A stretch of DNA of 64,000 bases, taken from the NCBI RefSeq assembly GCF_000420145.1, contig NZ_ATUJ01000003.1:124001-188000 (forward strand), written 5' to 3'. Below, piece after piece: positions 1 through 64,000 of the stretch. The notes beneath the pieces were generated by a model. It had not been told where the DNA came from and made no database searches. It saw only the letters and a program-made list of their open reading frames with translations. This DNA comes from Paracoccus zeaxanthinifaciens ATCC 21588. Its GTDB lineage: Bacteria; Pseudomonadota; Alphaproteobacteria; Rhodobacterales; Rhodobacteraceae. The translations under genes were made by a program, and so were the position numbers. Position 1 is the first letter of the stretch, and the number at the start of each line of letters is the position of its first letter.

Positions 1-1834
1 TGCGGCTGGTGGTGGACACCACGAGGAACGACCCCGCGATCATCAGCAGAAGCACGCTCCACTGCACCGGATGGGCGCCCAGCTGGATCAGGCGCGGGCC
101 GACCTCGAACGCGCCGCGCACCAGGTAGGTGCCGCCGACCAGCACCGCGAAGGTGGTGAAGGTCACCGCAAGATAGCGTTGCAGGTTGCCGTTCTGCACG
201 ATCCCCGTCAGCCAGCCCGCGAAATCCTTGAACCCGTCCAGAAGCCGGTCCCAGCCCGCGTCGAAATCGATCGGGCTGCGGGCCTCGAAGGCCGCAAGGC
301 GCGCGCGGATCCCCTCGTGGTTGCGATACAGAAGCCAGCCCGCGATGAAGGTCAGGATCGACAGGAACAGCGCCATGTTGATCCCGCCCCACAGGTGCAG
401 GTGCACCTCGTGGACGGCGCCCTCGACGGCATTGGTCGCGGGGCCGATCAGGAAATGGCCCGGAATGCCGGGGAACAGCCCGAAGATCAGCGACAGCGCG
501 CCCAGGACCAGCGGCCCCGCCAGCATGGGCCAGGATCCCTCGTGCGCGTGATGCGGGGTCTCGGCCAGCTCGCCGCGGAACGGGCGCCAGGCGACGATGC
601 CGCCCGCCGCGAACATCAGCGCCGATGCCGCGAAGGTCATCAGGGTGACCCAGATCGCGCCCAGGCCCGGCAGGTCCATGCCCGCCTTGTACATGTATTC
701 CTTGCCCACGAAGCCCAGCAGCGGCGGGATGCCCGCCATGCTCAGCGCGGCAAGCGCGGCGGCGATGCCCGTCAGCGGCATGGCCTTCGACAGGCCGCGA
801 AGGACCGTCGCGTCCCGCGTACCGGTCGAGTGGTCCACGATGCCGATCATCAGGAACAGCGCCGCCTTGTAGAGCGAATGCACCAGCAGGAACAGCATGC
901 CCGCCATGATCGCGTAATGCGTGCCCGCGCCGATGAACATGGTCAGCGTGCCCAATGCCATCAGCGTGGTATAGGCCAGCACCTGCTTGATGTCGGTCTG
1001 GCGCATCGACATGACGGACGCGAAGACCGCCGTGACCCCGCCGAACAGGATCAGGATCCAGAACCACGCATCCGTGCCGCCCAGCACCGGGTTCATCCGC
1101 GCCATCAGGAAGACACCCGCCTTCACCATCGTCGCCGAGTGCAGATAGGCCGAGACCGGCGTCGGCGCGGCCATCGCGTTCGGCAGCCAGAAGTGGAACG
1201 GCACCTGCGCGGATTTCGTGAAAGCGCCCGCCAAGAACAGGATCAGGATCGCGCCATAGGCGGGATGCGCGCGGATCATGTCGCCCTGCGTCAGGATCTC
1301 GGATATGCGGAACGTGCCCGCGATGCTGCCCAGCACGATCAGCCCGGCCAGCAGGATCAGCCCCCCTGCCCCGGTCACCAGCAGCGCCTGCAGCGCGGAT
1401 CGCCGCGATGATGCCTGGTCGGCGTTGAACCCGATCAGCAGGTAGGACGAGATCGTCGTGACCTCCCAGAAGACGAACAGCGCGATCAGGTCGTTCGCCA
1501 GCACCAGCCCCAGCATCCCCACCATGAACATCAGCAGATAGCAGACGAAGCGCGGGTAATGCGGGTGATCGCCCAGATAGTGGCAGGAATACAGCGTGAC
1601 CGCCGTGCCGATCCCGGTGATCAGCAGGGCGAACATCATGCTCAGCCCGTCCAGCAGGACCGACATCTGGACGCCCAGTGCGGGCACCCAGTCGAAGCCC
1701 GCCGTCACCGGCCCTTCGACCACCTCGGGCAGCAGGTTCAGGAAATAGGTGAACAGGATCGCGGGGAACAGGATCGACACCCAGCCGGCGGGACCTCCCA
1801 TCACGCGTTCGACCTTCGGATAATCCCCGGCCAT
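1..1834 (-). CDS. mrpA: Mrp-type Na+/H+ antiporter subunit A, C-terminus beyond window edge
   Basis: This is the N-terminal 611 codons of the large subunit of the multi-subunit Mrp (Mnh/Pha) cation/proton antiporter of the inner membrane, related to NuoL of complex I. The translation is almost all membrane helices. It contains LITGIGTAVTLYSCHYLGDH around residue 75 and the proton-channel block FWLPNAMAAPTPVSAYLHSA with the following TMVKAGVF near residues 210-240, both typical of the family. The gene continues off the left edge; MrpA proteins usually exceed 750 residues and the other mrp genes would lie further left. The start at 1834 follows a GGGGGA ribosome site; an in-frame ATG at 1849 is the alternative. 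The protein begins close to its first visible helix, so the N-terminus is slightly short. Substrate (Na+ or K+) cannot be told from sequence. Confidence 0.88.
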   Translation of the reverse strand, partial: MAGDYPKVERVMGGPAGWVSILFPAILFTYFLNLLPEVVEGPVTAGFDWVPALGVQMSVLLDGLSMMFALLITGIGTAVTLYSCHYLGDHPHYPRFVCYLLMFMVGMLGLVLANDLIALFVFWEVTTISSYLLIGFNADQASSRRSALQALLVTGAGGLILLAGLIVLGSIAGTFRISEILTQGDMIRAHPAYGAILILFLAGAFTKSAQVPFHFWLPNAMAAPTPVSAYLHSATMVKAGVFLMARMNPVLGGTDAWFWILILFGGVTAVFASVMSMRQTDIKQVLAYTTLMALGTLTMFIGAGTHYAIMAGMLFLLVHSLYKAALFLMIGIVDHSTGTRDATVLRGLSKAMPLTGIAAALAALSMAGIPPLLGFVGKEYMYKAGMDLPGLGAIWVTLMTFAASALMFAAGGIVAWRPFRGELAETPHHAHEGSWPMLAGPLVLGALSLIFGLFPGIPGHFLIGPATNAVEGAVHEVHLHLWGGINMALFLSILTFIAGWLLYRNHEGIRARLAAFEARSPIDFDAGWDRLLDGFKDFAGWLTGIVQNGNLQRYLAVTFTTFAVLVGGTYLVRGAFEVGPRLIQLGAHPVQWSVLLLMIAGSFLVVSTTSR

Positions 1835-2074
1835 GTCTCGATCCCCCATCGCGGCATGTGATTGAAAAGCCTGTCTAGCATCCTTTTTTGGCCTGAAACA
1901 GAGCGGCACGGCCCTGATGCGCATCCTGACGCGAATTTCATCCGCGCCGCCGATACGCCTTGGCAGGCTGCGACAAACGGGGACTTGCGCCCCACGGTTC
2001 CGTTGCGTCACGATGCCGCAACCCTCGCGCGGGGTTCATCCGCGCGATTCTCGAATGTCATGAAAGGATTTGTC

Positions 2075-2620
2075 ATGCAGCTTGCCAAGGGCATCGCCGC
2101 CCCGAACAGCCTGACGGGCAAGGTCACGATCACGCTGGCCGCCGCGGTCCTCATCGCCATCGGCGCCAAGATCCAGGTTCCGTTCTGGCCCGTGCCCATG
2201 ACCCTGCAGACGCTGGCCGTCCTGATCATCGGCGCGGCGCTTGGCCCGCGACTGGGCCTGGCGGCGATGGGCGCCTACATGGCGGCGGGCCTTGCGGGGC
2301 TTCCGGTCTTCGCGGGCAGCCCCGAACGCGGGGTGGGTCTTGCCTATCTGGCCGGCCCGACGACGGGCTTCCTGATCGGCATGGCGCTGTCGATGCTGGT
2401 CACCGGCGCGCTGGCACAGGGGCGCGGCCTCGGCATGCGCGCGCTGGCCATGGGCCTGGGCACCGTCGCCATCTATGTCCCCGGCCTGATCTGGCTGTCG
2501 GCCTTCGTGCCCGCGGACAAGCTGATCGCGGTGGGCGTCATGCCCTTCCTGCTGGGCGACATCGTCAAGATCGGCGTCGGCGCGATGCTGCTGGAGGCCG
2601 CGAACCGCCTGCGTCGCTGA
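2075..2620 (+). CDS. bioY: BioY biotin transporter substrate-binding component
   Basis: BioY is the membrane S-component that binds biotin and imports it, alone or with an ECF energising module. The 181-residue product has about six hydrophobic helices and the family hallmarks PFWPVPMTLQTLAVLIIGAA near residues 30-50 and YLAGPTTGFLIG near 95. No ECF ATPase or T-component genes lie beside it, so it is a solitary BioY or works with a module elsewhere. I start at 2075 because AAAGGA lies about six bases upstream; an in-frame ATG at 2060 would add MKGFV. The frame stays open upstream to 1862 but that stretch has no family similarity. I see no BioR-type operator (TTATnnATAA-like) in the 240 bases upstream. 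A strong terminator follows. The birA and pyc genes in the same window are the downstream users of biotin. Confidence 0.93.
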   Translation: MQLAKGIAAPNSLTGKVTITLAAAVLIAIGAKIQVPFWPVPMTLQTLAVLIIGAALGPRLGLAAMGAYMAAGLAGLPVFAGSPERGVGLAYLAGPTTGFLIGMALSMLVTGALAQGRGLGMRALAMGLGTVAIYVPGLIWLSAFVPADKLIAVGVMPFLLGDIVKIGVGAMLLEAANRLRR

Positions 2621-2642
2621 TCGCGACCAGACAACGTTCAAG

Positions 2643-2677
2643 GGCGCGGCGGGCAGCGATGTCCGCCGCGCCTTTTT
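2643..2677 (+). terminator. Rho-independent terminator after bioY
   Basis: Perfect 10-bp GC stem (GGCGCGGCGG / CCGCCGCGCC) with a 10-base loop followed by TTTTT, 22 bases after the bioY stop. Confidence 0.9.
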
Positions 2678-2769
2678 CATGTCCGCTTTTTCGCGACCCT
2701 GCGTCCTGCCCCCTTCCCCCAGGCGATCTTCTGCCGCAATCTGTCGGCAGAACCACCAGGAGGGAACAG

Positions 2770-3204
2770 ATGGATTGTTCCGGCCCGTTGAACCCCGAAA
2801 TCGTCGCGCGGCTGGAAGACAGCTTTGCCGCGCAGGGCCTCATGCAGCATCTCGGGGCCGAGATCTCGACCATCCGCTGCGGCGAGGTCGTCCTGCGCAT
2901 GCCCTTCCGCCCGCAGCTGAGCCAGCAGCACGGCTTCTTCCACGCGGGTGCGACGACCGCCCTTGCCGACAGCGCGGGCGGCTATGCGGCCTTCACCCTG
3001 TTCGATCCGGGCCAGGAGGTGCTGACGACCGAGTTCAAGCTGAACCTGCTGAACCCCGCCCGCGGCCAGGCGGTCGAGGCCAGGGGCCGCGTCATCAAGT
3101 CGGGCCGCACGCTCAGCGTGTGTCAGCTGGATGTCTGGGCCGAGGATGGCGGCACGCGCAGCCATGTCGCCACGGGCCTCCAGACACTGATCAGGCTGGG
3201 CTGA
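2770..3204 (+). CDS. PaaI/hotdog-fold thioesterase
   Basis: A 144-residue single-domain hotdog-fold protein of the PaaI / YbgC-like acyl-CoA thioesterase superfamily, presumably a cytosolic hydrolase of acyl- or aryl-CoA. The characteristic segment QQHGFFHAGATTALADSAGG (about residues 52-71) contains the HGG-like catalytic stretch with the family helix, followed by the central strand TTEFKLNLLNPARG. A very good ribosome site, AGGAGGGA, precedes the ATG by about five bases. It is flanked by a terminator and by its own intergenic region before gnd, so it looks monocistronic. No phenylacetate genes are nearby, so the substrate is unknown. Confidence 0.85.
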   Translation: MDCSGPLNPEIVARLEDSFAAQGLMQHLGAEISTIRCGEVVLRMPFRPQLSQQHGFFHAGATTALADSAGGYAAFTLFDPGQEVLTTEFKLNLLNPARGQAVEARGRVIKSGRTLSVCQLDVWAEDGGTRSHVATGLQTLIRLG

Positions 3205-3223
3205 CCGGGCTTCATCCGTTTTT

Positions 3224-3237
3224 TGATCGAACGATCA
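3224..3237. promoter_or_regulatory. Inverted repeat upstream of gnd, possible operator
   Basis: TGATCG-AA-CGATCA is a perfect 6-2-6 inverted repeat about 80 bases before the gnd start, preceded by a T-run (TTTTTT from 3219). No minus-strand gene ends here, so it is not obviously a terminator; a repressor site is a reasonable guess only. Confidence 0.3.
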
Positions 3238-3315
3238 GGTTCGGATGCCGTGACACCGCCCCGCCCTTGGCGTAAACGCATCCGGCAAAGATTCACTTCG
3301 TGAAAGGGAGACGCC

Positions 3316-4719
3316 ATGGCGCAGGCAGAAATCGGGCTGATCGGCCTTGGGACGATGGGGGCCGCCTTGGCGCTGAACATCGCCGAGAAAGGCTTTCCGA
3401 TCGCGGTCTGGAACCGCACCGCGGCCGTCACGCAGAAGTTCCACGACACGGCGGGCGACCTCGCCTCGCGCGTGATCCCCACCGAAACCCTGGAACAGCT
3501 GGTCGCGCAGATCACGCCGCCCCGCGCCATCATCCTGATGGTCCCGGCAGGCGAGGCCGTCGATGCGCAGCTCGAGGCGCTGAAGCCCCTGCTGGATGCC
3601 GACGACCTGGTGATCGACGCGGGCAATGCCGATTTCCACGACACGAACCGCCGCGACGCAGCAGAGCTGCCCTTCCGCTTCCTGGGGATGGGCGTCTCGG
3701 GCGGCGAGGAAGGCGCGCGCCACGGTCCCGCCATCATGGGCGGCGGCGATGCGGCCGACTGGGACCGCGTGTCCCACATCATGAACGCGATCGCCGCCAA
3801 GGCCGAGGATGGCGAACCCTGCGCCGCGCGCATGGGCGATGCGGGCGCGGGCCATTTCGTCAAGATGGTCCATAACGGCATCGAATATGCCGACATGCAG
3901 ATGATCGCCGAGGTCTATGGCCTGATGCGCGACGGCGACGGCATGGATGCGGGCGCGATCTCGGACGTGTTCTCGCGCTGGAACGAGGGCGTGCTGTCCA
4001 GCTATCTCATCGAGATCTCGGCCAAGGTGACGGCGGCGGCCGATCCCCATACCGGCAAGGCCATGCCCGACGTGATCCTGGACCGCGCGGGCCAGAAGGG
4101 CACCGGTCGCTGGACCGCGATCGAGGCGCAGCACCTTGCAGCGCCCATCCCCGTGATCGAGGCCGCCGTGATGGCGCGCAACGTCTCGGCGCGGCTGGAC
4201 GAACGCCATGCAGGCCAGGACCGCTTCGGCGCGGCGCCCCAGCCCTGCAACATCGACCCCGCCCTGCTGGAACAGGCGCTGATCGCGGGCAAGATCTTCT
4301 GCTATGCGCAGGGCTTCACGATGATCTCGGCGGCCTCGGAACGCTTCGGCTGGACGCTGGACCTACCCGAGATCGCCAAGGTCTGGCGCGCGGGCTGCAT
4401 CATCCGTTCGTCCATGCTGAACGACATGGCCGAGGCCCTGGCCGAGGATCCGAACCGCAACCTGATCATGGCCCCCTTCTTCGCGGACCTGATCGAGAAG
4501 GGCGCACCCGCCCTGCGCGAGGTCGTGTCGAAGGCCATCGCCGCCGGTCATGCCATGCCCGCGCTGGCGCAGGGCCTGATGTGGTTCGACATGATGCGCA
4601 CCGCGCGCGGCACCGCGAACATGATCCAGGCGCAGCGCGACTTCTTCGGTGCGCATGGCTTCGAGCGTCTGGACGACGTGGAGAACAGCCACGGCCCCTG
4701 GGCGATGAACGCGGGCTGA
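3316..4719 (+). CDS. gnd: 6-phosphogluconate dehydrogenase, decarboxylating
   Basis: Oxidatively decarboxylates 6-phosphogluconate to ribulose 5-phosphate with reduction of NADP+ in the oxidative pentose phosphate pathway. The 467-residue length is that of the long bacterial Gnd form. The Rossmann start IGLIGLGTMGAALAL occupies residues 6-20. The substrate block SGGEEGARHGPAIMGGG begins near residue 128. The catalytic segment FVKMVHNGIEY gives Lys183, Asn187 and Glu190, the same numbers as in the E. coli enzyme. QKGTGRW follows near 259. A clear AAGGGAG ribosome site precedes the ATG. The gene stands alone, ending in a stem-loop it shares with the convergent ectR gene. Confidence 0.96.
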   Translation: MAQAEIGLIGLGTMGAALALNIAEKGFPIAVWNRTAAVTQKFHDTAGDLASRVIPTETLEQLVAQITPPRAIILMVPAGEAVDAQLEALKPLLDADDLVIDAGNADFHDTNRRDAAELPFRFLGMGVSGGEEGARHGPAIMGGGDAADWDRVSHIMNAIAAKAEDGEPCAARMGDAGAGHFVKMVHNGIEYADMQMIAEVYGLMRDGDGMDAGAISDVFSRWNEGVLSSYLIEISAKVTAAADPHTGKAMPDVILDRAGQKGTGRWTAIEAQHLAAPIPVIEAAVMARNVSARLDERHAGQDRFGAAPQPCNIDPALLEQALIAGKIFCYAQGFTMISAASERFGWTLDLPEIAKVWRAGCIIRSSMLNDMAEALAEDPNRNLIMAPFFADLIEKGAPALREVVSKAIAAGHAMPALAQGLMWFDMMRTARGTANMIQAQRDFFGAHGFERLDDVENSHGPWAMNAG

Positions 4720-4725
4720 ACGAGG

Positions 4726-4748
4726 AAGGGGGGCTGCGGCCCCCCTTT
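4726..4748. terminator. Bidirectional terminator between gnd and ectR
   Basis: AAGGGGGG / CCCCCCTT stem with a 6-base loop lies between the convergent gnd and ectR stops, with TTT on the plus side and A-residues that become U on the minus transcript. Confidence 0.75.
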
Positions 4749-4768
4749 CTGCATCGATTGTCGAAGGA

Positions 4769-5272
4769 TCAGCCGCGCGGGCGGCCGATTTCCCCCAATG
4801 TCAGGACGGGCGATGCGTCCAGCCCCTGCGCGTTCAGCATCGAGGCGACGCGTTCCAGCGATGCGACCAGCATCGACTGCTCCCAATCCTCCATCGAGCG
4901 GAAGCCGCGGACGAAGTTCTGCTGCAGCGCATCGGGCGCGCTGGACAGCGCCTCGGCCCCGGCCTCGGTCAGGATGACGTTCAGCTGCCGCCGGTCGGCG
5001 CTGGACCTTTCGCGGCGCGTATAGCCCAGCTTGTCCAGCTGATCGACAAGGGCCGTCACCGTCGCCTGGCTGACGCCCATCCGCCCCGCCAGCCGCGTGG
5101 GCGTGGCGCTTCGCCCCTCGGCCCCGCCGAGGATCTGCAGCACGCGCAGCTTGGCCGGGGTCAGGCGCACGGACTGCGCAAGATCCCGTTCGTATTGTTC
5201 CGTCGCGCGGAGGATCCGGCGCAAGGCGATGAGTGCCGCGTCGGTACGCGGATCGACGACATTCTGGTTCAT
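4769..5272 (-). CDS. ectR: MarR-family regulator of ectoine genes (EctR-like)
   Basis: A 167-residue winged-helix MarR-family regulator. The core runs from about residue 35 to 135, with recognition-helix region ATPTRLAGRMGVSQATVTAL and wing residues RRERSSADRRQLNVILTEAG. It is transcribed divergently from ectABC-ask, the position held by EctR, a MarR-type repressor of the ectoine operon in several halotolerant bacteria, so I infer that role. The ATG at 5272 lies inside the inverted repeat CATATTC-C-GAATATG (5270-5284). A possible promoter, TTGGCA-17-CATATT on the minus strand, has its -10 in the same repeat. That would leave almost no leader, so the message may be leaderless and autoregulated. 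No good Shine-Dalgarno precedes the ATG, and no other early start codon is obvious. Confidence 0.85.
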   Translation of the reverse strand: MNQNVVDPRTDAALIALRRILRATEQYERDLAQSVRLTPAKLRVLQILGGAEGRSATPTRLAGRMGVSQATVTALVDQLDKLGYTRRERSSADRRQLNVILTEAGAEALSSAPDALQQNFVRGFRSMEDWEQSMLVASLERVASMLNAQGLDASPVLTLGEIGRPRG

Positions 5273-5284
5273 ATTCCGAATATG
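5270..5284. promoter_or_regulatory. Inverted repeat over ectR start, candidate EctR operator
   Basis: CATATTC-C-GAATATG has perfect 7-base arms about a single central base. It contains the ectR start codon and overlaps the candidate ectR -10. A related split repeat, CGAATAT (5325-5331) / ATATTCG (5346-5352), lies on the ectA side of the same intergenic region. The shared GAATAT half-site suggests one regulator binding both. Confidence 0.5.
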
Positions 5285-5319
5285 CCATTGCGGCGGAACC
5301 TTGCCAACGGGGAACTGCG

Positions 5320-5352
5320 TTGTCCGAATATTTTGCTTGACTAAGATATTCG
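5320..5352 (+). promoter_or_regulatory. Candidate ectABC-ask promoter with overlapping repeat
   Basis: TTGTCC (5320-5325), a 16-base spacer and TAAGAT (5342-5347) resemble -35/-10 elements, with a second -35-like TTGACT at 5337-5342. The half-sites CGAATAT and ATATTCG flank or overlap the -10, as expected of a repressor-controlled promoter. The untranslated leader to ectA would be about 140 bases. Confidence 0.4.
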
Positions 5353-5496
5353 CGGGACTGCCACGTCAAAAGGCAAACAATAAACCGTTTGCGATTAACC
5401 CCTTAGGAAGAAATCCAGCGAATTCAGTCGATTCTGTTGCAACCAAAGGGTGCTTTAACTATTTAGTATGCCGAAGCAACTGAGGACGAGAAGCCT

Positions 5497-6030
5497 ATGC
5501 CCAAGGATGTGCAGGACATTGACCGAAGCCAGCAGCTGGTGCTGCGCAAGCCCGAACCGACCGATGGGTCGGCCATCTGGGAGCTTGTGCGCGCCTGCAA
5601 GCCGCTGGACGAGAACTCGATGTACTGCAACCTGGTGCAGGCCGAACATTTCCGCGACACCTGCGTCGTGGCCGAGATCGACGGAGAGATCCTCGGCTGG
5701 ATCTCGGGTCACATGATCCCGAACGAGGACGCGCTGTTCATCTGGCAGGTCGCCGTCAGCCCCAAGGCTCGCGGGCTGGGTCTGGCCAAGAAGATGCTGG
5801 GCGACCTGATCGACCGTGAGGAGACGGTGGACGCGGAAGTCCTGAACACCACCATCACGCGGGACAACGACGCCTCCTGGGCGCTGTTCCGCAGCTTTGC
5901 CCGCGACATCGGCGGCAAGCTGAGCGACGACCCGCATTACACGCGCGACGACCATTTCGACGGGCGCCACGCGACAGAGCACATGGTGACCATCACCCTG
6001 CCCTGCCAAGCGACCGCCAAGGCCGCCTGA
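5497..6030 (+). CDS. ectA: L-2,4-diaminobutyrate N-gamma-acetyltransferase
   Basis: Second enzyme of ectoine biosynthesis: transfers acetyl from acetyl-CoA to the gamma-amino group of L-2,4-diaminobutyrate. The 177-residue protein is a GNAT-fold acetyltransferase. QLVLRKPEPTDGSAIWELV at the start and IWQVAVSPKARGLGLAKKML (about residues 87-106) match EctA, the latter being the acetyl-CoA pyrophosphate-binding loop. ITRDNDASWALFRSFAR follows. It heads the operon ectA-ectB-ectC-ask, 55 bases before ectB. The operon is divergent from ectR. A GAGAAG ribosome site precedes the ATG. Confidence 0.95.
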   Translation: MPKDVQDIDRSQQLVLRKPEPTDGSAIWELVRACKPLDENSMYCNLVQAEHFRDTCVVAEIDGEILGWISGHMIPNEDALFIWQVAVSPKARGLGLAKKMLGDLIDREETVDAEVLNTTITRDNDASWALFRSFARDIGGKLSDDPHYTRDDHFDGRHATEHMVTITLPCQATAKAA

Positions 6031-6085
6031 GACCACCCGTCCGCGCTGAAATTACTTTGACGCACAAAGTGCGAAAGGAGCTGTC

Positions 6086-7360
6086 ATGCCCAAAGACATG
6101 AACGCCATCCAGAATTCGACCGAGATCTTCGAACGCCGCGAGAGCGAGGCCCGCTCGTATTGCCGTGGCATCCCCGCCATGTTCACCGGGGCCCAGGGCT
6201 CCATCATGAGCGACAGCGAGGGGAACGAGTATATCGACTTCCTCGCCGGCTGTTCCTCGCTGAACTATGGCCATAACGACCCCGACATGAAGGCGGCGCT
6301 GATCGACCATATCGCCGGCAATGGCGTGGCGCATGGCCTGGACCTGCATACCGATGCAAAGGCAGGCTTCCTCGAAGCCTTCGAGGCGAACATCCTGAAG
6401 CCGCGCGGCATGGACCATCGCGTCATGTTCACCGGCCCGACCGGTGCAAATGCCGTCGAGGCGTCGATGAAGATCGCCCGCAAGGTGACCGGTCGCACGA
6501 ATATCGTGACCTTCACCAACGGCTTCCACGGCGTGACCATGGGCGCGCTGGCCGCGACCGGTAACGGCTATCACCGCGGCGGTGCAGGTATGGACACGCA
6601 TGGCGTGACGCGCATGCCCTTCGACAGCTATGCCGATGGCGTGGACAGCGCCGCGCTGCTGGACCAGATGCTGAGCGACAGCTCGGGCGGGATCGACGCG
6701 CCTGCAGCGATCATGCTGGAGCTGATCCAGGGCGAGGGCGGGCTGAACGCCGCGTCGGCCGAGTTCGTCCGCGCCGTCGCCGACATCGCCAAGCGCCACG
6801 GCGCGCTGCTGATCATCGACGACATCCAGGCCGGTTGCGGCCGCAGCGGCAAGTTCTTCTCGTTCGAGGAGATCGGCGTGATGCCCGACATCGTGCCGCT
6901 GGCGAAATCCATCTCGGGCTTCGGCCTGCCGCTGGCGATGGTGCTGGTGCGTCCCGAACATGACGTCTTCGGCCCCGCCGAACACAACGGCACGTTCCGC
7001 GGCAACAACCACGCTTTCGTCACGGCCCGCGTCGCGATCGAGAAGTTCTGGTCGGACAAGGCATTCGAGGCCGAGCTGGCCGACAAGGCCGCCCTGATCG
7101 AGAAGCGCCTGACGCAGCTGGCCGACATGATCCCCGGCGCCTACCTCAAGGGCCGTGGCCTGATGCGCGGCGTCGATGTCGGCACGGGCGAACTGGCCGA
7201 GGCGATCTGCAAGCGCGCCTTCAAGGACGGCCTGATCATCGAGACCTCGGGGAACGAGGACCAGGTGGTCAAGGTGCTGGCGCCGCTGACGACGCCGGTC
7301 GCGACCTTCGAGAAGGGCTTCGACATTCTTCTGAACGCTGCACGCGACGTGCTGAAGTAA
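6086..7360 (+). CDS. ectB: Diaminobutyrate-2-oxoglutarate transaminase
   Basis: First committed enzyme of ectoine synthesis: a PLP-dependent class III aminotransferase that converts L-aspartate semialdehyde to L-2,4-diaminobutyrate with glutamate as donor. The 424 residues include the cofactor-binding [18 protein letters not shown] (from about 117), the [17 protein letters not shown] segment after residue 244 with its PLP-contacting aspartate, and the Schiff-base lysine Lys274 in [15 protein letters not shown] precedes the ATG at good spacing. Its first codons (MPKDMNAI) closely resemble those of ectA (MPKDVQDI), down to the nucleotides. Confidence 0.96.
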
Positions 7361-7383
7361 GACCGCAAAGCGGGAGAAAAATC

Positions 7384-7776
7384 ATGATTGTACGCGATTT
7401 CAACAAACTCAAGGGCACCGACCGTTCGGTGTCCGACGCCCAGTGGAACTCGGTCCGCATGCTGCTGGCCGATGACGGGATGGGGTTCTCGTTCCACATC
7501 ACCACGCTGGAAGCGGGCTCGGAACACACATTCCACTACAAGCACCACTTCGAGAGCGTGTATTGCATGCAGGGCAAGGGCTCGATCACCGATCTGGCCA
7601 CCGGCGAGACGCATGAGATCACGCCCGGCGTCATGTATGCGCTGAACCTGCACGACCACCACACCCTGCGCGCCGAAGAGACGCTGGTGATGGCATGCTG
7701 CTTCAACCCGCCCGTCACGGGGACCGAGGTCCACCGCGAGGACGGCAGCTATGCCCCCGCCGAGGAGTCGGCATAA
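7384..7776 (+). CDS. ectC: L-ectoine synthase
   Basis: Closes the ring of N-gamma-acetyl-diaminobutyrate to form ectoine, the cytoplasmic compatible solute. The 130-residue protein is a small cupin. It starts [16 protein letters not shown] as EctC proteins do, and has the cupin core [20 protein letters not shown] and [26 protein letters not shown] precedes the ATG. It is 23 bases after ectB and 3 bases before the aspartokinase gene. No hydroxylase gene (ectD) follows, so the operon encodes ectoine but not hydroxyectoine. Confidence 0.96.
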
Positions 7777-7779
7777 GCC

Positions 7780-9213
7780 ATGGGTAGTGCCAGTCACACG
7801 GTCGAAAAGATCGGCGGCACGTCCATGTCGCGCGTGCACGAGCTGCGCGACACGCTGCTGATCGGGGACCGCACGGGCGACGACCTGTACAACCGCGTCT
7901 TCGTGGTGTCGGCCTTCGGCGGCATCACGAACCTGCTTCTTGAACACAAGAAGTCGGGCGAACCCGGTGTCTATGCCGCCTTTGCGGCGGGCGAGGACGA
8001 CCACGCCTGGATGGCGGCATTGGATCGCGCCAGCGATGCGATGATCGCTGCCCATCGCAACGTCCTCGACCATCCCGGCGATATCGAGCGTGCGGATGCC
8101 TTCGTGCGCGATCGCCTGGTCGGCGCGAAGAACTGCCTGATCGACCTGCAGCGCCTGTGCTCCTATGGCCATTTCCGCCTGTCGGAACACATGCTGCAGA
8201 CGCGCGAACTGCTGTCGGGCCTGGGCGAGGCGCATTCCGCCTTCGTCACCACGCTGATGCTGCAGCGCGCGGGCGTCACCGCCCGTTTCGTCGACCTGTC
8301 GGGTTGGCGCGACGAGGGCGAGGTCAGCCTCGAGGAACGCATCACCGGCGCGATGGAAGGCGTGGATCCCGCATCCGAGATGCCCATCGTCACGGGCTAT
8401 GCCCAGTGCCGCGAGGGGCTGATGCGCGAGTTCGACCGGGGCTATTCCGAGGTGACCTTCTCGAAGCTGGCTGCACTGACCGGCGCGCGGGAAGCGATCA
8501 TCCACAAGGAATTCCACCTGTCCTCGGCGGATCCGAACCTTGTCGGGCACGAAGCCGTCCGCAAGCTGGGCCGCACGAATTACGACGTGGCCGACCAGCT
8601 GTCGAACCTGGGGATGGAGGCGATCCACCCCAAGGCCGCCAAGACGCTGCGCCAGTCCGGCGTCTCGCTGCGCGTCACCAACGCGTTCGAGCCGCACGAC
8701 CCCGGCACGCTGATCGACGATCAGCCCGCCGAGGAAGCGGCTGTCGAGATCGTCACCGGCCTCGACCTGTTCGCGCTTGAGCTGTTCGAGCAGGACATGG
8801 TCGGTGCCAAGGGCTATGACGCGGCGATCCTCGAGGCGCTGACGCGTCACAAGGTGCGCATCGTCAGCAAGGTTTCGAATGCGAACACGATCACGCATTA
8901 CGTCGATACCAGCCTGAAGGTGCTGCGCCGGGTCGAGAAGGACCTGGCCGAGCGTTATCCTTCGGCGCAGGTGACCTCTCGCGCGGTGGCGATGGCGGCG
9001 GCGGTCGGGCGCGACCTGACGGGCCTCGCGGTCCTGTCGCGCGGTCTGGCGGCGCTGGCCGACAACGGGCTGGAGGCGATCGGCGCGACCCAGGGGCCCC
9101 GCCCCGTCGAGGTCCAGTACATTGTGGAACGCGACATGCTGAAGCCCGCGATCAAGGCCCTGCATGGCGCGCTGGTCGAAGGCAACGACCAGTTCATCCG
9201 CAAGGCCGCCTGA
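7780..9213 (+). CDS. ask: Ectoine-operon aspartate kinase (Ask_Ect)
   Basis: Phosphorylates aspartate to 4-aspartyl phosphate, supplying aspartate semialdehyde for EctB. The 477-residue protein begins with VEKIGGTSMSR, the diverged form of the kinase KFGGTS motif found in ectoine-linked aspartokinases, and continues with FVVSAFGGITNLLLEHK (around residue 44). EVTFSKLAALTGAREAIIHK near residue 225 belongs to the kinase domain. The C-terminal third contains ACT-like segments. Its position directly after ectC is the arrangement known as ectABC-ask_ect, where a dedicated isoenzyme escapes the feedback control of the housekeeping enzyme; that regulatory property is inferred. The operon ends in a terminator. 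Confidence 0.93.
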   Translation: MGSASHTVEKIGGTSMSRVHELRDTLLIGDRTGDDLYNRVFVVSAFGGITNLLLEHKKSGEPGVYAAFAAGEDDHAWMAALDRASDAMIAAHRNVLDHPGDIERADAFVRDRLVGAKNCLIDLQRLCSYGHFRLSEHMLQTRELLSGLGEAHSAFVTTLMLQRAGVTARFVDLSGWRDEGEVSLEERITGAMEGVDPASEMPIVTGYAQCREGLMREFDRGYSEVTFSKLAALTGAREAIIHKEFHLSSADPNLVGHEAVRKLGRTNYDVADQLSNLGMEAIHPKAAKTLRQSGVSLRVTNAFEPHDPGTLIDDQPAEEAAVEIVTGLDLFALELFEQDMVGAKGYDAAILEALTRHKVRIVSKVSNANTITHYVDTSLKVLRRVEKDLAERYPSAQVTSRAVAMAAAVGRDLTGLAVLSRGLAALADNGLEAIGATQGPRPVEVQYIVERDMLKPAIKALHGALVEGNDQFIRKAA

Positions 9214-9236
9214 TCCACGGCCGAAACGATTTTTCG

Positions 9237-9262
9237 AAGGGCGTCCCTCGGGGCGCCCTTTT
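9237..9262 (+). terminator. Rho-independent terminator of the ect operon
   Basis: AAGGGCG / CGCCCTT stem-loop with an internally GC-rich loop followed by TTTT, 24 bases after the ask stop. Confidence 0.85.
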
Positions 9263-9274
9263 CGCGTGATCCCC

Positions 9275-9303
9275 TTGCGGCCCGGAACTGCGACGCTTAT
9301 GTG
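9275..9303 (+). promoter_or_regulatory. Candidate ssrA promoter
   Basis: TTGCGG, 17 bases, then TATGTG lies just upstream of the permuted tmRNA and just downstream of the ect terminator. The tRNA-Gly gene in this window is preceded by the same TTGCGG with the same 17-base spacer. Confidence 0.45.
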
Positions 9304-9630
9304 TAATCCTGTTCGGGGCTACCCGGACTATGGACATAAACGCGCACGTAATAAGCGGATCGGACCCGGGGGCGGTACCCGGCGGCTCCACCAGATACCC
9401 TCGTTGGGGGACCATGGGGCCGAAACAGGATCGACGAACGTCTAAAGGTGTTTGCTTTGTCCCGGTGAGCTACCACCGTTATCGGTGCGAATTGTACAGT
9501 TGCCAACGACAACCGTGCTCCGGTCGCTCTGGCTGCGTAAGCAGCTCGGGTAACCGAAACCTAACTCCTTGCGCTTAGCCGCGTAAGGCGGGGCCCGCAG
9601 GAGCCTTGCAACAGAATCCTGCACCTTTTC
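9304..9630 (+). ncRNA. ssrA: tmRNA, circularly permuted two-piece form
   Basis: Ribosome-rescue RNA of the alphaproteobacterial permuted type. The acceptor piece comes first and ends in a T-arm (CCGGG-GGCGGTA-CCCGG, 9367-9383), acceptor strand CGGCTCC (9383-9389), A and CCA (9391-9393). A 22-base spacer (9394-9415) that should be excised follows. The coding piece begins GGGGCCG (9416-9422), which pairs with CGGCTCC and leaves G-U at the third pair, the alanine identity element. The tag frame runs from the resume codon GCC at 9502 to TAA at 9540 and encodes ANDNRAPVALAA; the context ACAGTTGCCAACGAC resembles that of E. coli ssrA. A hairpin GCAGGA/TCCTGC (9597-9622) with TTTT closes the unit. 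The outer ends are approximate. Confidence 0.92.
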
Positions 9631-9726
9631 CCCCTCTCTCGCGAACCGGTCGAATTCGGCCCGTGGCCCCCTTTTCATCCCCCGCCATATCCCTATGCTT
9701 GGGGGCAAGGAACGAAAGGTGACGGA

Positions 9727-10209
9727 ATGGCCCGTGCTGGGATCGATTATGGCGGAATGATGCATCGGGCGATGCAGGGTTTGATCGCCGAGGTGCTGCG
9801 CAAGATCGCGGATGAGGGGCTGCCAGGCGACCACCACTTCTTCATCACCTTCGACACCCGCGACGAGGGCGTCGAGATGGCCGACTGGCTGCGCCAGCGC
9901 TATCCCGAGGAAATGACGATCGTCATCCAGCACTGGTTCGACAACCTCGTGATCGAGGACGATCATTTCACCATCACGCTGAACTTCGGCAACCAGCCCG
10001 AGCCGTTGGTCATCCCCTTCGACGCGCTGCGCACCTTCGTGGACCCCTCGGTCGAGTTCGGCCTGCGATTCGAGACGCAGGACGATGACGACGACGAGGA
10101 GGACGAGGAAGAGGACGCCGAGTTCGAGCTGGACGCCGAGGATGACGGCGACGACACGCCCCCTTCGGGCGGCGGAGAGGTCGTGCGCCTGGACCGCTGG
10201 CGCAAGTGA
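9727..10209 (+). CDS. sspB: ClpXP adaptor SspB, alphaproteobacterial type
   Basis: Adaptor that binds ssrA-tagged proteins and tethers them to ClpX for degradation by ClpXP. The 160-residue protein has a substrate-binding domain (residues about 1-115, with IDYGGMMHRAMQGLIAEVL and HHFFITFDTRDEGVEM). A strongly acidic linker follows (about 118-145, almost only Asp and Glu). The C-terminal VVRLDRWRK fits the ClpX-binding XB module of alpha-type SspB. Its gene follows the tmRNA gene by about 100 bases, so adaptor and tag RNA are neighbours. AAAGGTG is the ribosome site. Its stop overlaps the start of the following DapA-like gene by one base (TGATG). Confidence 0.92.
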   Translation: MARAGIDYGGMMHRAMQGLIAEVLRKIADEGLPGDHHFFITFDTRDEGVEMADWLRQRYPEEMTIVIQHWFDNLVIEDDHFTITLNFGNQPEPLVIPFDALRTFVDPSVEFGLRFETQDDDDDEEDEEEDAEFELDAEDDGDDTPPSGGGEVVRLDRWRK

Positions 10210-11087
10210 TGTCGATGCGGGGTCTCAGCGGGTTTCCGATCACGCCGACCGACCCCGATGGCGATCCCGTCCCCGGTGCCGTCGCGCCCCTGATCCGCCG
10301 CATGGCGGATGCGGGGCTGGACAGCGCGGGCGTGCTGGGATCGACCGGCGGATATGCCTATCTGACCGAGGCGCAGCGCAAGGACGTGCTGACCGAGGCG
10401 CTGGACGCCGCGGGTGACCGCATTCCCGTGATCGCCGGCATCGGCGCATTGCGGGCCGACATGGCCGCGCGGCTGGCGCGTCACGCGGCGGACAGCGGTG
10501 CGGCGGGCCTGCTGCTGGCGCCCATGTCCTATGCCCCCCTGTTCGAGGACGAGGTGTTCGACCTGTTCGCCCGCGTGGCGGATGCCTCGGACCTGCCGAT
10601 CTGCATCTACAACAACCCCTCGACCACGCATTTCACCTTCTCGACGGCGCTGCTGGCGCGGCTGGCGACCATCCCGACCGTCACGGCGGTCAAGATGCCC
10701 TTGCTGGGCGACGCGTCCGAGGTTGCGGCCCTGCGCGCCGCCATGCCCGAAGGTTTCCTCATAGGCTACAGCGCGGATTGGGGCTGTCCGGCGGCACTGC
10801 TGGCGGGGGCCGATACCTGGTACAGCGTCGCGGGCGGCATGTGGCCCGCGCAGACGCTGGAACTGGCGCGCGCCGCGCAGGCGGGCGACCGGGCGCGCGT
10901 CGCCGAACTGGACCGCCGGTTCGAACCGATCTGGGACCTGTTCCGCCGCTTCGGGGGATTTCGCACCTGCCACGCGGCCTCGGGCCCGATGGGGCTGACG
11001 CCCAGCCGCCCGCCCGCGCCGCTGCGCCCCCTGCCCGATGACGCGATGGCCACGCTGCTGGCCGCGATCGAGGCGCTTCAAGACTGA
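10209..11087 (+). CDS. Dihydrodipicolinate synthase (DapA) family aldolase, substrate unknown
   Basis: A 292-residue class I aldolase/lyase of the DapA superfamily (TIM barrel). The Schiff-base lysine sits in TAVKMPLLGD (about residue 161) and the supporting tyrosine in ICIYNNPSTT (about 134). The motif that is usually GTTGE near residue 40 reads GSTGGYAYL, so the conserved Glu is missing. True DapA is therefore doubtful and another pyruvate- or keto-acid-dependent lyase is likely. The ATG overlaps the sspB stop by one base, implying translational coupling; a GTG at 10206 is an alternative. The C-terminus (PSRPPAPLRPLPDDAMATLL) resembles the tail of DapA-like proteins. Confidence 0.85.
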   Translation: MSMRGLSGFPITPTDPDGDPVPGAVAPLIRRMADAGLDSAGVLGSTGGYAYLTEAQRKDVLTEALDAAGDRIPVIAGIGALRADMAARLARHAADSGAAGLLLAPMSYAPLFEDEVFDLFARVADASDLPICIYNNPSTTHFTFSTALLARLATIPTVTAVKMPLLGDASEVAALRAAMPEGFLIGYSADWGCPAALLAGADTWYSVAGGMWPAQTLELARAAQAGDRARVAELDRRFEPIWDLFRRFGGFRTCHAASGPMGLTPSRPPAPLRPLPDDAMATLLAAIEALQD

Positions 11088-11183
11088 TCTGCTGGCGCTA
11101 TCATCCGGCATGCAATCGCATACGAATTGCGCTGCCGATCCCGCGCGGGTAAAACCCCCGCGAAACGCCAAGGGAGCCTTCGC

Positions 11184-12578
11184 ATGACCGATACCCGCAC
11201 CGAGACCGACAGCTTCGGCCCGCTGGAGGTTGACGCCTCGAAATACTGGGGCGCGCAGACGCAGCGTTCCATCATGAACTTCCCCATCGGCTGGGAACGC
11301 CAGCCCGTCCCGATGATCCGTGCGCTTGGCGCGATCAAGCTGGCCGCCGCCCGCGTGAACCGCGACAATGGCGATCTGGCCGCCGATCTGGCAGCCGCCA
11401 TGGAACAGGCCGCGACCGAGGTCTTCGAGGGCAAGTTCGACGACAACTTCCCGCTGGTCGTCTGGCAGACGGGTTCGGGCACGCAGTCGAACATGAACGC
11501 CAACGAGGTGATCTCGAACCGCGCGATCGAGATCATGGGCGGCGAGAAGGGCAGCAAGAAGCCCGTCCACCCCAACGATCACTGCAACATGGGGCAATCC
11601 TCGAACGACACCTTCCCGACCGCGATGCATGTGGCCATCGCCATGCAGGCGCGCGACGTGCTGCTGCCGGGCCTGGACAAGCTGGCATCCGCGCTGGAGG
11701 CCAAGTCGGACGAGTTCAAGGACATCATCAAGATCGGCCGCACCCATACGCAGGATGCGACGCCGCTGACGCTTGGCCAGGAATTCGGCGGCTATGCCCA
11801 CCAGGTCCGCAAGGGGATCGAGCGGGTGAAGGCCTGCCTGCCCGACATTTACGAACTGGCGCAGGGCGGCACCGCCGTCGGCACCGGCCTGAACACCAAG
11901 AAGGGCTGGGACACGGCCATCGCGGCCGAGATCGCCAAGATCACCGACCTGCCCTTCGTCACCGCCCCCAACAAGTTTGAGGCGCTGGCCGCCCATGACG
12001 CGATGGTCATGTTCTCGGGCGCGCTCAAGACGGTCGCGGCCTCGCTGTTCAAGATCGCCAACGACATGCGCCTTCTGGGTTCCGGCCCGCGTTCGGGCCT
12101 GGGCGAGCTGATCCTGCCGGAAAACGAGCCGGGCAGCAGCATCATGCCGGGCAAGGTGAACCCCACCCAGGCCGAGGCGCTGACCATGGTCTGCGCGCAT
12201 GTCATGGGCAACGACGCCGCCGTCGGCTTTGCCGGATCGCAGGGCCATTTCGAACTGAACGTCTACAACCCGATGATGTCCTACAACGTGCTGCAGTCGA
12301 TGCAGCTTCTGGGCGACGCGGCCAGCAGCTTCACCGACAACATGGTCGTGGGCACCACCGCCAATGTCGAACGCATCGAGAAGCTGATGAAGGAATCGCT
12401 GATGCTGGTCACGGCGCTGGCCCCCACCATCGGCTATGACAACGCCACCAAGGTCGCCAAGACCGCGCACAAGAACGGCACGACCCTGCGCGAAGAGGCG
12501 ATCGCACTGGGCTTCGTCGATGGCGAGACCTTCGACCGCATCGTCCGCCCCGAGGACATGATCGGCCCCAAGGGCTGA
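11184..12578 (+). CDS. fumC: Fumarate hydratase, class II
   Basis: Reversible hydration of fumarate to L-malate in the TCA cycle; iron-independent, oxygen-stable tetramer. The 464-residue length is standard for FumC. The signature [15 protein letters not shown] (about residues 315-329) carries the catalytic serine loop, with [17 protein letters not shown] near 185 and [16 protein letters not shown] near 97. The start at 11184 is supported by AAGGGAG eight bases upstream. It is monocistronic, ending in a hairpin at 12620-12648. Confidence 0.97.
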
Positions 12579-12619
12579 TCCCGACCGGCCCATGACGGGC
12601 CACTTGACGATGGACCACC

Positions 12620-12648
12620 GGGGCGCGCTATGCTTGGCGCGCCCCTTT
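12620..12648 (+). terminator. Terminator after fumC
   Basis: GGGGCGCGC / GCGCGCCCC stem with an 8-base loop and TTT. The same bases also hold TATGCT (12629-12634), 19 bases after TTGACG (12604-12609), a possible promoter for the next gene, so terminator and promoter may overlap. Confidence 0.65.
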
Positions 12649-12663
12649 CCCATTCCGGACCCC

Positions 12664-12852
12664 ATGACCCGCATCATCAACCTGCGACAGGCCCGCAAAT
12701 CCCGCGACCGCGACGCCAAACGCGCCGAGGGCGACCGCAACGCCGCCCGCTTTGGCGAACCCAAGCACCTGCGCGATGCCCGCGAGGCCGAAGAGACCCG
12801 CATCCGCAGCCTTTGGGACGCGCATCGCAAGGATGACTGCGCGGATGATTGA
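12664..12852 (+). CDS. DUF4169 small basic protein
   Basis: A 62-residue, highly charged cytoplasmic protein starting MTRIINLRQARKSRDRDAKR, the hallmark of the uncharacterised DUF4169 family found in Rhodobacterales and relatives. It is rich in Arg, Lys, Asp and Glu and probably a single helix. The function is unknown. Its last eight bases overlap the start of the ribbon-helix-helix gene that follows, an arrangement that implies coupled translation and suggests that the two products act together. Confidence 0.75.
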   Translation: MTRIINLRQARKSRDRDAKRAEGDRNAARFGEPKHLRDAREAEETRIRSLWDAHRKDDCADD

Positions 12853-13081
12853 CCTGCCGCCCCTTGCAGCGCCCGCCAAACGCTCGGTCACGATCGACGG
12901 GCATCGTACCTCGGTCTCGCTGGAGGATGCGTTCTGGCAGGCACTGCAGGCCGAGGCCCGCGCTAGGGGCACGACCCGCGCCCTGCTGATCGGGCAGATC
13001 GACCACGCCCGCCCCCCCGAGGTGGGCCTTGCCACCGCGCTGCGCCTGTTCGTGCTGGCCTGCGCGCAATCGCGCGACTGA
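12845..13081 (+). CDS. Ribbon-helix-helix domain protein
   Basis: A 78-residue protein with the RHH_4-type fold: a beta-ribbon strand RSVTIDGHRTSVSLEDAFW (residues 13-31) followed by two helices (ALQAEARARGTTRALLIGQI and the C-terminal segment). Such proteins dimerise and bind DNA, often as autoregulators. It overlaps the upstream DUF4169 gene by eight bases. No toxin-like partner is recognisable, although the paired tiny genes have a toxin-antitoxin-like layout; the DUF4169 product is not a known toxin. Confidence 0.8.
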   Translation: MIDLPPLAAPAKRSVTIDGHRTSVSLEDAFWQALQAEARARGTTRALLIGQIDHARPPEVGLATALRLFVLACAQSRD

Positions 13082-13143
13082 AGGCGCTGGCCCATGCCCG
13101 CCCCCTGTTGCTAGGCTGGGGCCACCAGACCGGAGGGGACCAG

Positions 13144-13980
13144 ATGGGCAGCAAGGCCGCGAAAATGGCTAAATCGGCAGGGCTTGCCACGGATACCAAC
13201 GCATTGGACGGCTTTCGCCGCCTGCTGCGAGAGAACGCAGCCCTGCACGACCGTCACCGCGCGGACATCCTGACATCCGACGACCCCGAATCCGTGCACC
13301 AGGCGCGTGTCGCGCTGCGCCGGATGCGCGCGCTTGTCCGGGGGTTCCGGGACATGCTGTCAAGGGATGCGCAGAAGCAGCTTGCCCGCATCCTCAAGGC
13401 ACGCGGGCAGCAGCTTGGGCCGCTGCGCGACGCCGATGTGCAGGCCGAGGCGCTTGGCACCGACGATGCACGCGCGGATGCCGCACGCCTGCGCGGCGAA
13501 TTGCGCGACCAGCTGCGCGATACGCAGGAGCTGTCCCTGCGGATAGAGGTCGAGCGCGTGCTGCACGACCGCATCCGCGCGATCCGCGGCGATGCGCGGC
13601 GCAGGCTGGCCGATGCGCCGCTGCCGGTCATCGCCTCGCGGGCGCTTCAGGTCGCCTGGACCGAGCTTCTGGCATTCGGGCCGGACCTCGACCGGCTGGA
13701 CCCCGAGGAACTGCACGACTTCCGCAAGCGGTCCAAGGACATGCGTTACTTGTCGGAGTTCTTCGGGCGGCTGTTCGACAAGGACGCCGCGCCCATGCAG
13801 AAGCGCATGTCCAGGATGCAGGACGCGCTTGGTGTCGTGAACGATCTGGTGACGATGCGCGCCAAGGGGGCCGACCTGCCGAAGGGTGCGACCAGATCCG
13901 AGGAGCGCGCCCGCGCCAAGGCCGCGAAGGCATGGCGCAAGCTGCGCGGGGCGCCGGTCTGGTGGACCGACATCCCCTGA
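13144..13980 (+). CDS. CHAD domain protein
   Basis: A 278-residue all-alpha protein of the CHAD (conserved histidine alpha-helical) family, which binds polyphosphate. Conserved histidines and basic residues are visible in ESVHQARVALRRMRALVRGF (about residues 50-69) and EELHDFRKRSKDMRYLSEFF (about 190-209), which form the basic pore. There is no CYTH triphosphatase domain attached, so this is a stand-alone CHAD. GGAGGGG precedes the ATG at 13144. It converges on the minus-strand dehydrogenase with a three-base gap. Confidence 0.88.
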   Translation: MGSKAAKMAKSAGLATDTNALDGFRRLLRENAALHDRHRADILTSDDPESVHQARVALRRMRALVRGFRDMLSRDAQKQLARILKARGQQLGPLRDADVQAEALGTDDARADAARLRGELRDQLRDTQELSLRIEVERVLHDRIRAIRGDARRRLADAPLPVIASRALQVAWTELLAFGPDLDRLDPEELHDFRKRSKDMRYLSEFFGRLFDKDAAPMQKRMSRMQDALGVVNDLVTMRAKGADLPKGATRSEERARAKAAKAWRKLRGAPVWWTDIP

Positions 13981-13983
13981 GCA

Positions 13984-14859
13984 TCAGCCCTTCGGATCGG
14001 CCAGCCGCGCGATCAGTGCCGAGGTGTCCCAACGCCCGCCGCCCATGCGCTGGACATCCTTGTAGAACTGATCGACCAGCGCGGTCACCGGCAGGGGCGC
14101 GCCCAGCTCGTCGCCGGTCTTCAGGCAGATGCCCAGATCCTTGCGCATCCAGTCGATCGCGAAGCCGAAATCGAATTCCCCCTTGGCCATGGTCTGGTGG
14201 CGGTTCTGCATCTGCCAGCTTCCGGCGGCGCCCTGGCTGATCACCTCGACCACCTTCTCAACGTCGAGGCCCGCCGTCTGCGCGAAGTTCAGCGATTCCG
14301 ACAGCGCCTGCACCAGCCCCGCAATGGCGATCTGGTTGCACATCTTGGTCATCTGGCCCGCGCCGACCTCGCCCAGACGGCGGCAGATCTTGGCATAGGC
14401 GTCCATCACCGGCTCGGCCCGGTCGTATTCGCGCTGATCGCCGCCGCACATCACCGACAGCTGGCCGTTCTCGGCGCCCGCCTGCCCGCCCGACACCGGC
14501 GCATCGACATAGCCGATCCCGGCCTCGCGCGCGGCGGCGGCCAGTTCGCGCGTCACCTCGGCGGAAACCGTGGTGTGATCGACGAAGATGCTGCCCGCAG
14601 ACATGCCCGCAAAGGCACCGTCGGGACCAAGGCAGACCGCGCGCAGATCGTCGTCATTGCCCACGCAGGCCATCACGAATTCCGCGCCCGACGCGGCCTC
14701 GCGCGGGGTCGCGGCGTGGCGTCCGCCATGCTGTCCCGCCCAGGCTTCGGCCTTGGCTGACGTGCGGTTGTAGACGGTCACGTCATGTCCCGCGGCGGCC
14801 AGATGCCCCGCCATCGGAAAGCCCATCACGCCCAATCCCAGAAATGCCGTCTTAGCCAT
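13984..14859 (-). CDS. NAD(P)-dependent beta-hydroxyacid dehydrogenase (HIBADH/GarR family)
   Basis: A 291-residue member of the 3-hydroxyisobutyrate / tartronate semialdehyde reductase family. The Rossmann motif FLGLGVMGFPMAGHLAAAGH occupies residues 5-24. The substrate motif DAPVSGGQAGAENGQLSVMC begins near residue 119. The catalytic lysine is in GQMTKMCNQIAIAG (about 172). No valine-degradation or glyoxylate genes adjoin it, so the exact substrate is unresolved. GGGGGA precedes the ATG. The divergent neighbour is the penicillin-acylase homologue. Confidence 0.88.
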   Translation of the reverse strand: MAKTAFLGLGVMGFPMAGHLAAAGHDVTVYNRTSAKAEAWAGQHGGRHAATPREAASGAEFVMACVGNDDDLRAVCLGPDGAFAGMSAGSIFVDHTTVSAEVTRELAAAAREAGIGYVDAPVSGGQAGAENGQLSVMCGGDQREYDRAEPVMDAYAKICRRLGEVGAGQMTKMCNQIAIAGLVQALSESLNFAQTAGLDVEKVVEVISQGAAGSWQMQNRHQTMAKGEFDFGFAIDWMRKDLGICLKTGDELGAPLPVTALVDQFYKDVQRMGGGRWDTSALIARLADPKG

Positions 14860-14995
14860 ACGTCCCCCATGTCGGATAAGTGCCTGTCGCCTTGCGTTGA
14901 AATGCCCGCGCGGCTGTCCTATGCAGCACACCACCACCCATGCGCGACGGGGTCAAGAGACACCGGCCGTGCCAGATCCGAGGATCGCGCCCCGC

Positions 14996-17413
14996 ATGCT
15001 TACCGTGTTCCGTTGGCTTCTGAGGCTGACAGTCGGCCTGATCGTCCTTGCGGTCGTGGCTGCGCTTCTGACCTGGTATTTCGCCGTCAGGTCCCTGCCC
15101 GATTACGACGCCTCGTACCGGGTCGAGGGGATATCCGCCCCGGTCGAGATCGTCCGCTCGACCGAGAACGTGCCCCATATCTTCGGCAAGACGGATGCCG
15201 ACGTGTTCTTCGCCCTGGGGCTTGCCCACGCGCAGGATCGCCTGTTCCAGATGACGATGCTGCGCCGCGCAGCCCAAGGCCGCCTCGCCGAGGTGATGGG
15301 CCCGCAGGCCCTGTCCGCCGACGACCTTGCGCGCAGGCTCGGGCTCTATCGCAACGCGCAGGCATCGCTGGCGTCGCAGGACCAGCCCACCCGCGAGGCG
15401 CTGAACGCCTATGCCGCCGGGGTGAACCAGTGGATCGGCATCGTGAACGACGGGGCGATGGGGCGCGGCGCGCCGGAATTCTTCCTGTTCCCGGATGTCA
15501 TCACCTATTGGACGCCGACCGATTCCCTCGCGATCCTCAAGCTGATGGCCGCAGGCGCGACGGGTGCCGCCACCGACGAGATCATGCGCGCCCGCCTGTC
15601 GCTGGCCGATGCAGAGCACGGGATCGAGATCGCGGCGCGTCCGGGCATCCCTGCCGACCTTCCGGCCTATGCCTCGCTGTTCCCGAACGCGCGCCTGGGC
15701 GTTCCCGAACGCCGCACCGGCCCGCAGGACACCCCCGAGGCGATGGGCTATCTTGCGCCCGGCCCGCAGCTGGGCGGCAATGCCTTCGGCGCCGCGCCCG
15801 ACCGCACGGCGGCGGACGGCACGCTGCTGGCGGTCGACCTGCACAGCAGCCTGACCGCGCCGTCGCTCTATTATCTTGCGCGGTTGCAGCTGCAGGAAGG
15901 CGGCGTGATCGGCGCGACGATTCCGGGCATGCCGGTGATCTTCGCGGGCCGCAGCCCTTCGCTGTCCTGGTCGCTGTCGCCCGCTGCGGTCGACGATGCG
16001 GATATCGCGATCGAGGAGGTCCAGCCCGGCAACAGCGACCGCTACCGCGGCATCGGCGGCTGGACGGGGTTCGACACCCGGTCCGAGACGATCCGCGTGC
16101 TGGACGATGCGCCGCGCACCATCACCCTGCGCGAAACCGCGAACGGCCCCGTGGTGCCCAGCCTTGCCCCCGGCCTGCGCGACGTGACGCCCATCGGCCA
16201 TGTCCCCGCCCTGCGCTGGACGGGCCTGTCGCGCAAGGATGCCAGCATGTCCGCCCTGATCGGCGTGATGCGCGCCCCCGATGTCGCCGCCGCGACCGAG
16301 GCATTGGGCCACATGACCGCCCCCGCGCTGAACGCGATGCTGGCCGACCGGGAGGGCGTGACGCATCTTATGGCCGGCGCGATGCCCGAACGGGCCGAGG
16401 ATCACCCGACCGCAGGCGCGATGCCCAGCCCCGGCTGGCTGCCGCAGGCCGCATGGCGCGGCGTCCTTGCCCTGTCGCGCAACCCCATCGAGGGTCGCGA
16501 CGGCGTCAGCATCGCCACCGAGGAACCGGGACGTTCGGCCATGCGCCACACCCGCCTGACCCGCCTGTTGCAGGACCGCGACATCCATTCGCGCGACAGC
16601 TTCATCGCGGCGCAGCTGGACATCGTCAGCCCCGCCGCCCGCACCCTGCTGCCGCTGGTGGGCGCGGACCTGTGGTTCACCGACGATCCCGCAGCCCCCG
16701 GCACGCCCGAACGCCAGCGCCAGGACGCGCTTGCCCTGCTGGCCGAATGGGACGGCTCCATGAGCGAGCACCTGCCCGAGCCGCTGATCTATTCGGCATG
16801 GATGGCCGCGCTGCAGGACCGCCTGATCCGGGACGAGATCGGTCCCCTGGCCGACGACCTGTTCCGCCTCCAGCCGAACTTCATCGATGCCGTCTATCGC
16901 AACCGCATGGGCGCGTCGCGCTGGTGCGACATCGTCCAAAGCGCCGTCACCGAGGATTGCACCACCATCGCCCGGCAGGCGCTGGACCGCGCGATCCTGG
17001 ACCTTGCCGCGCGTTTCGGTCCCGATGTCGAAAGCTGGCGTTGGGGCGATCAGCACCAGGCGCGGCACATCCATCCGGGCCTCGGCGCGGTGCCTGCGCT
17101 CGGCTGGATCGTGAATATCAACCAATCCGTGTCCGGCGGCGATTTCACCGTGGCACGTTCCGCGACCAAGGGCCGCGGCGACGATCCGTTCCTGGCGCGT
17201 GACGGCGCGGGGTTCCGGGGCGTGTTCGATCTGGCCGATCCCGACAGCTCGGTCTTCGTGACCTCGACGGGGCAATCGGGCCATCCGCTGTCGCGGCATT
17301 ACGACGACCTGTCGGGCCTGTGGCGCCGGGGCGAATACGTCACCATGTCGCTGGACCCCGAACTGGCGCGGGCGGCCGCCACGGGCATCACCACGCTGAC
17401 GCCCAAGCCCTGA
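14996..17413 (+). CDS. Membrane-anchored penicillin acylase family protein, probable pseudoenzyme
   Basis: An 805-residue homologue of the Ntn-hydrolases that include penicillin and acyl-homoserine-lactone acylases. An N-terminal hydrophobic helix (residues about 10-32) should anchor it to the inner membrane facing the periplasm. Family blocks are clear: NVPHIFGKTDADVFFALGLA and HAQDRLFQMTMLRR. At the expected autoprocessing site, where the nucleophile Ser-Asn is normally found, the sequence is GGNAF: Gly260-Gly261-Asn262. The oxyanion-hole segment usually read as Ala-Asn-Asn is ATEEP (507-511). Both catalytic elements thus look lost, although the frame is intact and full length. The start at 14996 is chosen by the anchor; a GTG at 14969 is possible. 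A strong terminator follows. Confidence 0.82.
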   Translation: MLTVFRWLLRLTVGLIVLAVVAALLTWYFAVRSLPDYDASYRVEGISAPVEIVRSTENVPHIFGKTDADVFFALGLAHAQDRLFQMTMLRRAAQGRLAEVMGPQALSADDLARRLGLYRNAQASLASQDQPTREALNAYAAGVNQWIGIVNDGAMGRGAPEFFLFPDVITYWTPTDSLAILKLMAAGATGAATDEIMRARLSLADAEHGIEIAARPGIPADLPAYASLFPNARLGVPERRTGPQDTPEAMGYLAPGPQLGGNAFGAAPDRTAADGTLLAVDLHSSLTAPSLYYLARLQLQEGGVIGATIPGMPVIFAGRSPSLSWSLSPAAVDDADIAIEEVQPGNSDRYRGIGGWTGFDTRSETIRVLDDAPRTITLRETANGPVVPSLAPGLRDVTPIGHVPALRWTGLSRKDASMSALIGVMRAPDVAAATEALGHMTAPALNAMLADREGVTHLMAGAMPERAEDHPTAGAMPSPGWLPQAAWRGVLALSRNPIEGRDGVSIATEEPGRSAMRHTRLTRLLQDRDIHSRDSFIAAQLDIVSPAARTLLPLVGADLWFTDDPAAPGTPERQRQDALALLAEWDGSMSEHLPEPLIYSAWMAALQDRLIRDEIGPLADDLFRLQPNFIDAVYRNRMGASRWCDIVQSAVTEDCTTIARQALDRAILDLAARFGPDVESWRWGDQHQARHIHPGLGAVPALGWIVNINQSVSGGDFTVARSATKGRGDDPFLARDGAGFRGVFDLADPDSSVFVTSTGQSGHPLSRHYDDLSGLWRRGEYVTMSLDPELARAAATGITTLTPKP

Positions 17414-17418
17414 AAAGA

Positions 17419-17444
17419 AAACGGGGGCCGACCGGCCCCCGTTT
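17419..17444. terminator. Bidirectional terminator between acylase homologue and lpd
   Basis: Perfect 11-bp stem AAACGGGGGCC / GGCCCCCGTTT around GACC, between convergent genes and symmetrical in its A/T flanks. Confidence 0.92.
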
Positions 17445-17465
17445 CGCATTCACCCCCTGCGGCGA

Positions 17466-18860
17466 TCAGAAGTGGATCGCGCGCCCATACGCGTCCAGCA
17501 CGGATTCGTGCATCATCTCGGACAGGGTCGGGTGCGGGAAGACGGTCTCCATCAGGTCCTCCTCGGTGGTCTCCAGCTGGCGACCCACGACATAGCCCTG
17601 GATCAGCTCGGTCACCTCGGCGCCGACCATGTGCGCGCCCAGCAGCTCGCCCGTCTTGCCGTCGAAGATGGTCTTGACCAGCCCCTCGGGTTCGCCGAGC
17701 GCAATGGCCTTGCCGTTGCCGATGAAGGGGAACTTGCCGACCTTGATGTCATAGCCCGCTTCCTTGGCCTTGGCCTCGGTCATGCCGACGGATGCGACCT
17801 GCGGATGGCAATAGGTGCAGCCCGCGATGCTGCCCGGCTTGATCGGATGCGGCTTGCCGCCCGCGATCAGTTCCGCGACCATCACGCCCTCGTGGCTGGC
17901 CTTGTGCGCCAGCCAGGGCGCGCCCGCCAGATCGCCGATGGCAAAGACGCCCTCGACGCCGGTGCGGCAGTATTCGTCCGTCACGACATGGGTGCGGTCG
18001 ACCTTGATCCCGGCCTCTTCCAGGCCCAGGCCTTCGGTATTGCCCACGATGCCCACGGCCGAGATGACGGTGTCGAACTCCATCGTATGGGTCTTGCCGC
18101 CGGTCTCGATATGCGCGGTGACCTTGTCGCCCTTGCGGTCCAGCTTCTTGACCGTCGCCTTCTCCATGATCGTCATGCCCTGCTTGACGAACTGCTTCTT
18201 GGCGAAGGCGCTGATCTCGGCATCCTCGACCGGCAGGACACGGTCCATGACCTCGACCACGGTCGTGTCGGCGCCGAGCGTGTTGTAGAAGCTGGCGAAT
18301 TCGATCCCGATCGCGCCCGAGCCGATGACCAGCAGCTTCTTGGGCATGTGCGGCGGCTGCAGCGCATGCTTGTAGTTCCAGACCAGCTTGCCATCGGGTT
18401 CGAGGCCCGGCAGCTCGCGCGCACGCGCGCCGGTGGCCAGCACGATGGATTTCGCGGTGATCTCCTCGGTGCCCTTGTCGGTCTTGACGGTGACCTTGCC
18501 CTTGCCGGCCAGGGTCGCCTCGCCCATGATCGTGGTGACCTTGTTCTTCTTGAACAGGTGCCCGATCCCGCCCGACAGCTGCTTGGCGACGCCGCGCGAC
18601 CGTTTGACCACGGCATCGAGGTCATAGCCGATACCGTCGGCCTTCAGGCCGAATTCCTTGGCGCGATGCATCAGGTGGAACACCTCGGACGACCGCAGCA
18701 TCGCCTTGGTCGGGATGCAGCCCCAGTTCAGGCAGATCCCGCCCAGATGCTCTCGTTCGATGCAGGCCACCTTCAGGCCCAGCTGCGCGCCACGGATCGC
18801 GGCGACATAGCCGCCCGGTCCGGCGCCGATCACCACCATGTCGAAATTCTGGGCCATCAT
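17466..18860 (-). CDS. lpdA: Dihydrolipoyl dehydrogenase (E3)
   Basis: FAD flavoprotein that reoxidises dihydrolipoyl groups of 2-oxoacid dehydrogenase complexes or the glycine cleavage system with NAD+. The 464-residue protein has FAD-binding VVIGAGPGGYVAAIRGAQLG (about residues 9-28), the redox-active disulfide GGICLNWGCIPTKAML (about 40-55), the NAD site LLVIGSGAIGIEFASFYNTL (about 177-196) and the C-terminal His-Glu couple FPHPTLSEMMHE. No E1 or E2 genes are adjacent in the window. Two consecutive ATGs are available (18860 and 18857) behind a GGGGGA site; the second has the better spacing. Confidence 0.96.
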   Translation of the reverse strand: MMAQNFDMVVIGAGPGGYVAAIRGAQLGLKVACIEREHLGGICLNWGCIPTKAMLRSSEVFHLMHRAKEFGLKADGIGYDLDAVVKRSRGVAKQLSGGIGHLFKKNKVTTIMGEATLAGKGKVTVKTDKGTEEITAKSIVLATGARARELPGLEPDGKLVWNYKHALQPPHMPKKLLVIGSGAIGIEFASFYNTLGADTTVVEVMDRVLPVEDAEISAFAKKQFVKQGMTIMEKATVKKLDRKGDKVTAHIETGGKTHTMEFDTVISAVGIVGNTEGLGLEEAGIKVDRTHVVTDEYCRTGVEGVFAIGDLAGAPWLAHKASHEGVMVAELIAGGKPHPIKPGSIAGCTYCHPQVASVGMTEAKAKEAGYDIKVGKFPFIGNGKAIALGEPEGLVKTIFDGKTGELLGAHMVGAEVTELIQGYVVGRQLETTEEDLMETVFPHPTLSEMMHESVLDAYGRAIHF

Positions 18861-18949
18861 GTCCCCCGGCTGACTGAGATTTAGTTCAGCGTTAAATCAT
18901 TTCGGGGGTGGCAGCAAGCCGGGCCCTGTTCCGGGCCCGGCGGCGATCG

Positions 18950-20314
18950 TCAGGACTGGCGGGGTTCCGCGTCGGGTTCCTGGTCCTCGGCGGGCTCGGA
19001 CGGTTCCAGCGCGTCGCGGTCCAGCCCCTCGCCGTCCAGCTCGGGCTGGTCCTCCTGCACCTCGTCCTCGGGCTGTTCCTCGGTGGAATCCTGCGCCTCG
19101 TCCATGAGCGCCTCGACGATGACCGTCGTGGCGTTCGGGCCGATGACGGCATAGTTGCCCTGCTCCTCGACCGTGAGGCTGGCGCGCTGCGTCGACCGCC
19201 ACCCGGCATAGGCCGTCAGAAGCGCCAGAAGCACGCCCATGTAGATCCAGAACCCGTCCGGCCCCACGACGCCCATCAGCCAACCCGTCAGGATCGGTCC
19301 GGCCATCGACCCCACGCCATAGATGAACATCAGGCCCGCGGAAGCCGAGGCCATGTCCGACTGGTCGAGGTAATCGTTCGTGTAGGCCAGCAGCAATGCA
19401 TAGATGGGGTTCGCGGCCCCGCCCATGATCGCCCCCGCGATCACGAGGCCCAGGGTGCCCGGCTGGATGGCGATGACGGCCAGCCCGCAAATGCTGCCGA
19501 CCGCCGCCATGATCAGCACGACGCGGCGGCGATCCGTCCGGTCCGAGATCCAGCCGACGGGATATTGCAGCACCAGCCCGCCCGCATAGCTTGCCGCCAC
19601 GAACAGCGAGATCTGCGCCACCGACAGCCCGACCTGCGCCCCCCAGACCGAGGACATGCCCGACAGCACGGCCAGCACGCCCCCCATCAGGAAGACGCCG
19701 ACGCAACCCAGGGGCGATGCGCGATACAGCTCGGCAAAGCTCATCCGCTTGATCGTCTCGAACTGGGGTGCGGGCTTGGCCGACAGCAGGATCGGCGTGA
19801 AGGCCAGCGAAACCAGAACCGAGGGGATGACGAAGAGCAGGAAGCCCGCGGGATCGGCCGTGTTCAGCAGCAATTGCGCGACCACGATGCCCAGCAGCTG
19901 CACGATCATGTAGGCCGACAGCGCCTGCCCGCGATTGGCATTGGTGGAACCCGCGTTCAGCCAGCTTTCGGCCGAGATGTACACCCCGCAGAAGCAATAG
20001 CCGATCAGGAAGCGCAGGATGGTCCAGGCGATCCAGTGCGGCTCGACCGGGAACAGGATCAGCGTGGCGGAAATCAGCGATCCGAGCGCCGCGAAGACGC
20101 GCACATGGCCCACGTTCTGGATCAGGCCGGGGACGGTCAGGCTGCCGACAAGGAAGCCGCCGAAATAGCCGGCCATGACCAGCGACATCTGGAAGGTCGG
20201 GATACCCTCGATCCCGCCGCGGATGCCCAGCAGCGTGCCCTGCATCCCGTTGCCCACCATCAGCAGCAGGATGCCCAGGAAAAGGGGCCAGGTTGTGCGC
20301 AGCACGGAGGTCAT
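18950..20314 (-). CDS. MFS transporter with long acidic C-terminal tail
   Basis: A 454-residue 12-helix major facilitator. The N-terminus MTSVLRTTWPLFLGILLLMV enters helix 1. The inter-helix loop WISDRTDRRRVVLIMAA (around residue 265) is the repeated MFS motif A. After the last helix (ending near residue 380) a tail of about 70 residues is dominated by Asp, Glu, Pro and Gln and has no counterpart in ordinary MFS carriers. The family looks like the sugar/drug-type transporters similar to YcaD, but the substrate is unknown. A hairpin (GCCGGGCCC/GGGCCCGGC, 18918-18941) follows without a U-tract. Confidence 0.88.
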   Translation of the reverse strand: MTSVLRTTWPLFLGILLLMVGNGMQGTLLGIRGGIEGIPTFQMSLVMAGYFGGFLVGSLTVPGLIQNVGHVRVFAALGSLISATLILFPVEPHWIAWTILRFLIGYCFCGVYISAESWLNAGSTNANRGQALSAYMIVQLLGIVVAQLLLNTADPAGFLLFVIPSVLVSLAFTPILLSAKPAPQFETIKRMSFAELYRASPLGCVGVFLMGGVLAVLSGMSSVWGAQVGLSVAQISLFVAASYAGGLVLQYPVGWISDRTDRRRVVLIMAAVGSICGLAVIAIQPGTLGLVIAGAIMGGAANPIYALLLAYTNDYLDQSDMASASAGLMFIYGVGSMAGPILTGWLMGVVGPDGFWIYMGVLLALLTAYAGWRSTQRASLTVEEQGNYAVIGPNATTVIVEALMDEAQDSTEEQPEDEVQEDQPELDGEGLDRDALEPSEPAEDQEPDAEPRQS

Positions 20315-20395
20315 GGGCAGGCTCGTTTGTCAGCAGGGGAATCGGAACGCTTCGCCTAGCGCCGATAACACAGCCGCCATGACCTTTAAACGACC

Positions 20396-21463
20396 CTAGG
20401 GGATCAAAAGCGACGCATCGCCATAGCTGAAGAAACGATAGCGTGAAGCGACCGCATGGTCGTAGATCGCGCGGATCCGGTCCTGCCCCATCAGCGCCGA
20501 AACCAGCATCAGCAGCGTCGATTTCGGCAGGTGGAAATTCGTCATCAGCGCGTCGGCCACGCGGAAGGCATGCCCCGGATAGATGAAGATGTCGGTCTTG
20601 CCCGCGAAGGGCGCGATGGGCGCATCGCCCGCAGCCGGGTTGAGCGCCGGATCGGCGGCCGATTCGATCAGGCGCAGGGCCGTGGTGCCGACGGGAATGA
20701 CGCGGCGACCCTCCGCCTTGGCGGCATTGATGCGGGCGGCGGCATCAGGGGTGACCTGGCCCCATTCCGAATGCATGCGGTGGGTCGTCACGTCATCGAC
20801 CTTGACCGGCAGGAAGGTCCCGGCACCGACATGCAGCGTGACATGCACGAACTCGACCCCGCGTTCGCGCAGCGCCTCCAGCAGGGGCGCGTCGAAATGC
20901 AGGCTGGCGGTGGGGGCCGCGACGGCGCCCTGGTTCTCGGCCCAGACGGTCTGGTAATCGTCGTGGTCCTGTTCGTCGGGCGCGCGCAGCGCCGCGATAT
21001 AGGGCGGCAGCGGCATCGCGCCGACCTGCGCCAGCGCCCGGTCGAAGGCGTCTCCCTCTGCGTCGAAGACCAGCCGCAACCCGCCATCCGCGATCTGGGC
21101 GACGGTGGCCGACAGGTCGGGACCGAAGCGGATCACCTCGCCCTCGCGCAGCTTGCGCAGGGGCTTGGCCAGTGCATGCCAGCCCTCGGATGCGGGCTCC
21201 AGCAGCGTGACCTCGATCTTCGCGACGGCCTCGCCCTCCGGGGTCTGGCGGGTGCGCGTGCCGGCCAGGCGCGCGGGAATGACCTTGGTGTCGTTCAGCA
21301 CCAGCACGTCGCCCGCGCGCAGGATCTGCGGCAGATCGAAGACGTGCCTGTCCGCGATGGCGTCACCTTCCGCCAGCAGCAGTCGCGCATGGCTGCGCGG
21401 GCGCGCGGGGCGCGTCGCGATCAGCCCCTCGGGCAGGTCGAAATCGAAATCCGAAAGCTTCAT
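20396..21463 (-). CDS. queA: S-adenosylmethionine:tRNA ribosyltransferase-isomerase
   Basis: Transfers and isomerises the ribosyl group of SAM onto preQ1 at tRNA position 34 to make epoxyqueuosine. The 355-residue protein starts [20 protein letters not shown], typical of Que[15 protein letters not shown] and [20 protein letters not shown] are family blocks. The C-terminal [19 protein letters not shown] is the strongest signature. I start at 21463 because the family N-terminus begins there; the frame is open a little further upstream. It is divergent from bfd. No other queuosine gene is in the window. Confidence 0.95.
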
Positions 21464-21579
21464 GTGCGGGCTTCTGCGCCAGCCCCGGCCCTCCGTCAAG
21501 AAGGCTTGATGACCGACCAAAGAAGTCGGGCTTTACTTTTCCGATGGAATTGGTCAGAGATTGCGCGGAAGGAGCCCGC

Positions 21580-21873
21580 ATGATCGTCTGTCACTGCACC
21601 CAGATTTCCGACCGGGACATCCGCGCAGCCATCGACTGGATGCGCGAGGCCGATCCCCAGACCATCATCACGCCGGGCAAGATCTATCATGCCCTTGGCA
21701 AGCGTGCCGATTGCGGTGGTTGCATGCCACTGTTTCTGGACACCATGCGTGCCTGCGATAAGCTGGGTGTCGCGCCGCCGATTTTGCGGCCCGGAACAGA
21801 CAGCTACAAGGAACGCAGCCATGAAGGGCGACCCCAAGGTCATCGAATATCTCAACGCCGCGCTTCGGTCTGA
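21580..21873 (+). CDS. bfd: Bacterioferritin-associated (2Fe-2S) ferredoxin
   Basis: Small [2Fe-2S] protein that reduces the ferric core of bacterioferritin to release iron. The cysteine pattern fits: CHC near the N-terminus ([17 protein letters not shown]) and CGGC near residue 57 ([10 protein letters not shown]). At 97 residues it is longer than the minimal Bfd of about 65, because the frame runs 53 bases into bfr. GGAAGGAG precedes the ATG at 21580. The overlap, with the bfr ribosome site AAGGA lying inside the bfd coding sequence, implies coupled translation of electron donor and iron store. Confidence 0.9.
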
Positions 21874-22318
21874 GCTGACCGCGGTCAGCCAGTACTGGCT
21901 CCACTATCGCCTGCAGGAAGACTGGGGCTTCGGCAAGATCGCGAAGAAATCGCGCGAGGAATCGATCGAGGAGATGCACCACGCCGATCGCCTGATCGAG
22001 CGAATCATCTTCCTCGAAGGGCATCCGAACCTGCAGAAGCTGGACCCGCTGCGCATCGGGCAGGACCTGAAGGAAACGCTGGAAAGCGACCTTGCCGCCG
22101 AACACGAGGCCCGCACCCTCTATATCGAGGCGCGGGATTATTGCGAGAGCGTGGGCGATTACGTCAGCAAGAACCTGTTCGAGAACCTGATCCAGGACGA
22201 GGAAGGCCATATCGACTTCCTCGAGACCCAGCTGGGCCTGTACGAGACGATCGGCGCCCAGAACTATGGCCACCTGAACGCAAGCCCCGCGGATCAGGCC
22301 GAGAAGGACGACGCCTGA
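21821..22318 (+). CDS. bfr: Bacterioferritin
   Basis: Haem-containing 24-mer ferritin that oxidises Fe(II) and stores it. The 165 residues carry the full diiron ferroxidase set at the usual numbers: Glu18, Glu51, His54, Glu94, Glu127 and His130. Met52, the haem axial ligand, sits in [18 protein letters not shown]. It begins 53 bases before bfd ends. I see no recognisable Fur or Irr box upstream of the pair. It ends before a palindromic stem-loop shared with the convergent gph. Confidence 0.97.
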
Positions 22319-22326
22319 AACATGGA

Positions 22327-22348
22327 CAAGGGGGCCGCGGCCCCCTTG
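22327..22348. terminator. Palindromic stem-loop between bfr and gph
   Basis: CAAGGGGGCC-GC-GGCCCCCTTG lies between convergent stops; the stem is perfect but there is only a short T-run, so termination strength is uncertain. Confidence 0.6.
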
Positions 22349-22349
22349 C

Positions 22350-23024
22350 CTATGCCAGCCAGTCGCGCGCCAGGCCCGGCAGCGCGTCGAAATGGTCCAG
22401 CATCGCATCGGGCGCCAGCCGGCCGATCGCAGCACCCTCGGGGCCGAAGCTGACCAGCGCCACGCGCACGCCCGCCGCGGCAGCCGTCTTGCGGTCGGTT
22501 TCCGTATCCCCGATCAGGAAGGACCGCGCCACGGTGCCGCCCGCCTGTTCGACCGCCGCCTGGTAGGGGCGCGGATCGGGTTTGCGCACCGGCAGCGTGT
22601 CCGCGCCGATCATCGCGGCGAAGCGGTCGCGGATGCCCAGCCTTTGCAGCAGATCCTCGGCCAGGCCCGCGGGCTTGTTGGTGCAGACCGACAGGATGTG
22701 CCCGTCCGCCGCCAGCCGGTCCAGCGCAGCCTCGACCCCGGGATAGAGCCGCGTGTGCACCGCGATGGCCGCGCCATAGTGATCCAGCAGGCGGTGGAAA
22801 TCCTGGTCCTCGGCCTCGGGGGGGATCAGCACGTCCTGCGGCGCGCGCGCATATCCGGCCCGCAGCATCGCGCGCCCGCCATGGAACGCGATCAGCGCGT
22901 CGGCCACCGGATCCAGCAGATCGCCAAGGCCACGCCCGCGAAAGCACGCATTCGCCGCCGCGATCAGATCGCCCGACGTATCGGCCAGCGTCCCGTCCAG
23001 ATCGAAGACCACCGTTCCCGCCAT
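22350..23024 (-). CDS. gph: Phosphoglycolate phosphatase-like HAD hydrolase
   Basis: A 224-residue haloacid dehalogenase-fold phosphatase. Motif I is VVFDLDGTLADTSGDL (catalytic Asp8, Asp10). Motif II is VCTNKPAGLAEDLL (about residue 114). Motif III/IV is KPDPRPYQAAV with IGDTETDRKTAAAAG (about 150-185). A helical cap domain is inserted after motif I. This pattern fits Gph, which removes 2-phosphoglycolate, although substrate range in the family is broad. AAGGAGG sits five bases before the ATG. It is divergent from glmU. Confidence 0.9.
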   Translation of the reverse strand: MAGTVVFDLDGTLADTSGDLIAAANACFRGRGLGDLLDPVADALIAFHGGRAMLRAGYARAPQDVLIPPEAEDQDFHRLLDHYGAAIAVHTRLYPGVEAALDRLAADGHILSVCTNKPAGLAEDLLQRLGIRDRFAAMIGADTLPVRKPDPRPYQAAVEQAGGTVARSFLIGDTETDRKTAAAAGVRVALVSFGPEGAAIGRLAPDAMLDHFDALPGLARDWLA

Positions 23025-23138
23025 TCATGCCTCCTTCGAAACGATCCGAAAACAAAGGTGAATGCGCCGGGGCTTTCCAGCGCACCCCGCCCCGATTAGA
23101 ACGCCGGGGCAAGAAAGCAAACAGGCGATGGGGTCGGC

Positions 23139-24481
23139 ATGTCGGAAAATGCGGTGGCAGTGGTAATCCTTGCGGCGGGTCAGGGCAGCCGCATGCAGTC
23201 TGACCTGCCAAAGGTCCTTCACCGCCTGGGCGGCGTGCCGCTGGTGGGGCACGCGCTGTCGGGCGCGCGCAGCCTGGACCCCGAACAGATCGTCGTCGTG
23301 ACGGGCCACGGATCTGACGCCGTGTCGCGCGCGGTCGCCAAGCTGGACCCCGAGGTGCAATGCGTGCTTCAGGCCGAACAGCTGGGCACCGGCCATGCCG
23401 TCCAGCAGGCCCTGCCCCAGCTGGAAGGGTTCCAGGGCAAGGTCGTCATCCTCTATGGCGACACCCCCTTCATCGGCGAGGATACGCTGGCCGCGCTGTC
23501 CAGCCACGATGCCGACCTCGTGGTGCTGGGCTTCGAGGCCGAGGATCCGGGCCGCTATGGCCGCCTGGTCGTGACCGACAAGGGGCTGGAACGGATCGTC
23601 GAATACAAGGATGCCGACGAGGCCACGCGCCAGATCGCGCTGTGCAATTCGGGCGTCATGGCGCTGGACGCGGACCTGCTGCGCCTGCTGATCGTGCGCC
23701 TGTCGGACGACAATGCCGCCGGCGAATACTATCTGACCGACCTGGTGGCGCTGGCCCGCGCCGAAGGCCGCCGCGCCGATGTCGTCACCTGCGACGAGGA
23801 AGAGACCCTCGGCATCAACACCCGCGCCGAGCTGGCCCGCGCCGAGGCGCTGTTCCAGTCCCGCGCCCGCGCCCGCGCGATGGATGACGGCGTCACCCTG
23901 TCCGATCCCGGCAGCGTGTTCTTCGCGCAGGACACCGTGATCGGACGCGATGCGATCATCGGGCAGAACGTGGTCTTCGGCCCCGGCGTCACGATCGAAT
24001 CGGGGGCCGAGGTGCTGCCCTTCTGCCATCTCGAAGGCTGCCATCTCAGCGCGGGCGCGACGGTCGGTCCCTTCGCCCGCCTGCGCCCCGGCGCGGAACT
24101 GGGCGGCGACGTCCATGTCGGCAACTTCGTCGAAATCAAGAACACCGTCCTGGACGAGGGCGTGAAGGTCGGGCACCTGACCTATCTGGGCGACGCGCAT
24201 GTGGGCGAGGCCACGAATATCGGCGCGGGCACGATCACCTGCAACTATGACGGCGTGATGAAGCATCGCACCACCATCGGCGCGCGCGCCTTCATCGGCA
24301 GCGACACGATGCTGGTCGCCCCCGTGACCGTCGGCGCGGACGCGATGACCGGATCGGGTTCGGTCATCACCGAGGACGTGCCCGACGGCGCATTGGCGAT
24401 CGGACGCGCGCGCCAGGCCACGAAACCCGGCCTTGCGACGCGCCTGATGGCCGCGCTGCGTGCCAAGAAGGAGACGCGCTG

Positions 24482-24482
<1 letters not shown>
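23139..24482 (+). CDS. glmU: Bifunctional UDP-GlcNAc pyrophosphorylase / GlcN-1-P acetyltransferase
   Basis: Makes UDP-N-acetylglucosamine, precursor of peptidoglycan and lipid A, in two steps. The N-terminal uridylyltransferase domain (about residues 1-230) has VVILAAGQGSRMQSDLPKVL, the nucleotide-binding Lys motif and EQLGTGHAVQQALP. The C-terminal acetyltransferase is a left-handed beta-helix of hexapeptide repeats (about 250-447) with GAGTITCNYDGVMKHRTTIG. The 447-residue length is normal. Its stop overlaps the glmS start by one base, so two consecutive enzymes of the hexosamine pathway are translationally coupled. Confidence 0.97.
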
Positions 24483-26299
<1,817 letters not shown>

Positions 26300-26302
26300 C
26301 AT

Positions 26303-26330
26303 AAGGCCCGCCGATCATGGCGGGCCTTTT
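26303..26330. terminator. Bidirectional terminator between glmS and trmB
   Basis: AAGGCCCGCC / GGCGGGCCTT stem, 6-base loop, TTTT on the plus strand, between convergent genes. Confidence 0.9.
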
Positions 26331-26332
26331 CA

Positions 26333-27046
26333 TTAAAGGCGGCGGAAGGTCACGTAATGGGGCGCGCGCCCTTCGCGCAGGGCCTTCTGTTCATAGCGGG
26401 TGCTGATCCAGTCGTCCCAAGGCTGATCGGTATCGGCGATCATCTCGAACCCCGCGGGGGGCACCTCTTCGCGGGTCTGGCGGATGTAATCAGGGATGTC
26501 GCTGGCCACGCGGAAAATCCCGCCTGCCTTCATCACGCGCGCAAGCGGCAGCAGATGTTCGGGCGTCACGAAGCGGCGGCGGTGATGGCGCGCCTTGGGC
26601 CAGGGGTCGGGATACATGAGGAACGCGCGCTCGATGCTGGCATCGGGCAGCACGTCCATCAGGTCGCGCGCATCGCCGGGATGCACGCTGACATTCTGGA
26701 CCCCCGCTTCGCGGATCTTGCCCAGCAGCATGGCGACGCCGTTGATGAAGGGCTCGCAGCCGATGATGCCCATCTGCGGATGCGTCTTGGCCATGTGGAC
26801 CATGTGCTCGCCCCCGCCGAAGCCGACCTCCAGCCAGACCGGGCGGTCGTCGCCGAAGATCGCGGAAGGGTCGATGGGCGTACGGTCGGGGTTGTCCTGG
26901 TGCGTGATGCCGCGCGGGCGCAATTCGCCCAGATCCTCGGACAGGTATCCCTTCTGGCTCTGGCGCAGGGTCTTGCCGTGGCGGCGGCCATAGAAGTTCC
27001 GCCGGGGCGGGTTCGGATCGAATGTGGATTTGGGTTCGTCGCTCAT
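26333..27046 (-). CDS. trmB: tRNA (guanine-N7)-methyltransferase
   Basis: SAM-dependent enzyme that makes m7G46 in the variable loop of tRNAs. The 237-residue protein has the SAM-binding WLEVGFGGGEHMVHMAKTHP (about residues 70-89), IGCEPFINGVA, and the family-specific LMYPDPWPKARHHRRRFV (about 140-157). I start at 27046 (MSDEPKSTF). It lies downstream of rnj on the same strand, separated by two overlapping hairpins. Confidence 0.95.
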   Translation of the reverse strand: MSDEPKSTFDPNPPRRNFYGRRHGKTLRQSQKGYLSEDLGELRPRGITHQDNPDRTPIDPSAIFGDDRPVWLEVGFGGGEHMVHMAKTHPQMGIIGCEPFINGVAMLLGKIREAGVQNVSVHPGDARDLMDVLPDASIERAFLMYPDPWPKARHHRRRFVTPEHLLPLARVMKAGGIFRVASDIPDYIRQTREEVPPAGFEMIADTDQPWDDWISTRYEQKALREGRAPHYVTFRRL

Positions 27047-27085
27047 GGGCAAGCGAATTGGCGCAAGGCGGCAGTCATTGCAAGC

Positions 27086-27123
27086 CCCCTTGCGCAAGGG
27101 GCCGGTGGTTTCCCACCGGCCCC
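27086..27123 (-). terminator. Overlapping hairpins between rnj and trmB
   Basis: An 11-bp stem GGGGCCGGTGG (27098-27108) / CCACCGGCCCC (27113-27123) with a TTTC loop overlaps a 16-base perfect palindrome CCCCTTGCGCAAGGGG (27086-27101). They share four bases (27098-27101) and cannot both form fully. There is no U-run, so this could end or attenuate the rnj transcript, or protect its 3' end. Confidence 0.5.
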
Positions 27124-27131
27124 CGCAGCGC

Positions 27132-28811
27132 TCAGTCGGCCATCAGGCGGCTGACGATGACGGTGACCTCGGGCTTCTTGCCGATCTCCTCCATCGAGAC
27201 CTGGCGGGTGATCTTGCGGACCGCCTCTTCCATCTTGTCGTCGTCGCGGACGGTGCGGCGGTCGGCGCGCTCCAGGAACTCGGCCAGCTCGGCCTCGATC
27301 ATCTGGTCCAGCTCGGTCCCCGAACGGCCACGGACCGGAAGGCCCATCAGTTCGACCCAGGCGTCGGGCAGCGCATTGTCATCCTCGTCGATGATGACGC
27401 TGACGGTCGCCTGGCCGTTCAGGGCCATGCGGATGCGGTCGCGCACGACGCCGTCCATCGCGCCGATCAGCACGTTGCCGTCCAGGTACAGGCGGCCCGT
27501 CTCGATCTGGTCGACGATCTTGGGGGCGGTGCCGGTCAGATCGGCCATCGCGCCGTTCACGATCACCTCGGCCGACGTGCCCTTGCCGCGCGCCAGCATC
27601 ACATGCTCGCGCAGGTGCAGGTGTTCGCCATGCATCGGGATGACGGTGGCGGGCTTCAGCACCTCGTGCATCGTCTCGATGTCGGGGCGGTTCGCGTGGC
27701 CCGACACGTGATAGAGCCCGTCATCGGCGTCATAGACCTCGACGCCCATCTCGCTCAGCGCGTTCATGATGCGCCCGACCGACTTCTCGTTGCCGGGAAT
27801 GGTCTTCGAGCTGAAGAGGAAGCTGTCCCCCGTCTTGAGCGACAGCCCCAGGTAGCGGCCACGCGACAGCTGCGCGCTAGCGGCGCGGCGTTCGCCTTGG
27901 CTGCCGGTCACGATCAGCATCACCTCGTTGCGGGGCAGCTTCGCGGCCTCTTCGGGGCCGATGGTGTCGGGGAAGTCCGACAGGATCCCCGTCTCGATCC
28001 CGACCGAGACCATGCGGCGCATGGCGCGACCCAGCAGGCAGATCTTGCGACCGCCGGCCTTGGCCGCATCGGCCAGCGTCTTCAGGCGCGCAATGTTGCT
28101 GGCGAAGGTGGTGGCCACGACCATGTTCGGCTGCGCCATGACCCATTCCAGGATCGGGTTCGCCAGCAGCGCCTCGGACCGGCCCGGATGGGTCGAGAAG
28201 ATGTTGGTGCTGTCGCAGGTCAGGACCTTGATCCCGCCATCGACCTCGGTCGCGATCTGCTTCCAGGCGACCGGATCCCACGCGTCGCCGACGACCGGCG
28301 TGCCGTCCAGCTTAAAGTCGCCCGTGTGCAGCACGCGGCCCGCAGGCGTGTCGATGATCAGCGCGCTGCTTTCGGGGATCGAGTGGCTGATCGGCGCATA
28401 TTGCACCTTGAAGGGGCCAAGCTCGGTCACCTCGGGGCGTGCCTCGACGATGCGGACGGTATCGGCGGGGTGGCCCGCCTCTTCCAGCTTCAGCCGGATC
28501 AGCGATCCGGTGAAGCGGCGGGCATAGATCGGAACCTCCAGCCGGGACCACAGGTGGCCCAGCCCGCCCAGGTGATCCTCGTGGCCGTGGGTCACGAAGA
28601 TCGCCTCGAGGCGGTGCTTGTTCTTCTCCAGCCAGGCGATATCCGGCATGATCAGGTCGATGCCCGGTGCACTTTCCATGTCCCCGAAGGTGACGCCCAG
28701 GTCGACCAGGATCAGCCGTTCCTTGCCCGGCGCGCCATATCCGTAGACATAGGCGTTCATGCCGATTTCGCCCGCGCCGCCAAGCGGCAGATAGATCAGG
28801 CGGTCAGCCAT
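27132..28811 (-). CDS. rnj: Ribonuclease J
   Basis: Metallo-beta-lactamase/beta-CASP nuclease with 5'-3' exonuclease and endonuclease activity in mRNA turnover and rRNA maturation. The 559-residue protein has the zinc motif FVTHGHEDHLGGLG (about residues 72-85), HTGDFKLDG (around 160), and beta-CASP motifs ending with IPMHGEHLHLREH (near 390). It starts inside the last eight bases of coaX, ending the run nuoN-birA-coaX-rnj on one strand with overlaps throughout, so it may be read from the respiratory operon. Confidence 0.94.
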   Translation of the reverse strand: MADRLIYLPLGGAGEIGMNAYVYGYGAPGKERLILVDLGVTFGDMESAPGIDLIMPDIAWLEKNKHRLEAIFVTHGHEDHLGGLGHLWSRLEVPIYARRFTGSLIRLKLEEAGHPADTVRIVEARPEVTELGPFKVQYAPISHSIPESSALIIDTPAGRVLHTGDFKLDGTPVVGDAWDPVAWKQIATEVDGGIKVLTCDSTNIFSTHPGRSEALLANPILEWVMAQPNMVVATTFASNIARLKTLADAAKAGGRKICLLGRAMRRMVSVGIETGILSDFPDTIGPEEAAKLPRNEVMLIVTGSQGERRAASAQLSRGRYLGLSLKTGDSFLFSSKTIPGNEKSVGRIMNALSEMGVEVYDADDGLYHVSGHANRPDIETMHEVLKPATVIPMHGEHLHLREHVMLARGKGTSAEVIVNGAMADLTGTAPKIVDQIETGRLYLDGNVLIGAMDGVVRDRIRMALNGQATVSVIIDEDDNALPDAWVELMGLPVRGRSGTELDQMIEAELAEFLERADRRTVRDDDKMEEAVRKITRQVSMEEIGKKPEVTVIVSRLMAD

Positions 28812-29583
28812 TGCCCATCTCCTTGTTGTAATCGTGGATGAGCCGAAGCCCATGCATTGTAAGATCGTCTTCGATAGCGTCGAACAGGTCAAATCCCTGA
28901 TCGAACAACGGGGCAAGCCCCCCGGTTGCAATGACCTTCATGGGGCGGTCGCGTTCGGCGCGGATACGCGCGACGATGCCTTCGACCAGGCCCAGATATC
29001 CCCAGAACACGCCCGACTGGATGCAGGCGACGGTATTCGTGCCGATGACCTGCGTGGGCATGGTGATGTCCACATGCGGCAGTGACGCGGCCCCCATGTG
29101 CAGCGCCTCCAGCGACAGGTTCACCCCCGGCGCGATCGCGCCGCCGATATAGGCGCCGTCCACATCCACCACGTCCAGCGTCGTGGCGGTGCCGAAATCG
29201 ACCACGATCAGGTCCGGCCCGTGGCGGTCATAGGCGCCGACCGTGTTCACCAGCCTGTCCGGCCCCACCGTCGTGCCCGGATCGACGCGCGGCGGCACGG
29301 GCAGCAGGCAGTCGGGCTTGCCCACGACCAGCGGGCGCGTGTCGAAGTAGCGGTTGCACAGGACGCGCAGGTTGAACACCACGCGCGGTGCGGTGGCGCT
29401 GATGATGCAGGCGTCTATCTGCAGCTCGAACCGCTGGACGGCGATCAGCGTGGACAGCCAGACATAGTATTCGTCCGCCGTGCGGCGGTGATCGGTGCGG
29501 ATGCGCCAATGGGCCAGGAACTTCGTGCCGTCCCAGACCGAGAAGACCGTGTTCGTGTTGCCCGTGTCGATGCAGAGAAGCAT
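28804..29583 (-). CDS. coaX: Type III pantothenate kinase
   Basis: Phosphorylates pantothenate, the first step of coenzyme A synthesis. The 259-residue ASKHA-fold protein starts MLLCIDTGNTNTVFSVWDG, the phosphate-1 loop of type III kinases. GPDRLVNTVGAYDRHGPDL and VVDFGTATTLDVVD follow (about residues 105-140), then the adenosine segment VIATGGLAPLF. It sits three bases after birA and overlaps rnj by eight. The window also holds panC-panB, so pantothenate is both made and activated by genes here. Confidence 0.95.
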   Translation of the reverse strand: MLLCIDTGNTNTVFSVWDGTKFLAHWRIRTDHRRTADEYYVWLSTLIAVQRFELQIDACIISATAPRVVFNLRVLCNRYFDTRPLVVGKPDCLLPVPPRVDPGTTVGPDRLVNTVGAYDRHGPDLIVVDFGTATTLDVVDVDGAYIGGAIAPGVNLSLEALHMGAASLPHVDITMPTQVIGTNTVACIQSGVFWGYLGLVEGIVARIRAERDRPMKVIATGGLAPLFDQGFDLFDAIEDDLTMHGLRLIHDYNKEMGNG

Positions 29584-29586
29584 GTC

Positions 29587-30357
29587 TCAGCCCCCGAAAT
29601 GGATGTCGGCGGCAGGGATCGCATGACGCCCGCGCGGGCCGGTCAGGATCAGCGCGCCGCTGTCGTCGATGCCGTCGAAGCGGCCCGTGAACTCGGCCGT
29701 GCCGGTGCGGGCCACGATGGTCTCGCCCAACTTGGCGGCACGGGCCAGCCACGCATTGCGCACCGGCCCAAAGCCGTATGCGCGCATCTGGCGGTGCCAG
29801 TGGTCGAAGGCCGGGGCCAGCGCGTCCAGCATCTCGTCCGGGGTCACGGTCATGCCCGTCTCGGCCAGAAGGCTGACGGGGCGCATGGCCTGTGCCTCGA
29901 CCTCGGCGGTGTCGGGGGCCTCGGACAGGTTGATGCCGATGCCGATGGCCAGCAGGCCCAGCCGATCGCCCGCGCCGGTGCTCTCCAGCAGGATGCCCGA
30001 CAGCTTGCCGCCGTTCAGCAGCACGTCGTTCGGCCATTTCAGCGCGAAGCCCGGCTGCGGACCGCAAAGGGTGCGCAACGCGTCATGGACCGCCAGCGCC
30101 GTCACGAAGGACAGCCGCGCCGCGTCCCCCGCCCCACCTTCGGGACGCAGGACCAGCGTCGCCGCGAAATTGCCCTGCGGGTCGCGCCAGGCACGCCCGC
30201 GGCGGCCGCGACCGGCCTCCTGGCGATAGGCCATGATCCAAGCGGGCCCCGTCAGGTCGGGGCCGCGCCGGAACGCTTCCGCATTGGTGCTGTCCACACG
30301 GTCGAGGACGTGGCGTGCCACGCCCTCGGGCCATGCTTCGGTCGACGGATTACTCAC
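29587..30357 (-). CDS. birA: Biotin--[acetyl-CoA-carboxylase] ligase (URF6 of the complex I operon)
   Basis: Activates biotin with ATP and attaches it to biotin-dependent carboxylases, for which pyc in this window is a target. The 256-residue protein has the ligase core ILDRVDST-type [13 protein letters not shown] (about residues 17-29), [17 protein letters not shown] (the BirA GRGRxGR loop, about 47-63) and [20 protein letters not shown] (about 103-122). There is no N-terminal winged helix, so it is a ligase without repressor function. The GTG start at 30357 overlaps the last eight bases of nuoN. Its place directly after nuoN matches URF6 in the P. denitrificans cluster, as I recall it. Confidence 0.93.
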
Positions 30358-31819
30358 CCGCCACGGTCGCGGCCTCGGCCCCGCCCACAAGCGATTGCGC
30401 GGCCGTCGCCGCCGCATCGTCGATGCCCAGCATCGTCACCGCGCCCAGCAGCAGCGCAGCCGCGGGCACCAGCAGAGACCCGCATTGCACAAGGCCCATG
30501 CGGCTCTCGGCATGGTCGGTATCGGCACCGAAGAACATGTAGTACACGATGCGGAGATAGTAGAACGCCCCGATGACCGAGGCGATGACGCCCGCGACCG
30601 CCAGCCACGCCTTGCCGCCATCGACCGCGGCCGACAGCACGCCGTATTTCGCGAAGAAGCCCAGGAAGGGCGGCACGCCCGCAAGGCTGAACATCAGGAA
30701 CAGCACGGCCACGCCGGTCAGCGGGTTGCTGATCGCAAAGCGGTTCAGGCTGTCCAGCGACACGACCGGCTGCCCGTCGCGTTCCAGCGACAGGATGAAG
30801 GCGAAGGTGCCCACGTTCATCACCGCATAGATCGCCATGTAGAGCAGCATCGCCTGCACGCCATAGGCGCTGCCCGCGGCCAGGCCCACCAGCGCGAAGC
30901 CCATATGCGCGATCGAGCTGTAGGCCATCAGGCGCTTGATGTTGCGCTGGCCGATCCCCGCAATGGACCCCACGAACATCGACAGGACCGCAAGGGCCGC
31001 GATGATCTGGCTCCAGTCGCCGGGAACGTTGCCGAATGCGTCGAACATCAGGCGCGCGATCAGCGCCATCGCGGCGACCTTGGGCGCGGTCGCCAGGAAC
31101 GCCGTCACCGGCGAGGGCGAGCCCTCGTAGACATCGGGCGTCCACATGTGGAACGGCACCGCGCTGACCTTGAAGGCCAGGCCCACCAGCAGGAAGACCA
31201 GGCCGAACAGCAGGCCCAGGGGCAGGCTGCCCGCCTGCACGACCTCGATGATGCCCGCGAAGCTGGTCGTGCCCGCAAAGCCGTAGACCAGCGACGCACC
31301 ATAGAGCAGCAGCCCCGAGCTGAGCGCGCCCAGCACGAAGTACTTCAGACCGGCCTCGGAGGATTTCACGCTCTCGCGGCGCATGGCGGCCACGACATAG
31401 AGCGCGAGGGATTGCAGCTCCAGCCCCATATACAGCGTCAGCAGGTCGCCCGCCGACACCATCACCATCATCCCCAGCGAAGCCAGCACGATCAGGATCG
31501 GGTATTCGAAGCGCATCAGCTTGTGGCGCTGCATGTAATCCGCACTCATGGCCAGGACGGCGGCGCCCGACAGCAGGATCGTCACCTTGGCAAAGCGCGC
31601 AAACGCATCGTCGGTGAACATGCCGGAGAACGCCGTCTGGTCGGGTCGGTCCGCCACGCCCAGGTACAGCCCCGTCAGCAGCATGGCCGCGACGCTGGTC
31701 CACAGGATCGGGCGCGCGATGGCGTCCTTGCCCAGATAGGCCCCCGCCATCAGCGCCGCCAGCGCATAGATCGCAAGCCACAACTCGGGCAGGACGGTCG
31801 AGAGATCAAGTCCGGTCAT
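30350..31819 (-). CDS. nuoN: NADH-quinone oxidoreductase subunit N
   Basis: Antiporter-like proton-pumping subunit of respiratory complex I (Nqo14), in the inner membrane. The 489-residue protein is nearly all transmembrane helices. Family signatures are [36 protein letters not shown] (about residues 225-244, with the conserved channel Lys before it) and [20 protein letters not shown] (about 290-309). It follows nuoM by 10 bases and overlaps birA. Confidence 0.97.
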
Positions 31820-31829
31820 CTTGCCTTCC

Positions 31830-33380
31830 TCAATGGCTGGCGGCAGCCGCCGCCATCTCGTCTTCGGGCGCTTCGGGCAGCGCGTCGTTGTAATTCACCA
31901 GCAGCGCCTCGACCGAGGGGCCGGTGATGTCGGTCACGAGGCGCGGATAGACGCCAAGGATCAGGGTCATCGCGACCAGCGGCACGAACAGCCAGCGCTC
32001 GCGCGGGGTCATGTCGGCGATGCCGCGCAGGCTCTCCTTGATCAGCGCGCCCATGGTCACGCGACGATAGAGCCAGAGCGCATAGGCCGCCGACAGGATC
32101 ACCCCCGTCGCGGCCACGAAGGCCACCCAGGTATTGGCGCGGAACGTGCCCATCAGCGTCAGGAACTCGCCCACGAAGCCCGAGGTGCCGGGCAGGCCCA
32201 CATTGGCCATCGTGAAGAACATGAAGACCAGCGCATAGACCGGCATCCGGTTCACCAGCCCGCCATAGGCGTCGATTTCCCGCGTGTGCATCCGGTCGTA
32301 GATCACGCCCACCAGCAGGAACAGCGCCCCCGAGATGAAGCCGTGCGACAGCATCTGGAAGATCGCGCCGTCCAGCCCCTGCTGGTTCGCCGCGAAGATC
32401 CCCATCGTCACGTATCCCATATGCGCAACCGAGGAATAGGCGATCAGCTTCTTCATGTCGGACTGCGCCAGCGCCACCAGCGAGGTATAGACGATGGCGA
32501 TCGCGGACATCCACAGGACCAGCCCCTGCAGCAGGTCGGCCGCCACCGGGAACATCGGCAGGCTGAAGCGCAGGAAGCCATAGCCGCCCATCTTCAGCAG
32601 GACCGCGGCCAGCACGACCGAACCCGCGGTCGGTGCCTGCACGTGCGCATCGGGCAGCCAGGTATGGACCGGCCACATCGGCATCTTGACCGCGAAGCTG
32701 GCGAAGAAGGCAAGGAACAGCAGCGTCTGCATGCCGCCCATCACCGTGATCCCGAGGATCGTCATGGTCTGCGAGGGGAAGTCGTAATCCAGCATCGCCA
32801 CGATGTCGGTGGTCCCCGCGGTGCGGGCCATCGCGATCATCGCGACCAGCATCAGGACCGACCCGATGAAGGTATAGAGGAAGAACTTGAACGCCGCATA
32901 GATGCGGTTCGCCCCGCCCCAGATCCCGATCACCAGGAACATGGGGATCAGACCGGCCTCGAAGAACAGGTAGAACAGGATCAGGTCCAGCGCCGCGAAG
33001 ACGCCGATCATCAGCCCCTCCAGCACCAGGAAGGCGATCATGTATTCCTTGACCCGCGTGGTCACGTCCCAGGTGGACAGGATCGTCAGCGGCATCAGGA
33101 AGGTCGTCAGCAGGATGAACAGGATCGAGATGCCGTCCACGCCCATCTTGTAGCGCAGGCCCATGATCCAGGCGTGATCCTCGACGAACTGGAAGCCGGA
33201 TTGCGACGGCTCGAAGCCCGCCAGCAGGAACAGCGAGATCAGGAAGGTCGCGCCGGTCGCGATCAGGGCGAGGAACTTGGCGTTCTTCTGCGCGGCCGCG
33301 TCGTCGCCGCGCAGGAACAGGGCCAGGATGCCCGCTGCCACGATCGGCAGGAAGGTGATGATCGAAAGAAGGTTCGTCAT
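31830..33380 (-). CDS. nuoM: NADH-quinone oxidoreductase subunit M
   Basis: Second antiporter-like proton pump of complex I (Nqo13). The 516-residue membrane protein contains [20 protein letters not shown] (about residues 233-252), preceded by the conserved TM5 glutamate segment [20 protein letters not shown], and [20 protein letters not shown] around 307. It follows nuoL with a one-base gap and precedes nuoN by 10 bases. Confidence 0.97.
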
Positions 33381-33381
33381 G

Positions 33382-35472
33382 TCAGTGCGCGCCCCGCATC
33401 ATCACCCAGATCAGCAAGCCCACGATGCCGATGACCATCGCGAAGGCGTAGTGGAACAGATAGCCCGACTGCACACGGCCCGCGAAGCGGGTCAGGCGCG
33501 GAATGATTCCCAGGGCGACCCCGTTGATGGCGCCGTCGATAATCGCTCCGTCGCCCCGCGTCCACAGCCGCGCGCCGATCCAGCGCGCCGGGCGGACGAA
33601 GACCACGTCATACAGTTCGTCGAAATACCACTTGTTCAGCAGGAACTGGTACAGGCCCGGCTGCTGTGCCGCCAGTCGCGCAGGCGCCTCGGGGCGACGG
33701 ATATACATGACCCATGCCAGCCCCAGGCCGATCAGCATCGCGAAGAAGGGCGACATCTTGACCCATGCCGGGACGTAATGGGCATCGTGCATCACGTGGT
33801 TGTCGGGATGCATGTAGATCGCCCCCTGCCCCACGGTCGCGGGATCAACATGGGTCGCGCCACCCTCGGCGTGCTCGTCGCCATGGGCCTCGTCCTTCGC
33901 GGGTTCGGCGTGGTCGTCGCCGTGGCCCGCGTCATGCGAGGCCGCGATCTCGGGCAGGCCGAAGAAGCGCTGGACGCCCTCTTCCTCGAAGAAGCTGTTG
34001 TACCAGACCATCCCCGAGAAGACCGCGCCAAGCGCAAGCGCCCCAAGCGGGATCAGCATGACGCGCGGGCTCTCATGCGCGTGGTCATGCGCGTGATGAT
34101 CGCCGCGCGGCTGGCCGAAGAAGGTCATGAAGATCAGGCGCCAGCTGTAGAAGCTGGTGAACAGCGCCGCCACGACCAGCATCCAGAAGGCATAGCCGTT
34201 CCCCGAGGCATAGGCGCTCTCGATCACGGCGTCCTTGGACAGGAAGCCCGCGAAGCCGATATGGGTCAGTGGAATGCCGACGCCGGTGATGGCAAGCGTG
34301 CCGATCATCATGGCCCAGAAGGTCACGGGGATCTTGTGGCGCAGGCCGCCGTAATTGCGCATGTCCTGTTCGTGATGCATCGCGTGGATGACCGAACCGG
34401 CGCCCAGGAACAGCATCGCCTTGAAGAAGGCATGCGTGAACAGGTGGAACATCGCCACGGAATAGACACCGACGCCCGCCGCCACGAACATGTAGCCCAG
34501 CTGCGAACAGGTCGAATAGGCGATGACGCGCTTGATGTCGTTCTGCACGAGACCCACCGTCGCCGCGAAGAAGGCCGTGCTTGCGCCCACGATGACGATG
34601 AACATCTTGGCCTGCGGCGCGAATTCGAACAGCGGCGACATCCGGCAGACCAGGAAGACGCCCGCCGTGACCATGGTCGCTGCGTGGATCAGGGCCGACA
34701 CGGGCGTCGGACCCTCCATCGCGTCGGGCAGCCAGGTGTGCAGCAGCAGCTGCGCCGACTTGCCCATCGCGCCGATGAACAGCAGCACGCCCAGAAGGTT
34801 CGCCGCGTTCCAGTCGGTCCACAGGAAATGCATCTGCGTCTCGGCGATCATCGGGACCTGGGCGAAGATCTCGTCGAACTGGATCGAGCCGGTCAGCCAC
34901 CACAGCCCGAAGATCCCCAGGAGGAAGCCGAAATCGCCGACGCGGTTCACGATGAACGCCTTCATCGCCGCAGCGCCCGCCGACTGCTTCTTGAAGTAGA
35001 AGCCGATCAGCAGATAGGACGCGACGCCCACGCCCTCCCAGCCGAAGAACATCTGCAGCAGGTTGTCGGCGGTCACCAGCATCAGCATGGCGAAGGTGAA
35101 GAAGGACAGATAGGCGAAGAAGCGCGCGCGATAGGGCTCGTCATCGCCGAAATTCTCGTCATGGGCCATGTAGCCGAAGCTGTAGAGATGCACGAGCGCC
35201 GAGACCGAGGTGATCACGATCAGCATGATCGCGGTCAGGCGGTCCAGGCGGATCGCCCATTCGGTCGTGAAATCGCCCGAGACGATCCAGTCCAGCACCG
35301 GGTACTGGCGCAGCTGCCCGTCGAAGCCCAGGAACACGATCCAGGAGGCGAGCGCCGCCGCGAACAGGATCGCGGTCGTCAGCACCTGCGCGCCGCGTTC
35401 CCCGATCAGCCGCCAGCCGAAGCCTGCGATCAGCGCGCCGATCAGCGGGGCAAAGAGGATGAATTGCGTCAT
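33382..35472 (-). CDS. nuoL: NADH-quinone oxidoreductase subunit L with His/Asp-rich inserts
   Basis: Distal proton-pumping subunit of complex I (Nqo12), 696 residues, including the long lateral helix HL. Signatures are [20 protein letters not shown] (about residues 240-259) and [20 protein letters not shown] near 310. Two loops are unusual: [11 protein letters not shown] (about 463-473), and a segment of roughly 60 residues (about 515-570) very rich in His, Asp, Glu and Ala. Both lie between membrane helices and could bind metal, though no function is known. The gene follows nuoK by seven bases. Confidence 0.96.
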
Positions 35473-35479
35473 GTCGTCC

Positions 35480-35821
<342 letters not shown>

Positions 35822-35842
35822 TCAGGTCCGCGCGCACGCGGA

Positions 35843-36438
35843 TCACAAGCCCTGTCCCGGCTTCACGTCGCGAAGCTGCATCGCCTTGGCCGGGTCGCGG
35901 TGCATCTGCTGGATCACGTCCTGCCGCTTGATGTCGCGGCGGTGGCGCATGGTCAGCGTGATGGCCCCGATCATGGCGACCAGCAGGATCAGCCCCGCCA
36001 GCTGGAACGGCAGCATGTAGCGGTCGTACATCACCAGCCCGATGGCGTTGGTGTTCAGCTGCTGCCCCTCGACCGGGACGGCCCGCAGCGCCTGCGCGCC
36101 GTCGGCGGTTTCCCATGCCCCGAAGGCGATGCCCAGCTGCGCCAGCAGGACGACGGCGATCAGCCCCGCCAGCGGCAGGTACTGCGCCAGCTCGCCCTTG
36201 AGCTGGGCGAAATCGACATCCAGCATCATCACGACGAACAGGAACAGGACCGCGACCGCGCCCACATAGACGATGACCAGCAGCATGGCGACGAATTCCG
36301 CCTGCAGCAGGACGAACAGCCCCGCCGCCGACAGGAACGCCAGGATCAGCCACAGCACCGAATGGACCGGGTTGCGCGCCAGCACGACCATGAAGCCCGC
36401 CGTGCAGACGGAGATCGCGAACAGGTAGAAGGCAAAAG

Positions 36439-36442
<4 letters not shown>
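35843..36442 (-). CDS. nuoJ: NADH-quinone oxidoreductase subunit J
   Basis: Five-helix membrane subunit of complex I (Nqo10), 199 residues. The segment [20 protein letters not shown] (about residues 56-75) is the pi-bulge helix that moves during catalysis. The C-terminal [20 protein letters not shown] is cytoplasmic. The start at 36442 overlaps the URF5 stop in ATGA. Confidence 0.95.
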
Positions 36443-37343
<901 letters not shown>

Positions 37344-38375
37344 TCAGACTCCTGCCCAACGGGCCCAGAAGGTGCCCAGGACTTCGAATTTGGCAAGGAA
37401 TGCCACGATCACGACCCATGCCAGCGACAGCGGCAGGAACACCTTCCAGCCGATCCGCATCAGCTGGTCGTAGCGGTAGCGCGGCACGATGGCCTTCACC
37501 ATGGCGAACATGAAGAACCAGAAGACCATCTTCAGGAACATCCACAGCGCCCCGTCGGGGATGCCGGGAATGGGCGACAGCCAGCCGCCGAAGAACAGCA
37601 GCGTGATCAGCGCGCACATCAGCCACATGGCGATGTATTCGCCCGCCATGAACAGCAGGTAGGGCGTCGAGGAATACTCGACCATGAAGCCCGCGACCAG
37701 CTCGGATTCGGCCTCGGGAAGGTCGAAGGGCGGGCGGTTGGTCTCGGCCAGGGCGCTGACGAAGAACAGCACGACCATCGGCAGATGCGGCAGCCAGTAC
37801 CAGGACAGCAGACCCGCCCCGCTCTGGGCCTCGACGATGGCGGTCAGGTTCATCGACCCGGTCGAGATGATCACCCCGATGATGATCAGGCCCAGGCTGA
37901 CCTCGTAGGAGATCATCTGCGCCGCGGACCGGAGCGAGCCGAGGAACGGGTATTTCGAGTTCGAGGCCCAGCCGCCCATGATCACGCCATACACCTCGAG
38001 CGAGGAGACGGCGAAGATGAACAGGATGCCCACGTTGATGTCGGCCATCACCCAGCCCGGCGCGAAGGGGATCGCCACGAAGGCCAGAAGCGCCAGCGTC
38101 ATCGACAGGAACGGCGCCAGGAAGAACACGAACTTGTCCGAACCTGCCGGGATCACCACTTCCTTGACGACGAATTTCAGCGCGTCGGCAAAGGTCTGCA
38201 GCAGGCCCCAGGGACCGACCACGTTCGGGCCGCGCCGCATCTGCACGGCGGCCCAGATCTTGCGGTCGCCATAGACCAGGTAGATCAGCGACAGCATCAC
38301 GAAGGCGATGACGGCCAGACCCTGCGCCAGCAGGATGATCGCGATGCCCCAGGAAGATGCCCAGAATTCAGCCAT
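37344..38375 (-). CDS. nuoH: NADH-quinone oxidoreductase subunit H
   Basis: Membrane subunit of complex I (Nqo8) that forms much of the quinone cavity with NuoB and NuoD. The 343-residue, eight-helix protein has [20 protein letters not shown] (about residues 42-61), [11 protein letters not shown], and the glutamate-rich quinone-coupling loop [20 protein letters not shown] (around 215). It follows URF4 by 18 bases. Confidence 0.97.
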
Positions 38376-38393
38376 GATGCCCGTCCCTTATTA

Positions 38394-39146
38394 TCACGCG
38401 ACCGGGATGCCGCGTGCCCTGCAATCGCGCAGGGTCTGTTCCGTTTCCATCACGCGCAGGCCCAGGGGCTTGTCCTGCGACATCGTGAAGGCCGATCCGA
38501 TCAGCAGTTTTCCGTTGCGTTCCGCCTGCAGCGTGCGGATGTGCCGCCCATAGGCCGCCCCGTTCTCGCGTGCCCAGCCGGCCAATGCGCAGGTGGCATA
38601 CGAGAAGGCGATATCTGCGTCCACCCCCTGCTGCAGGTTGGCGGTCACCTCGACCAGGCCGTTCGCGTCGCCCAGGGCGTCGACCTTGGCCGCGATGAAC
38701 ATCCCGGGCGCGATCTCGGCATCCTCGCGCAGCACCGGCAGCGCGGGCTGCGTGCGGGCGGCGAATTCCTCCAGCGCCTTTTCCTGCGCGGTCTTCTCGG
38801 GCGGGGCGGCGGCTGCCACCAAGCCGCCCAGATCCAGATCCAGGTTCGCGTTCAGCGCCGCAAGGTCGGCCTCGGTCACCGCGAAGGCGTCGCGGCCCGC
38901 GGGGGTGTCCAAGTCCATCTCGGTCACCGTCCCATCGGGTTCGAGGATCAGGATCTCTCCCGATTTCGTCGAGACCCGCGCAAGGCTCAGCGGGGCCTCG
39001 CCCACCTTGGTGCCGGGGCTGGCGATGCGGGCCTGCATCTGGGCCGGCTTGGCCTTGGGGCGCGCGTCATCCTCGGCATCGCCGCAGGCGGTCAGCGGCA
39101 GGATCGCCGCCATCGCCAGGGTCTTCAGGATGGGCAACCGGACCAT
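38394..39146 (-). CDS. Predicted lipoprotein (URF4 of nuo operon)
   Basis: A 250-residue secreted protein of unknown function between nuoG and nuoH. The N-terminus MVRLPILKTLAMAAILPLTAC is a lipoprotein signal with lipobox LTAC, so Cys21 should be lipidated and the protein anchored in the periplasm. An Ala-rich stretch near residues 105-130 is followed by a C-terminal domain containing QQGVDADIAFSYATCALAGW, where a Cys pair may form. Position matches URF4 of the P. denitrificans cluster. It starts four bases after nuoG, so it is in the operon, although a periplasmic lipoprotein has no known place in complex I. Confidence 0.8.
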   Translation of the reverse strand: MVRLPILKTLAMAAILPLTACGDAEDDARPKAKPAQMQARIASPGTKVGEAPLSLARVSTKSGEILILEPDGTVTEMDLDTPAGRDAFAVTEADLAALNANLDLDLGGLVAAAAPPEKTAQEKALEEFAARTQPALPVLREDAEIAPGMFIAAKVDALGDANGLVEVTANLQQGVDADIAFSYATCALAGWARENGAAYGRHIRTLQAERNGKLLIGSAFTMSQDKPLGLRVMETEQTLRDCRARGIPVA

Positions 39147-39150
39147 CGGA

Positions 39151-41172
39151 TCACTCCGCCGCGATCGGTTGGGTCCGGCGTGCCGCGGCCATGCGCGACA
39201 GCTCGGCCATCAGCGGCGAGGACCGCGCGACCGGGTTCGTCAGGTAGAAATCCTTGACCGGGTTCACGAAGGCGGCCTTGCCCATGTCGCGCAGCTCCAG
39301 CGGCTGCCGGTCGTTCTGCGGGACCTGGTCGATCTGCTTCAGATGCGGCACCTCGGCGATCAGCCGCGCGCGCAGCTGCGCAAGGCTGTCCCAGGGCAGG
39401 CGCTGACCCAGTTCCGCGGACAGGGCGCGCAGGATGGCCCAGTTCTCCTTGGCCTCGCCCGGCGCGAAATTCGCGCGCATCGCCAACTGCGGGCGGCCTT
39501 CGGTGTTCACGAACAGGCCGTTTTCCTCGGTATAGCAGGCGGCGGGCAGGATCAGGTCGGCGCGATGCGCCCCGCGATCGCCGTGGCTGCCCTGGTAGAT
39601 CACGAAGGCGCCCGCGTCGATCTCGACCTCGTCGGCCCCCAGATTGTAGATCACCTCGGCCCCGTCGATTGCGGCAGCCAGGCCGCCCTCGGTCACGGCA
39701 CCGACATCCATCGCGCCGACGCGCGACGCGGCCCCGTGCAGGATCAGCAGCTTCGAGTTGCTGTTCTCGGCCAGCTTGATCGCATGGGCCAGCACGGCCT
39801 CGCCATCGGCCTCGCGGATGGCGCCCTGCCCCACGATCACCAGCGACGGCGCCTCGCGCGTCTCATCGCCGATCTCGCGGTCAGCCAGACCGGCCAGCGC
39901 GGCGCGATCGGTTCCGACATGGGCATAGTCATAGGTCAGATCGACCGCCTCGCCCACCAGCCCGATCTGTGCGCCGCGCGCCCAGGCCTTGCGCAGGCGG
40001 GCGTTCAGGACGGGGGCCTCTTCGCGGGGATTGGTGCCGATCAGCTGGATGAACTGGGCGCTGTCGATATCCTCGATCGTGGCATCGCCGACATAGGCGC
40101 CGCGATTGCCGATGGGCAGGCGGGCATTGTCGGTGCGGCATTCGACCTTGCCGCCCATGCTCTCGATCAGGGTCTTCAGGCTGTAGGCGGCCTCGACCGG
40201 GACCAGGTCGCCCACCAGGCCCGCGACCTTGCGACCCGACATCGCGCGGGTCGCGGCGGTCAGCGCCTCGGGCCAGGTGGCCGGACGCAGCTTGCCGTTC
40301 TCGCGGATATAGGGCTTGTCCAGGCGCTGACGACGCAGGCCGTCCCAGACGAAGCGGGTCTTGTCGCTGATCCATTCCTCGTTCACGCCGTCATGGTTGC
40401 GCGGCAGGATGCGCATGACCTCGCGGCCCTTGGTGTCCACGCGGATGCTGCTGCCAAGCGCGTCCATCACGTCGATGGTCTCGGTCTTGGTCAGTTCCCA
40501 CGGGCGGGCGGTGAAGGCATAGGGCTTGCTGACCAGCGCGCCCACCGGGCAAAGGTCGATGATGTTGCCCTGCAGGTTCGAGGCCAGCGTCTCGTTGAGA
40601 TAGCTGGTGATCTCGCTGTCCTCGCCGCGGCCGGTCTGGCCCATCTGGCTGATGCCCGCGACCTCGGTGGTGAAGCGCACGCAGCGGGTGCAGCTGATGC
40701 AGCGGGTCATGTGGGTTTCGACCAGCGGGCCAAGGTTCAGCTCCTCGGCGGCGCGCTTGGGCTCGCGATAGCGGCTGAAATCGACGCCATAGGCCATCGC
40801 CTGGTCCTGCAGGTCGCATTCGCCGCCCTGGTCGCAGATCGGGCAGTCCAGCGGATGGTTGATCAGCAGGAATTCCATCACGCCCTCGCGGGCCTTCTTC
40901 ACCATCGGGCTGTTGGTGCGGATCTCGGACGGGGCGCCTTCGGGCCCCGGCCGCAGGTCCTTGATCTGCATGGCGCAGCTGGCCGCGGGCTTGGGCGGAC
41001 CGCCCACGACCTCGACCAGGCACATGCGGCAGTTGCCCGCGATCGACAGGCGTTCATGATAGCAGAAGCGCGGGATCTCGATCCCGGCCTGCTCGCATGC
41101 CTGGATGAGGGTCAGGTTGGGATCGACCTCGATTTCCTTGCCGTCGATCTTGATTGTCCGCAATTCGGCCAT
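39151..41172 (-). CDS. nuoG: NADH-quinone oxidoreductase subunit G
   Basis: Large iron-sulfur subunit of the peripheral arm (Nqo3), 673 residues. The N-terminus carries the [2Fe-2S] N1b ligands ([20 protein letters not shown], from about residue 33). N5/N4 ligands follow in [20 protein letters not shown] and [20 protein letters not shown]. The rest resembles a molybdopterin oxidoreductase domain without the cofactor. It lies 10 bases after URF3 and four before URF4. Confidence 0.97.
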
Positions 41173-41182
41173 GTTTCAATCC

Positions 41183-41590
41183 TTACCTGGCGCTGAGCAG
41201 CGATCCCGCGACCGTCTGCCGTGCGATTTCGTTCCGCCCGAGGCGGCAGAAGCTTTCCTCGTTCCCGTTCTCGACGCCGTTCTCGCGCATGTAGCGGTCG
41301 GCATCGCGATAGATCCGATCCCGGTCGGCATCGCTGTCGAGGAAGGCTTCGATCTGCTCTTCGGTATAGCCCTTGTCCAGCGCATAACGCTTCAGCTTGC
41401 GGGCCTCGTTGAAGGCCCGGATCAGCCGCGCGTCGATGCTGCCGCAGCCGCGACGCACGAGGTCTGCCACGCGCGCCTGCTTCAGGCGGTCGTTGACATA
41501 GGCCTCCTGGCTCAGCGGTTCCAGCGCAAGGGCGGGACCGGTGGCAAGGCTGATCGACAGGGCTGCAAGCATCGTGCGGATGGTGGTCAT
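41183..41590 (-). CDS. DUF5333 exported protein (URF3 of nuo operon)
   Basis: A 135-residue protein with a cleavable signal peptide (MTTIRTMLAALSISLATGPA, cut probably after ALA) and a charged, helical mature part with EEQIEAFLDSDADRDRIYRD and two Cys residues that could bond. It belongs to the uncharacterised DUF5333 group, I believe. It sits between nuoF and nuoG as URF3 does in P. denitrificans. GGAGAAGACC precedes the start. The 128 bases upstream, before nuoF, hold two hairpins. Confidence 0.8.
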   Translation of the reverse strand: MTTIRTMLAALSISLATGPALALEPLSQEAYVNDRLKQARVADLVRRGCGSIDARLIRAFNEARKLKRYALDKGYTEEQIEAFLDSDADRDRIYRDADRYMRENGVENGNEESFCRLGRNEIARQTVAGSLLSAR

Positions 41591-41605
41591 GGTCTTCTCC
41601 TTCGT

Positions 41606-41632
41606 GGTGGCATGTCCATGGACATAACCACC
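41606..41632 (-). promoter_or_regulatory. Intercistronic hairpin between nuoF and URF3
   Basis: GGTGG and CCACC enclose a perfect 14-base palindrome ATGTCCATGGACAT (41612-41625). No U-run follows. It lies just upstream of the URF3 ribosome site in the longest gap of the nuo operon and could act as an RNA processing or attenuation element. Confidence 0.45.
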
Positions 41633-41718
41633 CGAAGGCCGTTTGGTGGTGTCACACCCGCTCACCCCGGCGTGAGGCCACGCCATTGGCATCCTGGCCG
41701 ATATGACGGTTCGTGCGA

Positions 41719-43251
<1,533 letters not shown>

Positions 43252-43255
<4 letters not shown>

Positions 43256-43848
43256 CCGTGGTCACTGCCTTCCTCGACGCGCTTCGAAAATTCCGTTTCC
43301 TCGCCCCGGGCCAGCACCTGCGCCTGGCCGACCCAGTCGTCGCTGCGGATCCGGCCGCCCATGCGGCCGATGATCTCGGCAAAGCGATCCATCTCGGCGT
43401 CATCCCATTCCGCGATCTGGGCGAAGCGGGTGACGCCATGTTCGTGCAGCATCTCTTCCAGCTTGGGGCCGACGCCGCGGATCAGCTTCAGATCGTCGGG
43501 CTGGGCCGCAGTGCCGGAATAGATGTCGTTCCGTTCCGCCCCGCGCGGCGCCTGGGACGTACCGGGCGCGACGGGTTCGGGTGCCACGGGATCCGCCGCG
43601 ACCATCGCTTCGGGTTCCTTGGGCGCGGGACGCGACGGGGCGGGATGCCATTCCGAACCGTCCTGCGCGGGATGACCGCTGCAGATCAGCCAGACCAGGA
43701 TCGCCCCCATCAGGGCCGCTGCAACGAGACCGAGGAAAAGCCCCTCGAACCAGCGCATCGAGCCGATGCCCGACACGCAGATCCAGACCAGAAGGCCGAT
43801 GATGCCCCCGGTGATCCAGCATTTCCTGCTGCAATCCGTCGCGTTCAT
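43252..43848 (-). CDS. Membrane-anchored helix-hairpin-helix-like protein (URF1 of nuo operon)
   Basis: A 198-residue protein with two N-terminal helices (about residues 12-60), a Pro/Ala-rich linker, and a C-terminal domain (118-198) beginning DDLKLIRGVGPKLEEMLHEH. The GVGPKLE turn is of the helix-hairpin-helix type. The same domain forms the tail of the preceding gene product NuoE: by eye about 37 of 80 positions match without gaps. This suggests duplication within the operon and possibly a shared partner. Position corresponds to URF1 in the P. denitrificans cluster. It is 31 bases after nuoE and overlaps URF2 by four. Confidence 0.8.
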
Positions 43849-43879
43849 TCCCAGATCCCCTGCTCAGGCGAGTGTCGGC

Positions 43880-45106
43880 TCACTCCTCTTCGTCATACCG
43901 GCCATCCTTGCCCGCGCGGCTTGCGAATTCGGTCTCGCCGCCCGAGGCCAGGATCTTCGCCTGCGCGACCCATTCGTCGCGCGAGGCCCGGCCCTTGAAC
44001 CCTTCCAGATTGGCATCGACCCAGGCAAGCTCTTCCTCGTCCCATGCGGCGATCTGGTCGAAATGCCAGAAGCCCATGCCGTTCAACATCTGCTCGAGCT
44101 TGGGCCCGATGCCGCGGATCATCTTGAGATCGTCCGAAGTGCCTTCCCTCGGGGCATCGAGCCCCTCGGGACGGCGGCCCGCGTCGGCGGTCGCGCCAGG
44201 GGCCACGTCGTCCCCGCGGGCCTCGGCATCGCGCGAGCCTTCGGGTTCACGGTCGGAACGCGGACGCGCGGCGCTGGCGGCTTCGGCCTCCTGCTCGGTC
44301 ACGCCGGTTTCGTCGGCAGGCTTGCCGGCGGCGGGACGCGGTTCGTCATCCGGCGTCTCGTCCACGCCTTCCTGCTGGTCGATCGCGGGTTCGGGACGGT
44401 CGCGGCGCAGCCATTTCGTGAGGATCGGAACCTCGGTCCCGTCGATGCGCTTCAGCGTCTCGCCCAGGTCGGTCGCAAGCGACACGCTGGCATTGCTGGA
44501 CGACCCGCCCGCCGTCTCGGTCAGGCTGGTCGCGCCCGATGCCGGCTCGGATGCGAAGCGGCCCTGTTGCGAACCGGGCACCGGAACCTCGCCCGCGGAC
44601 ATGCGGTCGATCAGGTTCTCGAGGATCTCGGGCGTGAGGTCCTCGTAGTAATCCTTGCCGATCTGGGCCATCGGCGCGTTCGCGCAGGCGCCGAGGCACT
44701 CGACCTCTTCCCAGCTGAACTTGCCATCGGCCGAAGGCGTGTGCGGGGTCGCGGCGATGCGGCGCTTGCAGACCTCGATCAGGTCCTCGGCCCCGCAGAT
44801 CATGCAGCTGGTAGTGCCGCAGATCTGGATGTTCGCAACGGTTCCAACGGGTTGCAGCTGGAACATGAAGTAGAATGTCGCGACTTCCAGCGCCCGGATA
44901 TAGGCCATGCCCAGAAGCTCGGCGCAGTATTCGATCGCCGGGCGCGACAGCCAGCCTTCCTGTTCGTGCGCACGCCACAGGACCGGGATGATCGCCGATT
45001 GCTGGCGACCCTCGGGGTACTTGGTCATCTGCGCGCGCGCCCATTCCAGGTTGGCGGGCGTGAATTCGAAACTGTCCGGCTGGACGGGGTGAAGGCGGCG
45101 CAGCAT
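43880..45106 (-). CDS. nuoE: NADH-quinone oxidoreductase subunit E with C-terminal helix-hairpin-helix extension
   Basis: 24-kDa-type subunit of complex I (Nqo2) that carries the [2Fe-2S] cluster N1a. The conserved part is residues 1-170, with ligands Cys96, Cys101, Cys137 and Cys141. At 408 residues it is much longer than the usual 170-240. The extra part is a disordered-looking Glu/Pro/Ala/Ser-rich linker (about 175-324) followed by an 84-residue domain starting [20 protein letters not shown], homologous to the C-terminus of the adjacent URF1 protein. The frame is continuous, so this is a fusion and not an annotation artefact. It overlaps nuoD by one base. Confidence 0.94.
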
Positions 45107-46347
45107 CAGCGGTCAACCTCTCCGAAAACGATGTCCTGCGTGGCGATCAGGGCGGGAACGTCGGCCAGCAGGTGGCCCCGCGACATCCAGTCCATCGCCT
45201 GCAGGTGAAGGAAGCCCGGCGCGCGCAGCTTCGCGCGATAGGGTTTGTTGGTCCCGTCGCTGACGAGATAGATGCCGAATTCGCCCTTGGGCGCCTCGAC
45301 CGCGGCATAGACTTCGCCCGCCGGAACCTTGAAGCCCTCGGTATACAGCTTGAAGTGGTGGATCAGGCTTTCCATGTCGCGCTTCATGTCGCCGCGACGG
45401 GGCGGAGTCAGCTTGCCACGGGCCAGCACGTCGCCCGCAGGCTCGGCGCGCAGCTTCTCGATGGCCTGCTTCATGATGCCGGTCGACTCGCGCATCTCCT
45501 GCATCCGGCAGAGGAAGCGGTCATAGCAGTCGCCGCTGGTGCCGACCGGGATCTTGAAGTCGAATTCGTCATAGCATTCATAGGGCTGCGCGCGGCGCAG
45601 GTCCCAGGCCATGCCCGATCCACGCACCATGACGCCCGAGAAGCCCCAGTCCAGCGCGTCCTGTTCGCTGACGACGCCGATGCCGACAAGGCGCTGCTTG
45701 AAGATGCGGTTCTCGGTCAGCAGCGTGTCCAGATCGTCCAGCAGCTTCGGGAAACGCTCGCACCAGGCCTCGATATCGTCCAGCAGGTCGGGCGGCAGGT
45801 CCTGGTGGACGCCGCCGGGACGGAAATAGGCCGCGTGCAGACGCGCCCCGCAGGCGCGTTCATAGAAGATCATCAGCTCTTCGCGGGCCTCGAACCCCCA
45901 GAGCGGCGGCGTCAGCGCGCCGATGTCCAGCGCACCGGTCGTCAGGCCCAAGAGGTGGTTCAGGATGCGGCCGATCTCGCAATAGAGGACGCGGATCAGG
46001 CTGGCGCGGCGCGGAACCACGGTGCCGGTCAGACGCTCGATCGCCAGGCACCAGGCATGTTCCTGGTTCATGGGCGAGACATAGTCCAGCCGGTCGAAAT
46101 AGGGCAGGTTCTGCAGGTAGGTCCGGCTCTCCATCAGCTTCTCGGTGCCGCGATGCAGCAGGCCGATATGCGGGTCGGCGCGTTCCACCACCTCGCCGTC
46201 CAGCTCCAGGACCATGCGCAGCACGCCATGCGCCGCCGGGTGCTGGGGACCGAAGTTGATGTTGAAGTTGCGGATGCGCTGCTCGCCGGTCAGGCGGTCC
46301 TGGCTGCCGTCATCGTACTGGTTGTTGCGGATATCGCCATCCATCAT
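45106..46347 (-). CDS. nuoD: NADH-quinone oxidoreductase subunit D
   Basis: 49-kDa-type subunit of complex I (Nqo4), 413 residues, which forms the quinone-binding pocket with Nuo[21 protein letters not shown] (about residues 28-47) contains the quinone-contacting His, and [20 protein letters not shown] (about 83-102) the tyrosine. It resembles the [NiFe] hydrogenase large subunit without the metal. It lies 44 bases after nuoC and overlaps nuoE by one. Confidence 0.98.
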
Positions 46348-46391
46348 CTCTCAACCCTCCTGCCCGATGCGGGCCGCGTGCTTGGCCCCGG

Positions 46392-47012
46392 TCATTTCGC
46401 GCCTTCCTTCTCGTCGCCCGGCAGGACGTATTCGGCCCCTTCCCAGGGCGAGAGGAAGTCGAACTGACGGTATTCCTGCGTCAGCTTGACGGGCTCGTAG
46501 ATCACCCGCTTCTCGGCCTCGTCATAGCGGACCTCGACATAGCCGGTGGTCGGGAAATCCTTGCGCAGCGGATGCCCGTCGAAGCCGTAATCCGTCAGCA
46601 GGCGGCGCAGGTCGGGATGCCCGGTGAACAGGATGCCGAACATGTCGAATATCTCGCGCTCGAACCAGTTGGCCGAGGGGAAGACGCCGCACAGGGTCGG
46701 CAGCATCTCGTCCTCGCGCATGGCGACCTTCACGCGGATGCGCTGGTTCTGGTACATCGACAGCAGGTGATAGACCACGTCGAAGCGCTGTGCGCGCTGT
46801 GGCCAGTCCACCGCCGTGATGTCCACCAGCGTCGAGAAGCGGCACGAGCTGTCCGAGCGCAGGAAGTCGATCAGGTCGATGATGCCCGCCGCCGTGGCGG
46901 TCACGGTCAGCTCGTCATGTTCGACCTGCGTGCTTGCCACGGCGTTGGGGCGGCGCAGCGCGATATGTTCGGCCAGCTGTTCCAGCGCGTCGATGTCGGG
47001 ATAGACGGCCAT
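46392..47012 (-). CDS. nuoC: NADH-quinone oxidoreductase subunit C
   Basis: 30-kDa-type subunit of the peripheral arm (Nqo5), 206 residues. The family core is [20 protein letters not shown] (about residues 115-134) followed by [20 protein letters not shown]. It is separate from nuoD, as in Paracoccus and unlike the fused NuoCD of E. coli. It starts two bases after nuoB. Confidence 0.97.
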
Positions 47013-47014
47013 CG

Positions 47015-47904
<890 letters not shown>

Positions 47905-47969
47905 GAGCTGATCCCCTTTCGGGTCGCGGAAACACCTGTGGCTGTCCCCGCGACGGGTTGGCTGGTTGC

Positions 47970-47998
47970 GATGTAGACCTACGGCGTCCGAGGGTCAA
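47970..47998 (-). promoter_or_regulatory. Candidate promoter of the nuo operon
   Basis: On the minus strand TTGACC (47998-47993), 17 bases, then TACATC (47975-47970), about 65 bases before nuoA. The -35 is good, the -10 weak. Confidence 0.4.
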
Positions 47999-48074
47999 CG
48001 CTCGGTTTCGGGCTTGGGCTGCGGCCTATCGAAGCATTTTTCCCGGTGGACGAAGGCTGCCTGCAGTTCGTGCA

Positions 48075-48098
48075 GGCGCACCCCGCGCGGGGTGCGCC
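48075..48098 (-). terminator. Hairpin after pyc
   Basis: Perfect 10-bp stem GGCGCACCCC / GGGGTGCGCC with loop GCGC, seven bases after the pyc stop, without a U-run. Confidence 0.55.
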
Positions 48099-48105
48099 CA
48101 TCCGA

Positions 48106-51100
48106 TCATTCGATTTCGACCAGCAGATCCTTGGCGTCGATCTGTGCGCCTGGCGTGACGTGGATGGCCTTGACGGTTCCGTCCTGGTCGGCGTGGATGC
48201 CGGTCTCCATCTTCATGGCCTCGATCGTCAGGATCAGGTCGCCCTGCGCGACGGTCTGACCTTGCGTCACGGCGACCGAGGCGACGACGCCCGGCATGGG
48301 CGCACCGACATGGCCGTCATTCGACGGATCCGCCTTGGGCCGCGCGGCGCTGCCGCCGCCCGCCTTGCGGTTCGGGATGCGGACCTGGCGCGGCTGGCCG
48401 TTCAGTTCGAAGAAGACCTTCACCTCGCCCTTGTCGTCCGTCTCGCCGATGGTCAGCAGGCGGACCTCCAGCGTCTTGCCGGGGTCGATCTCGACGCTGA
48501 TCTCCTGCCCCGGCTCCATTCCATAGAAGAAGCTGCGCGTCGGCAGGGTGCGCACCGGGCCATAGGTCTCGTGGCGCTGCATGTAGTCGGTGAAGACCTT
48601 GGGATACATGAGGTAGCCGTTCAGATCCTCGTCGTCGATCTCGATGTCGCCCAGTTCGGCGGACAGCTTCGCGCGGACGGCCTCCAGGTCCACCGGCTCC
48701 AGGTGGGCGCCGGGGCGGTCGGTGATCGGGGTCTCGCCCTTGAGGATCTTCTTCTGCAGCGCCTCGGGCCAGCCGCCGGGGGGTTGGCCCAGGTTGCCGC
48801 GCATCATGTCCACGACGCTGTCGGGGAAGCTGACATCGACGGCAGGATCGACGACCTGTTCGGGCGTCATGCCCTGCGCCACCATCATCAGCGCCATGTC
48901 GCCCACCACCTTCGAGGACGGCGTGACCTTCACGATATCCCCGAACATCCGGTTCACATCGGCATAGGATTGCGCGACCTCGTGCCAGCGATCCTCCAGC
49001 CCCATCGAGCGCGCCTGCGCCTTGAGGTTGGTGAACTGCCCGCCCGGCATCTCGTGCAGATAGACCTCGGAGGCGGGCGATTGCAGGCCCGATTCGAAGG
49101 CGGCATAGCTTTCGCGGACGCGTTCCCAGTAGTTGCTGATGCCGCGGATGGCCTCGATGTCCAGGCCCGTGTCGCGGTCGGTCTGGGCCAGGGCCTCGAC
49201 GACGGATCCCATGGTCGGCTGGCTGGTATTGCCCGACAGCGCGTCCATCGCGCAATCGACCGCATCCACGCCCGCATCGGCGGCGGCCAGGATCGTCGCG
49301 CCGCCCATTCCGCTGGTGTCATGGGTGTGGAAGTGGATCGGCAGGCCGACCTCTTCCTTCAGCGTCTTGATCAGGGTGCGTGCGGCGGCGGGCTTCAGCA
49401 GGCCCGCCATGTCCTTCAGGCCCAGCACATGCGCGCCGGCATCCTTCAGCTGCTGCGCCATCCCGACATAGTATTTCAGGTCGTATTTCGCCCGGTCGGG
49501 GTCCAGCATGTTGCCGGTATAGCAGACGGTGCCTTCGCAGATCTTGCCGCTGTCGATCACCGCATCCATCGCGACGCGCATGTTCTCGACCCAGTTCAGG
49601 CTGTCGAAGACGCGGAACACGTCCACGCCGGTCTCGGCGGCCTGCTTCACGAAGAACTGCACCACGTTGTCGGGATAGTTGGTATAGCCTACCCCGTTCG
49701 AGGCCCGCAGCAGCATCTGCGTCATCAGGTTCGGCATCTTCTCGCGGATGTCGCGCAGGCGCTGCCAGGGGCATTCCTGCAGGAAGCGATAGGCCACGTC
49801 GAAGGTCGCGCCGCCCCAGCATTCCACGCTGAACAGCTGCGGCAGGTTCGCGGCATAGCTGGGCGCCACGCGGATCATGTCGATCGACCGCATTCGGGTG
49901 GCCAGCAGCGACTGGTGCCCGTCGCGCATGGTGGTGTCGGTGATCAGCAGCTGCTTCTGCGCGGCCATCCAGTCGGCCACGGCCTGCGCGCCCTGGGCTT
50001 CAAGCATCTGGCGGGTGCCCTGCGCGGGGGCGGCCTTCGGCAGCGGCGGAACCGGCGGGCGGGCCTGGGCGGGCGGCAGCGCGCGGCCCGCGGTCTCGGG
50101 GTGACCGTTCACGCTGATATCGGCCAGATAGGTCAGGATCTTGGTCGCCCGGTCCTGGCGCTTCTTGAAGTCGAACAGGTCGTCCGTCGTGTCGATGAAC
50201 TTCGTCGTATAGGTGTCGTCGAGGAAGGTCGGATGCTTCAGCAGGTTGATGACGAAATCGATGTTCGTGGAAACGCCGCGCACGCGGAATTCGCGCAGGG
50301 CGCGGTCCATGCGCTTGATCGCCTGATCGGGGGTCTGCGCCCAGGCCGTCACCTTGACCAGCAGCGAATCGTAGAAGCGCGTGATGACGCCGCCCGAATA
50401 GGCCGTCCCCCCGTCCAGGCGGATGCCCATGCCGGTCGCGCTGCGATAGGCGGTGATGCGGCCGTAATCGGGGATGAAGTTGTTCTGCGGATCCTCGGTC
50501 GTGACGCGGCATTGCAGCGCGTGCCCCGACAGGGTGATCTGGTCCTGGCTGGAATGACCCGTGGCCTGGGCCAGGGTCTCGCCCTCCATGATGCGGATCT
50601 GGGACTGCACGATGTCGATGCCGGTCACCTCTTCGGTGACGGTATGTTCGACCTGCACGCGCGGGTTCACCTCGATGAAGTAGAACTGGCCGCTGTCCAT
50701 ATCCATCAGGAACTCGACCGTGCCTGCGCATTCGTAGCCGACCGCCTGCCCGATCTTCAGCGCAAGGCCGCAGACCTCGGCCCGCTGTTCCTCGGTCAGA
50801 TAGGGGGCGGGGGCGCGTTCGACGACCTTCTGGTTGCGGCGTTGGACCGTGCAGTCGCGTTCGAACAGGTGATACAGGCCCCCATGCGTGTCGCCCAGCA
50901 GCTGCACCTCGACGTGGCGGGCACGCAGGATCATTTTCTCCAGGTAACCCTCGCCGTTGCCGAAGGCGGCCTCGGCCTCGCGGCGGCCCTCGCGGACCTT
51001 CTCGACCAGCTCCTCGGGGCCGTTGATCGGGCGCATGCCGCGACCGCCGCCGCCCCAGCTGGCCTTCAGCATCAGCGGATAGCCGATCTCGGCGGCCTCG

Positions 51101-51540
51101 GCCTTGATGGCGTTGAAATCGTCGCCCAGAACCTCGGTCGCGGGGATGACGGGAACGCCCGCCTTGATGGCGACGCGCCGCGCGCTGGCCTTGTCGCCAA
51201 GCGCGCGCATCGTCTCGGCGCGGGGGCCGATGAAGGTGATGCCGGCAGCCGCGCAGGCATCGACGAATTCGGGGTTCTCGGACAGCAGGCCATAGCCCGG
51301 ATGGATCGCGTCCGCGCCGCTTTCCTTGGCCACACGGATGATCTCGGGGATGGACAGGTATGCGGCGACCGGGCCCAGCCCCTCGCCGATCCGGTATGCC
51401 TCGTCGGCCTTGAAGCGATGGAGGCCCAGCTTGTCCTCCTCGGCATAGACCGCGACCGTTCGCTTGCCCAGCTCGTTCGCGGCGCGCATCACGCGGATCG
51501 CGATCTCGCCACGGTTGGCAACCAGAATCTTGTTGAACAT
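48106..51540 (-). CDS. pyc: Pyruvate carboxylase
   Basis: Biotin-dependent anaplerotic enzyme: carboxylates pyruvate to oxaloacetate with ATP and bicarbonate. The 1144-residue single chain has the biotin carboxylase domain first (residues 1 to about 450; KASWGGGGRGM ATP-grasp loop, FIEVNPRVQVEHTVTEEVTG). A carboxyltransferase domain follows (about 535-810; TTMRDGHQSLLATRMRSIDM, GLPIHFHTHDTSG with the metal-binding His residues). The C-terminal carrier domain has EAMKM, its biotinylated lysine near residue 1110. BirA and BioY encoded in this window would supply the modification. It stands alone, upstream of nuoA on the same strand but separated by a hairpin and the nuo promoter. Confidence 0.97.
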   Translation of the reverse strand: MFNKILVANRGEIAIRVMRAANELGKRTVAVYAEEDKLGLHRFKADEAYRIGEGLGPVAAYLSIPEIIRVAKESGADAIHPGYGLLSENPEFVDACAAAGITFIGPRAETMRALGDKASARRVAIKAGVPVIPATEVLGDDFNAIKAEAAEIGYPLMLKASWGGGGRGMRPINGPEELVEKVREGRREAEAAFGNGEGYLEKMILRARHVEVQLLGDTHGGLYHLFERDCTVQRRNQKVVERAPAPYLTEEQRAEVCGLALKIGQAVGYECAGTVEFLMDMDSGQFYFIEVNPRVQVEHTVTEEVTGIDIVQSQIRIMEGETLAQATGHSSQDQITLSGHALQCRVTTEDPQNNFIPDYGRITAYRSATGMGIRLDGGTAYSGGVITRFYDSLLVKVTAWAQTPDQAIKRMDRALREFRVRGVSTNIDFVINLLKHPTFLDDTYTTKFIDTTDDLFDFKKRQDRATKILTYLADISVNGHPETAGRALPPAQARPPVPPLPKAAPAQGTRQMLEAQGAQAVADWMAAQKQLLITDTTMRDGHQSLLATRMRSIDMIRVAPSYAANLPQLFSVECWGGATFDVAYRFLQECPWQRLRDIREKMPNLMTQMLLRASNGVGYTNYPDNVVQFFVKQAAETGVDVFRVFDSLNWVENMRVAMDAVIDSGKICEGTVCYTGNMLDPDRAKYDLKYYVGMAQQLKDAGAHVLGLKDMAGLLKPAAARTLIKTLKEEVGLPIHFHTHDTSGMGGATILAAADAGVDAVDCAMDALSGNTSQPTMGSVVEALAQTDRDTGLDIEAIRGISNYWERVRESYAAFESGLQSPASEVYLHEMPGGQFTNLKAQARSMGLEDRWHEVAQSYADVNRMFGDIVKVTPSSKVVGDMALMMVAQGMTPEQVVDPAVDVSFPDSVVDMMRGNLGQPPGGWPEALQKKILKGETPITDRPGAHLEPVDLEAVRAKLSAELGDIEIDDEDLNGYLMYPKVFTDYMQRHETYGPVRTLPTRSFFYGMEPGQEISVEIDPGKTLEVRLLTIGETDDKGEVKVFFELNGQPRQVRIPNRKAGGGSAARPKADPSNDGHVGAPMPGVVASVAVTQGQTVAQGDLILTIEAMKMETGIHADQDGTVKAIHVTPGAQIDAKDLLVEIE

Positions 51541-51690
51541 ACCAAGCCCCCTTCCTCGAATTTCCGCATCCTAGCGGTGGCCGCCAGTCGCGCAAGTGCG
51601 AGCGATAACATTTCACGCGCACCCTTCCTCGCGCACGACTATTGCGCCGCGATGCGGCAGACACAATGCCGCAGGTGCAGAATCCTTTTC

Positions 51691-51705
51691 GTTCGCTGAA
51701 TGTTC
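51691..51705 (+). promoter_or_regulatory. LexA (SOS) box upstream of uvrA
   Basis: GTTC-N7-GTTC (GTTCGCTGAATGTTC) is an exact match to the alphaproteobacterial LexA operator, 64 bases before the uvrA start, where uvrA is a classical SOS gene. Confidence 0.85.
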
Positions 51706-51769
51706 CCGCTCGAACTTGCGTTTCGGAACGCTTTGCCTATCTCATGCGCTTGGGCCACCGGGGGTATCA

Positions 51770-54622
<2,853 letters not shown>

Positions 54623-54631
54623 ACCGCCATG

Positions 54632-54661
54632 ATCGCCGCCCTTTGGGGCGGCGATTCTGTT
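54632..54661 (+). terminator. Terminator after uvrA
   Basis: Perfect 10-bp stem ATCGCCGCCC / GGGCGGCGAT with loop TTTG, then TCTGTT. Confidence 0.75.
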
Positions 54662-54773
54662 CCGGCCCCACGGGAAGCTGTCGGGCACGCGAAAAGTCTC
54701 ATTTTCCGATCAAGCAATTTCAATGACTTACAAGAAATTTCCGAAAAATCGACCCGAAGGTGCGTTTTTCCTC

Positions 54774-54802
54774 TTGCGGCCCCCGGCTCAGTTCCGTAAA
54801 TC
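54774..54802 (+). promoter_or_regulatory. Candidate promoter of tRNA-Gly
   Basis: TTGCGG, 17 bases, TAAATC, about 60 bases before the mature tRNA. The bases between uvrA's terminator and this point (54662-54773) are comparatively AT-rich and hold no gene I can recognise. Confidence 0.4.
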
Positions 54803-54861
54803 CCCACTCACCGAAGGCGAGACGGTCACCGGAAACGGAAACGGATCGCAGACGGAACGGA

Positions 54862-54936
54862 GCGGGCGTAGCTCAGGGGTAGAGCATAACCTTGCCAAGG
54901 TTAGGGTCGGGCGTTCGAATCGCCTCGCCCGCTCCA
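54862..54936 (+). tRNA. tRNA-Gly (anticodon GCC)
   Basis: Complete cloverleaf: acceptor GCGGGCG (54862-54868) pairs with CGCCCGC (54926-54932), D-arm TAGCTCAGGGGTAGAGCA, anticodon stem TAACC/GGTTA with loop TTGCCAA giving GCC, T-loop TTCGAAT, and encoded CCA. It decodes GGC and GGT. Confidence 0.98.
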
Positions 54937-54942
54937 AAAAAC

Positions 54943-54974
54943 AAAAAGGCCGGGCCATGTGCTCGGCCTTTTGT
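54943..54974 (+). terminator. Terminator after tRNA-Gly
   Basis: AAAAGGCCG (54944-54952) / CGGCCTTTT (54964-54972) stem with an 11-base loop, ending in TTTTGT, seven bases after the tRNA. Confidence 0.85.
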
Positions 54975-55218
54975 ATTTGATCCAGACCTTTTCCAGACAA
55001 GCCGTTTACCACGAAGAGCCGCAGAAGCGGCCTTGGCAAGTACGAGGGAAAGCAGGACGAATGAAATCCAATACCAAGGCCGCATACGGGCCGCCCGCCA
55101 GGGGGTACCGGCATTCCGACGATCGTGAAGGGCCGATCGGAAGCTGCGGCAGCTGGCCACCCATGCCTAAAATGTCAGCACGCCTTGACAGTGTCAAGCT
55201 TCTGCGGTGCAGCATCGC
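54975..55218. other. Intergenic region before the TetR gene
   Basis: It contains no clear gene. It holds a small hairpin GCCGC-AGAA-GCGGC (55018-55031), a possible 53-codon leader frame (55061-55222) and a 15-base inverted repeat (55184-55198). There is no integrase remnant and no copy of the tRNA 3' end. Confidence 0.5.
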
Positions 55219-55222
55219 ATGA
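55061..55222 (+). CDS. Possible 53-codon leader frame ahead of TetR gene
   Basis: An open frame from an ATG preceded by AGCAGGACGA, running to a TGA that overlaps the TetR ATG at 55219 as ATGA. The product (MKSNTKAAYGPPARGY...) resembles nothing I know. It uses codons that the neighbours avoid (AGG, CCA, CCT, TCA, AGT, CTT). The overlap geometry favours coupling, the codon use argues against a normal protein. The operator-like palindrome lies inside it. Confidence 0.2.
   Translation: MKSNTKAAYGPPARGYRHSDDREGPIGSCGSWPPMPKMSARLDSVKLLRCSIA
55184..55198. promoter_or_regulatory. Palindromic candidate TetR operator
   Basis: CTTGACA-G-TGTCAAG has perfect 7-base arms about one base, 20 bases before the TetR start. 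The left arm contains a consensus -35 TTGACA, so a bound dimer would block its own promoter. Confidence 0.55.
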
Positions 55223-55794
55223 CGGGCGAACTCTGCCGCGTGTCCCTGCGCGACCGCCTTGTCGCCGCGGGCCTCGAGATCCTGGACGAACACGGGATCG
55301 AGGAACTGACCCTGCGCCGCGTCGCCGCCCGTGCGGGTGTGTCCCATGCCGCACCGGCCCATCACTTCGGGTCGCTGGCCGGGCTGCAGGACGCCATCGC
55401 GATCCGGGGCTTCGTCCGCCTGCGCGACAACCTGCTGCTGATCGAGGAATCCCTGCCCGGCGACATCCCCCCCTATGAGAGGCTGTCACGGATCAACCAG
55501 GGCTATCTCGATTTCTCGACCGCGCAATCGGGGCTGTTCCGGATGATGTTCAGCCGCGCGCGCCATGTCGATCCCGCGCTGCAGCAGGCCGCGTCCGAGA
55601 CATGGGCCGTGCTGGAACGCGCCACCGCGGCGTTCATTCCCCCCGACGCGCAGGAAACCGTCCGCACCGCGATCTGGGCGATGACGCATGGCTATGCCGT
55701 GCTGGGCCTGAACGAGCCGCGCCCGAACGCGCCGCAGACCGCCGCACCCTTCGACGATCTGCTGCGCCTTCTGCTGCGCCCCGAGGACGCCTAG
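55219..55794 (+). CDS. TetR/AcrR-family transcriptional regulator
   Basis: A 191-residue regulator. The N-terminal helix-turn-helix is unmistakable: LRDRLVAAGLEILDEHGIEE followed by LTLRRVAARAGVSHAAPAHHFGS, in which the usual tyrosine of the recognition helix is replaced by Ala. The C-terminal ligand domain (about residues 65-191) is helical and resembles the WHG-type TetR domain. A 15-base palindrome upstream suggests autoregulation. It is convergent with the dimethylglycine dehydrogenase gene, and the two stops share one CTAG. A GTG at 55207 is an alternative start. Confidence 0.88.
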   Translation: MTGELCRVSLRDRLVAAGLEILDEHGIEELTLRRVAARAGVSHAAPAHHFGSLAGLQDAIAIRGFVRLRDNLLLIEESLPGDIPPYERLSRINQGYLDFSTAQSGLFRMMFSRARHVDPALQQAASETWAVLERATAAFIPPDAQETVRTAIWAMTHGYAVLGLNEPRPNAPQTAAPFDDLLRLLLRPEDA

Positions 55795-58283
55795 CCGTCG
55801 ATCCTGATCCGGGCGTTCTGCGGGTCGTAGGGGCTGTCCTCGGTCACCTCGGCGTCCCACAGCTCGCGGAACATCCGGACCTTCAGGCGCGTGCCGGGCT
55901 GGGCCAGGTCGGGGCGGACATAGCCCATCCCGATCTGCTTGCCGAAGGCCGCGGAATACCCGCCCGAGGTCAGGCGACCCACCTTCTGCCCGTCCAGGAA
56001 CAGCGCCTCACGGCCCCAGGGGTCGGCATCGGCAGGCCCGTCGATCAGCAGCGTCACGCATCTGCTGCGGATGCCCTTGGCCTCCATCGCGGCCTTGCCC
56101 CGGAAATCCTTGGACAGGTCCACGAAGCGGTCCAGCCCGGCCTCGAGCGGGGTCGCATCGCGCCCCAGTTCGGTCCCGAAGGCGCGATAGGACTTCTCCT
56201 GCCGCAGCCAGTTCTGCGCGCGCGCACCCACCAGCTTCAGCCCAAGCGGTTCGCCGGCCTCCATCAGGCGGTCGAACAGGTGGTTCTGCATCTCGATCGG
56301 GTGGTGCAGCTCCCAGCCCAGCTCGCCCGTATAGGCGACGCGGATCGCGTTCACGGGGACCATGCCCAGCTCGATCCGGCGGGCCGACAGCCAGGGGAAG
56401 CGCTTGTTCGACAGGGCGGTTTCCGGCTGCGGGTCGCGGATCAGCTTGGACAGGATCGCCCGCGATTGCGGCCCCGCGATGGCGAAGACGCCCCATTGCG
56501 TCGTCACGTCCTGGATGCCGACGAAGCCGCCGCCTTCGGCCATGAAATCCTGCGCCGCCCGGATCAGGTTGTCTGCGTCGTAATCGGTCCAGGCGCCTGC
56601 CGACACCAGGTAATAGTCGTCCTCGGCGTGGCGGACGATGGTGTATTCGGTGCGCGTCGTTCCGGCCTCGGTCAGGGCATAGGTCAGGTTGATCCGCCCG
56701 ACCTTCGGCAGCCTGTTCGTCGTCAGCCAGTCTAGGAAGGCCGTCGCCCCCGGCCCCGTCACGCGATGCTTGGCGAAGGCCGTCGCGTCGATCAGGCCCG
56801 CGGCATTGCGCACGGCCTCGGCCTCGGCTTTCGCATATTCCCACCAGCCGCCGCGACGGAAGCTGCGCGAGGCGTGATCGTCGAAGCCCATGGGCGCGTA
56901 ATAGTTCGGACGCTCCCACCCGTTCACCTGCCCGAATTGCGCGCCGCGCGCGGCCTGCCGGTCATAGGCGGGCGAGGTGCGCAGCGGGCGGGCGGCCTCT
57001 CGTTCCTCGTCGGGATGGTGCAGGATGAAGACGTGCTCGTAGGCTTCCTCGTTCTTCTTCACGGCATATTCGGTGGTCATCCAGGACCCGAAGCGGCGCG
57101 GGTCGAGGGATGCCATGTCGATCTCGGCCTCGCCCTCGGTCATCATCTGCGTCAGGTAATGACCGACGCCGCCCGCCGCGGTGATGCCGAAGCTGAAGCC
57201 CTCGGCCAGCCACATGTTGCGCAGGCCGGGTGCGGGACCGACCAGCGGATTGCCGTCGGGGGTGTAACAGATCGGCCCGTTGAAATCGTCCTTGAGGCCC
57301 ACCGTCTCGGATGTCGGCAGGCGGTGGATCATGGACATGTATTCCTCTTCGATGCGGTCCAGATCCAGCGGGAACAGGTCGGCGCGGAAGCTGTCGGGCA
57401 CCTCGTAGGGGAAGCGCGCGGGCGCACCGCGTTCGTACGGCCCGAGGATCCAGCCGCCGCGTTCCTCGCGGACATACCACTTGGCATCGGCATCGCGCAG
57501 CACGGGATGTTCGGGATTGCCCTCGGCCCGCCATTTCAGCAGCGCGGGGTCGGGTTCGGTCACGATGAATTGGTGTTCGACCGGGATGGCCGGGATGCGG
57601 ATGCCCAGAAGCCGCGCCGTGCGCTGCGAATGGTTGCCCGTCGCGGTCACGACATGCTCGGCCGTGATCTCGAACACCTCGCCCGAGGGAACCAGGTTGC
57701 CGCCCTTCTCGGCCATGCGTTCGCAGGTGACGACCCATTCCGATCCCGTCCAGCGATAGGCGTTCACCTGGATCTTGCGCTCGATCGTGGCGCCTGCCAT
57801 CCGTGCGCCCTTGGCCATCGCCTGCGTCACGTCGGCGGGGTTGATATAGCCGTCGGTCGGGTGGAACAGCGCGCCCTTCAGATCGTCGGTGCGCAGCAGC
57901 GGCCAGCGCTCCTTCATCTGGGCGGGGGTCAGGAACTCGTGCTCGATCCCGATCGTCTCGGCGGTCGAGGAATAGAGCATGTATTCGTCCATCCGCGCAT
58001 CGGTCTGGGCCATGCGCAGGTTGCCGCAGCGGGTGAAGCCCGCGTTCAGGCCCGTCTCGGCCTCGAGCCCGGCATAGAGCTTGACCGAGTAGTCGTGGAT
58101 ATGGCTGGTCGCGTATCCCATGTTGAACAGCGGCAGCAGGCCCGCCGCATGCCATGTCGATCCTGCCGTCAGCTCGTCGCGTTCGACCAGCATCGGCTGC
58201 CACCCCGCACGTGCCAGGTGATAGGCGATCCCGCATCCGACGGCGCCGCCACCGACGATCAGAACCTTCACATGAGATTTCAT
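55791..58283 (-). CDS. Dimethylglycine/sarcosine dehydrogenase-type FAD oxidoreductase with GcvT domain
   Basis: An 830-residue two-domain enzyme. The N-terminal DAO-type FAD domain has VLIVGGGAVGCGIAYHLARA (residues 7-26) and STWHAAGLLPLFNMGYATSH, where His45 is the residue that covalently binds FAD in this family. The C-terminal half is an aminomethyltransferase (GcvT-like) fold that binds tetrahydrofolate, with AGPQSRAILSKLIRDPQPET and VAYTGELGWELHHPIEMQNH. Length and layout match dimethylglycine dehydrogenase, which removes methyl groups during glycine betaine breakdown; sarcosine dehydrogenase is the alternative. It stands alone, upstream of no recognisable operon partner, and shares its stop region with the TetR gene. 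Confidence 0.88.
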   Translation of the reverse strand: MKSHVKVLIVGGGAVGCGIAYHLARAGWQPMLVERDELTAGSTWHAAGLLPLFNMGYATSHIHDYSVKLYAGLEAETGLNAGFTRCGNLRMAQTDARMDEYMLYSSTAETIGIEHEFLTPAQMKERWPLLRTDDLKGALFHPTDGYINPADVTQAMAKGARMAGATIERKIQVNAYRWTGSEWVVTCERMAEKGGNLVPSGEVFEITAEHVVTATGNHSQRTARLLGIRIPAIPVEHQFIVTEPDPALLKWRAEGNPEHPVLRDADAKWYVREERGGWILGPYERGAPARFPYEVPDSFRADLFPLDLDRIEEEYMSMIHRLPTSETVGLKDDFNGPICYTPDGNPLVGPAPGLRNMWLAEGFSFGITAAGGVGHYLTQMMTEGEAEIDMASLDPRRFGSWMTTEYAVKKNEEAYEHVFILHHPDEEREAARPLRTSPAYDRQAARGAQFGQVNGWERPNYYAPMGFDDHASRSFRRGGWWEYAKAEAEAVRNAAGLIDATAFAKHRVTGPGATAFLDWLTTNRLPKVGRINLTYALTEAGTTRTEYTIVRHAEDDYYLVSAGAWTDYDADNLIRAAQDFMAEGGGFVGIQDVTTQWGVFAIAGPQSRAILSKLIRDPQPETALSNKRFPWLSARRIELGMVPVNAIRVAYTGELGWELHHPIEMQNHLFDRLMEAGEPLGLKLVGARAQNWLRQEKSYRAFGTELGRDATPLEAGLDRFVDLSKDFRGKAAMEAKGIRSRCVTLLIDGPADADPWGREALFLDGQKVGRLTSGGYSAAFGKQIGMGYVRPDLAQPGTRLKVRMFRELWDAEVTEDSPYDPQNARIRIDG

Positions 58284-58457
58284 TGCCGCTGCTCCGTTTG
58301 CGTGGCCCGTTCGCCCATCGTTGCCCCATCCGTGGCACGCAACGTCAAATGGCCCCGACCATCGGCGGGCGAAAAACGACATGCCGCAAGACTTGCCGCG
58401 CCTCCGGGGGGCGGGTAATTTCCGGACCTGAGTTTTTCCGGCGAAGGGACCGCCCAC

Positions 58458-59315
58458 ATGCAGATCTGCCGCAGCACGGGCGAAATCCGCGACCTGTCGC
58501 GCGAATGGCGGCGTGCCGGACAGGCCGTGGCGCTGGTGCCCACCATGGGGGCGCTGCATGCGGGGCACATGTCGCTGGTCGCACGCGCCCGCGAATGGGT
58601 GGATGCGCAGGGCGGCGGGCGGGTCGTGACCTCGATCTTCGTGAACCCCACGCAATTCGGCCCGAACGAGGATCTGGACAGGTATCCCCGCGACGAGGAA
58701 GGCGACCGCCGGAAGCTGGCGCAGGCCGGCTGCGACGCGGTGTTCCTGCCACGGGTCGAGGATATCTATCGCCCCGGCGCGCAGACCCATGTCGAGGTCG
58801 AGGGTCTGGGCCGCATGCTGATGGGCCGCCTGCGCCCGGGCCATTTCCGCGGCGTGGCCACGGTCGTGACCAAGCTGTTCAACATCGTGCAGCCCGACGC
58901 GGCGGCCTTCGGGGAAAAGGACTATCAGCAGCTGACCCTGATCCGCCGCATGGTGGCCGACCTGGACATTCCCGTGCAGATCCTGCCCGTCCCCACGATG
59001 CGAGAGGATGACGGCCTTGCCATGTCATCGCGGAACCAGCGCCTGACCGAAGCGGATCGCGCCGCCGCCCCCGTCCTTCCGCGCGCGCTGGCTGCCGCGC
59101 AGGAAATGGCCGCGACAGGCGTCACGACCGCCGCGATGCGGGCGCGCATCCGCGGCATCATCGCGTCCGAGCCGCGCGCCACCATCCGTTCGATCGACAT
59201 CCGCGACGCGGACGACCTGACCCGCGTCACGAAACTGGCCCGACCCGCCGTGATCCTGCTGGCCGTCGCCTTCGGCGATGTCCTGCTGATCGACCAGCGC
59301 GTCGTCCGGCCCTGA
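58458..59315 (+). CDS. panC: Pantoate--beta-alanine ligase
   Basis: Joins pantoate and beta-alanine with ATP to make pantothenate. The 285-residue protein has [20 protein letters not shown] (about residues 24-43), with the HxGH nucleotide-binding motif, then [20 protein letters not shown] and [20 protein letters not shown] (about 152-171). MSSRNQRL follows near 190. It precedes panB by 11 bases, forming a two-gene pantothenate operon. Confidence 0.97.
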
Positions 59316-59326
59316 AGGGGGACCCC

Positions 59327-60136
59327 ATGTCCGCACAAGCCCCGCAGAAGCGCATCACCGCCCCGCAGATCATGGCCATGAAGGGCGGCACGCCCATCGT
59401 GGCGCTGACCGCCTACAGCGCGCCGATGGCGCGGATGGTGGACGCGCATTCCGACGTGATCCTGGTGGGCGACAGCCTGGGCATGGTGGTGCACGGCCTG
59501 CCCTCGACCGTGGGCGTCACGATCGAGATGATGATCCTCCACGGGCAGGCCGTGATGCGCGGCAGTGCACGCGCGATGGTCGTGGTGGACATGCCCTTCG
59601 GCAGCTACGAGGAAAGCCCCGAGCAGGCCTTCCGCAACGCGACCCGCATCCTCATGAAAACCGGCTGCGGCGCCGTCAAGCTGGAGGGCGGCGCGCGCAT
59701 GGCGCCCACGATCCGCTTCCTGACCGAACGCGGCGTGCCGGTCATGGGCCATGTCGGGCTGACCCCGCAATCCACGCTGACGATGGGGGGCTTCCGCACG
59801 CAGGGCCGCGACCAGGATACCTGGCCCGCCCATGTCGCCGACGCGCAGGCCGTGGCCGATGCGGGCGCGTTCTCGATCGTGGCCGAGGGCGTGATGGAGG
59901 GGCTGGCCGACCGCATCACCCAATCCGTGCCGGTGCCGGTGATCGGCATCGGCGCCTCGGCGCGGTGCGACGGGCAGATCCTGGTGGTCGACGACATGCT
60001 GGGCCTGACCGACCGCGTCCCGCGCTTCGTGCGCAAGTTCGGCGATCTGGGCCCGCGCGCCGACGCGGCGATCGCGGAATATGCCGCAGCCGTCCGCGAC
60101 CGCAGCTTCCCCGAGGACGCGCAGGTCTATCGCTAG
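59327..60136 (+). CDS. panB: 3-methyl-2-oxobutanoate hydroxymethyltransferase
   Basis: First step of pantothenate synthesis: adds a hydroxymethyl group from methylene-tetrahydrofolate to 2-oxoisovalerate. The 269-residue TIM-barrel protein has [20 protein letters not shown] then [20 protein letters not shown] (about residues 47-66) with Mg-binding Asp, [20 protein letters not shown], the [10 protein letters not shown] lysine motif and [20 protein letters not shown] (about 203-222). The stop overlaps that of the convergent MFS gene in one CTAG. Confidence 0.97.
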
Positions 60137-61287
60137 GGGGCCGTGTCGCTGCCGAAATCGGCGGCGGCGGCTAGGCGCGACATGGCCAGCGGCACCAGCA
60201 GCAGCAGCGCCAGCCCCAGGTAGATCGCGCCGAGACTGAAGCTCTCGGCCAGCCAGCCGATCGCGGCGGGCGCCAGAAGGATGCCGGAATAGCCCATCAT
60301 CGTCACGACCGACAGCCCGACGCCCGCGGCCATGCCGGGCAGGTTTCCGGCCGCCGACAGCGCAATCGGCATCAGGTTCGCGATGCCGATCCCCGCCAGC
60401 GCGAAGCCCGCGATGGCCACCCCGGCCGAAGGCGCGAACCCCGCGACCGCAAGGCCCGACATCGCCGTCAGCGCGCTGATCCGCATGGTGCGGACCGCGC
60501 CGAAGCGGTTGCGCAGCCCGTCGCCCGCAAAGCGCAGGACCGCCATCGTCGCCGCGCAGCCCGCAAATCCCCAGCCCGCGACGGAGAGCGGCGCGCCCAT
60601 CTCCTTCTGCAGATAGACCGCCGCCCAGTCGAGGATCGCCCCTTCGGGGATCATCGAGGCCAGCGCGACGATGCCCAGCAGGAACGGCAGCGGGCTGCGC
60701 GGCAGGCGCAGGGGCGCACGCGGCTGATCGGGCGCCGGAGGGTCGCGCAGCAGGCGCGGCCCGGCCCAGACCAGCCCCGCCGCAAAGACCGCCGTGACGG
60801 CCAAGCCCTGCCCCAGTTCGCCCGCAAGCTCCAGCACGATCCCGCCAAGCCCCGCGCCGATGACGCCGCCAAGGCTCCAGAACCCGTGGCAGGACGACAT
60901 GATCGCCCGTGCGCGCGACCGCTCGACCGCGACGGCATTGGCGTTCATCGCCACATCCATGCCGCCCATCGTGCCGCCGAACAGGAAGACCGCCGCCGCG
61001 ACCGACCAGAAGCCCGGCGCAAGCGATATCCACAGAAGCGAGGGCGCCGTCAGCCAGGCCGCAAGCCAGACCGCCGAGCGCGACCCCGCCCGTGCCGTCA
61101 TCGCCCCGAACAGCGGCATCACCGTGATCGAGCCCAGCCCCAGGCACAGCACCAGAAGGCCCGCGCGGGATTCCGCGATCCCCAGCCGCTCCATCAGCGC
61201 CGGAATGCGCGGGGACCAGCCGCCGACCAGCAACCCGTTCAGCAGAAAGAGCGCCGAGACCGCGGCGCGTTCGGATGACATTCGCAT
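60133..61287 (-). CDS. MFS transporter
   Basis: A 384-residue 12-helix major facilitator of unknown substrate. Features are the compact N-terminus [40 protein letters not shown] (motif A-like, about residues 57-76) and [18 protein letters not shown] near 128. This resembles the FucP/YbjJ-like carriers with a SxxHGxxSLG motif. The start may be 61287 or 61281. It begins five bases after the 2-hydroxyacid dehydrogenase stop, so the two are probably cotranscribed and may act on the same acid. Confidence 0.85.
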
Positions 61288-61292
61288 GGAAC

Positions 61293-62297
61293 CTACAGCA
61301 TGGAGGGAACGACCAGGTCCGGCGGACGGTGCCCGTCGGCAAAGGTCTTGATGTTGATGAGGACCTTCTCGCCCATCTCGGCGCGGCCCTCGACGGTTGC
61401 GCTGCCCATATGGGGCAGCAGCACGACATTGGTCAGTTCGCGCAGGCGGGGGTTGATCTCGTGGCCGTGCTCGAACACGTCCAGCCCCGCGCCCGCGATC
61501 TCGTTCGCGCGCAGCATCCGGGTCAGCGCGTTCTCGTCGATGACCTCGCCGCGCGAGGTGTTCACCACCACGGCCGAGGGCTTCATCAGCTTCAGCCGAC
61601 GCGCGTTCAGCAGGTGGAAGGTCGAGGGGGTGTGCGGCGCGTTCACGCTGACGATGTCCATCCGCGCCAGCATCTGGTCGAGGCTCTCCCACCAGGTGGC
61701 CTGCAGCTCGTCCTCGATCTCGGGGCGCAGGCGGCGGCGGTTGTGGTAATGGACCTGCATCCCGAAGGCGTTGGCCCGGCGCGCGACCGCCTGCCCGATC
61801 CGTCCCATCCCCAGGATCCCCAGCCGGCGCCCGCCAAGCCGCCCGCCCAGATGCGCCGTCGGCGACCAGCCCTGCCAGCGGCCCGCCTGCATCTCGGCCA
61901 GCCCCTCGGGGATGCGGCGCGTCACCGCAAGGATCAGCGCCATGGTCATGTCGGCCGTATCCTCGGTGACGACGCCGGGCGTGTTGCTGACCAGCACCCC
62001 GCGCTGCCGGGCCGAGGCGACATCCACGTGGTCGATCCCCGCCCCGTAATTCGCGATCAGCTTCAACCGCTCGCCCGCGCGCGCCAGCATGTTGGCCGTG
62101 ATCTGGTCGGTGACGGTGGGCACCAGCACGTCGGCCCCCTGCATCAGGGCGACCAGCTCGTCCTCGGTCAGCTTGCGGTCATCTTCGCGCAGGATCACGT
62201 CGAACAGCTCGGACATGCGGGTCTCGACCGCCTCGGGCAGACGGCGCGTGACGGCCACGCGCAGCTTCTGACGGACCAAGGACGGGTTTGCGGGCAT
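61293..62297 (-). CDS. D-isomer 2-hydroxyacid dehydrogenase (glyoxylate/hydroxypyruvate reductase-like)
   Basis: A 334-residue NAD(P)-dependent D-2-hydroxyacid dehydrogenase. The Rossmann motif GGRRLGILGMGRIGQAVARR begins near residue 152. The catalytic Arg is in VVVNTSRGEVIDENALTRML (about 240) and the His in VVLLPHMGSATVEGRAEMGE (about 291), with an intervening Glu. The tail resembles GyaR/GhrB glyoxylate reductases, but the substrate is inferred only. It is followed within five bases by an MFS gene. Confidence 0.9.
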   Translation of the reverse strand: MPANPSLVRQKLRVAVTRRLPEAVETRMSELFDVILREDDRKLTEDELVALMQGADVLVPTVTDQITANMLARAGERLKLIANYGAGIDHVDVASARQRGVLVSNTPGVVTEDTADMTMALILAVTRRIPEGLAEMQAGRWQGWSPTAHLGGRLGGRRLGILGMGRIGQAVARRANAFGMQVHYHNRRRLRPEIEDELQATWWESLDQMLARMDIVSVNAPHTPSTFHLLNARRLKLMKPSAVVVNTSRGEVIDENALTRMLRANEIAGAGLDVFEHGHEINPRLRELTNVVLLPHMGSATVEGRAEMGEKVLINIKTFADGHRPPDLVVPSML

Positions 62298-62438
62298 CGG
62301 CAGACCTCACTTTCTCGAACTCGTGTCGGGGGCGCACTTCCCTTGCAGGGTGGCTTTTGGCAAACTGCCCGCGATACGGGGCATGCACAAGACCCCAAGG
62401 CGAAGGCCATCGGGACAGGCAGGACGGGAACCATCCGC

Positions 62439-63008
62439 ATGACGACAGTTCAACGCCAACAGGGCAAGGCGCGGCGGCTGATGCAGGCCGCGATGATCGG
62501 GGCCGCGATGATCGGGGTGGCGCTCATGGCGGCGCCCGCCGCGGCACAGGATCCCGCGCAGCAGGCGCAGGCCGAACAGATGCGCGGGCCGGTCACGAAC
62601 CTGCCGCTGCCGCGCTATGTCAGCCTGAAGGGCAACGAGGGCAATGCAAGGCGCGGGCCCAGCCTGTCGCACCGGATCGACTGGGTATTCCGCCATGCCG
62701 GGATGCCCCTGCGCGTGGTGGCCGAATTCGGCCATTGGCGCCGGGTCGAGGACAAGGACGGCGCGGGCGGGTGGGTGCATTACGCGCTGCTGTCGGGGGT
62801 GCGCACCGCGCTGATCACGCAGGACATGACGGAACTGCGCACGCGCCCCCGGACCGATGCGGATGTCGTCGCGCGGGCCGAGATCGGGGCGATCCTGCGC
62901 CTGAACGAATGCGAGCCGCAATGGTGCCGCGTCTCGGGCGGCGGTCAGCGCGGTTGGGTGCCCAAGACCGCCATCTGGGGCGTGGACCCGGCCGAGGTCA
63001 GGGACTGA
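62439..63008 (+). CDS. Exported SH3-like domain protein
   Basis: A 189-residue protein with a signal peptide (hydrophobic GAAMIGVALMAAPAAAQ, cleaved after AAA or AQ), then two SH3_4-type (DUF1058) repeats. The first begins YVSLKGNEGNARRGPSLSHR (about residue 60) and includes WRRVEDKDGAGGWVHYALL; the second contains LRTRPRTDADVVARAEIGAI and WCRVSGGGQRGWVPKTAIWG. Such proteins are periplasmic and thought to bind cell-wall or peptide ligands. Function unknown. It is divergent from the dehydrogenase gene. Confidence 0.85.
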   Translation: MTTVQRQQGKARRLMQAAMIGAAMIGVALMAAPAAAQDPAQQAQAEQMRGPVTNLPLPRYVSLKGNEGNARRGPSLSHRIDWVFRHAGMPLRVVAEFGHWRRVEDKDGAGGWVHYALLSGVRTALITQDMTELRTRPRTDADVVARAEIGAILRLNECEPQWCRVSGGGQRGWVPKTAIWGVDPAEVRD

Positions 63009-63010
63009 CC

Positions 63011-63032
63011 GCGCGCCGCGACAGCGGCGCGC
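63011..63032. terminator. Hairpin after the SH3 protein gene
   Basis: 9-bp stem GCGCGCCGC / GCGGCGCGC with loop GACA, two bases after the stop and without a U-run, between convergent genes. Confidence 0.45.
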
Positions 63033-63084
63033 CCCCGGCCTGCCCGGCAGGGCGCCGACCGACGGTCGGCACCCCCTTGACGTC

Positions 63085-64000
63085 TCACGACAGCCCGCGC
63101 CCCTTCAACAGCGGCTCGACCCCCGGCATGCGGCCCCGGAAATCCATCCACAGTTGATCCGCAGGCGCCGATCCGCCCTTGGACAGGATCGTCTCTTCCA
63201 GCCGTTTCGCCGTGGCGGGGTCGAAGATGTCGCCCGTCTCCTCGAAGGCGGCAAAGGCGTCGGCGTCCATCACCTCGGACCACATGTAGCTGTAATACCC
63301 CGCGGCATAGCTGTCGCCCGCGAAGACATGCGCGAAATGCGGCGTCGCATGCCGCATCGGGATCGCCTCGGGGGCGCCCAGATCCGCCAGCACCCGCGCC
63401 TGCGCGGCCATCGCGTCATCGGGCGGGGTGCCGCGATGGAAGGCCAGGTCCACCAGCGCACTTTCGAGGTACTCTGTCGTCGAGAATCCCGCGTCCGCAT
63501 TTCCCGCCGCGATCACGCGGTCGCGCAGGTCGGCGGGCAGCGCCTCGCCCGTCTGGTGGTGGCGGGCATGGGCATCCAGCACCTCGGGCTGTTCCAGCCA
63601 GTGCTCGTAAAGCTGGCTTGGCAGCTCGACGAAGTCCTGCGCCACCGACGTCCCCGAGATCGAGGGCCAGTCCACCTCGGACAGGATGTGGTGCGTCGCA
63701 TGGCCGAATTCGTGGAACAGCGTATGCGCGTCGTCCCAGGACAGGAAACAGGGCGCGCCCGGCGCCTCGGGCGGAGTGAAGTTGCAGACATTGACCACGA
63801 TGGCGCGCTGCCCTTCCCCGATCCGGTGCTGCGATTGCAGCGACGAACACCAGGCCCCCGAGCGCTTGCCCGGACGGGCATAGAAATCGCCCAGGAAGAT
63901 CGCCATCAGCCGCCCATTGCGCGTCACGCGGAAGGCCCGCACGTCGGGCGACCACAAGGGCGCGTCGATCGGCGCGAATTCCAGCCCGAACAGCTTGTGG
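63085..64000 (-). CDS. M3-family metallopeptidase (Dcp/oligopeptidase A-like), N-terminus beyond window edge
   Basis: The C-terminal 304 codons of a zinc peptidase of family M3 (thimet oligopeptidase group: peptidyl-dipeptidase Dcp or oligopeptidase A). The active site HTLFHEFGHATHHILSEVDW has the HExxH zinc motif (HEFGH), and further family segments are SGTSVAQDFVELPSQLYEHW and FAGDSYAAGYYSYMWSEVMD, with the substrate-binding tyrosines. It cleaves short peptides in the cytosol or periplasm. The rest lies beyond the right edge. The product ends LLKGRGLS. Confidence 0.93.
   Translation of the reverse strand, partial: HKLFGLEFAPIDAPLWSPDVRAFRVTRNGRLMAIFLGDFYARPGKRSGAWCSSLQSQHRIGEGQRAIVVNVCNFTPPEAPGAPCFLSWDDAHTLFHEFGHATHHILSEVDWPSISGTSVAQDFVELPSQLYEHWLEQPEVLDAHARHHQTGEALPADLRDRVIAAGNADAGFSTTEYLESALVDLAFHRGTPPDDAMAAQARVLADLGAPEAIPMRHATPHFAHVFAGDSYAAGYYSYMWSEVMDADAFAAFEETGDIFDPATAKRLEETILSKGGSAPADQLWMDFRGRMPGVEPLLKGRGLS

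Follow-up and report, generated by a model that had tools for sequence, protein, structure and literature searches.

A penicillin-acylase homologue without its catalytic elements is retained across the genus Paracoccus and is probably a pseudoenzyme

RESULTS

The gene, its fold and its neighborhood

We analyzed a stretch of 64,000 nt from Paracoccus zeaxanthinifaciens ATCC 21588, which we refer to as the window. A reading of its letters alone (the original prediction) had described a penicillin-acylase homologue with an intact frame of 805 codons that keeps the other family blocks, and both points hold: the sequence at 14996–17413 on the plus strand translates into 805 residues followed by a stop codon, and the match to PF01804 (Penicil_amidase) covers residues 49–789 with 569.3 bits against a cut-off of 21.3, spanning positions 1–671 of the 675 in the profile. 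This protein is the sole PF01804 match in the genome. We observed that its AlphaFold2 model (mean pLDDT 87.9, pTM 0.90) has the four-layer Ntn fold common to the solved acylases, with 7ea4 being matched at a Z score of 44.5 and an rmsd of 2.8 over 700 residues. With the NCBIfam equivalog model for PvdQ (NF051460) the protein scores 25.6 bits, below the cut-off of 950 bits. Residues 2–33 (14999–15094, plus strand) form a helix in the model, whose hydrophobicity suggests that it acts as a signal anchor.

The divergent neighbor encodes a 3-hydroxyisobutyrate-dehydrogenase-like NAD(P) oxidoreductase (PF03446 and PF14833) at 13984–14937 on the minus strand; these coordinates are those of the listed open reading frame, and the true start probably lies further inside. 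About 40–45 bases upstream of 14996 we noticed the sequence GTCAA (TTGAC on the opposite strand), which by eye recurs in most of the Paracoccus and canonical (Ser- and Asn-bearing) loci viewed and might provide the dehydrogenase gene with its −35 box. Two long antisense open reading frames on the minus strand, at 14852–17449 (865 codons) and 9963–12830 (955 codons), overlie the acylase and neighboring genes and probably arise from codon usage at high G+C.

Catalytic elements of the window protein

In Ntn hydrolases of the penicillin-acylase type the nucleophile is the first residue of the beta chain, a Ser, Thr or Cys. According to excerpts of the respective papers, the oxyanion hole of penicillin G acylase (PGA) is built from the main chain of Ala-β69 and the side chain of Asn-β241 (PMC4069103), and that of PvdQ from Val-β70, Asn-β269 and His-β23 (PMC5474475). 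At the nucleophile site the original prediction had read Gly260-Gly261-Asn262 in place of Ser-Asn, and in the structural alignment of the predicted model residue 261 indeed superposes on the first residue of numerous mature beta chains of PGA, cephalosporin acylases and PvdQ. For the window protein a misplaced alignment of the nucleophile is ruled out by this match. The former nucleophile strand thus comprises residues 259–266 (LGGNAFGA; 15770–15793, plus strand), with the codon of Gly261 (15776–15778) at the β1 position. A Ser, Thr or Cys a few residues away would have spoken against the original prediction, and by eye there is none between residues 248 and 270, so the window protein has no displaced nucleophile.

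The segment of the oxyanion Asn reads ATEEP at residues 507–511 (16514–16528, plus strand), again as predicted, within GVSIATEEP at residues 503–511; Glu509 and Glu510 replace Asn-Asn, and the side chain of the oxyanion Asn is therefore absent. Glu509 stands at the position of the canonical Asn509, which we take to be PGA Asn-β241 from the N-x-N-N pattern and its spacing, counted partly in PGA numbering. A third loss had been missed. Residues 323–334 of the window protein read LSWSLSPAAVDD, and a gapless phmmer alignment of residues 304–329 to residues 44–69 of the chain of a solved PGA (7rep) places Pro329 (15980–15982, plus strand) on Ala69, the donor of the oxyanion backbone NH; a proline at this position has no NH to donate.

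Distribution of the loss

The orthologue is kept in 123 of the 125 Paracoccus genomes searched and in 112 of the 113 of good quality. We could read 117 of the 123 copies, the other six being split over contigs; 115 of them are full-length, while two frame-broken copies (L147 and L148) were read piecewise. Among the 115 full-length copies, 80 have Ala at position 261 and 35 have Gly; the residue is Ala or Gly in all 117, Ser being absent also from L147 and L148. Whether GGN is conserved in the clade was a question raised by the original prediction: Gly or Ala at 261 extends over the whole genus, but GGN itself is found in only part of it. Pro329 is present in 114 of the 115 full-length copies, with Ser as the exception in L115 and in the frame-broken L147. 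Position 509 is Gly in 65, Glu in 44, Asp in 5 and Ala in 2 of the 117 copies (no data for 1), and no Paracoccus copy with data at this position has Asn. The losses extend to P. denitrificans and P. pantotrophus, whose copies have neither the Ser nor the Asn. A frame error or sequencing artefact is ruled out by the agreement of the 115 intact full-length copies.

In a sampled search of the bacterial family an orthologue was found in 145 of 148 genera, Paracoccus counted. We read it from 142 of the 144 other matching genera, which together with named loci gave 201 distinct non-Paracoccus sequences, and observed Ser261 in 201 of 201 and Asn509 in 200 of 201. The absence of Ser261 in 117 of 117 Paracoccus copies versus 0 of 201 others is far beyond chance. 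The canonical acylase thus occurs in most genera of the family, nearly always as a single copy at this similarity. The sole exception at position 509, L342 (genome G077), keeps the Ser but reads VSQAW, with Gly-Gly instead of the oxyanion Asn-Asn, and possibly represents a second, independent loss under way. The frame-broken non-Paracoccus copy L203, counted outside the 201, is canonical at both sites. One record named ‘Paracoccus sp. IB05’ (L262) has a canonical acylase, branches with Gemmobacter-like rows and is probably misnamed.

Some Paracoccus species carry a hydroxyl residue next to the former nucleophile, which raises the question of a nucleophile shifted by one residue. Position 260 is Ser in 48 and Thr in 6 of the 117 copies, and the additional alignment column 259 of Paracoccus could reflect the insertion of one residue. 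However, 260 is Gly in 59 copies, the window protein among them, a side chain one residue further along the strand should face the other way, and the species with Ser or Thr at 260 are without the oxyanion residues as well. We therefore regard a shifted nucleophile as very improbable.

Thirteen Paracoccus orthologues (L134–L146) carry Pro/Ala-rich insertions in the loop that once held the oxyanion Asn, at about residues 503–524 of the window protein, and these proteins have a length of 835–937 residues compared to about 800–830. The gene is located on a replicon of 1.5–1.7 Mb, deposited as a plasmid, in three species: P. denitrificans, P. pantotrophus and P. ferrooxidans (L346, L347 and L348). 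Downstream of it the last of these has genes for a nucleoside hydrolase and bamA, where the window has lpd.

Evolutionary history of the locus

We calculated a FastTree phylogeny of 147 sequences from which the columns around the catalytic sites had been removed. All 115 Paracoccus rows lie beyond one branch with a support of 100 and a length of 0.38, and the nearest rows outside are canonical. Since one change suffices on this tree, we rejected several independent losses inside Paracoccus, and the sequences place the catalytic loss on the single stem branch of the genus. On this branch the Ser would have changed to Ala or Gly, the oxyanion Asn to Gly, Glu, Asp or Ala, and the backbone NH donor to Pro.

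Among the loci with flanking sequence, all 80 with Gly or Ala at 261 have the dehydrogenase-like neighbor, as do 103 of the 119 others, which include some short contigs and the frame-broken Paracoccus copy L148. From the conservation of this neighbor across both states it follows that the Paracoccus gene occupies the same locus and was inherited, not replaced.

Selection on the Paracoccus gene

The Paracoccus gene is under purifying selection: the median dN/dS is 0.126 in 38 non-overlapping close Paracoccus pairs compared to 0.106 in 18 canonical pairs. This bears on a decaying pseudogene, for which the frame breaks in L147 and L148 could be quoted. With the frame intact in 115 of 117 copies, a dN/dS of about 0.13 and retention in 123 of 125 genomes, decay is scarcely credible. 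Nor are broken frames confined to Paracoccus, since the non-Paracoccus copy L203 has one too.

We found 203 positions that are at least 95% conserved in the canonical orthologues, and 159 of them stay at that level in Paracoccus. Seven of the 203 (84, 214, 217, 260, 261, 509 and 510) keep the canonical residue in at most 5% of the Paracoccus copies. Regarding dN/dS by segment (omega), we observed 0.121 in Paracoccus versus 0.005 in canonical orthologues at residues 259–266 and 0.344 versus 0.118 at 486–525. The values are somewhat raised at 351–485 (0.211 versus 0.164) and 731–803 (0.061 versus 0.038) and equal at 51–200 and 526–700. The relaxation of constraint thus centers on the nucleophile strand and the oxyanion loop. 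At matched overall identity the segment 701–730 is less conserved in Paracoccus (0.47 versus 0.67), although its pooled omega intervals overlap with those of the canonical orthologues. The canonical His283 (200 of 201) is replaced by a mixture of Gln, His, Glu and Asp in Paracoccus, where positions 284 and 331 are variable as well.

The N-terminal helix is better conserved in Paracoccus than in the canonical orthologues. We considered a gained membrane function and dropped it: in codons 1–30 (14996–15085) the pooled dS of Paracoccus is also low, 0.211 or about half the 0.40–0.50 elsewhere in the gene, whereas the canonical orthologues show no such drop (0.537), and the omega of Paracoccus equals the canonical one. 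For this reason the conservation of the helix is not evidence at the protein level; the low dS rather hints at a signal at the DNA or RNA level.

These data also bear on a ligand-binding pseudoenzyme, in which the old acyl pocket would bind an N-acyl compound (an AHL or a lipid) uncleaved and serve as a sink, carrier or sensor. Such a role has a precedent in the inactive S1A/N269D PvdQ, which has its nucleophile and an oxyanion residue changed and by the title of the entry was crystallized with substrate bound (5ubk), and the fold and strand framework are kept in Paracoccus. However, the lining of the active site has lost constraint there (His283, 284 and 331), the 486–525 loop drifts and swells with the insertions seen in 13 copies, and the segment 701–730 loses identity, though without a clear difference in pooled omega. 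We consider ligand binding in the old pocket rather unlikely.

Consequences for annotation

In 94 of the 125 Paracoccus genomes searched this gene is the only PF01804 match. Paracoccus, the model species P. denitrificans included, has here a gene with the annotation of a penicillin acylase or amidase but with none of the catalytic elements. Predictions of quorum quenching or penicillin degradation from such annotation are therefore unsafe. The excerpted genome announcement of Paracoccus sp. JM45 attributes a ‘potential for AHL degradation’ to a penicillin amidase encoded on scaffold 1 (PMC6328668). We found the only PF01804 match of this strain on contig 1; at the three sites its locus (L206) has GGN, P and TEE. 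The published penicillin amidase is the Paracoccus pseudoenzyme gene. An earlier screen by the same group, again as excerpted, states that the anti-quorum activity of the supernatant withstood 1 h at 85°C (PMC6680641). Such heat stability does not point to an active acylase and fits a non-enzymatic cause. An excerpt of a further paper describes the degradation of penicillin G by a Paracoccus strain and discusses an acylase from earlier work, the gene not being named in that text (PMC8554860).

The main caution against calling the protein dead comes from MacQ. An excerpt of the MacQ study reports that the S210A variant, which is without the Ser nucleophile and stays uncleaved, degraded several AHLs although it was inactive on penicillin G (PMC5566955). 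The Paracoccus protein might by analogy be a slow hydrolase that follows a non-classical route. In contrast to Paracoccus, however, MacQ S210A keeps its oxyanion residues; all three catalytic elements are gone in Paracoccus (Pro329 in 114 of 115 copies, Asn509 in none), and the excerpted heat-stable supernatant activity (PMC6680641) belongs to a strain whose only PF01804 protein is the pseudoenzyme. A slow hydrolase is improbable, and the absence of amide hydrolysis in the Paracoccus protein is, given the MacQ report, predicted and not proven.

DISCUSSION

Taken together, our findings make it likely that the Paracoccus gene encodes a single-chain, membrane-anchored pseudoenzyme that is kept for a non-catalytic role. 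Evidence from sequence, clade, selection and structure thereby supports the pseudoenzyme that had been proposed from the letters alone. The core of this reading, namely no Ntn catalysis, no self-cleavage and a retained function, is highly probable. Because the nucleophile is absent, the protein should not cleave itself and would persist as one chain of ~85 kDa, anchored in the inner membrane with its fold in the periplasm. The retention across the genus and the purifying selection suggest a function independent of catalysis.

This function may rest on the fold and its surfaces, with the protein serving as a scaffold or as a partner to which a different envelope component binds. A function of fold and surface is favored because constraint has left the active site and not the rest of the fold, and a structural or partner-binding role is more likely than ligand binding because the old pocket (283, 284, 331 and the 486–525 loop) has lost conservation. 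Taken on its own, the scaffold or partner-binding role remains tentative, its chances falling somewhat short of even. It is conceivable, though on balance doubtful, that a second, non-catalytic role in the envelope predates Paracoccus, and that catalysis was then dropped and, with the nucleophile gone and Pro fixed at the oxyanion position, locked out while this role became the sole function. If this were true, Paracoccus would represent a natural separation-of-function mutant on the scale of a genus, in an enzyme kept by nearly all other sampled genera of the family. The clade offers a clean natural experiment on catalytic loss: should a gene that is retained nearly everywhere outlast its catalytic activity altogether, then there is a function in the acylase family apart from catalysis.

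What we describe is a variant within a known family, a pseudoenzyme, and not a new kind of system. In open-licence PMC full text we found no earlier description of such a penicillin-acylase or Ntn pseudoenzyme. The nearest relatives are the canonical orthologues of the bacterial family, which resemble the window protein in length, N-terminal helix and fold (best hits at roughly 35–59% identity) and share its divergent dehydrogenase neighbor, but keep GASN...TNN and a residue other than Pro at 329. The closest solved structure is the D-succinylase of Cupriavidus sp. P4-10-C (7ea4 and 7eby; Z score 44.5 over 700 residues, 27% identity), whose beta chain begins with Ser-Asn and which has an N-x-N-N oxyanion segment, whereas the window protein has neither. 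PvdQ and MacQ show the same fold (Z scores of 24–34) but are active AHL acylases with the full catalytic set. The PGA mutant S1G (4pem, by its title) has Gly at β1 as in the window protein but is an engineered single change, presumably with Ala69 and Asn241 kept, and the laboratory-made inactive PvdQ S1A/N269D (5ubk) parallels the changes that occurred naturally in Paracoccus.
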